Below are positions 1-64,000 of a stretch of DNA of 64,000 nucleotides, one piece after another. Numbering within the stretch: position 1 is the first letter of the stretch; the number at the start of each line of letters is the position of its first letter. Under the pieces are notes generated by a model. That model made no database searches, was not told the DNA's origin, and saw nothing but the letters and a program-made list of their open reading frames with translations. Made by a program: the position numbers and the translations under genes. Source of the stretch: Lactiplantibacillus nangangensis (lineage in GTDB: Bacteria > Bacillota > Bacilli > Lactobacillales > Lactobacillaceae); the NCBI RefSeq assembly GCF_005405065.1, contig NZ_BJDI01000008.1:62001-126000 (forward strand). Reading direction: 5' to 3'.

Positions 1-81
1 GCCCAATGACAAGTTCGTTAAAACTTGTTCATTGCCATACAGCGTCCGGTTGGCCAAAGATTGATAGTCATTAAATTCCAC
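1..81 (-). CDS. MazG-like nucleotide pyrophosphohydrolase, N-terminal fragment
   Basis: The window edge cuts this gene after 27 codons. It opens with GTG at 79-81, preceded by a GGGAGG ribosome site about 9 bases upstream, inside the end of ysxC. The start lies only 2 bases after the ysxC stop, so the two are probably co-transcribed. The visible peptide begins MEFNDYQSLANRT and continues LYGNEQVLTNLSLG, which resembles the first helix of MazG-type NTP pyrophosphohydrolases (inference from family resemblance). The EExxE/D metal-binding motif would lie outside the window, so the family call is tentative. Confidence 0.5.
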   Translation of the reverse strand, partial: MEFNDYQSLANRTLYGNEQVLTNLSLG

Positions 82-83
82 TG

Positions 84-677
84 TTAATTGCCTCCCACTG
101 TATGTGCTTCGATCCAGTCCCAAACAGCTTCTTTACCCGCTTTAGTTTTTGCGGAAAACGGAATAAAATCATCACCGGCTTGGAAATTCAAAGTTTTCTT
201 AATTAAGCTCTCTTGTTTGTTCCACTTGCCACGGGCGATTTTGTCGCTCTTAGTCGCGACCACGAGTAATGGCATCTTGTAATAATGCATCCACTCGTAC
301 ATCGTCACATCGTCTTTCGTTGGCGCATGGCGCGCGTCTACTAAAATGATGACCCCACGTAAGGTACTCCGATTCGTCAAATAAGTTTCAATCATCTGAC
401 CGAATTTCTCGCGATCCTTCTTAGATACTTTGGCGTAACCATAACCCGGTACGTCGACAAAGTACAATTGATCTTCGACCTTATAAAAATTTAACGTCTG
501 TGTTTTTCCGGGCTGACTTGACGTCCGCGCATAGCTATTGCGGTTGATCAACACATTAATCAAAGACGACTTACCAACATTCGAACGACCGGACAACGCC
601 ACTTCAGGATAACCGGTGGTTGGATATTGGCTGGTCGCCACGGCACTCATGACCAGTTCTACGTTATGCACTTCCAT
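84..677 (-). CDS. ysxC: Ribosome biogenesis GTP-binding protein YsxC/EngB
   Basis: 197-residue essential GTPase of the TrmE-Era-EngA-EngB family, which acts in late 50S ribosome assembly (family knowledge). Seen: G1 motif GRSNVGKS at residues 30-37, G3 DVPGYG, and G4 TKSD. I chose the ATG at 677 ([10 protein letters not shown]) because GAGGAG lies 9 bases upstream and the length fits the family. An in-frame ATG at 713 would add 12 residues but has no ribosome site. It follows clpX on the same strand, a common Firmicute order, but a hairpin at 776-814 lies between them. Confidence 0.95.
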
Positions 678-775
678 CGAAAATAACTCCTCTACCAAAT
701 AGTCTTTACCCATTCTAACACAATTCTCAACGACGATTGGTCTAGTTTGAATGCCTCAAATGACAATTAACAGCA

Positions 776-814
776 GTCAGGACCGCGATAAGTAACGCCC
801 ATCGCGGTCCTGAC
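776..814 (-). terminator. Hairpin terminator after clpX
   Basis: A 14-bp perfect stem (GTCAGGACCGCGAT with its complement) around an 11-base loop lies just past the clpX stop. The tract that follows on the minus strand is only moderately T-rich, so termination may be partial and allow some read-through into ysxC. Confidence 0.65.
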
Positions 815-841
815 TTCGATTTCAATTAAATTTTACTGAAC

Positions 842-2104
842 CTATGACGCTTTTTGATCTTCCAAAACCAATTCTGGTTCGGCATGATCTTCAACCGTCG
901 CTTTATTAATAATGACCTTCTTCACGTCTTTACGGCTTGGAATATCAAACATGATGTCCCGCATCGTATCTTCAATGATTGACCGTAACCCCCGGGCACC
1001 AGTATTACGAGCTAAAGCTTCTTGTGCGATGGCGCGTAAGGCGTCATCGTCAAAGTCTAACTCAGCACCGTCCAACGCAATCAAGCGTTGATACTGCTTA
1101 ACTAAGGCGTTCTTTGGTTCAGTTAAGATCCGCACCAAATCGTCCTCGGTCAAACGTTCTAAGGCCGTCAAGATTGGCAACCGCCCGATAAATTCAGGAA
1201 TTAACCCAAATTGTAGCAAATCTTCTGGCACAACTTGTTGCATGATACTCTTGGTATCATCCAAAATCGCGTTCTTACCATCGGTATCATTACCGAAACC
1301 GATCGTCTTGTCACCAAGGCGACGTTTAACGATCTCTTCAATACCATCAAATGCCCCACCAACGATGAATAAGATGTTCGTGGTATCAATTTGAATGAAC
1401 TCTTGTTGTGGGTGCTTACGACCACCCTGCGGCGGAACGTTGGCAATGGTCCCTTCCAAGATCTTCAAGAGGGCTTGTTGGACCCCTTCACCAGAAACAT
1501 CGCGTGTAATCGACACGTTCTCGCTCTTCTTAGCGATCTTATCGATTTCATCAATGTAGATGATACCCTTTTCTGCACGTTCAACATCGTAATCAGCATT
1601 TTGCAATAACTTCAATAAGATGTTTTCAACGTCTTCACCAACATAACCCGCTTCAGTCAAGGTAGTGGCATCCGCAATCGCAAATGGCACGTCCAAGATA
1701 CGCGCCAAGCTTTGGGCTAAGAAAGTCTTCCCAGAGCCAGTGGGACCAACTAAACTGATATTACTCTTTTGTAATTCGGGACCATCGGAGTCCTTATCAC
1801 TATCCTCCATCGCTTTAACCCGCTTATAGTGATTATAAACTGCGACAGATAAAGTCCGTTTAGCTTCATTTTGACCGATTACATATTGGTCTAGTTCGTC
1901 AACAATTTCCTTTGGTGTTGGAATATCTGTCAATTCATGTGATTGTTCTTCACTGAATTCTTCATCGATAATTTCTTTACATAAGTCGATACATTCATTA
2001 CAGATATACACGCCGGGGCCGGCAACAATTTTTTTAACTTGATCTTGTGATTTCCCACAAAATGAACAGTTAACTGGGCCGTTTGTCTCGGTATTTTCAA
2101 ACAT
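842..2104 (-). CDS. clpX: ATP-dependent Clp protease ATP-binding subunit ClpX
   Basis: 420-residue AAA+ unfoldase that recognises substrates and feeds them to the ClpP chamber in the cytoplasm (family knowledge). Seen: an N-terminal four-cysteine zinc domain (Cys13, Cys16, Cys35, Cys38), Walker A GPTGSGKT at 120-127, Walker [10 protein letters not shown], and the GYVGEDVE pore segment. The ATG follows a GAGGTGAG ribosome site. It lies downstream of tig, the usual Firmicute order, but separated by a terminator and a possible promoter of its own. Full length. Confidence 0.98.
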
Positions 2105-2194
2105 TCATTCTCACCTCATCGATGTATTTACATGGATTAATCATAACAGAAAAACAGGCCTAAAACCACCTATGGCCTTGTCACTTCGTCCATT

Positions 2195-2224
2195 ACTATA
2201 ACATGGGTCTTTGAAAACCTGAAA
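2195..2224 (-). promoter_or_regulatory. Candidate clpX promoter
   Basis: On the minus strand TATAGT is preceded by an extended TGT and, 18 bases further upstream, by TTTCAG. It lies in the tig-clpX gap, downstream of the tig terminator. The match is moderate and was judged by eye only. Confidence 0.4.
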
Positions 2225-2263
2225 TGATTTGTCTATAAACTTACAAACGGTTTTGTTCAAACT

Positions 2264-2297
2264 AAAGGCCTCAAGGAGTTACCCCCTCAAGGCCTTT
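2264..2297 (-). terminator. Terminator after tig
   Basis: A 13-bp stem with two G-U pairs (AAAGGCCTTGAGG and partner) lies 20 bases past the tig stop and is followed on the minus strand by a short T-containing tract. Confidence 0.7.
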
Positions 2298-2316
2298 TAG
2301 TCGATCGACTAATTAA

Positions 2317-3636
2317 TTAGTCTTCTTTGTCTTCTTTTTTGTCGTCAGCTTTAGCATTTTGCTTGGCTGAATCAGCAATCAAGTCAACCGCTTGGCGAAT
2401 CGCAATATCATGTGACAACATGTCGTCAGTTAAAGCACCGCGAACAGCGCTTTCTTCCATGTTATATTGACCAGCTAAGTCTTTAACTTCAGCATCAATC
2501 TCATCTTTTGAAGGTTTGATGTTTTCAGCTTCAACAACGGCTTCTAAGACTAAGTTAGTCTTAACCCGACGTTCAGCATCCGCAGCAAATTGCTTGTGCA
2601 AGTCATCTTCAGAAGTACCAGTTAACTTGTAGTAAGTCTTAGGGTCAATACCTTGTTGTTGCATGTTAGCCAAGTATTGATCCATTTGACGATGAATATC
2701 GTCTTCCTTCATGGCATCAGGAATTGCTTCGATTTCAGCATTGTCAACGGCTTGGTTTAAAGCTTCATCTTCAATCGCGTCATGGGCAGCAGATTCTTTT
2801 TGTTCTTTAAGTTCGTCCTTGATCTTAGCCTTTAATTCTTCAAGTGTGTCAACGTCTTCGTCAACATCCTTGGCAAATTCATCGTCTAATTCTGGGAGTT
2901 CCTTAGTTTTAACTTCATGGATGGTTACTTTGAAAGTAGCTTCCTTGTCTTGTAAGTCTTCCGCTTGGTAATCCTTAGGGAAGGTTACTTTGACTTCTTT
3001 TTCGTCGCCGGCTTTGGCACCAACTAATTGTTCTTCGAAGCCAGGGATGAATGAGTTTGAGCCCAATTCAAGGGAGTAGTTTTCAGATTCGCCGCCTTCA
3101 AATGGTTCGCCATCGACGAAACCTTTGAAGTCGATCACAACAGTGTCACCGTTAGCAGCTGGTTGGTCTTCTTTCAAAACTAATTCAGCTTGCTTTTCAC
3201 GACGTGATTCTAATTCAGCATCAACGTCTTTGGCATAGACACGTGTGTTTTGACGAGTAACACTAAGTTCTTTGTAGTCGCCTAATTTAACTTCTGGTTG
3301 AACAGTTACAACCGCTTTTAAGACCCATGCCTTGCCTTTTTCCATGCTATCAACATCGATCTTAGGTTGGTCTACGGGTTCAATTTCAGTCTCTTTAATC
3401 GCTTGTTCATATGCTTCTGGGAGCACGATGTTCAAAGCATCTTGATAGAGTGCTTCTTCACCATACATTTGATTGAAGATTTGACGAGGAACCTTCCCCT
3501 TACGGAAACCAGGGACGTTTAAGTTCTTCTTAGTACGTTGGAAGGCCTTATCGATTCCTTCTTTAATCTTGTCAGCACCAATTTCGAACGTTAATTCGCC
3601 TTGGTTGCCATCTTTCTTTTCCCACTTTGCAGCCAT
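2317..3636 (-). CDS. tig: Trigger factor, ribosome-bound chaperone and prolyl isomerase
   Basis: 439 residues, the usual family length. It docks near the polypeptide exit tunnel and shields nascent chains (family knowledge). Seen: the ribosome-binding signature GFRKGK at 43-48, a central FKBP-type domain around residues 160-245 ([20 protein letters not shown]), and an alpha-helical C-terminal chaperone domain. The tail is strongly charged ([11 protein letters not shown]). The ATG has GGAGGG upstream. It is bounded by terminators on both sides, so it is probably transcribed alone. Confidence 0.97.
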
Positions 3637-3773
3637 TGTATTCCCTCCGAAACATTTAGTTTTTCTACAATTCTAGTCAATTGCATACTGGTTAAGTTTA
3701 ACCTATCGACTCAATAAAGTAAACAAAATCAGTTAAAAAAGCGCGTATTCTGGCGTTTTATTGTAAATTTTCT

Positions 3774-3810
3774 AAAAAAAAGAGACTTGGAAGGAATCTT
3801 CCAAGTCTCT
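3774..3810 (-). terminator. Strong terminator after tuf
   Basis: A perfect 13-bp stem (AGAGACTTGGAAG and complement) with a 4-base loop is followed on the minus strand by seven T residues. Confidence 0.93.
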
Positions 3811-3839
3811 TAAATGAATCAATGAAAATCAACTAGAGA

Positions 3840-5027
3840 TTAGTCATCAATTTCAGAAACAACACCGGCACCAACAGTATGGCCACCTTCACGAACAGTG
3901 AACTTAGTACCCTTTTCAATGGCAACAGGGGAAATTAATTCAACTGTAAATGTAACGTTGTCTCCAGGCATAACCATTTCAACGCCATCTGGTAATTCAA
4001 TAACACCAGTAACGTCAGTGGTATGGAAGTAGAATTGAGGACGGTAGTTTGAGAAGAATGGCGTATGACGGCCACCTTCTTCTTTAGTCAAGATATAAAC
4101 TTCGCCCTTGAAGTTCTTATGGGTCTTGATCGAACCTGGCTTAGCAAGCACTTGACCACGTACGACTTGTTCGCGGTTAACACCACGTAACAAAGCACCA
4201 ACGTTATCGCCGGCTTCACCTAAGTCAAGGGTCTTACGGAACATTTCAAGACCAGTAACAGTTGACTTCAATGGTTCGTCATGCAAACCAACGATTTCAA
4301 CTTCGTCACCGACTTTAACAGTCCCACGATCGATACGACCAGAAGCAACAGTCCCACGACCAGTGATTGAGAAGACATCTTCAACAGGCATTAAGAAAGG
4401 CTTGTCAGTATCACGAACTGGTGTTGGGATGTATTCATCGACAACGTCCATTAAGTGTAAGATAACCTTTTCTTGTTCTGGGTCGCCTTCGAGAGCTTTC
4501 AAAGCTGAACCACGGATAACAGGAATATCGTCACCAGGGAAATCGTATTCTGAAAGTAATTCACGTACTTCCATTTCGACCAAGTCAACTAATTCGTCAT
4601 CATCAACAAGATCAGTCTTGTTTAAGAAAACAACGATGTAGTCAACACCAACTTGGCGAGCCAAGAGGATGTGTTCACGCGTTTGTGGCATAGGACCATC
4701 AGTTGCGGCAACAACTAAGATGGCACCATCCATTTGAGCGGCACCAGTGATCATGTTTTTAACGTAATCAGCATGTCCTGGGGCATCAATATGCGCATAG
4801 TGACGCTTTTCTGTTTCGTATTCAACGTGCGCGGTGTTGATAGTAATACCACGTTCACGTTCTTCGGGAGCGGCATCAATTGAGGCAAAATCTTGAGCTT
4901 CTGCTAAGCCCTTTTCAGATAATACCTTTGTGATTGCAGCTGTCAAAGTAGTCTTCCCATGGTCAACGTGGCCGATAGTACCAATGTTTACATGGGGTTT
5001 TGTTCTTTCATAATGTGCTTTTGCCAT
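3840..5027 (-). CDS. tuf: Translation elongation factor Tu
   Basis: 395 residues, full length. GTPase that delivers aminoacyl-tRNA to the ribosomal A site (family knowledge). Seen: G1 GHVDHGKT at 19-26, [13 protein letters not shown] in the switch I region, DAPGHADY (G3), NKTD (G4) and the two C-terminal beta-barrel domains ending [12 protein letters not shown] near-perfect GGAGG ribosome site precedes the ATG. The gene stands alone between its own promoter region and a strong terminator, rather than in a str operon. Confidence 0.99.
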
Positions 5028-5099
5028 TAAATGAAACCTCCTGTGATTTTCGCAAGAATAATGTCAGTACAAATAATGCCCGACAATTCTTTAGTTAAT

Positions 5100-5128
5100 A
5101 TTATACTACATCCTAATGAAAAGGCCAA
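5100..5128 (-). promoter_or_regulatory. Second candidate tuf promoter
   Basis: TATAAT on the minus strand with TTGGCC 17 bases upstream, closer to tuf than the promoter at 5160-5188. The -35 match is weaker. Confidence 0.45.
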
Positions 5129-5159
5129 ATCACGCACCCATCACTAAGAATCCTTAAAC

Positions 5160-5188
5160 ATTATATATAGTAGCCTCTGTTTTGTAAA
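5160..5188 (-). promoter_or_regulatory. Candidate tuf promoter
   Basis: TTTACA, 17-base spacer, TATAAT on the minus strand: a near-consensus vegetative promoter about 130 bases upstream of the tuf start. It is expected for such a highly expressed gene. Confidence 0.7.
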
Positions 5189-5241
5189 CAGATATTATTC
5201 AAAAAATTGAATTTTTGTAAGAAAAAGCTTATTGCTTTCAA

Positions 5242-6162
5242 TTATTGGGCCAATTCCAAATTTAATTGTTGGATTTTTTGCTGACTGTCAAGCATTTTTT
5301 GCTCGGAAACAGTTAATTTTGGGGATAGTTGTCCGGTCTGACTCCCAATTAAGAGTGCCACCCAACTTTGCGCACTGGTCACAATTTTTTCAGGGCTGGG
5401 ATATAAATACATTAATTGTAATGACAGCAGTCCTTGCAGGCTTTCATACAACACCGCATCTTGATGCGCGAGCTGTTGCTGTAACGCCGCTTGCACAGCC
5501 AAGCTCACATGATCTTGGCCCATCGCCGGCAAAGCATTTGGCACGACCGTCAGTGACGTTTCGTCCAACCATTGGAACGTCACGGGGGACTCGACGCCTA
5601 ACCCCTTCAACGTATATAAGACCTCCACTCTGGAGAGCTGATGTAAAAATGGATCCACTAGCAGAAATTTAGCCGCGGTCAGATATTTCGCATAAGTTAA
5701 ATGTTTAGCAGCCGCTAATCGCGTCATCTGACCCGTTACCGGCAAATCTGAGAGATGATAAAACTGTTTCATCGTCGTCTTCAAGGTTTGCTGCATTGTG
5801 GTTTCAGCCAATTGTTCTGCCACCGACAATTGTTTTTTCGTCGCTTGCAGCCACGCTGGCGCGATTTTGGCGCGTTGCTGTGCTGACAACCGTGCTTGAA
5901 TAAACTGCTGGCTTTGACACAAACAGTCAATTAACACATCCGCCGTCTGGTCCGTTTTCAAGTAATCGGCCTCATACTCCAACGCCAATTCACTCGCTTG
6001 CATAAATTTTTTTGTGTGACATAACGCTGTCACTAATTTCAAATTAAGCACATAGCTTTGTTCCTGCTGATAGGCAACTTCAAACTGACTCGCCGCCAAC
6101 GACCATTTGCCAGCCGTGGCTGCCGTTTCACCGGCAGTGATAAGTTGCGCAATGGTTTTCAA
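5242..6162 (-). CDS. TPR-like helical protein of unknown function
   Basis: 306 residues, soluble, rich in Ala, Gln and Leu. The N-terminal 100 residues show helical pairs typical of tetratricopeptide repeats (GKWSLAASQFEVAYQQEQSY, then AALCH-like and FMQASELALEYE helices). The C-terminal half has no motif I recognise. There is no signal peptide or membrane segment. The start is TTG at 6160-6162, placed 7 bases after a GGGGGT ribosome site. It lies between the RNase J2 terminator and the tuf promoter. Function unknown; a protein-interaction scaffold is the most that can be inferred. Confidence 0.75.
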   Translation of the reverse strand: MKTIAQLITAGETAATAGKWSLAASQFEVAYQQEQSYVLNLKLVTALCHTKKFMQASELALEYEADYLKTDQTADVLIDCLCQSQQFIQARLSAQQRAKIAPAWLQATKKQLSVAEQLAETTMQQTLKTTMKQFYHLSDLPVTGQMTRLAAAKHLTYAKYLTAAKFLLVDPFLHQLSRVEVLYTLKGLGVESPVTFQWLDETSLTVVPNALPAMGQDHVSLAVQAALQQQLAHQDAVLYESLQGLLSLQLMYLYPSPEKIVTSAQSWVALLIGSQTGQLSPKLTVSEQKMLDSQQKIQQLNLELAQ

Positions 6163-6185
6163 ACCGCTACCCCCTTTCTGTGGAC

Positions 6186-6210
6186 CAAAAAAGTCGGGAA
6201 AATCCCGACT
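6186..6210 (-). terminator. Short terminator after RNase J2 gene
   Basis: An 8-bp stem AGTCGGGA/TCCCGACT with a 3-base loop is followed by five T residues on the minus strand. It ends about 15 bases before the ribosome site of the next gene. Confidence 0.7.
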
Positions 6211-6225
6211 AATTTTAACACTAAT

Positions 6226-7950
6226 TTAAGCTTCATCTTCGGTTTGAGCAGCTTCCGGCTTTGCCTTTTTAGACTGACGCCGATGATGCTGATTAACTTC
6301 CATGATCACAGGCAAAATCACAGGATGTCGTTTCGTTTGATCCCATAAATAATGGTTCAACTTCTCACGAACCGCCTGTTTCAGATGGCCCCAATCAAAC
6401 TCTTTATTATCCAAATTTGATTGAACTGTCTCTTTGACCAACTCAGCGCTTTCCTGCATCAAGTCCTTGCTCGTCTTCACGTACACGAACCCACGCGAGG
6501 TAATCTTGGGGGTTGAGATGATTTTCTTCTTTTTGCGATCAATTGTGACGACCGCGACAAAGATCCCATCTTCCGACAAAATCTTACGGTCCCGTAAGAC
6601 AATGTTCCCAATATCACCAACACCGATACCATCGATCATCGTATCGCCAACTTCAATTGAGCCGGCTAAGTGCATCTCTTCACCATCATAGACGTACTGA
6701 TCACCTTTGGCCGCAATCAAGATGTGGTCGTCAGGAATCCCGACTTCCTTAGCAAATTCAGCATGAGATTCGAGCAACCGATATTCACCTTGGATTGGCA
6801 TAAAGTATTTAGGCTTCATCAGGTTCATCATCAACTGGAGATCCCGCTTCGTGGCATGTCCAGAAGAGTTCATCTCATCAGCAATGGCTTTGACATCCGC
6901 ACCAGCACGATAAATCATGTCGCGCGTCTTGGCGACGACCGTTTCCATTGAGTGTGACGGCGTCGTTGTAATGAAGACTAAGTCGCCAGCTTCAATGTTA
7001 ACTTTGCCTTCTTGCTTGTTGGACATCCGTTGTAGCGCCTTGATTGGTTCACCCATCCGGCCAGTCTGCAAAATGACGACTTTAGATGGATCCAATTTTT
7101 CAGCGGTTGCCAATGGGACGACAACGTCTGCCGGCATTCGGAGCTTCTTCAACTTCAAGGCAGTGTTGATAATACTTTCAACATCCCCAGGCATTAAAGC
7201 GACTTTGCGACCAGACTTTTCAGCAGCATCCAAGACTTGTTGAATCCGCAAAATATTTGAAGCAACTGAAGCCACAATAATCCGACCATTATGATATCTA
7301 AAAGTTTCCAACACGTATGACGCAATTTCATGCTCACTAACGGGCTGGTCAAAGTTCTCAGCATTAGCTGAATCACTCAGTAACGCTAAAACCCCTTTTG
7401 AGCCAATTTCGGCTAAACGAGCAAAATCAGTCTGATAGCCAACGGTAGCCGTTGGATCGAACTTGAAGTCACCGGTATAAACGACTTGCCCTTCACTCGT
7501 TTGTAACACGATTCCCATAGAGTCCGGAATCGAATGCGTCGTCCGGAAAAAAGAAGCCGTCACATTGCCAAAATCAATTTCAGTCTTTTCATCCACAATG
7601 TGGAAATCATTGAATTTCTTCGCCTTAGGATCTTTTTGCAATTGAATTTTTGCCAATTCAATCGTCAATTCAGAACCAAAAACGGGCACATTAAATTCAT
7701 TTAAAAAGTAAGGCAAGGCGCCGATTGCGTCCGCATGACCGTGCGTCAAGAAGACCCCAACGATTCGATCAGCGTTTTCTCGCAAATAACTGAAATCTGG
7801 AATCACAATATCGATTCCTAGTAATTCATTTTCCGGGTACTTCAACCCACAATCTAACACATAGATGTCACCATCGACTTCGACAGCGTACATGTTTTTA
7901 CCATTTTCTCGAACCCCACCAAAGGGGGTAATTTGGACTTTACTACTCAA
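6226..7950 (-). CDS. rnjB: Ribonuclease J2-like protein (degenerate catalytic motif)
   Basis: 574 residues: metallo-beta-lactamase fold, beta-CASP domain (GRIIVASVASNILRIQQVL) and the RNase J C-terminal domain. The metal motif reads HGHADA at residues 70-75 instead of HxHxDH, so one metal-binding histidine is missing. RNase J2 subunits are known to have weakened active sites and to work in complex with RNase J1 in mRNA decay and processing. The second paralogue at 34720-36396 keeps HGHEDH, which is why I assign J2 here and J1 there. The ATG lies a few bases upstream of a PFGGVRENGKN segment shared with the family. It is followed by a short terminator. Confidence 0.9.
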   Translation of the reverse strand: MSSKVQITPFGGVRENGKNMYAVEVDGDIYVLDCGLKYPENELLGIDIVIPDFSYLRENADRIVGVFLTHGHADAIGALPYFLNEFNVPVFGSELTIELAKIQLQKDPKAKKFNDFHIVDEKTEIDFGNVTASFFRTTHSIPDSMGIVLQTSEGQVVYTGDFKFDPTATVGYQTDFARLAEIGSKGVLALLSDSANAENFDQPVSEHEIASYVLETFRYHNGRIIVASVASNILRIQQVLDAAEKSGRKVALMPGDVESIINTALKLKKLRMPADVVVPLATAEKLDPSKVVILQTGRMGEPIKALQRMSNKQEGKVNIEAGDLVFITTTPSHSMETVVAKTRDMIYRAGADVKAIADEMNSSGHATKRDLQLMMNLMKPKYFMPIQGEYRLLESHAEFAKEVGIPDDHILIAAKGDQYVYDGEEMHLAGSIEVGDTMIDGIGVGDIGNIVLRDRKILSEDGIFVAVVTIDRKKKKIISTPKITSRGFVYVKTSKDLMQESAELVKETVQSNLDNKEFDWGHLKQAVREKLNHYLWDQTKRHPVILPVIMEVNQHHRRQSKKAKPEAAQTEDEA

Positions 7951-7965
7951 TTATTTCACCTTGAT

Positions 7966-8841
7966 TCATTTAATATTAAGTGTTGTATACAATTTAGTTT
8001 GTTGTTCAGCAGTTAACGGCAAGATTGGCAACCGTGGTTCGCCAACCGGCTGACCGACATGGTTTAAAGCTGCCTTAACTGGCGATGGTGATGGTGCACT
8101 AAACAGTGCGGCCATCTTTGGCGTTAAATCACGCTGGTATTTCGCAGCCTTCGCTATTTCGCCTTTAGCCACCGCTTGGAACATGGCCGTCATTTCATCA
8201 CCATAAATATGACTAGCAACCGAAATAACACCGGCACCACCAATTTCCTTAGCCGCTAAACTTTGCGAGTCTTCACCGGTATAAACCAGAAAATCAGCTG
8301 GCGCATTTTCGACGATTGCGCCGTATTCTTCCATCGACGTACACTGTTTGATCCCAATAATATTCGGATTTTGAGCCAATTCCAAAACCGTCTCAACGTT
8401 CATCTTGACGATCACACGTCCAGGAATATTATAGATGATCACTGGTAGACCACCCTGCTGGGCAACGGCAGTAAAATGCGCAATCATGCCAGCTTGATCT
8501 GGCTTATTATAATATGGCACAACGACCAATGCGGCATCGATACCCTTGATCTGGCTGACCTTTTGCGTAAACGCAATCGTCGCAGCGGTACTGTTTGACC
8601 CCGTACCGGCAATGATTGGCACTCGACCAGCAACGATTTCAGCGGCCTTCTTGAGTAGCCCCAATTTTTCAGCCTCGGTCAACGTTGGTGCTTCACCCGT
8701 CGTCCCACCAACTAACAAGCCTTGGGTCCCATGTGCCAACAAGTGTTCGATCAAGCTCTTCAAGCGCTCATCATCGACCTGCTGTTGATCATTAAAAGGG
8801 GTCACCATGGCAGTCATTAAATCAACATTTTTAAAGTTCAT
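7966..8841 (-). CDS. dapA: 4-hydroxy-tetrahydrodipicolinate synthase
   Basis: 291 residues. Condenses pyruvate with aspartate semialdehyde, the first committed step of the diaminopimelate/lysine pathway (family knowledge). Seen: GGTTGE at 45-50, catalytic Tyr137 in IIYNIPGR, Schiff-base Lys165 in GIKQCTS. An AAGGAG ribosome site precedes the ATG. The RNase J2 gene follows after 15 bases, so the two may be co-transcribed. A perfect palindrome at 8871-8888 lies just upstream. dapF is elsewhere in this window (52090-53088). Confidence 0.95.
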   Translation of the reverse strand: MNFKNVDLMTAMVTPFNDQQQVDDERLKSLIEHLLAHGTQGLLVGGTTGEAPTLTEAEKLGLLKKAAEIVAGRVPIIAGTGSNSTAATIAFTQKVSQIKGIDAALVVVPYYNKPDQAGMIAHFTAVAQQGGLPVIIYNIPGRVIVKMNVETVLELAQNPNIIGIKQCTSMEEYGAIVENAPADFLVYTGEDSQSLAAKEIGGAGVISVASHIYGDEMTAMFQAVAKGEIAKAAKYQRDLTPKMAALFSAPSPSPVKAALNHVGQPVGEPRLPILPLTAEQQTKLYTTLNIK

Positions 8842-8870
8842 GCATTAAAACTCCTTACGATAAGATTTTA

Positions 8871-8888
8871 CAAGTATAGTTATACTTG
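8871..8888. promoter_or_regulatory. Palindrome upstream of dapA, possible operator
   Basis: CAAGTATA-GT-TATACTTG is a perfect 18-base inverted repeat, about 30 bases before the dapA start and outside any gene. It could be a repressor site or a small leader hairpin. There is no T-tract, so it is not a terminator. Confidence 0.35.
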
Positions 8889-8968
8889 AGCCGAATAAAT
8901 AACTCTCTTCAGTTTACCACATTTTAAACTAAAGCAATAGCTAGGCCATTCATCCCATCATGCCTGAC

Positions 8969-10156
8969 TTAATGTTGCGGTTGTGACCGAAAATAACCCC
9001 ACCATAATCCCAAAACGAGTAACTCTAAACCGGCTGTCACTAGAAAAATGGGCTGATAACCCCATTGCGTTGCCACTAGTGCTGCCAGCCCTGGTCCAAT
9101 CACGTTTCCTGTCGATTGAGCGGACTGATTCAGACTAAAGACCCGGCCAAATGCCGTCCGTGGAACGCGTTCAACTGTCAAAATCTGAATGGCTGGCAAC
9201 AATGCCGCATCCGCGATGCCCAAAATAAATCGTAAGACGACCAACTGCCAAATTTGGGTCGTCAGACTGGTCAAGGCAAGGTTAATGATGGCTAAGCTCA
9301 AAAAAATCACGAGACAGCGATTGGCCCCAAAATGATCTAGCCAGTGACCAACTCGCCCAGCCATCAAAATTGTCGCCAGTCCGGGGGCCGCCGCCACGAG
9401 TCCCGTCATCATCACGACTTGACTAGCTTGATGACTCAATTGGCCGACAAACAGGCTTAGAATCGGCGTGATGGCATTGGTCGTCGCTTGAATCACTAAT
9501 AATGATGAAAATAAGGCGATAAAAAATGGTGCCCCGATGTCCCGTAAAATAGGCCGTAATGGCACTAATTTCGCGCGACTAATCGCTGTGACTTGTTCTG
9601 TAACGCCCCACCAAGTTAGCCCAAAAACAAGCGCCATCAAACTACCAGTGACAAAAAAAGCCCCCCGATAGCCGACCGTACTCGCCAAGCTGCCACCAAG
9701 CAATGGGCCTAACAAACTGCCCGTAATACTCCCCGTCACTAATCTACTCAACTGTTGACCACGAGTCGCGACTGGCGCCGTTAACGAAATGAGTGCATTG
9801 GCATTATTGATATAGCCCGAGAAAGCACCTTGTAGCGCCCGTAAGCCTAACAATACCCAAACATTTGGTGCTAATCCGACGCCAATAATCGTCAAAGTCA
9901 TGACCCCAGACGCTCGCAAGCACATCAGCTTACGTCCCTTTTGATCGGCTAAACGTCCCCATAGTGGTGAAACAAGTGCTTTACTGGCATACGTCACAGC
10001 AAAGGCGGCCGCCCCCAGCCAAGTCAGTTGTTGCGTTGTAAACTGACCCAGCGTTTGGATATATAACACAATAAACGGTAAAGTCATCGCATTGCCTAAT
10101 TCTGTGATCAGGCTTCCCAACCAAAGAATCCGAAAATTACGTTTTAACTCGATCAC
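8969..10156 (-). CDS. MFS transporter, probable drug exporter
   Basis: 395 residues with about 12 hydrophobic segments. The motif-A-like loop GRLADQKGRK follows the second segment, as in 12-segment drug:H+ antiporters of the major facilitator superfamily. The two halves are related in length. GTG start at 10154-10156; a GAGGG lies about 14 bases upstream, so the exact start is uncertain. Substrate unknown. It stands alone between dapA and rpsO, and its promoter has an unusual long spacer with a dyad (see 10196-10227). Confidence 0.82.
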   Translation of the reverse strand: MIELKRNFRILWLGSLITELGNAMTLPFIVLYIQTLGQFTTQQLTWLGAAAFAVTYASKALVSPLWGRLADQKGRKLMCLRASGVMTLTIIGVGLAPNVWVLLGLRALQGAFSGYINNANALISLTAPVATRGQQLSRLVTGSITGSLLGPLLGGSLASTVGYRGAFFVTGSLMALVFGLTWWGVTEQVTAISRAKLVPLRPILRDIGAPFFIALFSSLLVIQATTNAITPILSLFVGQLSHQASQVVMMTGLVAAAPGLATILMAGRVGHWLDHFGANRCLVIFLSLAIINLALTSLTTQIWQLVVLRFILGIADAALLPAIQILTVERVPRTAFGRVFSLNQSAQSTGNVIGPGLAALVATQWGYQPIFLVTAGLELLVLGLWWGYFRSQPQH

Positions 10157-10195
10157 GATTAATCACCATGCCCTCACATCAGCTTTTAAATTCTA

Positions 10196-10227
10196 AGTAT
10201 AGTGAGCGATCACTGGTTGGTGGTCAA
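10196..10227 (-). promoter_or_regulatory. Candidate MFS gene promoter with 20-bp spacer and dyad
   Basis: TTGACC and TATACT on the minus strand are separated by 20 bases. Within and at the edge of the spacer is AGTGA-TCGC-TCACT (10201-10214), an inverted repeat. Over-long spacers carrying a dyad are the hallmark of MerR-family-activated promoters; that link is inference only. Confidence 0.4.
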
Positions 10228-10270
10228 TTTTATGTATTGTTTTTGTAACGATGCCGCAAAAAAGTTTACA

Positions 10271-10298
10271 AAAAAAAGACCACCCGTAGGCAGTCTTT
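10271..10298 (-). terminator. Terminator after rpsO
   Basis: A 10-bp stem AAAGACTGCC/GGTGGTCTTT (two G-U pairs) with a TACG loop is followed by T residues on the minus strand, 14 bases past the rpsO stop. Confidence 0.85.
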
Positions 10299-10311
10299 CT
10301 GAAATTCAATA

Positions 10312-10581
10312 TTAACGACGAAGACCAAGATTTTGAATTAAATCACGGTAACGGTTAACATCTTCCTTACGCAAGTATGCTAATAAGTTACGACGATGAC
10401 CAATCTTCTTCATCAACCCACGTTGTGAGTGGAAGTCTTTCTTGTGAACACGTAAATGTTCGTTTAATTCGTTGATGTCTTCAGTTAAAACTGCAACTTG
10501 GACTTCAACTGAACCAGTATCGCCTTCGTGACGGGCATATTTATTAATAAGTTCCGTCTTTTTTTCGCGTGAAATTGCCAT
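10312..10581 (-). CDS. rpsO: 30S ribosomal protein S15
   Basis: 89 residues, the standard size. Binds the three-way junction of 16S rRNA early in 30S assembly (family knowledge). Seen: [12 protein letters not shown] start, the [16 protein letters not shown] segment, and the basic [20 protein letters not shown] helix. The start at 10581 has AAAGGTGG about 9 bases upstream. A longer in-frame ORF to 10704 is 5' leader, not protein. It is transcribed alone and divergently from rpsT. Its leader may carry an autoregulatory structure (10582-10668). Confidence 0.98.
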
Positions 10582-10668
10582 GTGTATCAACCACCTTTCG
10601 AATAATTGCCCTAAACTGAGTAAGTCGCTGGTGGTGCGCGATAAACTAAGTAAAGGGTTGCTGAACAC
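10582..10668 (-). promoter_or_regulatory. rpsO leader with anti-Shine-Dalgarno loop
   Basis: On the minus strand a small hairpin TCGC-GCACCACCA-GCGA exposes ACCACC (plus-strand 10630-10635). This is the exact complement of the GGTGGT in the rpsO ribosome site (plus-strand 10590-10595). CCCT and AGGG flank the hairpin and can pair. Pairing the loop with the ribosome site would block translation. S15 autoregulates through varied leader structures in several bacteria, so this is a plausible S15-responsive element, not a proven one. Confidence 0.4.
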
Positions 10669-10675
10669 TTGATAT

Positions 10676-10704
10676 AGTCTAGCAAAGTCGCTCCTAAAAA
10701 GCAA
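10676..10704 (-). promoter_or_regulatory. Candidate rpsO promoter
   Basis: TTGCTT, 17-base spacer, TAGACT on the minus strand, giving a leader of roughly 85-90 bases. Confidence 0.55.
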
Positions 10705-10745
10705 GCCTTAGAACATATCAAGCCAAATTACTTTACACATAACAG

Positions 10746-10774
10746 TTGCAATCAGGCCGGGGCTTATGTATAAT
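10746..10774 (+). promoter_or_regulatory. Candidate rpsT promoter
   Basis: TTGCAA, 17-base spacer, TATAAT on the plus strand, about 35 bases before the rpsT start. Close to consensus. Confidence 0.75.
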
Positions 10775-10808
10775 AGCATTTGTTGAAAAAATGATGGAGG
10801 TGAATCTG

Positions 10809-11063
10809 ATGCCAATTATCAAATCCGCTATTGAACGCGTGAAAACAAACAATAAAGCAAATGCCCGTAATACCACTCAAATGAGTGCAATGCGGACTGC
10901 TGTTAAAAAATTCGAAAATGCTAAAACTGCCGGCGCTGACAACGTCGATGATTTATACTTAGCAGCCGTTAGCGCTGTTGACAAAGCAGCTTCCAAAGGG
11001 CTTATCAAACGTAACAAGGCTTCTCGTGACAAGTCACGTATGGCTGCTCGTTACGCTAAGTAA
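10809..11063 (+). CDS. rpsT: 30S ribosomal protein S20
   Basis: 84 residues, very basic and helical, typical S20 ([20 protein letters not shown] start). Binds 16S rRNA in the body of the 30S subunit (family knowledge). The ATG at 10809 has GGAGGTG just upstream; the in-frame extension to 10746 runs through the promoter and is not coding. It is a single-gene unit, divergent from rpsO and convergent with the comE-holA operon. Confidence 0.97.
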
Positions 11064-11074
11064 TGTGCACTTCC

Positions 11075-11106
11075 AACTCCCGAGCATCTGCTTAGGAGTT
11101 TTTTTG
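11075..11106 (+). terminator. Terminator after rpsT
   Basis: AACTCC...GGAGTT stem with further weak pairing inside is followed by eight T residues on the plus strand. Confidence 0.75.
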
Positions 11107-11113
11107 TGCTTTC

Positions 11114-11159
11114 AAAAAGGTCGCTTAGACGTGGAAATTCCCGTTTAAGCGACCTTTTT
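11114..11159. terminator. Bidirectional terminator between rpsT and holA
   Basis: A 14-bp perfect stem AAAAAGGTCGCTTA with its complement and an 18-base loop lies between two convergent units, with T residues at the end on both strands. It probably ends the comE-holA transcript and backs up the rpsT terminator. Confidence 0.85.
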
Positions 11160-11175
11160 AGTCTCAATCACGCCT

Positions 11176-12219
11176 TTACCGTACCCCAACTGCGCGACGG
11201 TCATTGACAAATTGAACCATAAATAATTCAAATAAGAGTTCTGGATCACGTTGCGTCGTCTTCATCTGAACTTCCGTCTCCAAAAGGCCGAGATAAGCTG
11301 CCCGTAACGTCGGTTGATCAAATTGGCGTACGACTTGCATCGCCAATTTAACCCGGTATGGATGCACTTTTAAGGTACTAGCCAAACTTCCCTGACTGTA
11401 ACCGGCTTGGGCTAAGACTTTGACTTGTAGTAAAAGTCGGAACTGTCCAAGTAAAATTGCATTGATTTTAAGTGGGGCTTCTTGAGCCGCCACCAATTCA
11501 TGATAGAGTTCAACCGCCGACTGCGTGTGATAACGTAAGACATCATTCACCAGATCAAAAACATTTTGTGTTAATGATTTGGTCACTAACGCGTTGACAG
11601 CGGCCGAATCGATTCGTTGCGATTGTGCTGCATAGATCATCAATTTAGGCAATTGTGCCATGATCAAGCCCAGTTGACCATCCGTACGATTCAACAATTC
11701 TTGAAAGGCAGCTGGTTCAATCGAAATTTTTTTGGCCTGTAACGCTTGCTGAACGTAAGCTTGCGTTTCGCGCTCGGAAACTTGATTGACTTCCACGATG
11801 GTCGCTTGCTTTTTAAGCGACTTGACCAGCTTTTTCCGGGCATCTAATTTTTCATAAGGTGCCATTAGAACCAGAATCGTATCAGGTTCTGGTTGATCAA
11901 AGTAATGTTGTAGTGAGTCTAAGTCATGGTCAATTTTACTTTTTTGATGTTCCCCCGTTAAAAAATAGGGATGATTAATAAAGACTAGGCGCCGTTCACC
12001 AAAAAATGGTGCCGACATCGCATCATCCAAGGCCACTGCAACGGGCGTCGTCTCCATATCGTAACTCCCCACGTTCATGGTTCGTTCTTCACTCGGAATA
12101 AGCTGCAACAATTGTTGTTTAAGCTGATCAGCTAAATAGTCGACCGTGCCCAACACAACGTAGATCGACGCGAGTTGGCCCGCCTTGATTTCTTTAATGG
12201 CCTGCTGTGCGTTGATAAT
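11176..12219 (-). CDS. holA: DNA polymerase III delta subunit, probable non-AUG start
   Basis: About 347 residues. HolA loads the beta clamp within the clamp-loader complex (family knowledge). Sequence after position 12216 reads I-N-A-Q-Q-A-I-K-E-I-K-A-G-Q-L-A-S-I-Y-V then VLGTVDYL, matching the first helix and beta strand of HolA. The frame opens after a TGA at 12232-12234, and no ATG, GTG or TTG occurs until GTG at 12156, which would delete that strand. A strong AGGAAGG ribosome site lies 2, 5 and 8 bases before ATT, ATT and ATC codons; I placed the start at the second ATT (12219). The start lies inside the end of comEC (about 25-base overlap), so translation is probably coupled. A sequencing error is an alternative explanation. 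Confidence 0.85.
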   Translation of the reverse strand: MINAQQAIKEIKAGQLASIYVVLGTVDYLADQLKQQLLQLIPSEERTMNVGSYDMETTPVAVALDDAMSAPFFGERRLVFINHPYFLTGEHQKSKIDHDLDSLQHYFDQPEPDTILVLMAPYEKLDARKKLVKSLKKQATIVEVNQVSERETQAYVQQALQAKKISIEPAAFQELLNRTDGQLGLIMAQLPKLMIYAAQSQRIDSAAVNALVTKSLTQNVFDLVNDVLRYHTQSAVELYHELVAAQEAPLKINAILLGQFRLLLQVKVLAQAGYSQGSLASTLKVHPYRVKLAMQVVRQFDQPTLRAAYLGLLETEVQMKTTQRDPELLFELFMVQFVNDRRAVGVR

Positions 12220-14464
12220 AATTACCTTCCTTCAAAAATGTTGTCCATTGACCCGTTTGACCGATGCCAAACCGATAAGTAACCATCCCTTGTAATGCCG
12301 TCGAATAAGTCCGGATTTGCTGGGCTCGTAGTGTCGCTAATGTCTCCGGATTGGGATGTCCATAACGATTATGGCGACCAACCGATAAGATCCCACGCTG
12401 CACCCCTAATTGTCGTAGCACTTGTGGATCTGAGGCCGTTTTACTACCGTGATGTCCTAATTTTAACACATCCACTTTCATGTTCGGATAATGTGCAACG
12501 ATGGCCCGCTCCCCAGCACGATCTAGATCACCGGTAAACATAAAGCGTTGCCCACCAAAAACGCCTGTCAAAACTAAAGAATCCGCATTCTCTGCCTTAC
12601 CAGGCTCAAAGGGATGCACCACCGTCAAGCCATCCGTAAACCGCTGGCCTGCTAAAGCTTCTTGGACGATTGGATGACCAATGGCAGGCGTTAATAATTG
12701 TCGAAATTTAGGTAAGACTGCCATGCCGGCGGGAACCACAATTTTTCGAACCCGAATAAGTTGTAATAATTGACCCAAATCACCCATATGATCGACATCT
12801 TTGTGTGATAAATAGACGGTGTCAATCGCTGAAATGCCTAGTTGATGCAAGTATGGCACCGTTATTGTTGCGACCCGTGCCCGCGGAGCGACCCCCTGTT
12901 GCCACTTAGGCCGTGGAAACTGCAACCGGCCACCGGTATCAATCAAACTAACAGTGCGATTGAATGGTTGCCGGATCAAGATCGAATCGCCTTGACCAAT
13001 ATCAATAAATTGAACCGCACCTGTCAGCGGCCAATGATTGCTGACGATCATTCCAAAATAGACCAAGCCCAATTTTAGCCAGAGCCGCTTAGTTGGTCGC
13101 CGCAATAGCCAGAGCGTCATCAGCCCAATCAACCAGGCTACCCACGCTGGCGGTTGCCCAATCGTGAGTAGTCCCGGCAGTGTTGCGACCCAGTCGAGAC
13201 TCGTCTGAAACAAGGTCAGCCCCCAATCACACCAAGCTGCGACACTGGCCGACCAAAATCCCAGGCTCGCACCAATCAAAGTCAACGGCAATAAGACCCA
13301 AGTAAAAATTGGTGCCACCAACACGCTCACCACAATCGTTAACAAATGCCACTGCGCTGTCGCCAACAAGATCACCGGTAAGCTCAATAGCTGAATCCAC
13401 CCTGCTAACTGCCAAGCCGGTAACCGTGGGTGCAAAATTAGAAATAGTGCCAAGCCATAACTGAGCTGGCCCCCTAGTTGACTTAATACCAACGGATTTT
13501 GCCAGATACCTAGTAGCAATGCCACACTCCAACCAGCCAAGGCCCGTTGCGGTTTGCCAGTAACAAGTTGCCAGCCAATCGACAGCATGACCGTCACCAC
13601 TGCCCGTTTGAGGCTATCCGCACCGCCGCCCAGCACTAGCACCCACGGCAAGGTGCCTAGTAACCAAAGATCAATTGTCGGCCGACTCAAATGACAACGA
13701 ACCAGCCACCAACGACAAAAACTGACCAGCAAGATCACGTGCATGCCGGACAAACTAAATAGATACAGTAGCCCTAATTGCTGAACACTCGTCATTACCG
13801 TGCGAAAAGTTGCGGGACGTGCTCCAATCAACAGACTAGTCGCGTATAGCTGCAACCTTTTGGGTAGTTGCTGGCTGGCAAGCATAAACTGTTTGCGCCA
13901 ACTGTGTACCAAATCCAAACCGGCTAACCAGCCTGACCGTGGCCTGGCTTGAATTTGTTGGACCGTCGCCAAAGTTAATTGATGAGAGATCCCCTGACTA
14001 CGATAATAATTCGGCGCGTTAAACTGTCCTGGATTTGTCGGTGGCGGGACTGGTGACCACTCGCCTTGAACGCGCCAACTGGTCCGCTGACGTAATTGCT
14101 GCAACCGGTGCTGCTCACCAGCATCCGCCAAGCGCCCATAGACGATGACCCGCCCCAACTGACTGGTTGCCACCAGTTGATACTGCCCACCATTAACACT
14201 AATTTGATCCGGTTGGACCGCTAATGTTAGTGAAAGCTGGCGTGGATTCTCGCGCTGAATTCGAACAAACTGCGCATTTTTGAAACTTAGCCACCCTGCC
14301 AACCCGATCACGCAAATCAAGTTGACAACTAATACCCGCTGCTGCTTGAGACACATGACGCGAATCAACCAGAAGAATAACAAAATGGCGGCTACCCACT
14401 GTTGACCGACCAGCCAACTACTCAGTAGACCGCCACTGATAGCGGCAAAGAATAGCGCCCGCAA
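12194..14464 (-). CDS. comEC: Competence protein ComEC, DNA uptake channel
   Basis: 756 residues. Forms the membrane channel through which single-stranded DNA enters (family knowledge). Seen: N-terminal hydrophobic segments and soluble domain, a central multi-spanning Competence domain (about 230-490), and a C-terminal metallo-beta-lactamase-like domain with SHKDVDHMGD and LGHHGSKTASD motifs. TTG start at 14462-14464 directly follows the TAG stop of comEB in the same frame, and no clear ribosome site is visible, so it probably depends on translation of comEB. It is intact, suggesting at least latent competence genes. Confidence 0.95.
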   Translation of the reverse strand: MRALFFAAISGGLLSSWLVGQQWVAAILLFFWLIRVMCLKQQRVLVVNLICVIGLAGWLSFKNAQFVRIQRENPRQLSLTLAVQPDQISVNGGQYQLVATSQLGRVIVYGRLADAGEQHRLQQLRQRTSWRVQGEWSPVPPPTNPGQFNAPNYYRSQGISHQLTLATVQQIQARPRSGWLAGLDLVHSWRKQFMLASQQLPKRLQLYATSLLIGARPATFRTVMTSVQQLGLLYLFSLSGMHVILLVSFCRWWLVRCHLSRPTIDLWLLGTLPWVLVLGGGADSLKRAVVTVMLSIGWQLVTGKPQRALAGWSVALLLGIWQNPLVLSQLGGQLSYGLALFLILHPRLPAWQLAGWIQLLSLPVILLATAQWHLLTIVVSVLVAPIFTWVLLPLTLIGASLGFWSASVAAWCDWGLTLFQTSLDWVATLPGLLTIGQPPAWVAWLIGLMTLWLLRRPTKRLWLKLGLVYFGMIVSNHWPLTGAVQFIDIGQGDSILIRQPFNRTVSLIDTGGRLQFPRPKWQQGVAPRARVATITVPYLHQLGISAIDTVYLSHKDVDHMGDLGQLLQLIRVRKIVVPAGMAVLPKFRQLLTPAIGHPIVQEALAGQRFTDGLTVVHPFEPGKAENADSLVLTGVFGGQRFMFTGDLDRAGERAIVAHYPNMKVDVLKLGHHGSKTASDPQVLRQLGVQRGILSVGRHNRYGHPNPETLATLRAQQIRTYSTALQGMVTYRFGIGQTGQWTTFLKEGNYYQRTAGH

Positions 14465-14950
14465 CTAGTTACGATTTAATAAAATATGTGCCAACCCAAG
14501 TTTATCAAGGTCAGTTTGGTCAAAAGCCACTTGTTGAAGTGCAACGTGTTTGCGTTCAATCAATGACATCGCATACGCGTCGTTATGATAATTTCGCAAA
14601 TAATGAATTTTTGTAATGCCAGCTTGCAACAACATCTTAGTACACTGTAAACAAGGAAAATCAGTGACGTAAATCTCGGCACCATCCGTGGCGGCACCAA
14701 ACTTGGCACACTGTAAGATTGCATTCATTTCCGCATGAATCGTGCGGACACAATGCCCATCAACCAAATAACAGCCTTCGTCGATACAATGCACATCGCC
14801 AGAAACTGAACCATTATAACCACCGGCAATAATGCGCTTGTCACGGACGATTGTGGCCCCAACTGATAAACGTTCGCAAGTACTCCGGGTCGACAATAAT
14901 ACCGCCTGCATCATAAAATACTGATCCCAAGGAATTCGTTGATCTTTCAT
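14465..14950 (-). CDS. comEB: dCMP deaminase family protein ComEB
   Basis: 161 residues. Zinc-dependent deaminase converting dCMP to dUMP (family knowledge); its place in the comE operon is conserved though it is not needed for DNA uptake in Bacillus. Seen: HAEMNAI zinc/catalytic motif and PCLQC zinc ligands, plus GGYNGSVSG substrate loop. ATG at 14950 with GCGAGG upstream. Ends in TAG touching the comEC start. Confidence 0.93.
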   Translation of the reverse strand: MKDQRIPWDQYFMMQAVLLSTRSTCERLSVGATIVRDKRIIAGGYNGSVSGDVHCIDEGCYLVDGHCVRTIHAEMNAILQCAKFGAATDGAEIYVTDFPCLQCTKMLLQAGITKIHYLRNYHNDAYAMSLIERKHVALQQVAFDQTDLDKLGLAHILLNRN

Positions 14951-15002
14951 TATTTTGCCTCGCTTTCAATGACAGTAGTATACCAAATTGTTCGGCACAC
15001 GA

Positions 15003-15713
15003 CTAGACCGTCAATTGGTCTTTAAATTTTGCCAACGTTTTATCGCCAAACCCACCAACCTTTTTTAAGTCGGCCACACTTTTAAACCCACCATGTTGCT
15101 CACGATAAGCAATGATTTTTTCAGCCTTCTTTTGACCAACTCCTGATAGCTTCTGCAATGTTGCTACATCGGCCGTATTTAGATTAACCACAGCCTTGGT
15201 GTCCGACGGTTTCGCATTTGTCCCGGTCTGACTCGTTGTGAGTGTCCCTGCATTAGTGGGTGCCGTAGTCGGTGGCACTGGCATGGTTGGTGGCTTTTCA
15301 CCTTTGACTGGCACATAGATGACTTGCTGGTCTGTCACTTTGGCTGCCAAATTAACTTGTGCTTGATCCGCTTGTGGTAACATGCCCTGTGCTAGCGTTA
15401 AAGCATCCGCGACGCGCATATCGGTCCGAACCTGATACAATCCCGGTTGTTTCACGGCGCCCTTCACATCAACGTACAATGGCCCACTATTGGCCTTAGC
15501 CACAGCTTTGGCACTTCCTTTAGACGACCCCGAACTCGTCTGCTGCCGAACTGCTTGACTCCCCAAGGCCGCATCCGGCATCGGTGGTGCGGCAACAGGC
15601 GGACGTAATAGCGCCACCAAAATAACTCCCCCAAAACTTAAACAGCCAAGCCCACCAATGATGACCGTGACCAATCGATGTGCCTTCACCCAACTGAAAA
15701 TTTCATTGACCAA
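15003..15713 (-). CDS. comEA: Competence DNA receptor ComEA
   Basis: 236 residues. Surface-anchored protein that binds double-stranded DNA and hands it to ComEC (family knowledge). Seen: one N-terminal membrane anchor (VTVIIGGLGCLSFGGVILVA, about 14-33), a flexible low-complexity stretch, a SLBB-type domain (GAVKQPGLYQVRTDMRVADAL), a Pro/Thr linker and a C-terminal double helix-hairpin-helix domain (LNTADVATLQKLSGVGQKKA). TTG start at 15713 with GGGATGAG upstream. First gene of comEA-comEB-comEC-holA. I did not find a convincing ComX box upstream. Confidence 0.94.
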   Translation of the reverse strand: MVNEIFSWVKAHRLVTVIIGGLGCLSFGGVILVALLRPPVAAPPMPDAALGSQAVRQQTSSGSSKGSAKAVAKANSGPLYVDVKGAVKQPGLYQVRTDMRVADALTLAQGMLPQADQAQVNLAAKVTDQQVIYVPVKGEKPPTMPVPPTTAPTNAGTLTTSQTGTNAKPSDTKAVVNLNTADVATLQKLSGVGQKKAEKIIAYREQHGGFKSVADLKKVGGFGDKTLAKFKDQLTV

Positions 15714-15777
15714 TTTTTCTCATCCCCTAACACTTTGTAGTTACGTAGAAGATGATCCTAACCCTTTAAAAAGGCAC

Positions 15778-15805
15778 AAAAAAGGTTGTGACAATTGTCA
15801 CAACC
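15778..15805 (-). terminator. Terminator after sepM
   Basis: GGTTGTGACAATTGTCACAACC is a perfect palindrome (positions 15784-15805) followed on the minus strand by six T residues. It separates the ylbG-sepM operon from comEA. Confidence 0.88.
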
Positions 15806-15807
15806 AC

Positions 15808-16851
15808 TTAATGTGTTTTCAAATATTTTATGGCTTGGTTAAATGAACTTACAGGCACAACCTTCATCTCGGGAGCATATTTCTTGGCAGTCGCTTTAGC
15901 CACCTGATAATTGGTCTGGTGATTTTCTTCAAGTGCTAAAACCGCTTTGGTTGGTTTGAGATATGGGGCAAAGAAAATCGTGGCCCCCGCTTTTTTAGCG
16001 GCAATGATTTTCTTATCAATCCCACCAATTTCGCCAACCGACCCGTCAGGATTAATCGTCCCAGTCCCAGCAATCTTGCGACCACGACGAATATTCTGAT
16101 CAGTCAGTTGTTGATAGATCTGCAAACTAAACATCAGGCCAGCTGAAGGGCCACCGATAGCACCTGGATTGACTTTAACCGGAATTTTAGTGGTCACTTT
16201 GACATTATCTGTCAATCCAATCCCAATCCCGGCACGATGCGTGCTTAATTTAATCAATGGTGCCGTCGCTTGTTTGAGCTTGCCGTCGTGCTGATACGTC
16301 ACTGTCACTTTTTTACCAACACCTTGCTTCGCAATATAGCGCTGATAGCCTTGGGCCGTCGTAAAATGATGCCCGTTAACCTTGGTGATCGTATCGCCAA
16401 CTTTGACGTCTGACTTAAACTTTGAGTTGGCTTGCACGGTCAACACATAAATCCCACGATAAGTCTTATGGTATTCCGCATGGGCCGCTGAATAAGCCGT
16501 CGCGATTGCTTCATTGATCGCACTTTGCATGTAAAAATTCTGCACCTTATCGTAGGTTGCGTCATCTTGGCCGGCATTAACTTCAGCGGCACTGACGACC
16601 GAATAATGTGGATTAACTTGCGCGTACAACCAAGTAATCGGGCGCGCTGGTGCTTGTAGCACTGAGGTCAACATAAATTTACCCTTACGTTGATCAGGAT
16701 GCCCTTTGATCTTAACAAAAGACTTTAGATTGTTAGCACTGCCCGGCCCCTCAATATAATACGGTAGCGGAACGTAAAATAGAACTAATATCGCAATGAC
16801 CGCCACGATGGCAAGCCAATAGTGACGTAAAAATCGTTTGAATTTCGTCAT
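15808..16851 (-). CDS. sepM: Membrane-anchored PDZ/Lon-type protease (SepM/YlbL family)
   Basis: 347 residues. Seen: one N-terminal membrane helix (about 13-32), a PDZ domain (around 125-210, with KVGDTITKVNGHHF) and a C-terminal Lon-type domain with the catalytic serine in GPSAGLMFSL and lysine in KKIIAAKKAG. Streptococcal SepM trims a competence peptide outside the cell, and Bacillus YlbL is a related protease (family knowledge); the substrate here is unknown. ATG overlaps the coaD stop by one base (TAATG), so the two are translationally coupled. Confidence 0.92.
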   Translation of the reverse strand: MTKFKRFLRHYWLAIVAVIAILVLFYVPLPYYIEGPGSANNLKSFVKIKGHPDQRKGKFMLTSVLQAPARPITWLYAQVNPHYSVVSAAEVNAGQDDATYDKVQNFYMQSAINEAIATAYSAAHAEYHKTYRGIYVLTVQANSKFKSDVKVGDTITKVNGHHFTTAQGYQRYIAKQGVGKKVTVTYQHDGKLKQATAPLIKLSTHRAGIGIGLTDNVKVTTKIPVKVNPGAIGGPSAGLMFSLQIYQQLTDQNIRRGRKIAGTGTINPDGSVGEIGGIDKKIIAAKKAGATIFFAPYLKPTKAVLALEENHQTNYQVAKATAKKYAPEMKVVPVSSFNQAIKYLKTH

Positions 16852-17336
16852 TAGCCGCGTTCCTTTAATCGTTGTGCTAGCTGCGCCGCCACTGAATCTG
16901 GGACATAGTCACGCACATCTGCCCCCATCTTAGCGACTTCCTTAATCAAGCTCGACGAGAAATACGCATACGGTGGCCGCGCCAACAAACAAACCGTTTC
17001 AATCTCATCATTTAAAGATTGATTCATCCACGCAATATCACGCTCATAACCAAAATCCTGCTCATTTCGCAAGCCACGCACTAAAACAGTCGCGTGTTGA
17101 GCGGCCATAAAATCGACCGTTAAACCAGCCGCAGCTTGGACTTTCACATTTGGCAAGGCCGCTACTTCAGCTTCAATTAACTGCACTTTTTCAGCCTTCG
17201 TAAATAAGGGTTGCTTGCCAGTATTCGTCATGACAGCAACAATCAATTGATCAAATAAGTGACTCGCCCGTTCAATTAAATCTAAATGGCCACGGGTAAT
17301 CGGATCAAAACTCCCAGGAAAGACTGCGATGGTCAT
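16851..17336 (-). CDS. coaD: Phosphopantetheine adenylyltransferase
   Basis: 161 residues, usual size. Transfers AMP from ATP to 4'-phosphopantetheine, the penultimate step of coenzyme A synthesis (family knowledge). Seen: PGSFDPITRGHLDLI with the TxGH nucleotidyltransferase motif, VRGLRNEQDF, and FSSSLIKEVAKMGADV. ATG overlaps the rsmD stop by four bases (ATGA). Confidence 0.97.
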   Translation of the reverse strand: MTIAVFPGSFDPITRGHLDLIERASHLFDQLIVAVMTNTGKQPLFTKAEKVQLIEAEVAALPNVKVQAAAGLTVDFMAAQHATVLVRGLRNEQDFGYERDIAWMNQSLNDEIETVCLLARPPYAYFSSSLIKEVAKMGADVRDYVPDSVAAQLAQRLKERG

Positions 17337-17905
17337 AGGGCGTCATCCTCCACTGCTATTTTTTGATAAATCGTCAAATAAGTAATGCCATAATTTTGAC
17401 GTCGAATCAACTTAAACCCAGTAATCTCATCCGGCATTTCAGCATTGCCATCCGTTTCGCAAATGACATGACAACCAGGATTAAGCAGTCCCAACGACTG
17501 ACATTTAAGCATATCCTTAACGATTTGTTGCTTTGCGTATGGCGGATCTAAAAAGACCCAATCAAAGCGCTCATTTTTAAAAGCTAATTGTTCCAGGACG
17601 CGTTTAGCATCCCCCTTGATAATTTCAAATCGTTCAGGGGCTTTAGTCACTGCAACATTATCTTTAATCGTCTTGATGGCCTGATACTGACGGTCAATTA
17701 AAACCGCCTGATCGACCCCGCGAGAAACGGCTTCGATACTCAAGCCGCCACTACCAGCAAACATATCGAGCGCCCGACCCCCATCAAAATAAGGGCCAAT
17801 AATATTAAATAAAGCTTCCTTGATTTTATCCGTGGTCGGCCGTGTTTGCATGCCAGGGACCGCCTTCAAGCGTCGGCCGCCAAAAACTCCAGCTACGATT
17901 CGCAT
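17333..17905 (-). CDS. rsmD: 16S rRNA (guanine966-N2)-methyltransferase
   Basis: 190 residues. SAM-dependent methylation of a 16S rRNA guanine (family knowledge). Seen: RPTTDKIKEALFNII, SAM-binding LDMFAGSGGLSIEA, and catalytic DPPY. ATG at 17905. Forms an operon ylbG-rsmD-coaD-sepM with 4-base and 1-base overlaps. Confidence 0.95.
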   Translation of the reverse strand: MRIVAGVFGGRRLKAVPGMQTRPTTDKIKEALFNIIGPYFDGGRALDMFAGSGGLSIEAVSRGVDQAVLIDRQYQAIKTIKDNVAVTKAPERFEIIKGDAKRVLEQLAFKNERFDWVFLDPPYAKQQIVKDMLKCQSLGLLNPGCHVICETDGNAEMPDEITGFKLIRRQNYGITYLTIYQKIAVEDDAL

Positions 17906-17921
17906 TTATTTTTCACCAACT

Positions 17922-18218
17922 TTAATCTTCATCATCAACTGGAACCCCAGTCTGTGGCTTAAAGAAGCCTTTATCAACACGTTCACCGAAATTCATATCA
18001 ATATCCGGCCGATAAGAAGGTTCGACCCGCCGGACAAAATTCAACTTTTTGAGTTTGGCCATCGCTGGCTGAACTTGTGCCTCATCCATGTAAATAATGA
18101 CATAATGTTCTTGGCGTGACTGATATTGGACCACCCCAAAACGCTTTAACTGCCGAATTTGTTTCATCGAATGTAAATACACGATCACCGAACGGCGTGG
18201 TTTTACTTTAAATTCCAT
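17922..18218 (-). CDS. ylbG: YlbG family (DUF2129) protein
   Basis: 98 residues, soluble and basic. The pattern VIVYLHSMKQIRQLKRFGVVQY and YVIIYMDEAQV fits the YlbG/DUF2129 family found beside rsmD-coaD in many Firmicutes. Function unknown. The ATG has AGAGGTGG upstream. First gene of its operon. Confidence 0.88.
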   Translation of the reverse strand: MEFKVKPRRSVIVYLHSMKQIRQLKRFGVVQYQSRQEHYVIIYMDEAQVQPAMAKLKKLNFVRRVEPSYRPDIDMNFGERVDKGFFKPQTGVPVDDED

Positions 18219-18708
18219 CGAATAGCCACCTCTTTTACTTTCTATCTGGTTAAATGTTAGGCTAGATTGCTCGGTTCGTCAAGACTTTGTCTCAGGGCAC
18301 TGGCACCCGTACCACCAGTTGACATTATGAAGGGTGAAGGGTGAAGGTTACTAGCCCATTCTGCTGCATTAGTGATCAGGCTATGAGAATTGCCGCTTCC
18401 GGTTGTTAACCGTTCTAAGTGCTCAATCCGTTGTTTAAAGTTAATAAAGTTAGTCGCATGAATCTAATTTGGACATAACCAACGTCGGCATCACTGGATT
18501 CACAACAGTTTAGTCACTTTCCATCTTTAGTAACCTAAATAAACTGTCGTGACACAAGACTGCAATGACGGTTGTGCTAATGACTTCAGACTTTTTGCGT
18601 CGTTCTGACAATTTACTGTCACTTCCAAGACCGGTCTCAACTAATACCAATGGGCTGAATAACCAGACACCATCAGCGACATCCGGAAACCACAATCTAC
18701 CCTTTGAA
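18219..18708. other. Intergenic stretch with no supported gene
   Basis: About 490 bases between ylbG and the pycA terminator. I see a short direct repeat (AAGGGTG-like, about 18330-18347) and a weak minus-strand ORF (18510-18695) without a convincing ribosome site or family resemblance. The ylbG promoter should lie at its left end. A gene remnant is possible but cannot be shown from sequence alone. Confidence 0.5.
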
Positions 18709-18758
18709 TAAAAAAATGATCGATAATTACCAGCAGCTAACTAGTAATTACCGACCAT
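18709..18758 (-). terminator. Terminator after pycA
   Basis: A 15-bp stem (18716-18730 with 18744-18758), in which two mismatches on the plus strand become G-U pairs on the minus-strand transcript, is followed by seven T residues. This shows that it works in the minus direction. Confidence 0.87.
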
Positions 18759-18806
18759 TTTGTTTGATTAGTCTAAGATAACCAATTTAAGCGTCGCGAA
18801 ACAACT

Positions 18807-21800
18807 TTATTTAGGCGTGATTTCAAGTAATAAATCATCCGTCTGAATAACATCACCAGCACTGACATAGGTGTGTTCAATGATCCCATCTTCTGGTGCT
18901 TGGATCGTCGTTTCCATCTTCATCGCTTCAGTAACTAGCAATGGTTGACCCTTCTTGACTGTCTCGCCCTTCTTAACGAGTAATTTCAAGACAGAACCGC
19001 TCATCGTCGCCCCAACTTCATTTTCGTTCGTTGGTTCGGCTTTCCGGGTGCTGGCTGACGTTTGATGAACTGAATTATCCTTCACCGTGATTTCTTGGTT
19101 CTGACCATTGATACTAAAGTATAAGGTCCGAATCCCATCGACATCCGGTTCGCTAACTTGGTTCAACTTGACGATCATCGTCTTACCACGAGCCAATTCA
19201 ACATTGACCGTTTCGCCTAAACGCATCCCTTGGAAGAACGTTGGCGTATCTAATAAGGACACATGCCCGTATTGCTTATGTTGGGCTTGATATTCCAAGA
19301 AGACTTTTGGATATAAGATATAGCTCAAGACTTCTTGTTTGGAAGGTTCATGCCCAATCTTAGGTGCTAACTCAGCCTTCGTCGCTTCAAAGTCAGCTGG
19401 CTTGGCCAAAGAACCTGGCCGTACCGTTAACCCTTGACGATTCTTCAACACGATCTTTTGCAACTTCTTTGGGAAGCCGCCGACCGGTTGGCCAATATTT
19501 CCAGCGAAGAAATTAATGACTGATTCAGGGAAGTCTAACTTCTCCCCGTGATCGTAGACATCATCGGGTGTTAAATTATTTTCAATCATGAAGAGTGCCA
19601 TATCACCAACAACTTTGGAACTTGGCGTGACTTTGATAATATCCCCAAACATGTCATTGACGGTCGCATACATTTCTTTAACTTCTTCCCAACGATCGCC
19701 GAGCCCTAAAGCTTTGGCCTGTTGTTGTAAGTTCGAATATTGCCCGCCTGGCATTTGAGTTTGATAAATATCGGTCTGTGGACCCGTCATCCCATTTGAG
19801 AAGTCTTGGTAATAAGGCCGAATCCCTTGCCAGTAACGATTAATGGCTTCAACATTGTTGATATCTACCGCTGGTTGGCGATCATTATGCGCTAAGGCAT
19901 AGTATAAAGAACTCATCGATGGTTGACTCGTCGTCCCTGACAAGGCACTGGCCGCAACATCCACAACATCGACCCCAGCTTCAACGGCCCGTGCATAGGT
20001 AAAGATCCCATTCCCAGTCGTATCGTGAGTATGCAAGTGGACTGGCACGTCCAAAGCATCTTTCAATGTCGCCACAAGTTCATAAGCCGCTTCTGGCTTC
20101 AAAACGCCGGCCATATCCTTGATGGCAATAATATCAGAGCCTGCAGATTGTAGATCTAACGCTAATTGTTTGTAGTAAGCCAAGGAATATTTTTTGCGTT
20201 TTGGATCCATGATATCGCCAGTATAACAAATCGTCCCTTCGGCGATCTTACCGGTTTCTTTGACTGCTTGAATACTCTTTTCCATTTGAGGAACCCAGTT
20301 CAAACTATCGAAGATCCGGAAGACATCGATTCCACTTTTTGCTGATTCCAAAATAAATTCGCGAATCACGTTATCTGGATAGTTCTGGTAACCGACCGCA
20401 TTACTCCCACGGAATAACATCTGGAATAACGTCCGTGGCATCGCAGTCCGCAATTTACGCAGCCGATCCCAAGGGTTTTCATTTAAGAAGCGAAAAGCGA
20501 CATCAAAGGTCGCGCCGCCCCACATTTCATAGGAGAATAGCTCTGGTAACGCCTTTTGTGACGCTTCCGCGACGGCTAACATATCCTTAGTCCGCATCCG
20601 GGTCGCAAATAAACTTTGGTGTGCATCCCGCATCGTTGTGTCAGTTAATAACACTTCTTTTTTAGCTAATAACCAACTTTGTAAGCCAGCGACACCTTGT
20701 TCATCCAAGACGTCCTTGGCGGTCACAATCTTTTTATCGATAGGCGCAAAGTTATCTTTGAACTCAACATCTGGATAGTATTTCTTCGAATGTTGGGCCA
20801 CGTCGGCAAACCCATTGACCGTAGTATTCCCAATATACTTCAACATTTTATCTTCTTGTTGTGTATCATCTGGGAAGTTAAACAACTCTGGGGTGTTGTC
20901 GATAAAACGGGTATTGGCTTGGCCAGCTTGGAAAGTTGGATGGTCGATCACATTCAACATAAATGGAATATTGGTCTTCACGCCACGAATATCGAACTCA
21001 ACTAGGACCCGGCGCATTTTATGCACAGCGGCCTTGAAATTACGCGCCACGACACAGGCTTTAACTAGTAAGGAATCAAAGTATGGTGTGACCACGGCGC
21101 CAGAGTAAGTATTCCCGGCATCCAAACGAACCCCGTTACCACCTGGTGACCGATAAGTTTCAATTCGACCAGTATCCGGCATGAAATCGTTCGCTGGATC
21201 TTCAGTGGTGACCCGGCATTGAATCGCAGCCCCTTTGTAAGTCAACGCATCTTGATGTGGCAAATGTAAATCTTCAAATAAATCACCGCCCATGGCAATC
21301 TTTAATTGTGCATGCACGATATCGATTTCGGTGATCATTTCAGTCACGGTGTGTTCAACTTGAACCCGTGGATTAACTTCCATGAAGTAGAACTTGTCAC
21401 CTTCAACTAAGAATTCAACCGTGGCGGCATTCAGATAATGGACATGCTTCATTAAACGAACAGCAGCATCACAAATGTTTTGCCGTAATTCAATTGGCAA
21501 CGCAACCGCTGGCGCAAATTCAATCACCTTTTGGTTACGACGTTGCACAGAGCAGTCCCGTTCGAATAAGTGCAAAATATTGCCATGGGAGTCCCCTAAA
21601 ATTTGGACTTCAATGTGCTTTGGGTGGGCAATGAATTTTTCTAAGTAAATTTCGTCGTCACCAAAGGACTGCATCGCTTCTGAACGCGCCCGATCAAAAG
21701 CTTCTTGTAATTCGGAAGCTTCATGAACGATCCGCATCCCACGACCACCACCGCCCATCGCGGCCTTGATCATGATTGGGAAACCATACTTTTGCGTAAA

Positions 21801-22238
21801 TTGGAGTGCTTCGTTTAAACTCGTTACCGGATGTGTCGTACTAGGAATCGTTGCGACGCCAGCATCGGCAGCGACTTGCTTCGCGGTGATCTTGTCACCA
21901 AACATTTCCAATTGTTCCGGTGTCGGGCCGATAAAGGTCAAGCCTTCTTCAGCACAACGCCGCGCAAAAGTTGCATTTTCAGATAAGAAACCATAGCCGG
22001 GATGAATCGCGTCGACTTGGTTTTCTTTGGCAATCCGAATAATGTCTTCAATATCGAGATAAGCTGCGATTGGTGCGAGGCCTTCACCGACTAAGTACGC
22101 TTCATCAGCCTTAAAACGGTGAACGGAAAATTCATCTTCTTTGGCGTAAATTGCCACGGTCTGCAGGCCTAATTCATGACAAGCCCGAATCACCCGCGTC
22201 GCAATTTCACCACGGTTAGCAATTAATACTTTCTTCAC
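18807..22238 (-). CDS. pycA: Pyruvate carboxylase
   Basis: 1143 residues. Biotin enzyme that carboxylates pyruvate to oxaloacetate, feeding aspartate synthesis in organisms with an incomplete TCA cycle (family knowledge). Domains in order: biotin carboxylase (about 1-450; GGGGRGMR, EVNPRVQVEHTVTE), carboxyltransferase (about 530-800; LLTDTTMRDAHQSL, ATFDVAFRFL, HTHDTTGNG), allosteric/conserved domain, and biotin carrier domain with EAMKMET, Lys1107 biotinylated. GTG start with GAGGGG upstream, 31 bases after ftsW. Full length. Confidence 0.98.
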   Translation of the reverse strand: MKKVLIANRGEIATRVIRACHELGLQTVAIYAKEDEFSVHRFKADEAYLVGEGLAPIAAYLDIEDIIRIAKENQVDAIHPGYGFLSENATFARRCAEEGLTFIGPTPEQLEMFGDKITAKQVAADAGVATIPSTTHPVTSLNEALQFTQKYGFPIMIKAAMGGGGRGMRIVHEASELQEAFDRARSEAMQSFGDDEIYLEKFIAHPKHIEVQILGDSHGNILHLFERDCSVQRRNQKVIEFAPAVALPIELRQNICDAAVRLMKHVHYLNAATVEFLVEGDKFYFMEVNPRVQVEHTVTEMITEIDIVHAQLKIAMGGDLFEDLHLPHQDALTYKGAAIQCRVTTEDPANDFMPDTGRIETYRSPGGNGVRLDAGNTYSGAVVTPYFDSLLVKACVVARNFKAAVHKMRRVLVEFDIRGVKTNIPFMLNVIDHPTFQAGQANTRFIDNTPELFNFPDDTQQEDKMLKYIGNTTVNGFADVAQHSKKYYPDVEFKDNFAPIDKKIVTAKDVLDEQGVAGLQSWLLAKKEVLLTDTTMRDAHQSLFATRMRTKDMLAVAEASQKALPELFSYEMWGGATFDVAFRFLNENPWDRLRKLRTAMPRTLFQMLFRGSNAVGYQNYPDNVIREFILESAKSGIDVFRIFDSLNWVPQMEKSIQAVKETGKIAEGTICYTGDIMDPKRKKYSLAYYKQLALDLQSAGSDIIAIKDMAGVLKPEAAYELVATLKDALDVPVHLHTHDTTGNGIFTYARAVEAGVDVVDVAASALSGTTSQPSMSSLYYALAHNDRQPAVDINNVEAINRYWQGIRPYYQDFSNGMTGPQTDIYQTQMPGGQYSNLQQQAKALGLGDRWEEVKEMYATVNDMFGDIIKVTPSSKVVGDMALFMIENNLTPDDVYDHGEKLDFPESVINFFAGNIGQPVGGFPKKLQKIVLKNRQGLTVRPGSLAKPADFEATKAELAPKIGHEPSKQEVLSYILYPKVFLEYQAQHKQYGHVSLLDTPTFFQGMRLGETVNVELARGKTMIVKLNQVSEPDVDGIRTLYFSINGQNQEITVKDNSVHQTSASTRKAEPTNENEVGATMSGSVLKLLVKKGETVKKGQPLLVTEAMKMETTIQAPEDGIIEHTYVSAGDVIQTDDLLLEITPK

Positions 22239-22269
22239 CAGAAACCCCTCATTTCCAAATTAGATTGAC

Positions 22270-23436
22270 TTAACTTTCCTGACGAACAGCGGATGCTCGC
22301 GCGATTTGTTCAAGCGAGCTCACGTTGAGCACTAACCCGAACGATAGTGTGAGCACCATCATACTGGAACCGCCGTAACTAATGAACGGGAACGTGACCC
22401 CGGTAATCGGGATCAGACCGACGATTCCGCCGACATTAATAAACGCCTGAATGGTCAAATAAGCGGCCACCCCGTAACAAACTAACGTATTAAACGTGTT
22501 GTTGGATCGCACACCGATGTAGATCATCCGACCAACGATCACGAGTAATAATCCCATTACCAACAGAACCCCGAGCAAGCCGAGTTCTTCCGCAGTAATT
22601 GACATAATAAAATCTGTATTAGGCTCTGGTAAATAGCCGCGTTTTTGCAAACTATTCCCAATCCCAACACCGGTCAAACCACCATTTGAAATGGCATAAT
22701 ATGAATTCACCAATTGTGTCCCCGCACCTGAAGCCGTCGTAAATGGATTCAAGAAACCGAGAAAACGCCGCAATTGATAAGAATTCGCTAACACACTTTG
22801 AGGAAGACGACTCATCATGGGAACTAAGACCCACTCAAACCCCACGGCGGCAGTTACGAAGATACCGACCCCATAAAGGTAAGACATCCCGCTGGCAAAT
22901 AAGATCACTGCCGCAATCGCCAAGTTGATCGTGGCGCCCCCAATATCAGGCTGGATCACGATCAACACGATCATGACCCCGAGCATCGCTAACTGCGCAT
23001 TTAAATCCCGTAATTTGGCCACACCTAGGCGCCGTTCACGCTGCGCAATCATTGTTGAAAGGTACACGATCAAATAAAACTTACAAAACTCGGCCGGTTG
23101 AATGGACATCGGTCCGAGCACAATCCAGCCAGCCGCCCCATTGATCGATTGACCGAACAATCGCAACCCAACGAGGACAGCCAACATAGCAAATCCTAAA
23201 ATTCCCCATAACTTAGTGCGCTTAAAGTAATCAATCTTTAAGTTCATGCAAAACAAGGTAATCACTAGGCCCCCCAGGACCCAGACGAGCTGACGAAATA
23301 AATAGCTCGTTGGTGATGAGCCAATACCTGCTGCAACGTACGAACTTGAGGAATAAACCATGACGATCCCAATACCACACAAGATGAGGTATGGAATAAA
23401 AAGGACATAGTCCATGTGACGTATTTTTTTTGGCAT
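22270..23436 (-). CDS. ftsW: SEDS peptidoglycan glycosyltransferase, FtsW type
   Basis: About 388 residues with about 10 membrane segments. Polymerises lipid II at the septum together with a class B PBP (family knowledge). Seen: VYSSSSY after helix 1, the GAAGWI loop with IQPAEFCKF, NTDFIMSITAEELG, and the C-terminal PFISYGGSSMM. I chose the ATG at 23436; in-frame TTG at 23445 is also possible with AAGGTGG upstream, GTG at 23451 less so. FtsW rather than RodA is inferred from similarity and because this position next to pycA is the usual place of ftsW in lactobacilli. Confidence 0.9.
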   Translation of the reverse strand: MPKKIRHMDYVLFIPYLILCGIGIVMVYSSSSYVAAGIGSSPTSYLFRQLVWVLGGLVITLFCMNLKIDYFKRTKLWGILGFAMLAVLVGLRLFGQSINGAAGWIVLGPMSIQPAEFCKFYLIVYLSTMIAQRERRLGVAKLRDLNAQLAMLGVMIVLIVIQPDIGGATINLAIAAVILFASGMSYLYGVGIFVTAAVGFEWVLVPMMSRLPQSVLANSYQLRRFLGFLNPFTTASGAGTQLVNSYYAISNGGLTGVGIGNSLQKRGYLPEPNTDFIMSITAEELGLLGVLLVMGLLLVIVGRMIYIGVRSNNTFNTLVCYGVAAYLTIQAFINVGGIVGLIPITGVTFPFISYGGSSMMVLTLSFGLVLNVSSLEQIARASAVRQES

Positions 23437-23585
23437 GACGGTCAATCCCACCTTAAATAATCTGAGTTTATAGAACGTTTCGCCATGACCATTCTATAAA
23501 AGTTCGCTTGCAGTAATTATAGCATAGTCGCAATTACCGCAACCTGTGAAATTGTTAATTTGTGGTTGCTTTTTAAACTTTTTTA

Positions 23586-23619
23586 AACAAAAAAGCGACC
23601 CCATTGAGGAGGTCGCTTT
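23586..23619 (-). terminator. Terminator after typA
   Basis: An 11-bp stem AAAGCGACCTC with one G-U pair and a 6-base loop is followed by six T residues on the minus strand. Confidence 0.88.
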
Positions 23620-23639
23620 GAGTTGAAACGTTGATGCGC

Positions 23640-25478
23640 TTATTTAGCCATCTTACGTTTCTTAGCTTCTTTTTCACGTGAATTCGTATTCAGAATCGTC
23701 TTACGTAAACGGACGTGTTCTGGTGTGATTTCACAATATTCGTCACTATTCAAGAATTCCAATGATTCTTCAAGCGTCAAATGAGTTGGCGTCTTGATTG
23801 TCGCAGTCAAATCCTTGTTTGATGAACGAACGTTGGTCATGTTCTTACCTTTAGTGATATTAACTGAAATATCATTTTCACGGCTATTTTGACCAACAAT
23901 CATCCCTTCATAGACATCGGTACCTGGGTCGACAAAAATCGTCCCACGTTCTTCGATACCCATCGTCGCGTATGTCGTGGTCTTACCTTGGTTAATTGAA
24001 ACTAAGGCACCATTCCGACGACCAGGGTTCCAGTTCTTGATAACTGGCGCATACTTAGCATACGTATGGTTCATGATGCCGTAACCACGCGTTAATGATA
24101 AGAATTCAGTTGAGTAACCGATCAACCCACGTGAAGGAGCCAAGAAAGTCAAACGAGTTTGACCGTTCCCAGTACTTTCCATGTTCTTCATTTCACCCTT
24201 ACGTTGTGACAAGGTATCAATGATGGCACCAGTATATTCGTCAGGCGTATCGATCTGAACAGATTCGAATGGTTCGCTCCGAACGCCGTCAACGTCGCGA
24301 TAAATAACTTCTGGACGAGATGCTTGTAATTCATAACCTTCACGCCGTAACGTTTCGATTAAGATTGATAAATGCAATTCTCCACGACCAGAAACGACCC
24401 ATGAACCAGGTTCGTCAGTATCGTCAACACGTAACGACACATCGGTTTCCAATTCAGACTTCAAACGTAATTCCAATTGACGAGCAGTCACGAATTTACC
24501 TTCTTTACCGGCAAATGGTGATGAGTTCGTCCCAAAGGTCATTTGTAAGGTTGGTTCGTCGATCCGTAAGATTGGTAAAGCTTCTGGATTGCTTGAGTCA
24601 GCAACCGTTTCACCAACGTTAATATCTTCCATCCCAGAAACGGCAACTAAATCACCGGCATGGGCTTCGTTGATTTCCAAACGTTGTAGACCGAAGAAAC
24701 CGAACAACTTGGTTACCCGGAAATTCTTCTTGCTACCATCAAGCTTCATAACAGTAACGCTGTCCCCAACCTTGATCGTTCCACGGAAGACCCGGCCAAT
24801 CCCAACACGACCAACGTAATCATTGTAATCAAGTAAAGCAACTTGGAATTGTAATGATTCGTCAGAGTTATCGATTGGGGCTGGAATCGTCTTGATAATG
24901 GTATCAAAGACTGGTTTCATCGTATGTTCTTGTTTAGCAGGATCTGATTCGTAACTTGACGTCCCGTTTAATGCTGAAACGTAAACAACTGGGAAGTCCA
25001 ATTGTGATTCGTCCGCACCTAATTCGATGAATAAGTCTAGGACTTCATCAACAACTTCTTCAGGACGAGCACCTGGACGGTCAATCTTGTTGATAACCAC
25101 GATAGGTGTCAAATGTTGTTCCAAGGCCTTTTTCAAAACGAAACGGGTTTGTGGCATCGTTCCTTCAAAAGCATCAACAACTAATAAGACCCCATCGACC
25201 ATGCGCATGATCCGTTCAACTTCACCACCGAAGTCAGCATGTCCTGGTGTATCCAAAATATTAATTTGTTTGTCGCCGTAACGTACGGCCGTGTTCTTTG
25301 AAAGGATCGTGATACCGCGTTCCTTTTCAATGGCATTAGTGTCCATCGCCCGATCATCAATCTGGACGTGTTCATCTAAGGTATCCGATTGTTTAAGCAT
25401 TTCGTTAACTAAGGTTGTTTTACCGTGGTCAACGTGGGCAATAATGGCAATGTTGCGGATATCATCTCTAAATTTCAA
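23640..25478 (-). CDS. typA: Ribosome-associated GTPase TypA/BipA
   Basis: 612 residues. Translational GTPase involved in 50S assembly and stress/cold growth (family knowledge). Seen: G1 [42 protein letters not shown], and the EF-G-like C-terminal domains. The TTG at 25476-25478 (M-K-F-R-D-D) is 7 bases after AAAGGAAG and matches the family N-terminus; an ATG at 25496 would add six residues but sits on top of the ribosome site. Confidence 0.96.
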
Positions 25479-25541
25479 AATTGATCTTCCTTTCATCCTT
25501 CAAAAATTCTAACTATCCGATTGATAGCAGAAATCTTACAT

Positions 25542-25570
25542 ATATTAATACAATCTGGCATCACTATCAA
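25542..25570 (-). promoter_or_regulatory. Candidate typA promoter
   Basis: TTGATA, 17-base spacer, TAATAT on the minus strand, about 65 bases before the typA start. Confidence 0.6.
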
Positions 25571-25630
25571 GTGACACGTGCGCCTTGATTGACGCGTAAT
25601 GCCGTTTTCATCGGCTTTCATCAATTGGCA

Positions 25631-25659
25631 TAAAAAAACTGTGACGGATGGGTCACAGT
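25631..25659 (-). terminator. Terminator after suhB-like gene
   Basis: ACTGTGAC...GTCACAGT, an 8-bp perfect stem with a 6-base loop, followed by seven T residues on the minus strand. Confidence 0.88.
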
Positions 25660-25667
25660 CACACCGT

Positions 25668-26453
25668 TCATCTGACGATTGTCAAAATAGCACGTTGCGC
25701 ACTTTTAGTCGCTATTAGTACAGCACCAGATGATAACATATTTACGGGCTTGCCGTCAACTTGTGAAACAACCAGTCCTAAGGTTTCAGCTAAGACGCGG
25801 CCAGCAGCAAAGTCCCACGGCCGCAAATAAGACAAATAGCCAACGAGTTCACCAGCCAAGACTTGGCTGATTTGAATCCCAGCGCTACCCATGATTCGCG
25901 GCCCCAGACTGGCATGTGCGATTGCTTGCATCTGGTACTTATCATGAATTAGTAGCGGGCCACTCGCGCCAAATAGCCCTGCCGAAAGACCACGATCAGC
26001 AGGTGCCGGTAACGGTTGTTCATTGACAGTGACACCCAAGGCGGGGCCACCAGCATAGAGCCGGTCGCCCATCACGTCGTAAATATAGCCCAAGGTCGGT
26101 TCACCATCAACATAGTACCCGATCATCATCGCAAAATGATCCCGTTGATGGACAAAGTTCATGGTCCCGTCGATGGGATCCACGATCCAAACATGCCCGG
26201 TCATTGACTCAACCGGATCACCCAAGCCCTCTTCACCGAGAATTTTGGCTGCAGGATCAAGTTGGCGTAACGCATGAACTAAAAAATGTTCATTACTTTT
26301 ATCAACGTTGGTCACCAAGTCTTTACGACTCGTCTTTTCAGAGACTGTCAATTGGGTGCCCATCTGTGCTAAGACTTGTGCGCGGGCTTGTCGCATCACT
26401 GCTTGAACAGCTTGATTTAATTGTTGTAATGCTGTATTTGACACCTCTATCAC
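25668..26453 (-). CDS. suhB: Inositol monophosphatase family protein
   Basis: 261 residues. Li+-sensitive, Mg2+-dependent phosphatase fold. Seen: GEEG metal site, DPIDGTMNF (metal-binding aspartates), and RPWDFAAG near the C-terminus. The substrate is not predictable; family members act on inositol phosphate, PAP/FBP or related sugars. The GTG at 26453 abuts the stop of the preceding gene (TAG-GTG). A second in-frame GTG at 26444 has a better-placed AGGTGATAG site and may be the true start. Confidence 0.85.
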   Translation of the reverse strand: MIEVSNTALQQLNQAVQAVMRQARAQVLAQMGTQLTVSEKTSRKDLVTNVDKSNEHFLVHALRQLDPAAKILGEEGLGDPVESMTGHVWIVDPIDGTMNFVHQRDHFAMMIGYYVDGEPTLGYIYDVMGDRLYAGGPALGVTVNEQPLPAPADRGLSAGLFGASGPLLIHDKYQMQAIAHASLGPRIMGSAGIQISQVLAGELVGYLSYLRPWDFAAGRVLAETLGLVVSQVDGKPVNMLSSGAVLIATKSAQRAILTIVR

Positions 26454-26744
26454 CTAGCTTCGATATTGAAAACGTTGTTTATTTGTGGTCTGAGCTGCCT
26501 GCATCGTTTTATAAATGCTGAGTCCAGAAGCCGCTTCAAAGGCACGTGAAAGCTGTTTTTCTTCAGACTTTGAGGTCACGATCGTTTTAAACGCCTGATA
26601 AGCACTTAGTAAGTCAGCTGTTGGCACCGTACTGTCGTTAGCTGCCTCAATCTTTTCATAGAAACGACTCACAGTAATGATTTCGTCAGTCGTCCAGGCG
26701 TCATTCAATGGATATTGGTAATTTTCAGGCCTGTTCATCGTCAT
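26454..26744 (-). CDS. UPF0223 (YktA-like) family protein
   Basis: 96 residues, helical. NRPENYQYPLNDAWTTDEII and VSRFYEKIEAANDS fit the UPF0223 family of small Firmicute proteins of unknown function. The ATG at 26744 has GGGGAG 10 bases upstream; the TTG at 26753 is too close to it. It overlaps the end of the LDH-like gene by 20 bases, so the three genes 27666-25668 form one operon. Confidence 0.8.
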   Translation of the reverse strand: MTMNRPENYQYPLNDAWTTDEIITVSRFYEKIEAANDSTVPTADLLSAYQAFKTIVTSKSEEKQLSRAFEAASGLSIYKTMQAAQTTNKQRFQYRS

Positions 26745-27666
26745 TTTGGTCAAACTCCCCTGCTTCTACGCGGTCTAAATCATGCCGGACTTGACCAGCA
26801 ATTTCCGCATATTCTTTTTGTTCTTCATCTGACAAGACCATGTCTGCCAAACGTTTTATCCCATTAGCACTAATGAGCACTGGCGACGCTAAGCCAACCA
26901 GTTGGTCATCCGCGATCGTTTGAACATTTGTGACCGTCCCAATAAATGGGGCCTGATCGTAAAACGCTCGTAAGACTTGTACTAATGCTAACACACTCAA
27001 CGTTTGATTGGTAACGATTGCTGGTTCGTCGATGCGTTCCTGGTCAGCGCCCATCTCATCGGCGCCGAAGCTAATGTCTTGGTTGGCCAGATAAGTCAGC
27101 ACTGGTGCGGGTCCAATATAAGAACGGCTCCATGAGATCAAGTGCTCGCGAGCAGTCCCGACGACAAACGCGTGGACATCACTCGCCCCAACATTTAACT
27201 GATCTTGTAATAGCCGCTCAAGCAGTCGACTCTGGGGTAACGTGCCTAAGCCGAGCACCCGTTGATGATCGACCCCACTAAAACGGGCGGCCAAGACGCT
27301 GAGTACCGCATCATTGCTCCCAGTCAGCACTAATTTGCCATTAAACCCAGCGGCCATCGCCGTATTGATAAATTGACGAAATAAAGGCAACGTCGCCTGT
27401 AGATCGGCTTCAACATCTCGGTCGGCGGCCAAAGGGACTAGATTGCCGATGATTAACGCATCAGCTTGTGAATAATCAGGTTTTGCGGGTGCCTGCAAAG
27501 TAAAGTGACGGCAGGCAGCACTCGCTGTAATCAGAGATTGATAACGCGGTGTCTCGTCGGTTGCTGCAGCGACGATCAAGTTCAATGGCAGATCCTTGGC
27601 CATTGCAATTAAAATGAGTTGTTGTACGAATTCAAATAAGCCACGAATAATAACTGTATTGTTCAT
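26725..27666 (-). CDS. Lactate/malate dehydrogenase-like protein, probably inactive
   Basis: 313 residues. The segment KLVLTGSNDAVLSVLAARFSG then RVLGLGTLPQSRLLERL matches the LDH/MDH pattern including the substrate-binding arginine region. However the N-terminal GxGxxG NAD loop is replaced by IIRGLFEFV, and the catalytic G-E-H-G-D-S loop is replaced by VVGTAREHLISWS. It therefore looks like an LDH-fold paralogue that lost normal dehydrogenase chemistry (inference). The ATG at 27666 has a perfect GGGAGG site; the ORF extension to 27720 is not needed. The acidic tail EFDQNDDEQA is unusual for the family. First gene of the operon with UPF0223 and suhB. Confidence 0.7.
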   Translation of the reverse strand: MNNTVIIRGLFEFVQQLILIAMAKDLPLNLIVAAATDETPRYQSLITASAACRHFTLQAPAKPDYSQADALIIGNLVPLAADRDVEADLQATLPLFRQFINTAMAAGFNGKLVLTGSNDAVLSVLAARFSGVDHQRVLGLGTLPQSRLLERLLQDQLNVGASDVHAFVVGTAREHLISWSRSYIGPAPVLTYLANQDISFGADEMGADQERIDEPAIVTNQTLSVLALVQVLRAFYDQAPFIGTVTNVQTIADDQLVGLASPVLISANGIKRLADMVLSDEEQKEYAEIAGQVRHDLDRVEAGEFDQNDDEQA

Positions 27667-27900
27667 GAAATTCCTCCCAACTTTCGCTAATAATTGTACC
27701 TGAGCTGTCAACTTATTCAAGTAAAGTTTAAGTAAATCCTTACCCTTTTGTCACATTAATCAGGATTGCCAACTGTTTACGAAGTTAAACTTTTTTATGT
27801 AAGCTCATGCGCCGGTCGTACAGACCTTGAACAGCATAACACCACCGCTGATATCATGCGGCATTTTTGACTTATCCGGCGATCGACCAGTTCATGAGCA

Positions 27901-27934
27901 AAACAAAAGTTTGAGACCCTTAAGCCTCAAACTT
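27901..27934 (-). terminator. Terminator after pdhD
   Basis: AAGTTTGAG...CTCAAACTT, a 9-bp stem with a 10-base loop, followed by TTGTTTTG on the minus strand. The remaining DNA between 27667 and 27900 contains the likely promoter of the LDH-like gene (TTGAAT, 16 bases, TACAAT) and nothing else I can support. Confidence 0.78.
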
Positions 27935-27962
27935 CTGCATCGAATCGTTAAATTTGTCGAAT

Positions 27963-29375
27963 TTAAATATGCGTTGGATAACCCATGGCAACATCCGCAG
28001 CTTCTTGAACAACTTCGCCCAAGGTTGGATGTGGATGAATCGTCAAAGCTAAGTCTTCAACGTTCATGCTACCATTGACAGCAACACTCAATTCAGAAAT
28101 CAAATCACTGGCACCAGGGCCGGCAATTTGTGCCCCAACGATCGTGCCTTCATCCTTCGTTGAAACCAGCCGGAAGAAGCCTTCCATCGAGTTCAATGAA
28201 ATCGCACGGCCATTCCCAGCAAATGGGAACTTCGACGTCGTGACACTCAAGCCAGCCTTTTCAGCTTCAGCTTTAGTCATCCCAACGGTCGCTAATTCTG
28301 GATCCGTGAAACAAACTGCTGGCACGGAAACATAATCATTCGCAGTCTTCTTGCCACTGATGGCACCAGCTGCAACCTTACCTTCTGCAAAGGCTTTATG
28401 TGCCAAAGCCGGACCGGCAACAATGTCCCCAATCGCAAAGATGTCTTGCGCAGCTGTCCGACCTTGTTGATCAACTTCGATCAAACCACGGTCGGTCAAC
28501 TTAACATCCGTGTATTCAAGGCCCATGTCGTCAGTATTTGGCCGACGACCAACCGTAACCATGCAGTAGTCAGCGCGAACGGATTGTTCCTTGCCATCAA
28601 CTTCATAAGTCACAGTGACACCGCTGTCATCTTGTTCCGAGTTTTTCGCCATCGCATTAGTGACCACGGTGACACCCTTATCTTTGAAACTCTTCAGGAC
28701 TAATTTAACCATATCTTTTTCAAAGTTTGGCAAGATTTGTGGTGTTCCTTCGAGGATCGTCACATGTGCCCCTAAGTTAGCATAAGCACCAGCTAATTCA
28801 GAGCCAATGTAACCGCCACCAATAACAACTAATTCTTTAGGAACCTCTGGCAAGTTCAAGCCACCGGTCGAGTCAACGACACGACCATTGAACTTGAAGC
28901 CAGGGATCTCAACTGGGCGTGATCCGGTTGCAATAATTAAATGTTTGAATTTATAAGTTTGACCCGTGTGGTCGCCATTCATGACACGTAACGTATGGTT
29001 ATCGTGCATGTAAGCTTCCCCTTCAACGATTTCAACCTTATGTTTCTTTAATAACATTTTGACCCCGCCGGTTAAGCGATCAACGACTTGATGGTCTTTC
29101 CAATCTTGGGTCGTCTTGAAGTCTAAGACTGGGTCTTGAATGTTCTTAATCCCAAAGATTTTACTATCTTTGACTTCTTGGAGCCGATGACCAGCACTGA
29201 TCAATGCTTTAGATGGAATACAGCCAACGTTCAAGCAGACCCCACCAATATATTCTTTCTCAATGATAGTTACTTTTTGACCGAGTTCAGCGGCCCGAAT
29301 CGCGGCGACGTAGCCACCAGGACCCGCACCAACGATCATTGTATCGCGTTCTTCAGCAAAATCTCCTACAACCAT
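27963..29375 (-). CDS. pdhD: Dihydrolipoamide dehydrogenase (E3) of pyruvate dehydrogenase
   Basis: 470 residues. FAD enzyme that reoxidises the lipoyl group of E2, producing NADH (family knowledge). Seen: FAD-binding [18 protein letters not shown], redox disulfide [12 protein letters not shown]-binding [27 protein letters not shown], and the C-terminal HPHPTLGE with the catalytic histidine-glutamate. Last gene of pdhABCD, 7 bases after pdhC. Confidence 0.97.
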
Positions 29376-29382
29376 TCTGACC

Positions 29383-30687
29383 TCATCCTTCCATCAAAAG
29401 TAATTCTGGATCATGCAATAATTGTTTCAATAAGTTCATTGCTTTTTGAGCAGTGGCGCCATCGATCAAACGATGGTCAAAGCTTAAGGACAATTTTTGC
29501 ATCTTACCAACGACGATTTCACCATCTTCGTTGACGTAAGGTTCTTTCCCAATGCGGCCAACCCCAAGGATTGCCACTTCTGGTTGGTTGATTACTGGTG
29601 TAAACCAGCCACCACCGATTGAACCAATGTTACTAATGGTAATTGACGCACCACTCATTTCTTTCGATTTGAGTTTGCCATCATAAGCTTTTTGCGTATT
29701 GTCAGTAATTTCCTTGGCAATGGCAAATAACCCTTTACCTTCAGCATGCTTGATGTTTGGTACTAACAAGCCGCGATCCGTATCTGTTGCGACCCCAATG
29801 TTGTAATAGTGCTTGTAAACAATTTCCTTGTTGGCATCGTCGATTGACGCGTTAAATTCTGGGAATTGTTGCAAGACAGCTACTAAAGCCTTAACAAAGT
29901 AAGGCAAGAAGGTCAAATGAATATCACGATCTGCCGCGATCGTCTTGTACTTCTTCCGATGAGCCATCAAAGCAGATACTTCAACTTCATCAAATAACGT
30001 CACATGTGGTGCGGTATGCTTACTGTTGACCATGGCTTTCGAGATGGCTTTCCGAATTGGTGTCATCTTTTCGCGTGTTTCTAATTCTGGTGTATCAGAA
30101 ACATATGGTTTAACTGGTTCTGGTGCCGGCGCAGCTTCAGCAGCTGGTGCTGCAGCGGTAGCCGTTGTTGCGGCTTGTGAGCCAGTTGCAGCTGGAGCCC
30201 CAGTATAGTTATCAATATCTTGTTTCGTAATCTGGCCATGTGCACCAGTTGCAGTCACTTGCGAAATATCGATATCTTTGTCGCGAGCATATTGCCGGAC
30301 AGAAGGCATCGCTAAGATCCGCTTGTTTGGATCTGCAGGGGCGATTGGTGCCGCCGTGGCAGCTGTTTCTGGTGCTGCAGGCGCAGGTGTCGGTTTGTCA
30401 GCGGTTGCATTTTCAGCTGGCGCCGCAGCCGGTGTGGCACTAGCACCAGAGCCATCATCGATTTCCACGATGACATCTCCAATTTTAGCGGTTTCACCTT
30501 CTGGTACCAAAATCTTTACAATCGTCCCATCAACGGGTGATGGTAATTCTTCAACTGATTTATCGTTTTGAATCTCAACTAGAGAATCGTCTTCCTTGAC
30601 TTGATCGCCAGGTTTAACGAGCCAAGTGGCGATTTCGCCTTCTTCTAGGCCTTCGCCAAGCTCTGGTAATTTAAACTCGTAAGCCAT
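29383..30687 (-). CDS. pdhC: Dihydrolipoamide acetyltransferase (E2) of pyruvate dehydrogenase
   Basis: 434 residues. Core of the PDH complex, transfers acetyl to CoA. Seen: a single lipoyl domain with Lys43 in QNDKSVEE, an Ala/Pro-rich hinge, a peripheral-subunit-binding domain ([20 protein letters not shown]), a second Ala-rich linker, and the catalytic domain ending with FDHRLIDGA (active-site His). The ATG at 30687 has AAAGGAAG 7 bases upstream; the nine-residue extension is untranslated. Single lipoyl domain is on the low side for E2. Confidence 0.96.
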
Positions 30688-30744
30688 TGGATAACTTCCT
30701 TTCATTGCAACCAATATCTGGTTGTTTTCGATGCGCGAAATTTT

Positions 30745-31722
30745 TTAGTAGTTTAAGATCTCGCGGGTTTTTGCTTCAATTTCATCTTCAGCAGGGAGCC
30801 AGTCGTCTTCAGCTAGCCCAAATGGATAAACCGTGTCAGGCGCTGAGACCCGACCGACTGGTGCGCTCAAGTATAAAGCACCCTTTTCAGCAATCAGTGA
30901 AGCCACATTGGCAGCAATCCCAGCTTGACGTTGCGCTTCTTGAATCGCAACCGCGCGACCAGTCTTTTCAACTGATTTTAAAATCGTGTCTTCATCGAGT
31001 GGTGACAAAGTCCGTAAATCAACCACTTCAACCGAAATGCCTTCTTTTTCAAGCTTTTCGGCGACCTTCAATGATTGGTTAACTTGAGCACTGTACGCAA
31101 TCAGTGAAATATCGGTCCCTTCACGGACAACATTCGCTTTGTCCAACGGCACGGTATAAGCTTCATCTGGAATGTCAGCTTTCATTGACCGATACAATTT
31201 CAAGTTTTCAAGGAAGAACACAGGGTCATTGTTCCGAATTGAGGAAATCAACAAACCTTTGGCATCGTATGGGTTCGATGGTGTGACCACCCGGAGCCCA
31301 GGAATTTGTGCTAAGTAGCCTTCCAATGAATCGGCATGCATTTCTGGAGTATGGGTCCCACCACCATATGGTGACCGAATCGTAATTGGCATATGACGCG
31401 TGCCACCAGTCCGGAAGCGTTCCCGTGACATTTGACCAGCAATCGAATCCATGGTTTCAAAAATGAACCCTAAGAATTGGATTTCTGGAATTGGGCGGAA
31501 GCCTTCGAGTGCTAAACCGATGGATAAGCCACCAATACCAGATTCAGCTAAAGGTGTATCGAAGACCCGGTCCTCGCCAAATTCAGCTTGGAGACCGTCA
31601 GTTGCCCGGAAAACCCCACCGTTTTTACCAACGTCTTCACCAAAAATTAACGTCTTTTCGTCAGACCCTAATTCTAATCGAAGTGCATCGGTAATCGCTT
31701 GAATATATGTTTTCTTTGACAT
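30745..31722 (-). CDS. pdhB: Pyruvate dehydrogenase E1 beta subunit
   Basis: 325 residues. Pairs with PdhA to form the thiamine-diphosphate-dependent E1. Seen: [47 protein letters not shown], and [15 protein letters not shown]. The ATG at 31722 lies one base after the pdhA stop and is preceded by AAAGGAG inside the end of pdhA; the 24-residue ORF extension overlaps pdhA and is not real. Confidence 0.97.
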
Positions 31723-31723
31723 G

Positions 31724-32836
31724 TTACTTCGACTCCTTTGCTTGGTATTCCGTAATTTGTTGTTGAATGTTTTGTGGTTGTTCTTCAAAGACATTCTCCA
31801 AAAATTCGGTCATTTTTTGCTTAGGTGCTTCATCCGCTTGTTTAACAGCGGCTTTAATGTCAGCTTTAACTTGTTCAACGTACTCGTTTTCAAGGTCTTC
31901 TGACCAAACGCCTTGGTCCGTTAAGTACTTGCGATAACGAATCAATGGATCATTGTCGAACCATGGTTGTTCTTCTTCCTTAGTCCGGTAACGCTTAGGA
32001 TCATCCCCAGCATTCGTATGTGGTCCAAACCGATAAGTCAACGTTTCAATCATCACTGGGCCATTGCCAGCAGCAGCGTATTCCCGGGCAGCCTTGGTGA
32101 CTTCATGAACAGCTAAGAAGTCCATCCCATCAACTTGCACACTTGGAATCCCAGCGGCAACGGCTTTTTGAGCCAATGTTCGGGCAGCCGTTTGCTTACG
32201 CCGTGGTACTGAAATGGCATAACCATTATTTTGAACGATAAAGACAGCAGGTGCTTGGAATGCGCCAGCAAAGTTCATGCCTTCATAGAAGTCCCCTTGC
32301 GACGTCCCACCATCACCAGTGTAACTGTAAGCAACTTTATCTTCGGTCCCATTCTTCTTGATTCCGAGGGCCACACCGGCCGCTTGAATATATTGAGCCC
32401 CGATAATAATTTGTGGTGGCATTGCATGTAAATCTTCTGGATATTCGTTACCTAAAACGTGTCCACGTGACCATAGGAACGCTTTGTAAACGGGTAAGCC
32501 GTGTTGGATCAGTTGAGGAATATCACGATAGGCCGGCATTAAAACGTCGGTTGACTTCATCGCGGAGTTGCTCCCCATTTCACTAGCTTCTTGACCTTCA
32601 GTTGGTGCATAGAAACCTAGTCGACCTTGACGGGTTAGCGCGTTTGAGCGTTGGTGTAAAGTCCGTTCCCAGATCATTAGCTTTAAAAAGTCGACTAATT
32701 GATCATTTGAATATTTAGAGACAATTGCTTGGTTGACGACATTAGCTTGTCCGTCCATCACTTGTACTGGTTCAAAATTCTTTCCAAGCGCATCCCGGAT
32801 CTCACTGAAATCGACAATTGGTTTTTCGTTGTCCAT
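31724..32836 (-). CDS. pdhA: Pyruvate dehydrogenase E1 alpha subunit
   Basis: 370 residues. Decarboxylates pyruvate on thiamine diphosphate. Seen: the ThDP motif starting [13 protein letters not shown] and ending with NN (VQNNGYA), [16 protein letters not shown], and the [16 protein letters not shown] phosphorylation-loop region. The ATG at 32836 has AAGGGATG upstream; the ORF extension to 32872 is not needed. First gene of the operon, controlled by the promoter at 32917-32945 and possibly CcpA. Confidence 0.97.
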
Positions 32837-32889
32837 AAATGACACATCCCTTTCATGAACGTACGAACTCAACGGCTAAACCATTGGCT

Positions 32890-32903
32890 CGTAATCGTTT
32901 TCA
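32890..32903 (-). promoter_or_regulatory. Candidate cre (CcpA) site before pdhA
   Basis: TGAAAACGATTACG on the minus strand matches the catabolite-responsive element pattern TGWNANCGNTNNCA at all but the last base. It lies about 14 bases downstream of the -10 box, a position from which CcpA blocks transcription as a roadblock. Confidence 0.55.
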
Positions 32904-32916
32904 TAATTACAAGTCT

Positions 32917-32945
32917 AATTTACCATTGGTTTTCAATTTTTGCAA
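32917..32945 (-). promoter_or_regulatory. Candidate pdhABCD promoter
   Basis: TTGCAA, 17-base spacer, TAAATT on the minus strand, about 80 bases before the pdhA start. Confidence 0.65.
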
Positions 32946-33138
32946 GCCCTTTCAAAAGGCTAAATAACAGCTTTTAGGCCAAAAACGATTGTGAATGTTT
33001 TCATTTGTAACTTGACTTGACTTTCATGATTTTTTCGAGAATCATTCTACATTTTCAATTTTAGTTATGCTAAACTTATTTGGATGATTAAACTGCCCTG
33101 CAGTTCGAATCGTAGAATAGTTTTGGAGGTAATTTGGG

Positions 33139-33699
33139 TTGATTAAGATGAAAGATATCATTCGCGAAGGTAACGACACGTTGCGCGCGGAAGCCAAGGC
33201 CGTCAAGTTTCCATTGAGCGATGACGACCGCAAGTTGGCCAACGACATGATGGGCTACTTGGAAAATAGTCAAGATCCAGAATTGGCTAAAAAATATGGT
33301 TTGCGTGCTGGCGTTGGATTAGCCGCACCACAAGTGGACGTCTCAGAACAAATGGCCGCCGTCCTCGTTCCTGCCGAAGACAACAGTGATGAACCAATCT
33401 TCAAAGACGTCATCATTAACCCGGTCATCATCAGTCATTCCGTTCAGCCAGGCGCTCTGACTGAAGGTGAAGGCTGTTTATCCGTTGACCGCGATGTTTC
33501 AGGGTACGTGATCCGCCACGATCGGATCACATTACGCTACTATAATATGGCTGGCGAACAAAAGAAAATTCGCCTTAAAAATTACCCAGCCATCGTTTGT
33601 CAGCACGAAATTGATCATTTACATGGCATTTTATTTTATGACCATATCAACAATGACAATCCTTTTGCAGCCGAAGATGACCTCGTTTTAATTTCATAA
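33139..33699 (+). CDS. def: Peptide deformylase
   Basis: 186 residues. Fe2+/Zn2+ hydrolase removing the N-terminal formyl group of new proteins (family knowledge). Seen: GVGLAAPQ at 58-65, EGCLS at 111-115 (metal Cys), HEIDH at 156-160. Type 2 length with the insert between motifs usual in Gram-positives. TTG start at 33139 with GGAGG 9 bases upstream; an ATG three codons later is farther from it. Single gene, divergent from pdhA. Confidence 0.97.
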
Positions 33700-33702
33700 G
33701 CT

Positions 33703-33738
33703 AAAAAAAGCTCTGACCATCGTGGTCGAGCTTTTTTT
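33703..33738. terminator. Bidirectional terminator shared by def and the convergent gene
   Basis: AAAAAAAGCTC-T-GACCA-TCG-TGGTC-GAGCTTTTTTT: a 16-bp stem interrupted by one unpaired T, with T runs on both strands. The stop codon of the convergent minus-strand gene (33737-33739) lies within the T run. Confidence 0.9.
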
Positions 33739-34231
33739 ATGACTTTTTTGGATTTAAGCGCCGTAGATCTTCCAAATACTCCAGAGTTGCTTCATTCATG
33801 AGATAGGCCACATCAATGTGTAATTGACCTGATCTTAGCCAAGCATCCGTGACTCGCAACGCCGGGCCGGCTGCTTGATACGCCGGCAACTGTTCATCTC
33901 TGGCGTAAGCTTGTAAATGATTGTTTAAAATCCGCCGAATCTCTGGTAGGTCGGTCGTGATCATGCCTGGTGCTTCAAGCACATATTCAAACGCCATGAC
34001 CCCCCGGCCCCACACATCGGCCACTGGTACGGAGTGTAAATCACCACCAACTTGCTGCGCCACAGCAGTACTACTCAACTGTTTCAAGATCTGGCTCATC
34101 GCTTGATCGACGGTCCGTTGGCCTCTCAGCCGGATTTTTAATGCCGCACGTTTTAAAACTTGGCGACGCAAGACTTCATATATAATGACGGCTAAAATTA
34201 ACCCAACTAAAATTATCAGCCATTTTTCCAT
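33737..34231 (-). CDS. Membrane-anchored protein of unknown function
   Basis: 164 residues. One N-terminal membrane segment (WLIILVGLILAVIIYEVL, about 4-21) followed by a basic stretch, consistent with a bitopic protein with a cytoplasmic or surface domain of about 140 residues. The rest is mixed alpha/beta without a motif I recognise. I cannot assign a family. It lies alone between def and rpoY and shares a terminator with def. Confidence 0.72.
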   Translation of the reverse strand: MEKWLIILVGLILAVIIYEVLRRQVLKRAALKIRLRGQRTVDQAMSQILKQLSSTAVAQQVGGDLHSVPVADVWGRGVMAFEYVLEAPGMITTDLPEIRRILNNHLQAYARDEQLPAYQAAGPALRVTDAWLRSGQLHIDVAYLMNEATLEYLEDLRRLNPKKS

Positions 34232-34366
34232 TAGGCATCCCTCACAATTTTTGTACGTTTATTCACAAAACGAGTAAATTAATCACACTTAACATGCTCT
34301 CAGCATAGCATGTTTAATAAAAAAATTTACCGAAGTAAGCCTAGTTTTTGAAGAAAGTTAACATTG

Positions 34367-34395
34367 TATACACCTCAGCGGAATTATGCTAAAAT
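34367..34395 (+). promoter_or_regulatory. Candidate rpoY-rnjA promoter
   Basis: TATACA, 17-base spacer, TAAAAT preceded by an extended TGC. The leader of about 100 bases contains two small hairpins (GTTGTG-TTTA-CACAAC and TTCAGG-T-CCTGAA). The rest of 34232-34366 shows nothing I can support. Confidence 0.6.
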
Positions 34396-34504
34396 GAAAG
34401 ATAATTGTTGTGTTTACACAACCTGGTGTACGGATCAAACTTTTATTTTTGCTACTATTTAGGATTTCAGGTCCTGAATAAATATTTTATAAGGAGTTTT
34501 GTTA

Positions 34505-34723
34505 ATGATTTACAAAGTCTACTACCAAGAAACCAAAAAACGGAACCCACAACGCGAAACAACGAAGGCCCTCTATCTCGAAGCAGATACCGAAGTTGAC
34601 GCCCGCGTTTTGGTCGAAGATAACACTGAATTCAACATTGAATTTATCGAACCGTTAGAAGGTAACTTCTTGGATTATGAAAAAGAAAATCCAGAGTATC
34701 AACTAACGGAGTTTAATAAATGA
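34505..34723 (+). CDS. rpoY: RNA polymerase epsilon subunit RpoY
   Basis: 72 residues. Small Firmicute-specific RNA polymerase subunit (formerly DUF1447/YkzG). Seen: [39 protein letters not shown] and [18 protein letters not shown], all typical. The ATG at 34505 has AAGGAG upstream. Overlaps rnjA by four bases (ATGA), a conserved arrangement that couples it to RNase J1. Confidence 0.95.
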
Positions 34724-36396
34724 AACGGTTAAACGTCAAAAATAACGAAACCGCTGTTTTTGCAGTCGGCGGTTTGGGAGAAATTGGGAAAAACACTTAT
34801 GGTGTCCAATTTCAGGACGAGATTATTCTGATCGATGCTGGTATCAAATTCCCCGAAGATGAATTACTCGGAATTGATTATGTCATCCCAGATTATTCTT
34901 ATCTAGTTGCAAATCAGCAAAAAATAAAAGCATTGGTGATTACGCACGGACACGAAGATCATATTGGTGGGATTCCATTCCTACTCCAACAAATCAACGT
35001 GCCAATTTATGCCGGTCCCCTAGCCTTAGCCTTGATCAAAGGTAAACTGGAAGAACACGGCCTGCTAAAGACGACTGAGCTTCACGAGATCAACGAAGAT
35101 ACCGTGTTGAAATTCCGTAAGACTCGGGTCTCCTTCTTTAGAACGACCCACTCAATTCCAGATACGCTAGGAATCGCCGTCCAAACACCACCTGGCACGA
35201 TTGTGGAAACCGGGGATTATAAGTTCGATCTGACACCAATTACGAATCAGCCACCGAACTTGCAACGGATGGCACATCTCGGTGAACGAGGCGTGCTGGC
35301 ATTGCTATCTGATAGTACAAACGCCGAACGGCCAATCTTTACGAAGTCCGAACGTTGGGTTGCACAATCGATCCGCCATATTTTTGAAGGCGTCGAGGGT
35401 CGGATTATTTTCGCCACCTTCGCTTCCAATATTTCACGGATTCAAGAAGCGGCGCAAGTTGCTTTGGAACACCATCGTAAGATTGCGGTCTTCGGTCGCA
35501 GTATGGAAGCTGCCATTGTTAATGGTCGCGAACTGGGATACTTAAACATTCCAGACGAAGCCATCGTTGACGCCAATGATATCAAGTCCTTACCAGCTAA
35601 CAAAGTCATGATTTTATGTACCGGCTCACAAGGTGAACCAATGGCTGCCCTTTCGCGGATTGCCAACGGGACTCACCGTCAAATTTCGGTACAACCTGGC
35701 GACACCGTCATCTTCTCTAGTTCACCAATTCCTGGGAACACTTTGAGTGTTAACCACGTGATCAACGAACTTGAAGAAGCTGGCGCGCACGTCATTCATG
35801 GGAAAGTCAATAACATTCATACTTCTGGTCATGGTGGTCAAGAGGAACAAAAGCTGATGCTTCGTTTGATGAAGCCAAAGTTCTTTATGCCAATTCATGG
35901 GGAATACCGGATGTTAAAGATTCATACTGAGTTAGCTGAACAGTGTGGCGTCCCATTAGACCATAGCTTTATCTTGGAAAATGGCGATGTTTTAGCCTTG
36001 ACTAAAGACTCGGCTCGGGTTGCTGGTCACTTCGGTGCCGGTGACGTCTATGTCGACGGCTCTGGGATTGGCGACATTGGTAACGTGGTCTTGCGTGACC
36101 GTCAAGTGCTTTCAGAAGAAGGCCTAGTCGTGGTTGTCGCCACCATTGACCTTAAGAAAAAAGAAATCCAGGCTGGTCCAGATATTTTGTCACGTGGTTT
36201 CGTCTATATGCGTGAATCTGGTGACTTGATCAATGAAGCCCGGCGTCATGTCTTCCGCACAATTCGCCGTAAGATGAAGAGTGACAAAGCTAGTGAAGCC
36301 ACGATTCGCAACGCGATCATTGATGATCTACAAAGCTTTTTGTTCGAGAAAACTGAACGGCATCCGATGATTTTACCGATGCTGATTATGAATTAA
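34720..36396 (+). CDS. rnjA: Ribonuclease J1
   Basis: 558 residues. 5'-to-3' exoribonuclease and endonuclease central to mRNA turnover and rRNA maturation in Firmicutes (family knowledge). Seen: intact metal motif HGHEDH at 76-81, beta-CASP domain with [18 protein letters not shown], and VHTSGH-like NIHTSGHGG. The intact motif distinguishes it from the degenerate paralogue at 6226-7950; the two probably form a J1/J2 complex. A hairpin terminator follows. Confidence 0.96.
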
Positions 36397-36402
36397 TCAC
36401 CT

Positions 36403-36429
36403 GCCGGAACGATCCTGTTCCGGCTTTTT
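36403..36429 (+). terminator. Terminator after rnjA
   Basis: GCCGGAAC-GATCCT-GTTCCGGC followed by five T residues on the plus strand. Confidence 0.88.
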
Positions 36430-36479
36430 GTGGTGTAAGGGTCAGTTCAACGCTGATTCGATCTTAGTGAGGTGTAATT

Positions 36480-37442
36480 TTGACGACTGAATACGACATT
36501 ATAATTAATGAGTTGGCTGGATCCGGCCATGGCAAGACGGTTTGGGAAATCGTTAAGCCCCTGCTCGAACAACGCCAAATCGTTTTTGAGTACCGGGTGT
36601 CAGAATATGCCGGCCATACCACTCGCCTAGCAACCCAATTCGCGGAAAAAAGGCGTCAATCGTTGCACACTGCCACCAGAGTGTTATTAGTCATCGGTGG
36701 AGATGGTACCTTAAATGAAGCTCTCAATGGGTTAATGCAGGTTCCAACTGATGACCCGATGCCACTGGCTTATATTCCCGGCGGTTCCGGCAATGACTTT
36801 GCCCGTGGTTTGGGTATGGCAACTGATCCAGCCATCGCCTTGGCACAAATTTTAAATAACATGCGTGCGCGCCCATTAAATATTGGGACTTATCACGAAA
36901 CCTTTAAAAATGAACATCGCTACTTCGTTAACAATGTCGGGCTAGGCTTTGATGCCCAAATCGTTGACGATACGAATCGTAGTAAACAAAAGGGCAAACT
37001 GGGACATTGGGCTTACCTGAGTAACGCCTTGAAAGCTTATTCACAGCAAGAAGGCTATCCATTGACCGTCCACGTGGGGCGTCAACGCGATCGTTACCGC
37101 CATGCCTTTCTTTGTACGGTTTCGAATCATCCTTACTTTGGTGGTGGTGTCAAGATCTTACCGCAAGCTGACCTCCACGATGATCAACTAGAATTGATCG
37201 TGATTGAAGAACCACACTGGTGGATCATTTTATGGCTATTTTTGCTATTAGTGATGGGGGGACGCCATCTCAACTCACGCTTCGTCCACCATTATCGCAG
37301 CAAAAAGCTCCACCTGCTAGTCAACTCGGTTGAAATTGGCCAGATGGACGGGCAAACGATTGGTAATCGTAATTACGATCTCTATCTCTCAACACAGCCC
37401 TATCCATTTTGGATCGATACAAGTATTCACGATCATCATTAA
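36480..37442 (+). CDS. Diacylglycerol kinase-like lipid kinase
   Basis: 320 residues, DAGK catalytic fold. Seen: the nucleotide-binding IGGDGTLNEALNGL, and PGGSGNDFARGLGM. Bacterial relatives include DgkB, which recycles diacylglycerol, and YegS; the exact lipid substrate is not determined by sequence. TTG start at 36480 with GAGGTG 6 bases upstream. It is separated from rnjA by a terminator but may receive read-through. Confidence 0.86.
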   Translation: MTTEYDIIINELAGSGHGKTVWEIVKPLLEQRQIVFEYRVSEYAGHTTRLATQFAEKRRQSLHTATRVLLVIGGDGTLNEALNGLMQVPTDDPMPLAYIPGGSGNDFARGLGMATDPAIALAQILNNMRARPLNIGTYHETFKNEHRYFVNNVGLGFDAQIVDDTNRSKQKGKLGHWAYLSNALKAYSQQEGYPLTVHVGRQRDRYRHAFLCTVSNHPYFGGGVKILPQADLHDDQLELIVIEEPHWWIILWLFLLLVMGGRHLNSRFVHHYRSKKLHLLVNSVEIGQMDGQTIGNRNYDLYLSTQPYPFWIDTSIHDHH

Positions 37443-37450
37443 AAAGAGTA

Positions 37451-37489
37451 AAGGCGCTTCAATTCGAAACTAACGAATTGAAGCGCCTT
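37451..37489. terminator. Bidirectional terminator after lipid kinase gene
   Basis: A perfect 16-bp stem (AAGGCGCTTCAATTCG and complement) with a 7-base loop lies between convergent genes, with T-rich DNA on both sides. Confidence 0.9.
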
Positions 37490-37501
37490 ATTTTAGCTGA
37501 T

Positions 37502-37705
37502 TTAGTCTTCAGAAGCATTAATTGCTTCTAGCAGCATATCAAGCTGTTCACATTTTTGGGAAAGATGACTGACCCGCTCTTTAAGATGAGGGTAAATCGT
37601 CACGACCCGTGAGCGATCCCGTTGGCGCGCTGCCAACCCCTTCAAACGATCTAATTCGGTATTCGCCTGTTGGTATTCTTCCAGGATCTCAAATCTGTTA
37701 CTCAC
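37502..37705 (-). CDS. Small coiled-coil protein of unknown function
   Basis: 67 residues, nearly all helix with heptad-like leucines (FEILEEYQQANTELDRLKGL, LSQKCEQLDMLLEAI). GTG start at 37703-37705 with GGGAG 8 bases upstream. No family recognised. It is likely real because the ribosome site is good and a shared terminator follows it. Confidence 0.68.
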   Translation of the reverse strand: MSNRFEILEEYQQANTELDRLKGLAARQRDRSRVVTIYPHLKERVSHLSQKCEQLDMLLEAINASED

Positions 37706-37741
37706 TTAAAACACTCCCTCAAAACAATTATCTATTACAGT

Positions 37742-37850
37742 CTTACTGAAACATTCTGCTCGACACCAAATCAAGATTTGCCTCGAGTTTCAAGCTATTA
37801 ATAAAAAAAACAGCAGAATTAATATAACACAATCTCAGTAATTAATAAAT
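37742..37850. repeat. Hairpin-forming AT-rich sequence
   Basis: Nested inverted repeats: TTACTGA with TCAGTAA at the ends, ATTCTGCT with AGCAGAAT inside, and a compact hairpin CTCGA-CAC-CAAATC-AA-GATTTG-CC-TCGAG at 37759-37787. It lies upstream of the 67-residue gene and downstream of the LysM gene terminator. It shares the string ACACAATCTCAGT with the long hairpin at 56317-56460. Role unknown. Confidence 0.4.
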
Positions 37851-37877
37851 CATAAAACTTAAAAAAGTGCCCCAACA

Positions 37878-37922
37878 CAAAAACAGCCAAGCTAGCCCAC
37901 TAGTGCAGGAAGCCGGCTGTTT
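37878..37922 (-). terminator. Terminator after LysM-NlpC/P60 gene
   Basis: AAACAGCC...GGCTGTTT extended by two G-U pairs, loop about 24 bases, followed by TTTTGTGTT on the minus strand. Confidence 0.7.
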
Positions 37923-37940
37923 CATTAATGATCAACTTAA

Positions 37941-39389
37941 TTATTTAACAGTCCCTGCAAAGCTTGGTGCAAAGTATGGACTGATGGTTTGAACTTGGAC
38001 ATTTTGACCTTCAGTTGGTGCCGCAACATATTGGTTGTTCCCAATATAAATGGCATCATGATAGGTCGCACCACGTGAACCCCAGAATAAAATATCTCCA
38101 GGTTGGGCATCAGCAACTGAATGGGTTGAGACATAGGCTTCTTGTGAAACCGTGTTATGTGGCAAGCTAATGCCAGCGGCGTGCAAGTAAACGTATGAAA
38201 CTAACCCTGAACAGTCCATCCCTGAAAGTGACCCGCCACCCCAAACATAAGGGATATTAGCGTTGGCCAATTTCAAAGCTAAGCCCGTCACAGAGCCGGT
38301 CGCTAAATCAGAGTTGCTAGTTGTCGAACTACTACTATTGTTGGTATTAGTAGCCGTTGAGCTTGCTTGTGATGAAGACGACGTTGCTGCAGAAGTGCTA
38401 CTACTTTGAGCGGCTGATGAGCTGCTTTGTGAAGCCGTACTCGTTGAAGCTTGTGAAGCAACACTACTGCTGCTTTGTGAAGCCGTACTCGTCGATGCCT
38501 GTGAGGCAACACTACTGCTGCTTTGTGAGGCAGTACTCGTTGCACTGCTCTGACTAGCCGTACTTGTTGCTTGTGAAGCCGTTGAACTACTCTGACTCGC
38601 TGCGGAAGCTGGAGTCGTTGCCGAACTCGTGGCTTGTGACGTCGTAGAACTGCTTTGAGCGGCACTAGTTACGCTAGATGAACTAGTTGCAACCTTTTGT
38701 AAAACAGCCGTTGGTGCTTGTGAAGCGGCAGAAGTCGTTGAACTTGATGACGTTTCACTCGCTTGACTGCTGCTGGCACTCGTTACTGAACTAGCAGCAG
38801 TGCTTGTTGACGTGGAAGCGGCACTGACGGAATCCTGAACTTCCGTACTTTCACTCGTCGCACTTGTACTGGTCGTGCTGGCACTGGCAGCTGAAGTTGC
38901 TGTTGAGGTGCTTTCACTAGCGGTGCTAGTGGTTTCACTAGTCGCTGCAGACGTGGCAACCTTAGTGGTGGTCTTCGTTGCGGTTGCGCCAGGAACCTGA
39001 ATATCCTGACCAACCACAATCAAATCACCTGATAACCCGTTGAGCTGTTGTAACGCATGGACTGACGTTTGATACTTGTCAGCTAAATCCCATAAAGTAT
39101 CTCCAGCTTTAACGGTATATGTACCCTTTTTTGCTGATGATGAGGATTCCCCACTAATTTGTAACTTTTGACCGACATAAATTAAATCGGAGTTGCCATT
39201 AAGGGCTTGAGCATTTAACTTTTCGACACTCTTAATAGAAACACCATGTTGCTGAGCGAGGCTCCAGACCGTATCGTTTTGTTTAACGGTTACTGAAGCA
39301 GCATTGGCAGCTTGTCCTGTGGCAAGCAATAAACCAACGGCACCAACCGTACCGGCTAGGACCTTGCCCGTTGTATGTGCTTGTGACAT
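37941..39389 (-). CDS. Secreted LysM and NlpC/P60 peptidoglycan hydrolase
   Basis: 482 residues. Signal peptide (VLAGTVGAVGLLLATGQAANA-A, cleavage near 31). Two LysM domains (about 33-80 and 90-137) bind peptidoglycan, then a roughly 220-residue Ser/Thr/Ala/Gln linker, then a C-terminal NlpC/P60 domain with catalytic Cys393 in MDCSGLVS and His444 in TYHDAIY. Such enzymes cut D-Glu-meso-DAP (gamma-D-Glu) stem peptides during growth and separation (family knowledge). The linker resembles those that are O-glycosylated in lactobacilli. The ATG at 39389 has AAAGGAG 8 bases upstream. Flanked by its own promoter and terminator. Confidence 0.93.
   Translation of the reverse strand: MSQAHTTGKVLAGTVGAVGLLLATGQAANAASVTVKQNDTVWSLAQQHGVSIKSVEKLNAQALNGNSDLIYVGQKLQISGESSSSAKKGTYTVKAGDTLWDLADKYQTSVHALQQLNGLSGDLIVVGQDIQVPGATATKTTTKVATSAATSETTSTASESTSTATSAASASTTSTSATSESTEVQDSVSAASTSTSTAASSVTSASSSQASETSSSSTTSAASQAPTAVLQKVATSSSSVTSAAQSSSTTSQATSSATTPASAASQSSSTASQATSTASQSSATSTASQSSSSVASQASTSTASQSSSSVASQASTSTASQSSSSAAQSSSTSAATSSSSQASSTATNTNNSSSSTTSNSDLATGSVTGLALKLANANIPYVWGGGSLSGMDCSGLVSYVYLHAAGISLPHNTVSQEAYVSTHSVADAQPGDILFWGSRGATYHDAIYIGNNQYVAAPTEGQNVQVQTISPYFAPSFAGTVK
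38421..38541 (-). repeat. 48-bp tandem repeat in the linker of the LysM gene
   Basis: Two full units (38421-38468, 38469-38516) and about half a third. Each unit encodes 16 residues of the type SSSSVASQASTSTASQ. Units differ at a few silent or conservative positions. Copy number may vary between strains. Confidence 0.85.
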
Positions 39390-39500
39390 TAACTTCACTC
39401 CTTTAGCAAAATTAAAACTCTCTAACTTGAAATGTGATAACTAACTGCGGTATACAGACTTCTTAATAGAATCTTAACACCTTAGACAAATCATAACTTT

Positions 39501-39528
39501 ATTGTAGCACATCTCAGGAGAATGCAAA
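39501..39528 (-). promoter_or_regulatory. Candidate promoter of the LysM-NlpC/P60 gene
   Basis: TTTGCA, 16-base spacer, TACAAT with an extended TGC on the minus strand, about 110 bases before the ATG. Confidence 0.6.
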
Positions 39529-39733
39529 CCAGAATCACTTATTTTTTTACAAAACAGCCCGTTTAATTTTAAAACCAATTGTACGTGTTGAATCCATACA
39601 AGTCGCCGTCAAATCAAGGTTTAGGCGAATTCTCTGAATCGTAACACTTTGATAGGCCAACTTAAAAATTGCGTCGCGAAACCGTTCACAGCAATCGGTC
39701 CTACCTACCAGACCAATTCGACAAATAACTGGC

Positions 39734-39767
39734 AAAAGAAAAACGAGTTCGCGCGTGGCGAGCTCGT
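39734..39767 (-). terminator. Terminator in the prs to LysM gap
   Basis: A 10-bp stem ACGAGCTCGC/GCGAACTCGT (one G-U pair) with a 5-base loop is followed on the minus strand by TTTTTCTTTT. The nearest upstream gene on this strand is prs, which ends 426 bases away, so it ends either a long prs 3' region carrying two structured repeats or a separate non-coding transcript. It overlaps the weak ORF at 39547-39780, which argues against that ORF. Confidence 0.75.
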
Positions 39768-39807
39768 CAATTTTAGTCATTACGTTTGGTGCTAGTTGGT
39801 TTAAATT

Positions 39808-39955
39808 GCCACTCTGGTTGGGCCAGAATCGGCTGGAACGTGTTGGCCGCGTTTGGAAACCAAGTGCGGTCTACCACAAGACGGGGGTTGTCTAAGTCGG
39901 AAAATCACCGACCAAGATAAACGACACCACTGAGCCAATTCTGTCCCGCCCGACG
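39808..39955 (-). repeat. Structured repeat, copy D (divergent)
   Basis: Outer stem 39820-39834 with 39933-39947 (15 positions, one mismatch, one G-U). Inner hairpin one 39888-39900 with 39908-39920 contains a T-T mismatch, as in the other copies; hairpin two at 39847-39869. It keeps the conserved strings GCTCAG after the outer stem and CGTTCCAGC before its return (minus strand). See copies A, B and C. Confidence 0.7.
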
Positions 39956-40011
39956 TTAATTAACGGCTATTAAAAAATTAACAATTGATTATTTTTGGTT
40001 CAGCTATTTAG

Positions 40012-40164
40012 CCGAGAGGTTGGTTGCTAAAATGCTCAGCCGTGTCGTTGGCCTTAGTGCGAGTGGTCTGCTCGGACTTAGGCCAAGGCCAGTTTTGAAG
40101 ACCGCTTTTTGGCTTCAAAATGGCCCATGGCGTTCCAGCATTTTAGGAACCAACCGGCAGGCGG
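40012..40164 (+). repeat. Structured repeat, copy A
   Basis: Begins CCGAGAGGTTGG and ends CCAACCGGCAGGCGG. Outer stem 40018-40036 with 40137-40155 (18 of 19 paired). Inner hairpin one 40048-40058 with 40076-40086 (one T-T mismatch), extended by CGAG/CTCG. Inner hairpin two 40087-40100 with 40113-40125. Single-stranded strings GCTCAG and CGTTCCAGC are shared with copies B, C and D. It lies 28 bases past the prs stop, opposite in direction to prs. Confidence 0.85.
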
Positions 40165-40192
40165 AAATTTTAACTAGCACCAAGCATAGTCA

Positions 40193-41155
40193 TTACAGTT
40201 TTGCATCAAATAAACTATCAACTGGTTGTTGTTCATGAACTAATTTAATGGCATCTCCTAAGAGTGGCCCAACAGAAAGCTGGACCAATTTACCAAATTG
40301 TTTAGCTGCTGGAATCTGAATCGTATCGGTGACGATCACTTTTTCCATTGCGGAAGCTTCTAACTTTTCAGGTGCATTTTGTGACAAAATCGCATGTGTC
40401 GCACAGCCATACACTTTAGCGGCTCCGGCTGATTTTAAAGCTGCTGCCGAAACTTCAAAACGCGTCCCGGTATCAATCATATCGTCGATCACGATTGCAA
40501 TGCGACCTTTGACCTCACCAATAATACTGCTTGGCACAATTTCATCTTCAGGATGACGATTGTCAATAATTGCAATCGGTGCGCCTAACAATTCAGCCAT
40601 CTTACGTGCTCGTGAGACCCCAGCATGATCAGGTGAGACCACCACCAGATTATCAGTGATCCCACGGTCTTTGAAGTAACCGGCTAAGATTGGCGCAGCC
40701 ATCAAATGATCAACTGGAATATCAAAGAAGCCTTGGATTTGAGCAGCATGCAAGTCAATGGTCAAAATACGAGTGGCCCGATCTTTCTCCAATAAAGTTG
40801 CAATCAACTTGGCCGTAATTGGTTCCCGTGAGCGGGCTTTACGATCCTGGCGTGAATAGCCATAGTACGGAATGACAACATTAATTTCACTGGCACTCGC
40901 CCGACGTAACGCATCGATCATAATCAAAAGTTCAAGAATCGTATCGTTGACTGGTTCAGAAATGGACTGAATCACAAAAACTTCAGCGCCACGAATACTT
41001 TCTTCAATATTAATTTGAATTTCGCCATCACTAAATCGTTTAACAGAGCTCTGACCTAACGGAATACCGACCCGTTCTGAAATCTTTTTTGCTAACGGCA
41101 AATTAGAATTTAGAGCAAATAATTTTAGCTTAGCACTTGATTCATCTACTGACAT
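40193..41155 (-). CDS. prs: Ribose-phosphate pyrophosphokinase (PRPP synthetase)
   Basis: 320 residues. Makes PRPP from ribose 5-phosphate and ATP for nucleotide, His and Trp synthesis (family knowledge). Seen: the flexible loop [20 protein letters not shown], the HAAQIQGFF segment, the [17 protein letters not shown] segment, and the PRPP loop [12 protein letters not shown]. The ATG at 41155 has GGAGG upstream. Its own extended -10 promoter lies at 41196-41224. Lactobacilli often have a second prs copy elsewhere. Confidence 0.97.
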
Positions 41156-41195
41156 AACGACCTCCGGATAAATAGTTTCATGACATATATAGTTA

Positions 41196-41224
41196 ATTAT
41201 AGCAGTATCCGAGTTGAATAACAG
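41196..41224 (-). promoter_or_regulatory. Candidate prs promoter with extended -10
   Basis: TGC-TATAAT on the minus strand with a poor -35 (CTGTTA) 17 bases upstream; the extended -10 may compensate. Confidence 0.6.
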
Positions 41225-41286
41225 ATAAAAAAGGTCGCGCCAAAATAAACAACTTAGCGTGCCAATTAATTGTTAATCGCAACTAA

Positions 41287-43839
41287 CTAGGAGGACGATA
41301 CTTGCCCCATGAAATCAGTTGGCTTAATCCCAGCCATGCCAATCATTGGATCAACCTGTCCCTGTGCCACGATTGTTGGCGTCAGACGGCGTTCACCGCC
41401 TTCAGTAGCGACTGCAGCAGTTTGGTCCTCAGTCTCAGACGATGCTGAATTTGGCGTTGAATCAGCAGTCTCCACCGTTGACTCGGAAACACCTTTAGCA
41501 GCCGTGTCTGACGAAGGGACTGGCTGTGTCACGGTGGCATCGCCGTCACCAGTAAAGACTTGCTGTAATCGTTTAGTCAACGTCGTTAAACGATTCACGG
41601 ACTCATTGGTGACACTGCGTTCAAACGACTGAATGTCCCCTAATAAAATTAAGATCTGCTCAGCTCGCGTCACCGCAGTGTATAGCAAGTTTCGTTGCAA
41701 CATCCGTGAAAATTGCGGAACTAACGGCAACACGACCATCTTGAACTGACTCCCTTGAGACTTGTGGATCGACATACTATAGGCTAGTGTTAGCCGATTC
41801 CAATCAGACTTTTGATAAGTCACTTCGTTTTGGTCAAAAGCAACGGTGATCTGGTCTTTTTTAGACTTGTTGTGGGAATCATTGGCCAAATCAATCCCAA
41901 CAATCTTCCCCACATCCCCGTTGAAAACATTGTCCTCAGGTGCATTCACGAGTTGTAACACTTTATCGCCAACGCGATACTGCTGATTATTGTAACTGAG
42001 TTGTTTTTGTCGCTTGGATTTCACCGGATTAAAAATATTTTGGACCGTCGTATTCAACTGGTCGATCCCAGCGGCACCCCGATACATCGGTGCTAGGATT
42101 TGGACATCATCCGCCGTGAAACCTTTCGCTTTCGCCTTGGAAACCACCTGTTCAATAATGTGATTGACTTGAAAGGCATTGCAAGCAATGAAGGACCGGT
42201 CTGGTTGATTAACGGTAAAGTCATCCGGCAAGCGACCATCCTTGATGGCATGTGCCAGTGGAATAATACTTGAATCGTCATCTTGCCGGTAAATCGTATT
42301 TAACTCAATCTGTGGTATCTCAGGGCTTTGCAGCAAATCATGAAAGACTTGCCCCGCTCCAACTGATGGTAATTGATCTTTATCGCCAACTAAGATGACC
42401 TGCATGTGACTCGGGACTGCTTGGAGTAATAACCGGAACAAATTGGTGTCCACCATCGACATTTCATCAATGATTAAAATACCGCCTTCCAAATCCTTCG
42501 TCGGCATTTCAGGATCATCATCCCGTCCCGTTAAACCAAGTAACCGATGAATCGTCCCCGCTGGCAAGCCGGTCGTTTCTGCCATCCGTTTAGCGGCGCG
42601 ACCAGTCGGCGCAGCTAACAAGATTGGAAATGGCTTGTCCTTATACTCATTAACATCTAACGACACATCGTGTAATTCCGCAAACAACGCGACTAAGCCA
42701 CGAATGATCGTCGTTTTCCCGGTCCCGGGACCACCAGTCAATAGAAATAAGTGCGACGTGATTGCTGATTTAAGCGCCTGTGTTTGCGAGGCATCATAAG
42801 TTAAATTGCTGGCCTTAGCCACATGGCCGATTGCCCGGTCAACAGCTTTCTCGGTCAAGCTACCGTCATTATCCGCATCATGGAGTCGCTTCAAGTGTTC
42901 AGCGATACCCCATTCCGCTTCGTATAACGGCCGTAAGTAAATACGATTTTCTTCACCGACAATTTTATTCTCTTTAGCTAGAGCTACTAATTGGTCCGCC
43001 AGCTTTTGCGGATCAATCGCAACATTGCGCGAGTTTTCAAGTAACTGTAATGTTGCGGTAATCAGCGGTTTGGCAGTCGTATAGGTATCGCCATTTTGAG
43101 CACAGTTGTCATTGATTTGCGTCAGTAACGCTGCCTTTAGCCGACTCTCAGACTGCGGATCAACTTTTAATTGCGCGGCAATCTGATCCGCCTTTTTGAA
43201 CCCGACCCCTTTGATATCTTCTACCAAACGATATGGATCTTCTTGAATAACTTGTAATGTATCACCTTGATACTTGGCATAAATCGCCGCCGCTAAACGA
43301 CTCCCAAAGCCGTAAGCGTTCAGACCAATAATCGTTTGTTCTAAGCCGTTATTCACCCGTAAGGTGTCTAATAAGGTCGCCCGGACTGACGCCCGTAACC
43401 CAATCGGTGTCAAAACCTTAGGATCATCTAAAATTTTATCAATGGCGTTCTCACCAAGCGTGTCCACGATTCGCTCAGCGGTGCGGCGTCCCAAGCCTGG
43501 AAAATCACTTCCCGCCAAGTAAGCAATTAGACCACTGCGAGAAGTCGGCGTCTCATTTTGATAATTATCCGCCTGAAATTGTGTCCCATATTTGGGATGA
43601 CGGACCGTTTTCCCCGTAAACTTGTAGGTGCCCTCTTCTTGAATGTCGGCAAAGCTACCCGTCACGACGATTTCATCCTCAGACCAATCAATATTCTGTT
43701 CGGTTACTTTAACGAGTAACACTTTATAAAAACTATCCGAACTGCTGAAAAAAACGGCTGCGACCTTACCAACGATAAAGCGCGTGACCGTTTGACCTGC
43801 ATAATCATCCGGAAATAAACTTGGATCAGTTGCCGGCAC
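41287..43839 (-). CDS. recD2: RecD2 family 5'-3' DNA helicase
   Basis: 850 residues. SF1B helicase acting without RecBC in Firmicutes, involved in replication-fork and repair processes (family knowledge). Seen: a long N-terminal domain with OB-like start and helix-hairpin-helix (FPGLGRRTAERIV, IKGVGFKKADQIA), Walker A GGPGTGKT at 369-376, LIIDEMSMVDT, and C-terminal YSMSIHKSQGSQF and VTRAEQ motifs. A Thr/Ser/Glu-rich tail of about 90 residues follows and is not part of the helicase. GTG start with GGAGGG upstream. Confidence 0.95.
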   Translation of the reverse strand: MPATDPSLFPDDYAGQTVTRFIVGKVAAVFFSSSDSFYKVLLVKVTEQNIDWSEDEIVVTGSFADIQEEGTYKFTGKTVRHPKYGTQFQADNYQNETPTSRSGLIAYLAGSDFPGLGRRTAERIVDTLGENAIDKILDDPKVLTPIGLRASVRATLLDTLRVNNGLEQTIIGLNAYGFGSRLAAAIYAKYQGDTLQVIQEDPYRLVEDIKGVGFKKADQIAAQLKVDPQSESRLKAALLTQINDNCAQNGDTYTTAKPLITATLQLLENSRNVAIDPQKLADQLVALAKENKIVGEENRIYLRPLYEAEWGIAEHLKRLHDADNDGSLTEKAVDRAIGHVAKASNLTYDASQTQALKSAITSHLFLLTGGPGTGKTTIIRGLVALFAELHDVSLDVNEYKDKPFPILLAAPTGRAAKRMAETTGLPAGTIHRLLGLTGRDDDPEMPTKDLEGGILIIDEMSMVDTNLFRLLLQAVPSHMQVILVGDKDQLPSVGAGQVFHDLLQSPEIPQIELNTIYRQDDDSSIIPLAHAIKDGRLPDDFTVNQPDRSFIACNAFQVNHIIEQVVSKAKAKGFTADDVQILAPMYRGAAGIDQLNTTVQNIFNPVKSKRQKQLSYNNQQYRVGDKVLQLVNAPEDNVFNGDVGKIVGIDLANDSHNKSKKDQITVAFDQNEVTYQKSDWNRLTLAYSMSIHKSQGSQFKMVVLPLVPQFSRMLQRNLLYTAVTRAEQILILLGDIQSFERSVTNESVNRLTTLTKRLQQVFTGDGDATVTQPVPSSDTAAKGVSESTVETADSTPNSASSETEDQTAAVATEGGERRLTPTIVAQGQVDPMIGMAGIKPTDFMGQVSSS

Positions 43840-43854
43840 CGGAGTCCCTCCTAA

Positions 43855-44544
43855 CTATGGTTTAGTTGACTTGCTGGACGACTCTGACTGAGCTGCCAGC
43901 ATTTTTTCGATATCACTTAATTGTTGTTGGTGCGTTTTAAAGTAAGTTGCATCAACTGATTTGGCCTGTGCAAACAAGTCAGCATACGGTTTACCAAGGA
44001 CCATGGCCGTCAACCCGGCGTTGAAATACGCAGCACCTTGTGTTGGATCCAACTTAATCACTTTTTGATAGTAATCGTATGCTTGCTGATTATTGCCCAA
44101 TGCAAGTAGAATATTTGCAACTAGCAAATTGGTGTCGACTGCCTGTGGTTGCGCCTCTTGGGCGGTCAACGCCCAGACAAGTGCATGCTGATAATCTTTT
44201 TTAGCCATCAGTGCCTGACCCATCATTAAATAGGCGTCAGCCGTCAACTTTGGATCAGTGATTTCTTGATACGCCGCCAACGCTTTATCATAGGCTTCGG
44301 CTTGATAGTAAACATTACCTAGCGCATAAGTCAGCAAATTTTTAGCTTTTTGATTGGCTTCAAATCGTCCTAGTGCTTTCATCGCCAAAGCTTCGGCTTG
44401 TTCATAATCTTGCCCAGCGGTCAACAAGACAGTTAATTCATAATAAGCTTGATAGTCACCAGGTTGGGTATCGATTTTTTGCACCAGTTGATGGACCAAA
44501 GCCTGTTGCTCGGCTTTACTTGGTCGGCCAGTTGTCTCTGTCAT
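43855..44544 (-). CDS. Tetratricopeptide-repeat protein
   Basis: 229 residues, soluble. About five TPR units (DYQAYYELTVLLTAGQDYEQAEALAMKAL-type pattern broken into helix pairs; KNLLTYALGNVYYQAEAYDKALAAYQ; LLVANILLALGNNQQAYDYY). Such proteins are scaffolds. Stop is 15 bases before the recD2 start, a conserved neighbourhood in lactobacilli, so a role linked to RecD2 is possible but not shown. Confidence 0.88.
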   Translation of the reverse strand: MTETTGRPSKAEQQALVHQLVQKIDTQPGDYQAYYELTVLLTAGQDYEQAEALAMKALGRFEANQKAKNLLTYALGNVYYQAEAYDKALAAYQEITDPKLTADAYLMMGQALMAKKDYQHALVWALTAQEAQPQAVDTNLLVANILLALGNNQQAYDYYQKVIKLDPTQGAAYFNAGLTAMVLGKPYADLFAQAKSVDATYFKTHQQQLSDIEKMLAAQSESSSKSTKP

Positions 44545-44558
44545 AAACGCGCCTCTTT

Positions 44559-45224
44559 CTAAATCGTATCAGTTGGATCTGGTTGCCGTGACAAATAGGA
44601 CGTATCATTCCAAAGTAATAATTTATAACTTTTCCCGCGATCACGCGTTTCTAAAATCGTCGTACTTGTATTCGATAAGCCACCACGATCACGCAAGGTC
44701 GCCAGTGTCGCCCCAAGCATCGTGTTGACCAAGGCATTTAAAGCCGCCCCGTGACTGACGATCAGGACATTGTCTTCCCGACGTGGGTTAGCAGCCACGA
44801 TTTGTTGAATGGCTGGAAGCATCCGTTTGATCAACTGTTGAAAGCTTTCGCCATGAATCGCCGTTGGATCGTATTGATCAGGATGATTCCGAAAGCTGTC
44901 AAATTCTTGGGGGTATTGGGCTTGCACATCCGTAAACGCCATCCCCTCCATCTTACCCAAGTTGAACTCGCGTAACCGACTCAGAATCGTCAAACTCAAG
45001 TCCGGCTGTTCCAAGTCATTTTTTAGCGTCATCGCCGTATCACGTGCGCGTTTTAAGGGACTCGCATAAATGTGACTGAAATGGATCGGTTGTAATGCTG
45101 CTGCCAGTTGATGAATTTCTTCATAACTAGCCGGTAATAATGGTGAATCTCCTTGTGAGCCTTGGTAGCGCCCCTCGAGGTTCCAAGCCGTTTTACCATG
45201 CCGAATAAATAGCAATTTTGTCAA
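44559..45224 (-). CDS. Histidine phosphatase/phosphoglycerate-mutase family protein
   Basis: 221 residues. The RHGKTAWN motif at residues 8-15 carries the phospho-accepting histidine and SHGAALNALVN the second histidine. The family includes cofactor-dependent mutases and broad phosphatases; a phosphatase is more likely than a glycolytic mutase because the active-site surroundings are short (inference). TTG start with GAGGAAG 7 bases upstream. Operon with the TPR and recD2 genes. Confidence 0.87.
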   Translation of the reverse strand: MTKLLFIRHGKTAWNLEGRYQGSQGDSPLLPASYEEIHQLAAALQPIHFSHIYASPLKRARDTAMTLKNDLEQPDLSLTILSRLREFNLGKMEGMAFTDVQAQYPQEFDSFRNHPDQYDPTAIHGESFQQLIKRMLPAIQQIVAANPRREDNVLIVSHGAALNALVNTMLGATLATLRDRGGLSNTSTTILETRDRGKSYKLLLWNDTSYLSRQPDPTDTI

Positions 45225-45371
45225 AAGATTACTTCCTCATCTTGGCCGTTCACGACCTTACAGTTTAACTTCTATTATGCCAGTTATTGGCTTAATTTTC
45301 AAAAATCGCTAACTACTGTGATAAATTAAAATTATGTAAACTTTATTGAAATCAATCCGTAAACTGGGTAC

Positions 45372-45398
45372 AAAAAAGACCTGGAACCTTCCCAGGCC
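45372..45398 (-). terminator. Terminator after ktrA
   Basis: GGCCTGG/CCAGGTC stem followed by six T residues on the minus strand. Confidence 0.82.
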
Positions 45399-45405
45399 AA
45401 CTTGT

Positions 45406-46068
45406 TTACTTTTTCAAGGCTTCATCTAAGCCCTCGACCCCTTTGATCGGTCCAACAACGGTCAAGACATCATGTAGTGCCATCATATCCGTGGGCTCCG
45501 GTGACACATTGATTTGACCATGATGCTTGATGGCGATGACCGTCAAGCCAAACCTCTCGCGCAGATTCAACGCAATCAAATTTTGATCCACAAAAGTTGG
45601 ATCCGTAATCTCAATTGCTGCGAGTGTATACTCATCACTGAGATCAATAAAATTCAAAATGTGATTTGATAACAATTTACGGACAATGCTGTGCCCCATG
45701 TCACGTTCTGGGAAGACGACTTGGTCCGCCCCAACCCGTTCTAGGACCCGACCTTGATCGCTCGTCTCGGCTTTGGCAATCACTTTTTTAGCCCCTTGCT
45801 CTTTACTCAACATGGTGGTCAAAATACTGGCTTCCATATTATTCCCGATTCCAACGATGACATAATCAAAGGTATCAATATTCAGTTCACGGAGAACTGC
45901 TTCGTCACGGGTATCGGCAATTAGCGTTTGGGTGGCGACTTCCATCAGTTCATTGACCGGTTCCTCATGGATGTCGACCGCCAAAACATCCTGATGCGCA
46001 TCCACTAAAGTGCGCACCACGCTTTGACCAAAGCGTCCTAAACCAAATACTGCAAAACTTTTTTTCAT
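45406..46068 (-). CDS. ktrA: K+ uptake regulatory subunit, KtrA/TrkA type
   Basis: 220 residues. Cytoplasmic gating ring of a Ktr potassium channel, opened by ATP (family knowledge). Seen: RCK-N Rossmann domain with GLGRFGQS and an Asp at the end of strand two (LAVDIHEEPV), then an RCK-C domain from about residue 135. It lies 12 bases after ktrB, which supports the pairing. Cyclic di-AMP binding to the C domain is known in relatives but is not read from this sequence. Confidence 0.92.
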   Translation of the reverse strand: MKKSFAVFGLGRFGQSVVRTLVDAHQDVLAVDIHEEPVNELMEVATQTLIADTRDEAVLRELNIDTFDYVIVGIGNNMEASILTTMLSKEQGAKKVIAKAETSDQGRVLERVGADQVVFPERDMGHSIVRKLLSNHILNFIDLSDEYTLAAIEITDPTFVDQNLIALNLRERFGLTVIAIKHHGQINVSPEPTDMMALHDVLTVVGPIKGVEGLDEALKK

Positions 46069-46080
46069 CTTTACGACCCC

Positions 46081-47433
46081 TTAACCAATCAAAATATTTT
46101 CAGCCGGATAGCGAATCAAATTGACCTTCGCTTGGCGTTTAGAAAGTGCGTATAACGATGTGAAGATGCCAACTCGCCCAATAAACATGAGCAACATGAT
46201 CACGATTTTTCCAACGACCGTCAAATGCGGTGTCAATCCCAAACTCAGTCCAACGGTCCCAAACGCAGATAGGACTTCGAAGACGACATACTCCAGTCCG
46301 AATCCTTGGGGAATCTTCTCCGTTTGCGTCAAGATCAAGGTTGCCACGGAAATCACGATACTGGCCAAAAACACGAGTAGTAATGCCCGACTAATGTTAG
46401 CTTGACTGAAACGCCGATGGCTAAATTCAACATCTTGCTTACCACGTATTTGGGCGATACTTTGAAACATCAGGACGCCAAAGGTCGTTGTTTTGATCCC
46501 ACCGGCCGTTGAGCCAGGCGTCCCACCAACAAACATCAGGACCATCAGAATAAATAAACTCCCAGCTTGGAGTTTGCCGGTCGGCATCGTGATCAACCCA
46601 GCCGTGCGGGGCGTGACGCTTAAGAATAACGTATTCACGGTCCGATTAAACCAAGACGTCCCTGCCGGCAATAATTTCAAATCACGTTCCGTAATTAATA
46701 ACAGAATGAACCCGATCACAAACAGACTCATCGTGGTCAATAACGTTAACTTCGAGTTCAACGATAAACGTTTCCGCTCATGATAGAGTAACAAGTCGCG
46801 CCAAACTAAGAAACCCAACCCACCGGCAACAATCAAGATCATCGTCACGATTAGCACGTAGGAATCACTCCGAAAGTCCATCAAACTATTGCCAAAGACA
46901 TCAAAACCAGCGTTACAAAATGACATGACTGCGTGATAGAGCGACACGTACAAGCCGCGATGCCAGCCAAATCGTGGCACAAAATCAAGTGCCAACAATC
47001 CCAGACCACCTAATTGAAATAACAAGGACAAGCCGATCACATAGCGCATGACACTCTTCGTATCACTCAAGTTTTCTAAATTCAGGGATTCTTTGACCAT
47101 CAGTTGCGTCGACAGCCCAATATTACGGCGCATGATATTAAATAAGAGTACCGCAAAAGTCATGTACCCCAAAGCACCGACTTCCGACAATGCCAGAATG
47201 ACTACTTGCCCAAATGTCGTCCAATGTGTCGCCGTATTCACGACCGTCAGTCCAGTAATGCAAGTCGCTGAAGCCGCTGTAAACAAGATATTTATAAACG
47301 AGCTGTGACTACCCGGAGTGGTGGCCATCGGTAAACTTAACAGGACGGTCCCAATCACGATCAAAATCACGAAACCGGCAACCATCTTTTTAGATAAAGT
47401 ATCAAAAAATTTAAATTCTTTTAATTTCTGCAT
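46081..47433 (-). CDS. ktrB: K+ transporter membrane subunit KtrB
   Basis: 450 residues, four M1-P-M2 units. Pore-loop glycine segments seen: TCITGL, CNAGFD, TPRTAG, and FGTVGLSLG. Forms the ion path with KtrA. I chose ATG at 47433 (MQKLKEFKFFD); a TTG five codons upstream is in frame, and neither has a strong ribosome site. NtpJ is another name used for such proteins. Confidence 0.92.
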   Translation of the reverse strand: MQKLKEFKFFDTLSKKMVAGFVILIVIGTVLLSLPMATTPGSHSSFINILFTAASATCITGLTVVNTATHWTTFGQVVILALSEVGALGYMTFAVLLFNIMRRNIGLSTQLMVKESLNLENLSDTKSVMRYVIGLSLLFQLGGLGLLALDFVPRFGWHRGLYVSLYHAVMSFCNAGFDVFGNSLMDFRSDSYVLIVTMILIVAGGLGFLVWRDLLLYHERKRLSLNSKLTLLTTMSLFVIGFILLLITERDLKLLPAGTSWFNRTVNTLFLSVTPRTAGLITMPTGKLQAGSLFILMVLMFVGGTPGSTAGGIKTTTFGVLMFQSIAQIRGKQDVEFSHRRFSQANISRALLLVFLASIVISVATLILTQTEKIPQGFGLEYVVFEVLSAFGTVGLSLGLTPHLTVVGKIVIMLLMFIGRVGIFTSLYALSKRQAKVNLIRYPAENILIG

Positions 47434-47526
47434 AACTATCCAATCCAAATCCAGTCTTTCTTCTTAGCTTAAGCAACCCCCCATTGAAATGCAAGCCCTG
47501 TTTGCTGTTTTCACCGCTTTCAACAA

Positions 47527-47568
47527 CAAAAAAGCCACCAGCATTCAACAGTGAATTGCCAGTGGCTT
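47527..47568 (-). terminator. Terminator after mnmA
   Basis: AAGCCACTGGCA with a pairing partner (12 bp, with G-U pairs) followed by six T residues on the minus strand. Confidence 0.82.
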
Positions 47569-47583
47569 GAAACTCATTTAAAT

Positions 47584-48714
<1,131 letters not shown>

Positions 48715-48781
48715 TCACCATCATTTCCAAAAGATTCTGGAGAATCCACGATTTGAAGGTCGTACAAGTCCAGTAATACCC

Positions 48782-48809
48782 ATTATAACAAAGAAAACGC
48801 CGGCTGCAA
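48782..48809 (-). promoter_or_regulatory. Candidate mnmA promoter nested in the upstream terminator
   Basis: TTGCAG, 16-base spacer, TATAAT on the minus strand. The -35 lies in the loop/stem of the terminator at 48788-48820 and the -10 follows its T tract. Confidence 0.6.
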
Positions 48810-48820
48810 GCCAGGCGTTT
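48788..48820 (-). terminator. Terminator after the DUF1831 gene
   Basis: AAACGCC...GGCGTTT stem with an inner GGC/GCC, followed by TTTTCTTTG on the minus strand. Confidence 0.75.
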
Positions 48821-48825
48821 CATCA

Positions 48826-49167
48826 TTATGCTTCAACCAGGACATCCCGGTCAATAAAGTTCTTTAAAATGAACCGTAATTGTTCAACTGCTTCCGGATG
48901 CGCGTCATTTTTGAAAATGTTGGCGCGTTGTAACCCGTTACCCGTAACGGTCGACAACTTAAACCCGTCTAAGTCAGCGTTGACGCTCATCTTTAATCGA
49001 AACGCAGCGTTATACGGCGTATTCGGGTCTAACGACCAAGAACACATGAATGCGCCAGACTTGCCCTTCGTAAAGCCTAAATCCATCAACGTATACTTCT
49101 TAATCCCCGTACTAATTTGATAAGTCTTTGAGTCGCCTTCAAGTTTCACACTTGTTGCATAAGCCAT
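48826..49167 (-). CDS. DUF1831 family protein
   Basis: 113 residues, single alpha/beta domain, soluble. Fits the DUF1831 family of lactobacilli and enterococci, of unknown function. Located 15 bases after the cysteine desulfurase gene and before mnmA, so a link to the thiolation pathway is conceivable (inference). The ATG has GAGGA upstream. Confidence 0.85.
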   Translation of the reverse strand: MAYATSVKLEGDSKTYQISTGIKKYTLMDLGFTKGKSGAFMCSWSLDPNTPYNAAFRLKMSVNADLDGFKLSTVTGNGLQRANIFKNDAHPEAVEQLRFILKNFIDRDVLVEA

Positions 49168-49182
49168 GTCAAAGTCCTCCTC

Positions 49183-50334
49183 TTATTTTTTTAATAGTCG
49201 GTTAACGGTCTTCGTTAAAACGGTGACAAATTGATCTAAGTCAGCTTTGGTCGTATACCGGCCAAAACTTAACCGAATCGATTCAGCCACCCGTGGTGAG
49301 TCTTCCCCAAACATGGCAATTAAGACATGTGACGGTTCCAAACTACCCGCAGTACAAGCAGAACCTCCGGAAACCGCGACCCCACCCAAGTCCAAATTGG
49401 TCTGCAAGGTATAAGTCGAAATCCCTTTGATCCATAAATTCAAGACATGTTGTAAATTGTCTTCACCTAATTGACCATTCACTTCAAAGTCAACATCATT
49501 GGCGGTCAGTTGATCGACAACGTATTTTTTAAAATCGTGATACTTGGCCTGACGATGGGCTTTTTCAGCGGTCGTCAATTCTTTAACGGCTGTGGCAAAG
49601 CCAGCGATAGCCGGCACGTTTTCGGTCCCTGCCCGGCGCTTATCTTCTTGTTCGCCACCCTTGATCAAGCTTGGAAAATTGACCCCATTACGCTTGTAAA
49701 GGAAGCCAATAAATTTAGGCCCATTGATCTTGTGAGCTGAAGTTGAAAGCATATCGATGTGATCGCGTTCAACATCAATATCCAATAGCCCATAAGCTTG
49801 GACGGCATCCGTATGGAACCAAGCCTGATGATCCTTGAGTAACTCGCCGATTTCATGAATTGGCATATGTGAGCCCACTTCATTATTTCCCATCATAATT
49901 GAAACTAGGATCGTATCTGGTCGTAAGGCCGCTTTAAAATCAGCCAAACTGATATCACCATTTTCATCGACTGGGAGATAGGTGACCTCGAAGCCTTGCT
50001 TTTCCAAGCTAGCTAATGGTTTTAAAATCGCTTGATGTTCAACCGCCGTGGTAATAATATGCTTACCTAAGCTTTGACGCGCCATCGCCGTTTGCATAAT
50101 GGCGGTGTTGTCGCCTTCCGTCCCACCACTCGTGAAAATAATATCATCATCCGGCGCGTTGATACTTTGGGCAATAATATGCCGACTATCATCTAAAACT
50201 TCGCGGGCCGCCCGACCAAAGGCATGGGTGCTCGACGCGTTCCCGAACGTATTGGTCATCTTGTCCATCATCTCTGACACTACCGACTCAGCCATCGGCG
50301 TCGTCGCAGCGTTATCAAGGTACACTCGCTTCAT
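49183..50334 (-). CDS. iscS: Cysteine desulfurase (YrvO/IscS type)
   Basis: 383 residues. PLP enzyme that takes sulfur from cysteine and passes it on as persulfide. Seen: PLP Lys202 in STSAHKINGPK, catalytic Cys327 in SGGSACTAG, ATTPM N-terminus. The neighbouring mnmA suggests the YrvO role, feeding tRNA thiolation, as opposed to Fe-S assembly; both are possible. No iscU/sufU is nearby. ATG with AAAGGAAG upstream. Confidence 0.93.
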   Translation of the reverse strand: MKRVYLDNAATTPMAESVVSEMMDKMTNTFGNASSTHAFGRAAREVLDDSRHIIAQSINAPDDDIIFTSGGTEGDNTAIMQTAMARQSLGKHIITTAVEHQAILKPLASLEKQGFEVTYLPVDENGDISLADFKAALRPDTILVSIMMGNNEVGSHMPIHEIGELLKDHQAWFHTDAVQAYGLLDIDVERDHIDMLSTSAHKINGPKFIGFLYKRNGVNFPSLIKGGEQEDKRRAGTENVPAIAGFATAVKELTTAEKAHRQAKYHDFKKYVVDQLTANDVDFEVNGQLGEDNLQHVLNLWIKGISTYTLQTNLDLGGVAVSGGSACTAGSLEPSHVLIAMFGEDSPRVAESIRLSFGRYTTKADLDQFVTVLTKTVNRLLKK

Positions 50335-50366
50335 TAAACTACTTCCTTTTAAAAGATCTGACTTAA

Positions 50367-51062
50367 TTACTTATTTTGGGCTTTAAATAGTGCTAACAAC
50401 ATTGCGGCCGATTGTTTGCCGGCTGCTAAGATAAATTCATCAAAGCTGACGCCAGCCGCTTCATCACCAACATCGGACATGGCCCGAATCACGACATATG
50501 GCGTGTTAAATTGGTGACAAGCTTGACCAATGGCTGCGCCTTCCATTTCACTCGAAAGCGCCTCGGGAAAATGCGCTAGGATTTTGTCAGTGGCGGCTTT
50601 ACCAGCGATAAATTGATCCCCAGACACAATTAGCCCCGTCTTGGCATGTAACCCAGTAGCAGCTGCCGCACTCACGATCTGTTTGACCCAGTTGGCATCC
50701 GTTTCATAGTAGAGCGGTTGTTGTGGCAACTGACCGTAAGCGTAGTCAAAGGCCGTCGCATCGACATCGTGGTAGGCAGTGGCGGTGGCAACGACCACGT
50801 CACCGACAGCTAGGCCTTGACCGATACCGCCTGCAGAACCAGAGTTGATGACCACATCCACGTCAAAGTTAGTGATCATTAACGCGGTCGTCATCCCAGC
50901 TTGAACTTTACCAATACCAGATTGAACAAGGACGACTTCTTGATTGTCGATCGTGCCATCATAGAAAGTAATATCCTTAATCGGCACCACTTTTTCATTT
51001 TGCAGCGCTTCTCGCAAAGTCTTAAGCTCTTCTGCCATTGCACAAATAATTCCAAATTTCAT
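50367..51062 (-). CDS. mtnN: 5'-methylthioadenosine/S-adenosylhomocysteine nucleosidase
   Basis: 231 residues. Hydrolyses MTA and SAH to free adenine; the SAH product feeds LuxS and methyl-cycle recycling (family knowledge). Seen: GIICAMAEEL start, NSGSAGGIGQGLAVGDVV, EMEGAAIGQ, and RAMSDVGDE. It precedes the cysteine desulfurase in one operon. Confidence 0.96.
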   Translation of the reverse strand: MKFGIICAMAEELKTLREALQNEKVVPIKDITFYDGTIDNQEVVLVQSGIGKVQAGMTTALMITNFDVDVVINSGSAGGIGQGLAVGDVVVATATAYHDVDATAFDYAYGQLPQQPLYYETDANWVKQIVSAAAATGLHAKTGLIVSGDQFIAGKAATDKILAHFPEALSSEMEGAAIGQACHQFNTPYVVIRAMSDVGDEAAGVSFDEFILAAGKQSAAMLLALFKAQNK

Positions 51063-51082
51063 CAGTTTTAAATCCTACTTTC

Positions 51083-51337
51083 TTATGGGGTTAAAAATAA
51101 TATTAAAAAAACAATGATAATTGCTAAAACCAGCCCTAAAATTACCCAGTTAAGTTTGCGACCTAATCGCTTTGATTTAGCTTCAACTAGCGCCCGGTTA
51201 TTTTCAGCGGCATACGCCCGCCGTGACGACTCCGAACTACCTTCGTCCGGATCAGCTGTCGGCTCATCCGCGGGATCCGGTTGTGCCTGTTGTTCACGAT
51301 AACGTTGACGCGTCATGTGATCTTCTTCATCAGCCAT
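51083..51337 (-). CDS. Small C-terminally anchored membrane protein, unknown function
   Basis: 84 residues. A hydrophilic, acidic, Gln/Pro/Glu-rich N-terminal part is followed by one C-terminal membrane helix (LNWVILGLVLAIIIVFLILFL). This is a tail-anchored layout. The ATG at 51337 has GGAGG 8 bases upstream and overlaps the Nudix gene by 8 bases. It is real by context, but I recognise no family. Confidence 0.78.
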   Translation of the reverse strand: MADEEDHMTRQRYREQQAQPDPADEPTADPDEGSSESSRRAYAAENNRALVEAKSKRLGRKLNWVILGLVLAIIIVFLILFLTP

Positions 51338-51890
51338 GGGCAGTGCCTCCTAACGTCGGATGATTTTGCCAGTACCAGATTGCCATGATCGTTTTAGCAT
51401 CCGCAATCTGGCCGGCAGTGATTGCTGCGAGGGCCGTTGCCAAACTCATCTTTTCTAAGTGTAGCCGTTCGTCGGCGTCTTGTGGCAACGCCTGTTCAAC
51501 CGGTGAGAGCCCCGTTGCAACATAGAGCGTCATGTATTCGTCGGTAAAGCCAGGTGACGTATAAAAACCAGCCACTTGGTCCAGCTGGGCCGCCACTAAC
51601 CGCGTTTCTTCATTCAATTCACGAACCGCAGCCGCAGCCGCCGTTTCACCAGGTTCAACTTTACCAGCAGGAATCTCTAACGTGACCCCGTCGGTTGCAG
51701 CCCGCCACTGTTTAACTAAGATCAATTCATTGGCAGCAGTCACCATCAATACCGCAATTGCTGGTTGATGACGCACAACATCACGCGTTGCTGGCGTCTG
51801 ATCCGGCAACGTGACTTGTTGACGTTCAACTTTGACGAGCCCACCATTGAATACTAGCTTGCGCGTCTGCACCTGTTCTTTAAAGTCCAT
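51330..51890 (-). CDS. ADP-ribose pyrophosphatase, Nudix family
   Basis: 186 residues. Cleaves ADP-ribose to AMP and ribose 5-phosphate (closest type by sequence). Seen: Nudix box GKVEPGET...RELNEETRL, where the final glycine is replaced by arginine-leucine but the catalytic glutamates are kept; the SPGFTDEYMTLY stretch is typical of ADPRases. The ATG at 51890 has GGGGGT upstream; the ORF extension to 51920 is not needed. Confidence 0.88.
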   Translation of the reverse strand: MDFKEQVQTRKLVFNGGLVKVERQQVTLPDQTPATRDVVRHQPAIAVLMVTAANELILVKQWRAATDGVTLEIPAGKVEPGETAAAAAVRELNEETRLVAAQLDQVAGFYTSPGFTDEYMTLYVATGLSPVEQALPQDADERLHLEKMSLATALAAITAGQIADAKTIMAIWYWQNHPTLGGTAHG

Positions 51891-52041
51891 CGTAAGACCC
51901 CCTGTGACTTGCTTTCTCACTAAGGATACCGATTTTTAAGCCTGAATGCAATTTTCACCCAGCTAATTTTAGAGATTCTTTAGCGCCCGGCGTGCCTTCG
52001 ACTACTGCTAGGCTTAAGCCACCGCATCGCGTCGATGTCAC

Positions 52042-52080
52042 AAAAAAAACGCTGAGCAGTCATCACGACTCACCCAGCGT
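52042..52080 (-). terminator. Terminator after dapF
   Basis: ACGCTG...CAGCGT with an inner GAGTC/GACT pairing is followed by eight T residues on the minus strand. Confidence 0.82.
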
Positions 52081-52089
52081 CTATCTCAA

Positions 52090-53088
52090 TTAAGCCGTCG
52101 TTAACGACGTGACAAAGTCTTCATACGCCGCTTGTTCACCAGTAATGGTGGCTGAAGCTTGTGTAAAGTCAGCAGCCAACGCATCGGTTAATGGGAGGCT
52201 CACGATTTTAACAAACGTGGCATTCCCAATTAATTCCATCCAATATTCTTCATCTGCACCTTGATGGACGACCGTTTTGACCATCCCACCAGGATTAGTG
52301 ACCTGAATTTCTTGATTAAAATCAGTGCTCTCTTGATGTAACAAAACGTACATCAATGAAGAAGCCGACATGGCCGTTCCACAGGCATTGGTAAACCCAA
52401 CCCCGCGTTCAAAAGTCCGGACAAAAATTGAATTTTGGCCTAAGACTTCAACAAAGCTCACGTTGACGCCATCTGGGAAAATCGTATTTTTGCCATCATT
52501 CAGCCATTCGCCAATGCGACCCAATTCATCCCCAACGAGGGTGGCATGGTCAACAAAAGCAATCAAATGTGGATTAGGGACGGCAACTGCAGAAAACTTC
52601 AACTCACTTTTAAGTTCAGGAATCGTTTCATTGATAATCGTTTGGGCCTCATGGTTAGCATGCATCCCAAGCGTTTTCGCATCAAATGACACTGGTGAGA
52701 TTTCAACGCTGTAAGCTGGGACTTGCTTAGCAAAGTCAGCAACTGCTTGAACCTTCAAATCAGCATACATCGTTTCGACCCGGAAATTATCGGCATCATT
52801 TTGCGTACCAAGATAGCGGGCAACGGTCCGTAACCCATTCCCACACATGCTAGCTTCTGTACCATCTGCGTTAATGACCCGCATCCGGCCCAAGACATGC
52901 GCATGTTCCGATTTATCGACAACCAGCACCCCATCAGCGCCTTCGTATAAGCCGGCACCATCACGCTTACAAATATTAATTGCCAACTGCTTTAAGCCCT
53001 TATCTGTGAGCGGCTCTGGAAATTGCGTTTGGTCCAATAAGTAAAAATCATTACCGGAACCATGCACCTTGATCATTTTCACTGCCAT
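52090..53088 (-). CDS. dapF: Diaminopimelate epimerase
   Basis: 332 residues. Converts LL-DAP to meso-DAP for peptidoglycan and lysine (family knowledge). Seen: the HGSGNDF start, catalytic cysteines in MCGNGLRTV and TNACGTAM. About 50 residues longer than the E. coli enzyme. The ATG at 53088 is 6 bases after TAGG; an ATG two codons upstream overlaps the ribosome site. The partner dapA is at 7966-8841. Confidence 0.95.
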   Translation of the reverse strand: MAVKMIKVHGSGNDFYLLDQTQFPEPLTDKGLKQLAINICKRDGAGLYEGADGVLVVDKSEHAHVLGRMRVINADGTEASMCGNGLRTVARYLGTQNDADNFRVETMYADLKVQAVADFAKQVPAYSVEISPVSFDAKTLGMHANHEAQTIINETIPELKSELKFSAVAVPNPHLIAFVDHATLVGDELGRIGEWLNDGKNTIFPDGVNVSFVEVLGQNSIFVRTFERGVGFTNACGTAMSASSLMYVLLHQESTDFNQEIQVTNPGGMVKTVVHQGADEEYWMELIGNATFVKIVSLPLTDALAADFTQASATITGEQAAYEDFVTSLTTA

Positions 53089-53199
53089 CAGCATCCTATC
53101 TATTTAATCAACTCGGTTTTAGTTACTTCACCATCATACTGACTTTTACAAGATATTTCAATTCCAAAGAACCAAAAAATTTATGTTGGCGCCTTCAAA

Positions 53200-53243
53200 C
53201 AAAAAAAACGAGTTGACCAGCAGTTTCCTGCCAATCACCTCGT
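53200..53243 (-). terminator. Terminator after ileS
   Basis: A 16-bp stem (one mismatch, three G-U pairs) with a GAAA tetraloop followed by eight T residues on the minus strand. Confidence 0.9.
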
Positions 53244-53262
53244 CTAAATTTCTAACGTTAAC

Positions 53263-56061
53263 TTAAGCTTCCAAACCAGTTGCGACTGATTCTGGATAGT
53301 TCGTCCGCACAATATCTGCACAACGGGCACAAAGCATTGGATAAGCAGTATCACTGCCGACATCCGTCTTAGTCATCCGACAACGGGAACAAACTTCACC
53401 GTCAGCATGGCTAACTTTAATCGCTTCATGGTCACCAAAAGTTTCCGCATCGGCTGGTGCCTCAGCTAAATCATGTAAATCAAGTGCTGAAACCATCAAC
53501 ATTTCACGAACGTTGGTGTTCAGACTGTCAAGCAATGACTTAGTTTCCGCATCGACGTACAAGTCCAAGTGAGCTTCCAATGATTTCCCAATCAATTTAG
53601 CATCCCGGGCTTCTTCTAACGCCTTCAAAACATCACTCCGCAAGTCCATAAACTTGTGCCAGTTGGCGTTGAGCTCGTCAGCGTTCGCATAATTTTGAAC
53701 GGTTGGCATTTCAGCCAATTGGACGAATTCTTCTGGTTCCTTCAGGAATGGCCAAATTTCTTCCGTCGTATGTGGCAACATTGGCGTAAAGAGCTTCGTC
53801 ATCGCAACCAAGACATCATAGAAGACCGTTTGCATTGACCGCCGTGAATGACTGTCTTCAGCATCGATATACATGATATCTTTGGCGATATCCAAGTAGA
53901 AGTTCGATAAATCGACCGTCAAGAAGTTCAACAATTTCTTGTAAATATCCAAGAAGTCATAGTGGTCATAATGGTCTTTGACTTCGGCGACAAAATCGTT
54001 CAAACGAACCGCCATGTACTGGTCTACCGTGGCCAAGTCGTCAAAGGCGACCCGGTTTTCTTTTGGATCGTAATCCGTCGTATTGGCTAACAAGAAACGC
54101 ATCGTATTCCGGAACTTCTTGTAACCATCAGCGACTTGCTTAAAGCTTTCCATTGAAACACGCACATCAGAACTCGTATCCACTGAAGAGACCCACAAGC
54201 GGACGATTTCAGCCCCCATTTGCTTGATGACTTCAGCTGGTGCAATCGTGTTACCCAATGATTTACTCATCTTACGACCTTGATTATCCAAGGTAAAGCC
54301 TTGAGACAAGACTTGCTTGTATGGGGCATGACCAGAAACCGCCACACTGGTAATCAAACTTGAGTTGAACCAGCCACGATATTGGTCAGACCCCTCCAAG
54401 TATAAGTCAGCTGGGTAGTCCAAGTAATCACGTTCAGCCAAGACGCCTTGATGTGACGAACCAGAATCGAACCACACATCCATGATGTCTTCTTCTTTAG
54501 TGAATTGGCCATGTGGTGAGTGTTCATTTGTATAACCATCTGGTAACAAGTCTTTGGCCTCGCGTTCAAACCAAACATTTGATCCGTATTGACCAATCAA
54601 GTCCGCGACATGATCGATCGTTTCTGGTTCCATGATGGCCGTGCCATCTTCGGCGTAGAAGATTGGTAGCGGTACACCCCAGACCCGTTGCCGTGAAATG
54701 ACCCAGTCACCGCGGTCACGAATCATGTTGTAAAGTCGTTTTTGACCCCAATCAGGGAAGAATTGCACGTCATCAATGGCGTGTAAAATTTCATCCCGCA
54801 TGTCGCCAACGGAGGCAAACCATTGTGGTGTTGCCCGGAAGATGATTGGTTTCTTAGTCCGCCAGTCAAATGGATAGCTATGTTCGTATGGCATGTAATC
54901 CAATAACAAGCCAGCTGCCTTTAATTTGTCCAAGGCGATTTGGTTGGCATCGTCATAGAAGACACCGGCAAAATCGGGACCGGCTTCTTCAGTCAAGACC
55001 CCTTGGTTGTTCACTGGCGCAAACACAGGTAAGTCATACTTCATCCCGATACGGTAGTCATCTTCCCCATAACCAGGCGCCGTATGCACGAGCCCAGTCC
55101 CAGCGTCGAGTGTGACAAAGTCGCCTAACATCGTGACTAATTTCCGACTGGCATCAAATGGGTGTTCACAAATGACCCGGTCTAAATCGGCCCCTTTGAC
55201 CGTTTTAACGACTTTGACATCTTCCCAACCGAAACGCTTAGCATTTTCATCAACTAATTCGGCTGCGATCACATACTTGTGATCATCACCACTGTGTTGA
55301 ACGACGGCGTAGTCGAAACTAGCATCGATCGTGATCCCTTCAGAAGCTGGAATCGTCCAAGGCGTCGTGGTCCAGACGACCATATACGTGTCATCGTCCA
55401 AGACACCCTTACCATCAATGACTTTTTCGCCATAAAATGCGGATGGTGACGTCACATCATGATATTCAACTTCGGCTTCAGCCAAAGCAGATTCGGAAGA
55501 CCATGACCAATAAACCGGCTTCTTACCACGATAGATCAAGTGACGTTTGGCAAATGCGCCAAATACCCGAATTTGAGCAGCTTCGAATTCTGGCTTTAAG
55601 GTCAAGTATGGGTTATCCCATTCACCAGCAACTCCGAGCCGTTTGAATTCATCACGTTGGCGATCAACCTGCTTCAAGGCATATTCGCGACAAAGTTCAC
55701 GGAACGCATTGGTGCTCATCTTTTTACGGTCATAGCCCGCTTGTTGTAACTTTTGTTCGATTGGTAGCCCATGAGTATCCCAACCAGGCACATAAGGGGC
55801 GCGGAAGCCGTTCATTGATTTATAACGAACGATAAAATCTTTTGTAATCTTGTTCAACGCGTGACCCATATGAATATCACCGTTGGCGTATGGGGGGCCA
55901 TCATGCAAAATGAAAGTTGGTTTCCCTTCATTTAGCTTTTGTCGTTGTTCATAAACTTTGTTTTCCGCCCAAACGTTTTCACGTTCGAGTTCTTTAACTG
56001 GTAAGTTACCACGCATTTTAAACTTGGTTTTACCGAGGTTAAGCGTTTCTTTAACGCGCAT
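53263..56061 (-). CDS. ileS: Isoleucyl-tRNA synthetase
   Basis: 932 residues. Class I synthetase. Seen: HMGH (HIGH signature) in [17 protein letters not shown] in [10 protein letters not shown], the editing domain ([10 protein letters not shown]), and a C-terminal zinc finger with CSRC and CARC. The ATG at 56061 has AAGGAG upstream. Regulated in principle by the T-box at 56734-56945, but nearly 700 bases of structured DNA lie between (see findings). Confidence 0.98.
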
Positions 56062-56125
56062 TTGACCACTCCTTAATATTTTTTAGACTATCTAGGTTGA
56101 TTGACTTTGATGCGGTGATCGATTG

Positions 56126-56276
56126 CCGCCTGCCGGTTGGGGCGCGCAAGGCTGGAACGTTGCCGGCCATTTTCGAGCCAAAAAGCGATCTCGAAAAGTG
56201 GCCTTACCCTAACTGCCGTAACCCACGTCAGTAAGGGTAATTTGGCGGCTGAGCCTTGCGCACCCCAACCTCTCGG
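56126..56276 (-). repeat. Structured repeat, copy B
   Basis: Outer stem 56135-56153 with 56252-56270 (19 of 19 paired, one G-U on the minus strand). Inner hairpin one 56204-56215 with 56229-56240 (T-T mismatch). Inner hairpin two 56165-56177 with 56190-56203. Minus-strand start CCGAGAGG, end CCGGCAGGCGG, as in copy A. It lies 65 bases upstream of ileS in the same orientation. Confidence 0.88.
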
Positions 56277-56316
56277 ATAAATTTATCACCATTCTACCAG
56301 CGAGCGTCAAGTGATT

Positions 56317-56460
56317 AATCAACTGAGATTGACCAATTAAAAATTCGAACTGCGTCTTAGATTATTGCCAGGCATTCTCAGCCAATATCATTTTAAAATT
56401 ATCGGTCTTAATGCTGAAATAATCCAGACGCTTATTTAATTGACACAATCTCAGTTGATT
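56317..56460. repeat. Long imperfect hairpin between repeat copies B and C
   Basis: Five nested paired blocks: 56317-56331 with 56446-56460 (15 bp perfect), 56335-56341 with 56435-56441, 56352-56357 with 56426-56431, 56360-56366 with 56418-56424, 56372-56376 with 56410-56414. Forty base pairs in 144 bases. No T tract follows on either strand. Could be a MITE-like relic or an RNA structure. Confidence 0.7.
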
Positions 56461-56498
56461 AGTCCCCCAACAGGTTCTAGTAAAGTGATGTCACTTAG

Positions 56499-56651
56499 CC
56501 GTAAGGTTGGTCCGGCTGAGGCTCAGTGGTGAAATTTCACTTGGCGAGGGTTGTTGCCTCGCCTAGTGAAAGGCCAAGCTTTGAGACGTGGTTTTCGGCT
56601 CAAAGTTGTGCCCACCACGTTCCAGCCTCAGCCGGAGCAACCGGTCGGCGG
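56499..56651 (+). repeat. Structured repeat, copy C
   Basis: Begins CCGTAAGGTTGG and ends CCGGTCGGCGG. Outer stem 56505-56523 with 56624-56642 (18 of 19 paired). Inner hairpin one 56536-56549 with 56557-56570 (T-T mismatch). Inner hairpin two 56572-56585 with 56599-56612. Carries GCTCAG and CGTTCCAGC. Antisense to the ileS transcript. Confidence 0.85.
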
Positions 56652-56733
56652 CAATCAGACACGATCTTGGATCTAACACCAATCAAACAAAATAGCCTTA
56701 AATTACCAAATCAATTCCACAATTTTGGATACA

Positions 56734-56762
56734 AAAAAACTCCGTCCGGCAAGGGACGAAGT
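56734..56762 (-). terminator. T-box terminator hairpin
   Basis: CTTCGTCC/GGACGGAG with a 6-base loop followed by seven T residues on the minus strand; one arm would be taken up by the antiterminator. Confidence 0.85.
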
Positions 56763-56945
56763 TATCGTGGTACCACCCAATTTTAGAATTGTTTAGATTC
56801 TCTCATAGCATGGTTAACGGTCATGAACCGGCCGACCTTACTGATTTCAGGCCGACATTCGGAGATGATCTGCAACTTCGTGAGGGACGACCGGTTCACA
56901 CTTTATCCGGCTCTCTGTGCGTATCACTAAGTTGTTTGCTGTTCT
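56734..56945 (-). promoter_or_regulatory. T-box leader for ileS
   Basis: On the minus strand GGGTGGTACCACG (plus 56767-56779) matches the T-box that pairs with the tRNA acceptor end. It is followed by a terminator hairpin and T7. Upstream, a structured stem I region contains ATC ATC (plus 56864-56869), a candidate isoleucine specifier, and paired GCC/GGC segments. Uncharged tRNA-Ile should favour read-through into ileS (family knowledge). The terminator and T-box could compete in the usual way. Confidence 0.88.
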
Positions 56946-56992
56946 CCTCAAAATGTTAATAAAATTTAACTGTACTGTTGATTTTAGTCGAC

Positions 56993-57694
56993 TTACTTCG
57001 CAGAGTCAACATCATCATCAGGGAAAATAACGACCGTTTGCTGTTGTGCTTGGTCACCGCCGTCGGCAACTGGGGTTTCACCAGTGGCTGCGTCGGTAAT
57101 TTCAACGGTTGCTTCTGAGTTTACGCTCGCATTAGCCCCGTTGTCAAGGTTATCATCCTTCAAAACATGTTGAATTTCGGAGTAAGTTGACGTATCAGTT
57201 TCACTTAATAGTTGGTCCCAGTCTTTGCTCTTAACAACTTCCAATTGTGATTCTAACATCACTTGGAGGCGTTGGCGGAAGACCCGCGTTTGTTTCTTCA
57301 AATCATCCGTTTCAACGGATAACCGTTTAGCCTTTTGTGAAGCTTCATCGATCATTTGGTTCGACTTATCCGTGGCTTCACTGACAATGTCAGAAGCTTG
57401 CTTTTGAGCTTCACGGGTAATGATGTCTGCTTCTTTCTTTGAATTCGTCTTCACTTTATCAGCGGCTTCTTGAGCAACTAAGATCGATTGGTTCAAAGAA
57501 TCCTTCAGTTCGTTGAAGTATTTGAGCTTGCCTTCACTAGCGTCTAAACGTTCCTGGAGGTCCTTATTTTGCTTCAAGGTAATTTGATAATCCTTGATAA
57601 TTTGTTCAAGAAAATCATTTACCTCGTCAATATTGTAACCACGGAGTTTCGTGGAAAACTCTTTGTTATGAATGTCATCAGGACTTAACACCAT
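56993..57694 (-). CDS. divIVA: Cell-division initiation protein DivIVA
   Basis: 233 residues. Coiled-coil protein that senses curved membrane at poles and septa (family knowledge). Seen: N-terminal membrane-binding MVLSPDDIHNKEFSTKLRGYN and the conserved IDEVNDFLEQI, then long coiled coil to about 170 and an acidic low-complexity tail. ATG with GGAGG upstream. End of the dcw-type cluster, just before the T-box of ileS. Confidence 0.95.
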   Translation of the reverse strand: MVLSPDDIHNKEFSTKLRGYNIDEVNDFLEQIIKDYQITLKQNKDLQERLDASEGKLKYFNELKDSLNQSILVAQEAADKVKTNSKKEADIITREAQKQASDIVSEATDKSNQMIDEASQKAKRLSVETDDLKKQTRVFRQRLQVMLESQLEVVKSKDWDQLLSETDTSTYSEIQHVLKDDNLDNGANASVNSEATVEITDAATGETPVADGGDQAQQQTVVIFPDDDVDSAK

Positions 57695-57713
57695 ACTAAA
57701 TTTCCTCCAATAC

Positions 57714-58499
57714 CTATTTACTATGAATAATATTTAAAGTAATTCGTAGCCGCGACTTTTTAGTCTCACCGCCGATTTCAGTCAACCGGACTCGACCATA
57801 ATGCGTCACACTCAACATATCCAACAAAGCAATCTCGTAATCGGCCTTGGGTAAATCTGCCCAGTTTAAACGCACATGGGCCGCTTCGACCAATTCTTTC
57901 GCATGATGCCGTGACAGGTTGAAAGCTGCCTTGATCACACTATCTGCTCGTAGTGAGCTGACAGTGGTCGTCATGGCTTCCCAATCGTTCTCTGGATCAA
58001 TGGCATTTGCCAGTGGTACATCGGTCAAATGAATCTTGGTCTTCCCAAAATGATCTATCTGATCACTGAAGTAAGTGGCCATTTCACTTTCACAGTAAAA
58101 CTGCCAATCCTCACCATCCGACACAATATCACCAAAGACATCACGTTCGACACCCGAATTTGCCAACGTCCCAAGGATTTGTCCATGCTTGAGGGTCGCA
58201 AACTTTACAGGATAAACAATGTTGAATAACGTAATTTGGAAATCAGCTGGTTGAGGGTCGTAATAGTCCGGATAAAATAAGATCCGTTGTAATTCCGCCC
58301 CCGGATACCCACCTGAGGCCCGCATATGGACTTCATCAAGTTGGTTCACTAAAGTTTGTGCAATGTAGACTTGCCGCGGATTTAAAAACGCGGTTAAAAT
58401 CGGTCGATACTGATCTGCTGCTTCGCGCAACCAACCAGTGACCTGTTCAATAAATGGGGCTTCACTATCGCGAAAATGTTGTTTTAAATTATCATTCAC
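57714..58499 (-). CDS. ylmH: YlmH-like S4-domain RNA-binding protein
   Basis: 261 residues. The S4 RNA-binding domain occupies the C-terminal 70 residues (ADSVIKAAFNLSRHHAKELV, VRLNWADLPKADYEI). The N-terminal domain (DSEAPFIEQV, AFLNPRQVYIAQ) is typical of YlmH. Homologues are linked to ribosome rescue (family knowledge). GTG start with GAGGA upstream. Confidence 0.9.
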   Translation of the reverse strand: MNDNLKQHFRDSEAPFIEQVTGWLREAADQYRPILTAFLNPRQVYIAQTLVNQLDEVHMRASGGYPGAELQRILFYPDYYDPQPADFQITLFNIVYPVKFATLKHGQILGTLANSGVERDVFGDIVSDGEDWQFYCESEMATYFSDQIDHFGKTKIHLTDVPLANAIDPENDWEAMTTTVSSLRADSVIKAAFNLSRHHAKELVEAAHVRLNWADLPKADYEIALLDMLSVTHYGRVRLTEIGGETKKSRLRITLNIIHSK

Positions 58500-58523
58500 G
58501 ATACTATCCTCGTTTGTTTAAAA

Positions 58524-58790
58524 TTAAAAACTAATTAGTGATAATAAGTAGACTAGACCGCGTTCAGCGAATTGTAGCACTAACAGCGCGACGATTGGCG
58601 AAAAGTCTAGCCCAGCAATCGACGGAATGAACCGCCGAAAAACACTTAGAAATGGGTCACAAATCTGCCCCAAGAAACGACCAAGGCCAGTATTATAAGC
58701 GCCTGGGAACCAGGACATTAGAATAAAGACAATAATCGCTAGGGTATACAGTTGAAACAAGCCATCAATAATTGTAAGTATCAGTGCCAT
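58524..58790 (-). CDS. ylmG: YggT/YlmG family membrane protein
   Basis: 88 residues with two membrane helices and a central SWFPG and FRRFIP region typical of the YggT family, which is linked to division clusters. The ATG at 58790 is only two bases after AAGGAG; a GTG immediately before it is in frame, so the start is uncertain. Confidence 0.88.
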   Translation of the reverse strand: MALILTIIDGLFQLYTLAIIVFILMSWFPGAYNTGLGRFLGQICDPFLSVFRRFIPSIAGLDFSPIVALLVLQFAERGLVYLLSLISF

Positions 58791-58801
58791 CACTCCTTAA
58801 C

Positions 58802-59233
58802 TTATAGACTGTTGGGATTTACTTGCGCGGTGGTACTCCCAGAAACTTCGTAGTTTTCAGGAATACAGAGAAAAATCTCATCACCAATGCGTTCGATCTC
58901 GCCATTAATGGCATAAACCGTTCCAGTCAGGAAATCGACAATTCGACGGGCCATCGCATCATCAACGTGATCGAAGTTAATAATCACCGCTTGATTTTTC
59001 AACAATTGAGCGGCAATTTCTTTCACGTCTGAATAAATGCGGGGTTCAAACAACGCAATTTTGCTGTTCACTGATTTACCGCCCTGCATTGGCACGATTT
59101 TTGGTGACGTTGCGTTGGTCCCAGTAGTCGTTGTCGGCGTGGTCCGGTTCGGTTGAGGTACGTTAGCAGTTTCATCATAGTCTGCCTCATCACCAACACC
59201 AAAAAAGTTACTAAAACTAAAACGTCCGGCCAT
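58802..59233 (-). CDS. sepF: Cell-division protein SepF
   Basis: 143 residues. Membrane anchor of the Z-ring in Firmicutes (family knowledge). Seen: MAGRFSFSNFFGVGDE amphipathic start, an acidic/Pro-rich linker, and the DUF552 globular domain (IVPMQGG to SGSTT). The ATG at 59233 is 8 bases after GGGAAG; the ATG two codons upstream is too close to that site. Confidence 0.93.
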   Translation of the reverse strand: MAGRFSFSNFFGVGDEADYDETANVPQPNRTTPTTTTGTNATSPKIVPMQGGKSVNSKIALFEPRIYSDVKEIAAQLLKNQAVIINFDHVDDAMARRIVDFLTGTVYAINGEIERIGDEIFLCIPENYEVSGSTTAQVNPNSL

Positions 59234-59257
59234 AGTCATCGCTTCCCTTCAACGAAC

Positions 59258-60553
59258 TTATTTACGACGCCGTTTGAAGAATGGCGGCGTATCTAATGAA
59301 TCACCATTATCGCTATCATCATTTTTGTCAGTCTGAGTATTGTCATTAAAGACATCAAAGTCCGTCTTTTCAACATTCTTAAACTCAGCATTGTTTTGGC
59401 TGGCTGGCCGAGAACTGTTAGGTTCGCGGCGAATATCCCAGTTACCAAATGGATCGTTATTTTGGGTCGTTTGGTTGTTCACATTTACGGTGTTGTCAGT
59501 CTTTGGTTGACTGTCCGCTGGTGTATCAAACATGCCACCGCGTTGTTGTGCCTTTTCGCTACGCGTGTGGACACTACCCGTGTTGATTTCTTTTTGTTTC
59601 TGGTCGATCCCAGTGGCAATCACAGTCACTCGAACTTCATCGCCCAAGCTTTCGTCGATCGATGTCCCAAAGATGATGTTAACATCCGTTGTCGCTGCTT
59701 GTGAAACGATGTCAGAAGCCGCTTGTGCTTCATACAAGGACATGTCAGGACCACCCGTGATGTTTAATAAGACTTGTTCAGCCCCATCGATGGAAACTTC
59801 CAACAATGGTGATGAAATGGCTTGCTTCGTCGCATCAGCAGTCCGGTTTTCACCGCTAGCTGACCCGATTCCCATCAAAGCAGAACCTTGATCTTGCATG
59901 ACCGTCTTAACATCCGCAAAGTCCAAGTTGACGTAACCAGGTGACGTAATCAAGTCAGAGATTCCTTGAACCCCTTGACGTAACACATTATCGGCTTCTT
60001 GGAAGGCTTCCATCATTGGCGTTTTCTTGTCAACGATTTCCAGCAAACGGTTATTGGCAATAATGATCAACGTATCCACGTTGTCTTTCATCTGAGCGAT
60101 GCCTTCAGCGGCATTGCGTGCCCGCTTTGGTCCTTCAAAGGTAAATGGTCGAGTGACGACCCCCACCGTTAAGGCACCAGAATCTTTCGCAATTTTAGCC
60201 ACTTCTGGTGCGGCACCGTTCCCGGTACCACCACCCATTCCGGCTGTAACGAAGACCATATCAGCACCCGTTAAGGCTTCGGTAATGGCTTCTTCACTTT
60301 CTTGCGCCGCTTTGGCACCGACATCCGGATTAGAACCGGCCCCTAAACCACGGGTCAACTTCGGTCCGAGTTGAATTTTAGTTTCGGCATTAGAACTTTG
60401 TAACGCTTGCACATCCGTGTTAGCGACAATAAATTCAACGCCTTTCACGTCTTCGGCAATCATCCGGTTAACGGCGTTACCACCACCGCCACCGACACCG
60501 ATGACTTTAATCATCGCCCCTGAATTCTGGGTTGCATCTAAAGAAAATTCCAT
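59258..60553 (-). CDS. ftsZ: Cell-division GTPase FtsZ
   Basis: 431 residues. Tubulin homologue that forms the Z-ring. Seen: [11 protein letters not shown] (G-box), the tubulin signature GGGTGNG at 107-113, and a C-terminal tail [12 protein letters not shown] that binds FtsA and SepF. A long Asn/Gln/Asp-rich variable linker precedes it. ATG with GGAGG upstream. Confidence 0.98.
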
Positions 60554-60581
60554 AATTTTTCCTCCGTCATTCCTATCCTAT

Positions 60582-61925
60582 TTAATCGAAAAAGTGATTG
60601 AAGAAACCTTTGACCCGTTCAAAACCACTCTCACGATCGGGATCCTGCTGCTTGGCAGGTTTTGATTTACTAGTTGTTTTAATTGGTTGACTCGGCTGCG
60701 CAGTCATTGGCTGACTCGTCGGGGTCTCTGGTGCAAATTCGACGGCAACACTTGCCCGAGTATCACCAGTTAACGCACTCTTGACGAGTAACGCCACTTC
60801 ACTTAAGGCCGCTTGATATTTGATGACGGCCAAGGCCTCATCAAATGACGGATGTCTTAAGCCCATTTGGCTCGGAGTGAAGACGCGAACATTGGTCCCA
60901 AATAAGTCGCTGGCTAAATCAGTGATACCTGGTAACGCCGCAACGCCACCAGTTAACACGATACCACCAGGTAATTCTAACGCCTGAATCTCATCCAAAT
61001 GTTGCTTAACTTTACCGAAGACTTGATCCAAACGTGCTTCAATAATTTCCGCAAGATACTGGCTGCTGATTTGAGTTGGGGTACTTTGACCAACTACGTC
61101 AACTGGAAAGACTTCATCATCTGAAGCCTGTTGCGCATCCGCATAACCATAATCGCGCTTCAATTTTTCAGCATTTTCAATCGAGGTGTTCAAAACCACG
61201 GAAATGTCTTTCGTGATATACTGACCACCTTCTTGGTCAACATAAGTATACTTCAATTGATGATCATGGATGACTGCAGCAGTCGTTTGACCACCGCCCA
61301 TGTCAACAATGATTGAACCAAAATCTTGTTCACCATCATTGAGTACTAATGAACTCAATGCTAAGGGGGCGATCACGATCTGTTCAATTTGCAACCCCGC
61401 CTTTTCAATGGCTTTACGGGTATTATGAATAATGGTCTTAGGCCCAGTGAACAAAGTGCCGTGCATTTCTAAGCGCACGCCGACCATGCCACGCGGATCT
61501 TTAATCCCATCAAAACCGTCGACCACAAATTCGTCGGGAATGACGTCGAGAACTTCCCGTTCTGGTGGCATACTCTGCACTAAGGCAGCCGTTGCGACTT
61601 TTTGGACGTCCTCATTATTAATTTCTTTTGATTCATCGGCGACCGCGATCATGCCACGGCAACGCTCGATTTTTACCAAGTTAGCGGGCACACCCGCAAT
61701 AACTTTTTTTATTTCGATACTTGCTTTTTCTTCTGCTTGGCGTACCGCTGATTGAATCGCGGTGGCCGCTTTGTCAATATCGACAATTACGCCACGACTC
61801 AGACCATTAGAACGTTCGCTTCCCACACCAATAACGTTCATTTGTCCCTTCACACGTTCAGCAACAATGACTTTTATTGAGGTGGTCCCTATATCAAGTC
61901 CGACATAAATTCCTGAATTATCCAT
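60582..61925 (-). CDS. ftsA: Cell-division protein FtsA
   Basis: 447 residues. Actin-like membrane tether for FtsZ. Seen: VGLDIGTTSIKVIVAE phosphate-binding segment, DMGGGQTTAAVI and LTGGVAALPGI. A C-terminal amphipathic helix (ESGFERVKGFFNHFFD) is the membrane-targeting segment, after a low-complexity linker. The ATG has GGAGG about 10 bases upstream. Confidence 0.97.
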   Translation of the reverse strand: MDNSGIYVGLDIGTTSIKVIVAERVKGQMNVIGVGSERSNGLSRGVIVDIDKAATAIQSAVRQAEEKASIEIKKVIAGVPANLVKIERCRGMIAVADESKEINNEDVQKVATAALVQSMPPEREVLDVIPDEFVVDGFDGIKDPRGMVGVRLEMHGTLFTGPKTIIHNTRKAIEKAGLQIEQIVIAPLALSSLVLNDGEQDFGSIIVDMGGGQTTAAVIHDHQLKYTYVDQEGGQYITKDISVVLNTSIENAEKLKRDYGYADAQQASDDEVFPVDVVGQSTPTQISSQYLAEIIEARLDQVFGKVKQHLDEIQALELPGGIVLTGGVAALPGITDLASDLFGTNVRVFTPSQMGLRHPSFDEALAVIKYQAALSEVALLVKSALTGDTRASVAVEFAPETPTSQPMTAQPSQPIKTTSKSKPAKQQDPDRESGFERVKGFFNHFFD

Positions 61926-62050
61926 AATAGAGGAACCTCCTAGTAATTACATAAATACATAAATATCCAAAGTTTTGGCTAACATATCCAATTATCCCTT
62001 AGTTTACCATATCCTAAGCGCTTTTAAAAAGGGGCTCGCTCGCTTTTCAG

Positions 62051-62926
62051 TCAATTTGATGACTTTTTAAACGAATACGAATAAGCACCCACTTCCAAGT
62101 TGATAATTCCCGGTGCTTTCATCTTGGCAACGATGCCAGAATAGTACTGCATCTTGCTGGCAAAAGTCGAAATCGTGGCATAAACTTCATTGCCGTCATT
62201 CATATACAAGTGAACCCGTTCAGGATTAGCTTTGTTCGGATCAAACTTGATTTCCGAGATATTATGCTTAACCGCCGCTGGCAATTTGGCATACTGGGCA
62301 ATCATCAGTTGTAAACGTGACCCACTCTTAAAACTGGCATAAATTGGGTAGCCACCACCAGGCTGTGATTGCGATTTTGACATGATCAGACCGTTTTCTA
62401 AGACTCGTCGATACTGACCACCTATCACTAAGTACCCGGCTAACCGAATTTCGGTAACTTTCAAAGTCACGTGATTCCAATTACTTAAAGTTGTCTTAAC
62501 TTGACCGACTTGCGGATTCGCCTTGCGCGCCAAGCGACTCGTCGTTTTATCTTGACCGATCACGGCCCAGACCGACTGACCGACCTTGACTTGGGTCGCA
62601 GTTCGAACTTGGGCGGCGGTTAACTTTTCGGTCCCCGTCACCCGCACCTGTGCAATGTGGCTCAATGGCGAGATGAAGTAGCTCGCCCCAGCAATTCCCA
62701 ACAAAAACAGGCCGATTAATAATCCAGCCCGTCTCGTCATTAACTTGCGCCGTTGCGTCTTTAGTTTCGGCAGCTTATCACCAATTCGAATCTGTTTACC
62801 GGACCAGCTAAAGTGCCGCTTGCGTTCGGCTTTTTGATTTTCATCAGCCTGACGTTGAAATCTTTCCCAGGGGGTGAGTTGGTCAAGCTGGGCTTTCTTT
62901 TTTGGCCGGCGTTTAAATATGGCCAT
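62051..62926 (-). CDS. divIB: Cell-division protein DivIB/FtsQ
   Basis: 291 residues. One membrane helix ([19 protein letters not shown], about 70-90) after a basic cytoplasmic part, then a POTRA domain and beta domain outside. Part of the DivIB-FtsL-DivIC complex (family knowledge). The ATG at 62926 has AAGGGTGG upstream; three extra codons in the ORF are not needed. The gap to ftsA (61926-62050) holds a weak promoter-like pair and no gene. Confidence 0.9.
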
Positions 62927-62955
62927 CACAACCACCCTTTCACTGTAAAACTAGC

Positions 62956-64000
62956 CTAATGGGCTTGCATTGCCGCTTTCAAAACGTTCAACAACCGATC
63001 CGCAGCATCCGGCATCCCTAGCCGTTTAGCATTCGCTGCCATCTTTTGACGGCCAGTAGCATCGAGCATCAAGCCATCAACAGCTTTGACCAAACTCTGA
63101 CCTGTTAAGTCCGCTTCTTTAATCAAATCCGCGGCCCCTTCGTCAACTAGACTCTGGGCATTCTTAGTTTGATGATCATTAGTGACATACGGACTTGGCA
63201 CTAAAATTGATGGAATCCCTAATGCCGTAATTTCCGCGATGCTGGTGGCACCCGCCCGTCCCAAAATCGTGTCGATTTCTGGTAAAATGGCCGGCATATT
63301 TTTGATGTACGGTTTAATTTTAACATTCGGTGCTAAAGCTGTCTTACCGAGACCATCCATAATTTTGTCGTAGTGAACTTGTCCCGTTACAAACAAGGTC
63401 TGATAGTCACGCCGATTTAATTCGGGAATTGCCTCAACCGTCGCTTGATTGATGCGGGCCGCCCCACGACTGCCCCCAAAAATTAAGACCGTTGGTTGAT
63501 CATCTTCAAGGCCTAACGCCTTCAAGGCCGCGGTCTTCTTGATGTTGACTACTTGTTGGGCCCGTGGGTTCCCCGTCATAACGACTTTTTTAGCTGGAAA
63601 TTGATCCCGGGCACTTTCAAATGAAATCCCAATTTTGTCCACGAAGTGACTCAAGAACTTATTGGTGACCCCAACGACGGAATTCTGTTCATGAATCACG
63701 GTTGGAATGTGCATTTGACTCGCTGCAAACACAACTGCGCCACTCACATACCCCCCGGTCCCGACGACCACGTCTGGTTTAAAGGCTTTAATATACTTAC
63801 GCGCCGTTCCAACACTCTTCAAAAAGAGCCAGACCGTTTTAAAGTTTTGCAGTGACAATGACCGTTTAAACCCTTGGATTTTGATCGTCTTGAACGCGAT
63901 GCCCCGTTCAGGGACAATGCGGCTTTCAAGGCCACGATGTGTTCCCACATACAAGACTTCTGCTTGGGGGTCATGGGCTTTTAACGCTTCAATCAAAGCT
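62956..64000 (-). CDS. murG: UDP-GlcNAc transferase MurG, N-terminus beyond window
   Basis: At least 347 residues; the frame is still open at the window edge, so the first 15-20 residues, including the GGTGGH nucleotide loop, are outside. Membrane-associated glycosyltransferase that makes lipid II. Seen: [36 protein letters not shown], and the donor-binding [23 protein letters not shown]. Followed by divIB after about 30 bases. Confidence 0.97.

Follow-up and report, generated by a model that had tools for sequence, protein, structure and literature searches.

Four related sequences of about 150 bp lie within a 64,000-nucleotide stretch of the Lactiplantibacillus nangangensis genome (hereafter the window), and the initial annotation, made from the letters alone, saw in them a structure whose paired arms had changed together. 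The locus raises a question: are these copies a selected fold, passive repeats, or something that shares in both?

A family of folded modules in lactobacilli

All four copies were recovered at the places and on the strands first reported. We described them with a covariance model, R1, built from 20 copies in the same genome (alignment A3). It matches module D at 39803–39958 on the minus strand (79.0 bits), module A at 40009–40168 on the plus strand (167.5 bits), module B at 56122–56279 on the minus strand (161.8 bits) and module C at 56496–56655 on the plus strand (148.3 bits). Among the own-genome matches of at least 69.5 bits, these four are the only ones in the window. The strings GCTCAG and CGTTCCAGC occur in all four copies. 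The shared ends claimed for the whole set were found in A, B and C, whereas those of D differ, and the intergenic location holds with a qualification: B and C sit in the ileS leader, between its T-box and the ileS start codon.

The modules, about 150 nt long, are abundant. The L. nangangensis genome contains at least 102 R1 matches at E-values up to 1, at least 85 of them scoring at least 69.5 bits, and a blastn search with copy A found 52 places there, six of them full-length at 93–100% identity (copy A included). R1 matches occur in 19 of the 21 genus genomes, L. nangangensis included, with 20 to at least 142 in each, these per-genome counts being lower bounds. Under stricter filters, they occur in 83 of 301 sampled genomes of the family, in 13 of 40 genera; of 295 sampled genomes of the order, 11 matched, all belonging to the window's own family. 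A pattern scan of named genomes gave at least 80 loci which, among the matches listed, all lie in lactobacilli, in genera that include Lactiplantibacillus, Levilactobacillus, Companilactobacillus, Lapidilactobacillus, Lacticaseibacillus, Liquorilactobacillus and Schleiferilactobacillus. The two genus genomes without any module, G018 and G019, are among the smallest (2.6 Mb).

The initial annotation could assign no named family, and Rfam agrees: no family reached its gathering threshold on the modules, and the neighboring T-box alone matched. A known RNA family was rejected, as the Rfam hits at E-values up to 10 were low-scoring and far below gathering. A literature search, in which some result lists were incomplete and most subscription journals lay outside the coverage, found no description of the family. 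A plasmid or phage element was also considered and rejected; blastn of the D+A region, which represents one subfamily, matched nothing in the plasmid or phage collection. The family of folded DNA modules to which the four repeats belong is very common in lactic acid bacteria and apparently undescribed; among the structured repeats of lactobacilli it seems to rank with the more abundant.

Each of the four copies folds, as had been proposed, into an outer stem enclosing inner hairpins, with energies of −56.2 to −98.5 kcal/mol with flanks. The common fold consists of a long outer stem, an asymmetric internal loop, hairpin one and hairpin two. The internal loop has fixed letters, CA opposite GTTCC, which are invariant or nearly so in the 20 copies; the T-T mismatch noticed in hairpin one (CTTAG facing CTTAG) has both T residues invariant in 20 of 20, and the tip of hairpin two is conserved. 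In a separate case, a 75-bp match at G000:C14:60722-60796 aligns to both ends of copy A (1–38 and 114–153), and so would be a deletion derivative that keeps the outer stem only, beside an intact partner.

The compensating changes seen in four copies extend to the family, and the covariation, strong enough to define the fold, lies far above shuffled and slid controls. In A3, 96.5% of 1076 cells pair (79.5% when shuffled, 29–50% when slid), and both sides change in 31 of 54 pairs. Among 85 matches from other genera, whose alignment was fitted to the model, as were alignments A5–A7, 95.5% of 4240 cells pair (67.0% when shuffled, 38–45% when slid), and both sides change in 50 of the 54. G-T exceeds A-C by 44 to 6 in A3 and by 190 to 59 in the matches from other genera, and the modelled strand is therefore the one that folds. 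Single-stranded DNA of the same strand would explain this asymmetry equally well. The matched changes that keep the fold suggest that it does a job.

Paired modules, the IS982 link and inversion in place

The modules come in pairs. Among 141 pairs of close neighbors (<900 bp), 137 are head-to-head: all 25 in G012, all 22 in G016, all 24 in G015, all 26 in other genera (49 loci), 19 of 21 in the L. nangangensis genome and 21 of 23 in 26 further Lactiplantibacillus loci. The four exceptions are two ++ and two −− pairs. About ten apparent single copies in the L. nangangensis genome show a diverged partner of ~190 nt. A complete unit runs from a terminal inverted repeat through an outward module, a spacer and an outward module on the opposite strand to a second terminal inverted repeat. 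Other arrangements were seen among the matches listed: G098 has tandem runs of same-strand modules, such as three in a row at G098:C4:201766-202225, and G014 has one ++ module pair or tandem run.

In the window, D and A are the left and right ends of one such unit, separated by a spacer at 39959–40008. Its left terminal inverted repeat (TACGTTTGGTGCTAGTT, 39781–39797, plus strand) and its right one (AACTAGCACCAAGCATA on the plus strand, 40172–40188, minus strand) each differ by one base from the first 17 bp of an IS982-family IS in the same genome, at G000:C13:79265-80220. The transposase of this IS (289 aa; NF033520, 219 bits) is encoded between terminal repeats identical over 21 bp, and the genome carries two open copies and one broken copy of the gene. 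A direct repeat, TAGTCATTAC, flanks the unit as a target duplication; its left copy (39774–39783) runs into the start of the terminal repeat there, and its right copy (40187–40196) shares bases both with the terminal repeat at that end and with the stop codon of the adjacent gene. That gene, encoding ribose-phosphate diphosphokinase (40193–41155, minus strand; NF002618, 519 bits), ends abutting the insertion.

Units of the D+A type, ~0.4 kb long and ending in TACG(C/T)TTGGTGCTAGTT or near variants, occupy more than 20 places in three genomes (G000, G004 and G017). Allowing up to one mismatch, we counted their 15-bp end motif 15, 138 and 147 times in these genomes, respectively, and the reversed control 0 times. 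Of 21 such units, 10 have at least seven identical bases in their two flanks, compared with 12 of 420 control pairings of mismatched flanks; the 21 include one site that is counted in each of two species. The duplications are 7–14 bases long, and shorter or imperfect in the remaining 11 units. Because it shares its terminal repeats with an IS that is intact in its own genome and has direct repeats at its ends, D+A is, by sequence, an IS982-type MITE. Apart from these units, two D+A end motifs ~135 bp apart at G000:C18:28144-28278, with no listed copy A match, are possibly a shorter MITE of the same IS that carries no modules.

Units of G012 are longer (~960 bp) and end in TACGC(A/G)TTGTGCTAGTTA. 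The other end variant, TACGC[A/G]TTGTGCTAGTTAAT, is common to the units of G012 and G016 and to IS982 relics of G016 and G004. Relatives of the IS982 protein (at 1e-30) occur in 10 of the 21 genus genomes. None was found in G012 at this threshold; the units of this genome are linked to the IS by their end sequence. In module-free G019, two IS982 relatives at 39% identity are still present. That the module might itself be the IS982 end was rejected; neither of the two IS loci examined (L265 and L266) contains one.

The second pair, B+C, lies just upstream of ileS (53263–56061, minus strand, start codon at 56061; TIGR00392, 937 bits), between the gene and its T-box leader (56749–56960, minus strand; Rfam RF00230, 97.7 bits). 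Module B is in the sense orientation in this leader and C is antisense to the ileS transcript; the spacer between them (56280–56495) holds an inner inverted repeat (TAATCAACTGAGATTG). The insertion extends approximately from 56085 to 56705, its ends being inexact. It is found at this site in G000 and G002 and is absent in 19 of the 21 genus genomes, where the flanks adjoin closely; G013 and G005 have unrelated filler of ~80 and ~145 bp at the site. The terminal repeats of B+C are decayed, with a weak common end, GGCGGCAAnnnnnCACTATC, and no matching IS was found. Other L. nangangensis pairs whose ends were printed are likewise decayed with a weak GGCGGCAAnnnnnCACTATC, and no transposase was found for them. 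No promoter-like site was seen in D+A, and none above chance in B+C.

The position of B in the ileS leader would suit a classical, riboswitch-like RNA that regulates certain genes in cis and happens to have been repeated, as would a pair that lies, in four species, upstream of a gene whose start resembles metG by eye. Against this stand the at least 85 strong matches in one genome, the absence of B+C from the ileS site in most of the genus, and the location between convergent genes of 9 of 20 mapped unit entries, some of these entries being fragments of a single unit or one site counted in both species. We consider this explanation highly improbable. A role as regulator of particular genes was rejected because the context is too mixed. 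Unit orientation showed no replichore bias.

How stable are the units in place? We compared sister species G012 and G016, using units catalogued from fetched loci (81 in G012, from part of the genome, and 80 in G016). At 35 shared sites with both flanks matching, the unit is inverted in 25 and direct in 10, all comparisons being between species. As in an inverton, a segment between inverted sites is thus found in both orientations at one locus. In the inverted pairs (22 or 23 of 25 measurable), the outer 45 bp match directly at a median of 82% (64.5–67% crosswise), while the 60 bp inside match crosswise at 78–79% (45.5–47% directly); these identities are medians, and in several single pairs the motif anchor is missing or the contrast weak. 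The breakpoint falls near a short inverted motif, ATGATTAAAnCRTGC, outside the modules. Since G016 is a draft of ~50 contigs, misassembly was considered, and at a 20-bp repeat it is unlikely. With G015 (2 contigs) as a third genome, two G012 sites are shared, both direct, and one G016 site, inverted; at one site, G012 has the unit direct and G016 has it inverted.

Random flipping could invert at most 50% of the sites, and 25 of 35 is above this (p = 0.017). Sites with contents that are, by eye, non-orthologous (~15 inverted, 3 direct) account for the excess, rather than those with orthologous contents (~8 and 7). Because the same-site unit is the best cross-genome match at just 15 of the 35 sites, unit contents have probably also been exchanged between sites. 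Two further cases were examined and set aside. At L467/L411, where an inversion between L. dongliensis and L. songbeiensis seemed to be present, the two species turned out to have independent insertions at separate points of a single intergenic region, so that inversion is seen for G012 and G016 only; an apparent solo insertion in L. songbeiensis (L428) reads instead as an internal deletion in L. dongliensis (L478), with the outer arms remaining.

These observations could be taken further. In a genome-wide cassette system, a site-specific recombinase acting at inverted ATGATTAAAnCRTGC would invert units in place and swap them between dozens of fixed chromosomal sites; each unit would carry two outward RNA modules of a new structural class, and IS982 would only seed the sites. 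We regard such a system as unlikely. For food bacteria, the inversions in place and the exchanges are relevant to the remodelling of chromosomes by repeats of this kind.

Constraint on the fold at single sites

The same two sister species allowed the fold to be followed at orthologous loci. Twenty module pairs of at most 14% divergence came from 18 locus pairs (three loci were matched by one flank, and two of these gave pairs). Paired positions differ at 64 of 2156 (3.0%), unpaired positions at 110 of 1177 (9.3%) and the spacers of six units at 203 of 2124 (9.6%). One-sided changes at pairs were of the Watson-Crick/G-T kind in 26 cases and involved A-C in 4 (p = 6e-5); the others were 8 transversions and 2 further changes. 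Double changes kept the pair in 11 cases and broke it in 1. The slow paired positions, together with the 26 to 4 excess of G-T over A-C, indicate that the fold of one strand is constrained.

The four-species pair gives a second view. It is head-to-head and occupies the same site in G000, G001, G002 and G013 (loci L225, L061, L065 and L079), with 10–17 differences per 154–160 bases in the modules, 7–12 per 33–35 in the spacer and 10–13 per 61–62 in the outer flanks. In pairwise, and thus non-independent, counts, the single changes were 22 G-T, 3 A-C and 15 others, and the double changes were 29 that kept the pair and 5 others. Another same-site pair, L174/L177, whose members are nearly identical, showed 1 G-T and 2 A-C. 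At L250/L084, a site supported by one flank, 9 kept doubles were found against 1 single change, and paired positions changed more (19 of 108) than unpaired ones (4 of 51).

B+C behaves otherwise. Against its one orthologue, in G002, it shows no per-locus constraint on the fold: differences fall at 16 of 232 paired, 7 of 86 unpaired and 27 of 185 spacer positions, and 10 of 15 changed pairs are broken when judged on the G000 fold, which is biased against G002. This lack of constraint speaks against a function of that pair, or of its G002 copy.

The decay of B+C is what one would expect if the modules were passive long terminal repeats without function, their pairing kept by hairpin-directed repair or gene conversion. 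The likely exchange between units, seen in the low share of same-site best matches, and the double changes among orthologous ones (the 11 in G012/G016 and the 9 at a single site) also agree with this. Repair of quasi-palindromes, however, gives perfect pairs and not G-T intermediates outnumbering A-C by 26 to 4; nor would it account for loops of fixed letters (CA/GTTCC and the T-T mismatch) in 20 copies, or for paired positions that change three times more slowly than spacers. We find it improbable that the modules are passive. The initial annotation had opposed a selected structure to passive repeats. Its first half stands, on the covariation and on the constraint found at single loci elsewhere; the contrast with repeats does not, as the copies are also mobile, D+A by its sequence as an IS982-type MITE and B+C as a joint insertion.

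The modules are mobile, paired and structured. The explanation we favor, with a probability of about 0.55, is a new MITE-like family in which the copies are the structured ends of small non-autonomous mobile units, moved by IS982, and the fold acts as an insulating RNA after insertion. Since the D+A, G012 and G016 units carry IS982-family terminal repeats, they are most likely mobilized in trans, now or in the past, by an IS982 transposase. The fold, being strand-specific and kept at several fixed loci, would act after insertion, most likely as RNA; the strand asymmetry, the persistence in G012, where no IS relative was found, and the absence of the module from the IS all point to this level. 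A transcript that crosses a head-to-head unit in either direction would contain one module in the folding orientation. The folded RNA may insulate the transcript, by processing or antitermination, so that units would be tolerated in leaders such as that of ileS.

Alternatively, the module could work not as RNA but as single-stranded DNA, folded into a site for a recombinase or a transposase like those of REP/RAYT or integron attC. The asymmetry of G-T over A-C fits this as well; a mobile unit has a module at each end, the two inverted relative to each other, and units are inverted in place with contents that differ between shared sites. Yet the two IS982 loci examined hold no module, the inversions break at a short motif that is not part of the modules, and the direct repeats suit a DDE transposase rather than an HUH enzyme. 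The fold is also kept at fixed sites in G012, where a relative of the transposase was not found. A DNA site seems to us rather unlikely. In the favored reading, of an IS982-moved unit whose fold acts as RNA, the family is a MITE carrying a selected fold that its IS lacks, and the effect of mobile repeats on themselves or their host, at the RNA or single-strand level, becomes testable with compensatory mutations.

Relation to known repeats

REP, BIME and REPIN elements are extragenic and of high copy number, with hairpins that alternate or are inverted; REPs are ~20–40 nt long and tied to a RAYT gene. The present modules resemble them in being high-copy hairpins in inverted pairs (137 of 141 head-to-head). 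Unlike REPs, they are ~150 nt long, and D+A has IS982-type ends and direct repeats. MITEs derived from IS982 have direct repeats and terminal repeats in common with the IS982 transposase gene of the same genome. In contrast to these, the present units contain, in duplicate, a selected folded module that is absent from the IS, and those of G012 reach ~960 bp and are found inverted in place.

Correia/NEMIS and ERIC elements are described as MITEs of 100–200 bp that have TA termini and pair end to end into a long stem-loop; their transcripts fold and can alter how an mRNA is processed or how stable it is (PMC2229807). The present module, by contrast, is a closed stem bearing two arms; its internal loops are conserved, and it is carried in pairs. 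MITEs, NEMIS, ERIC and BOX are treated in PMC10969869, PMC2229807 and PMC3049150, whose main texts do not contain the term lactobacill.

BOX elements of Streptococcus pneumoniae are structured, dispersed intergenic repeats with IS-like terminal repeats, built of boxA-boxB-boxC subunits; one BOX is co-transcribed with T-box motifs in the trp leader (PMC3049150). The present modules are likewise structured and dispersed in Lactobacillales, and B+C beside the ileS T-box resembles the BOX in the trp leader. Unlike BOX as described there, the present units consist of two outward 150-nt modules that form a pair, a distinction drawn from the published description. Across the 295 genomes sampled from the order, R1 matched members of the window's own family only.
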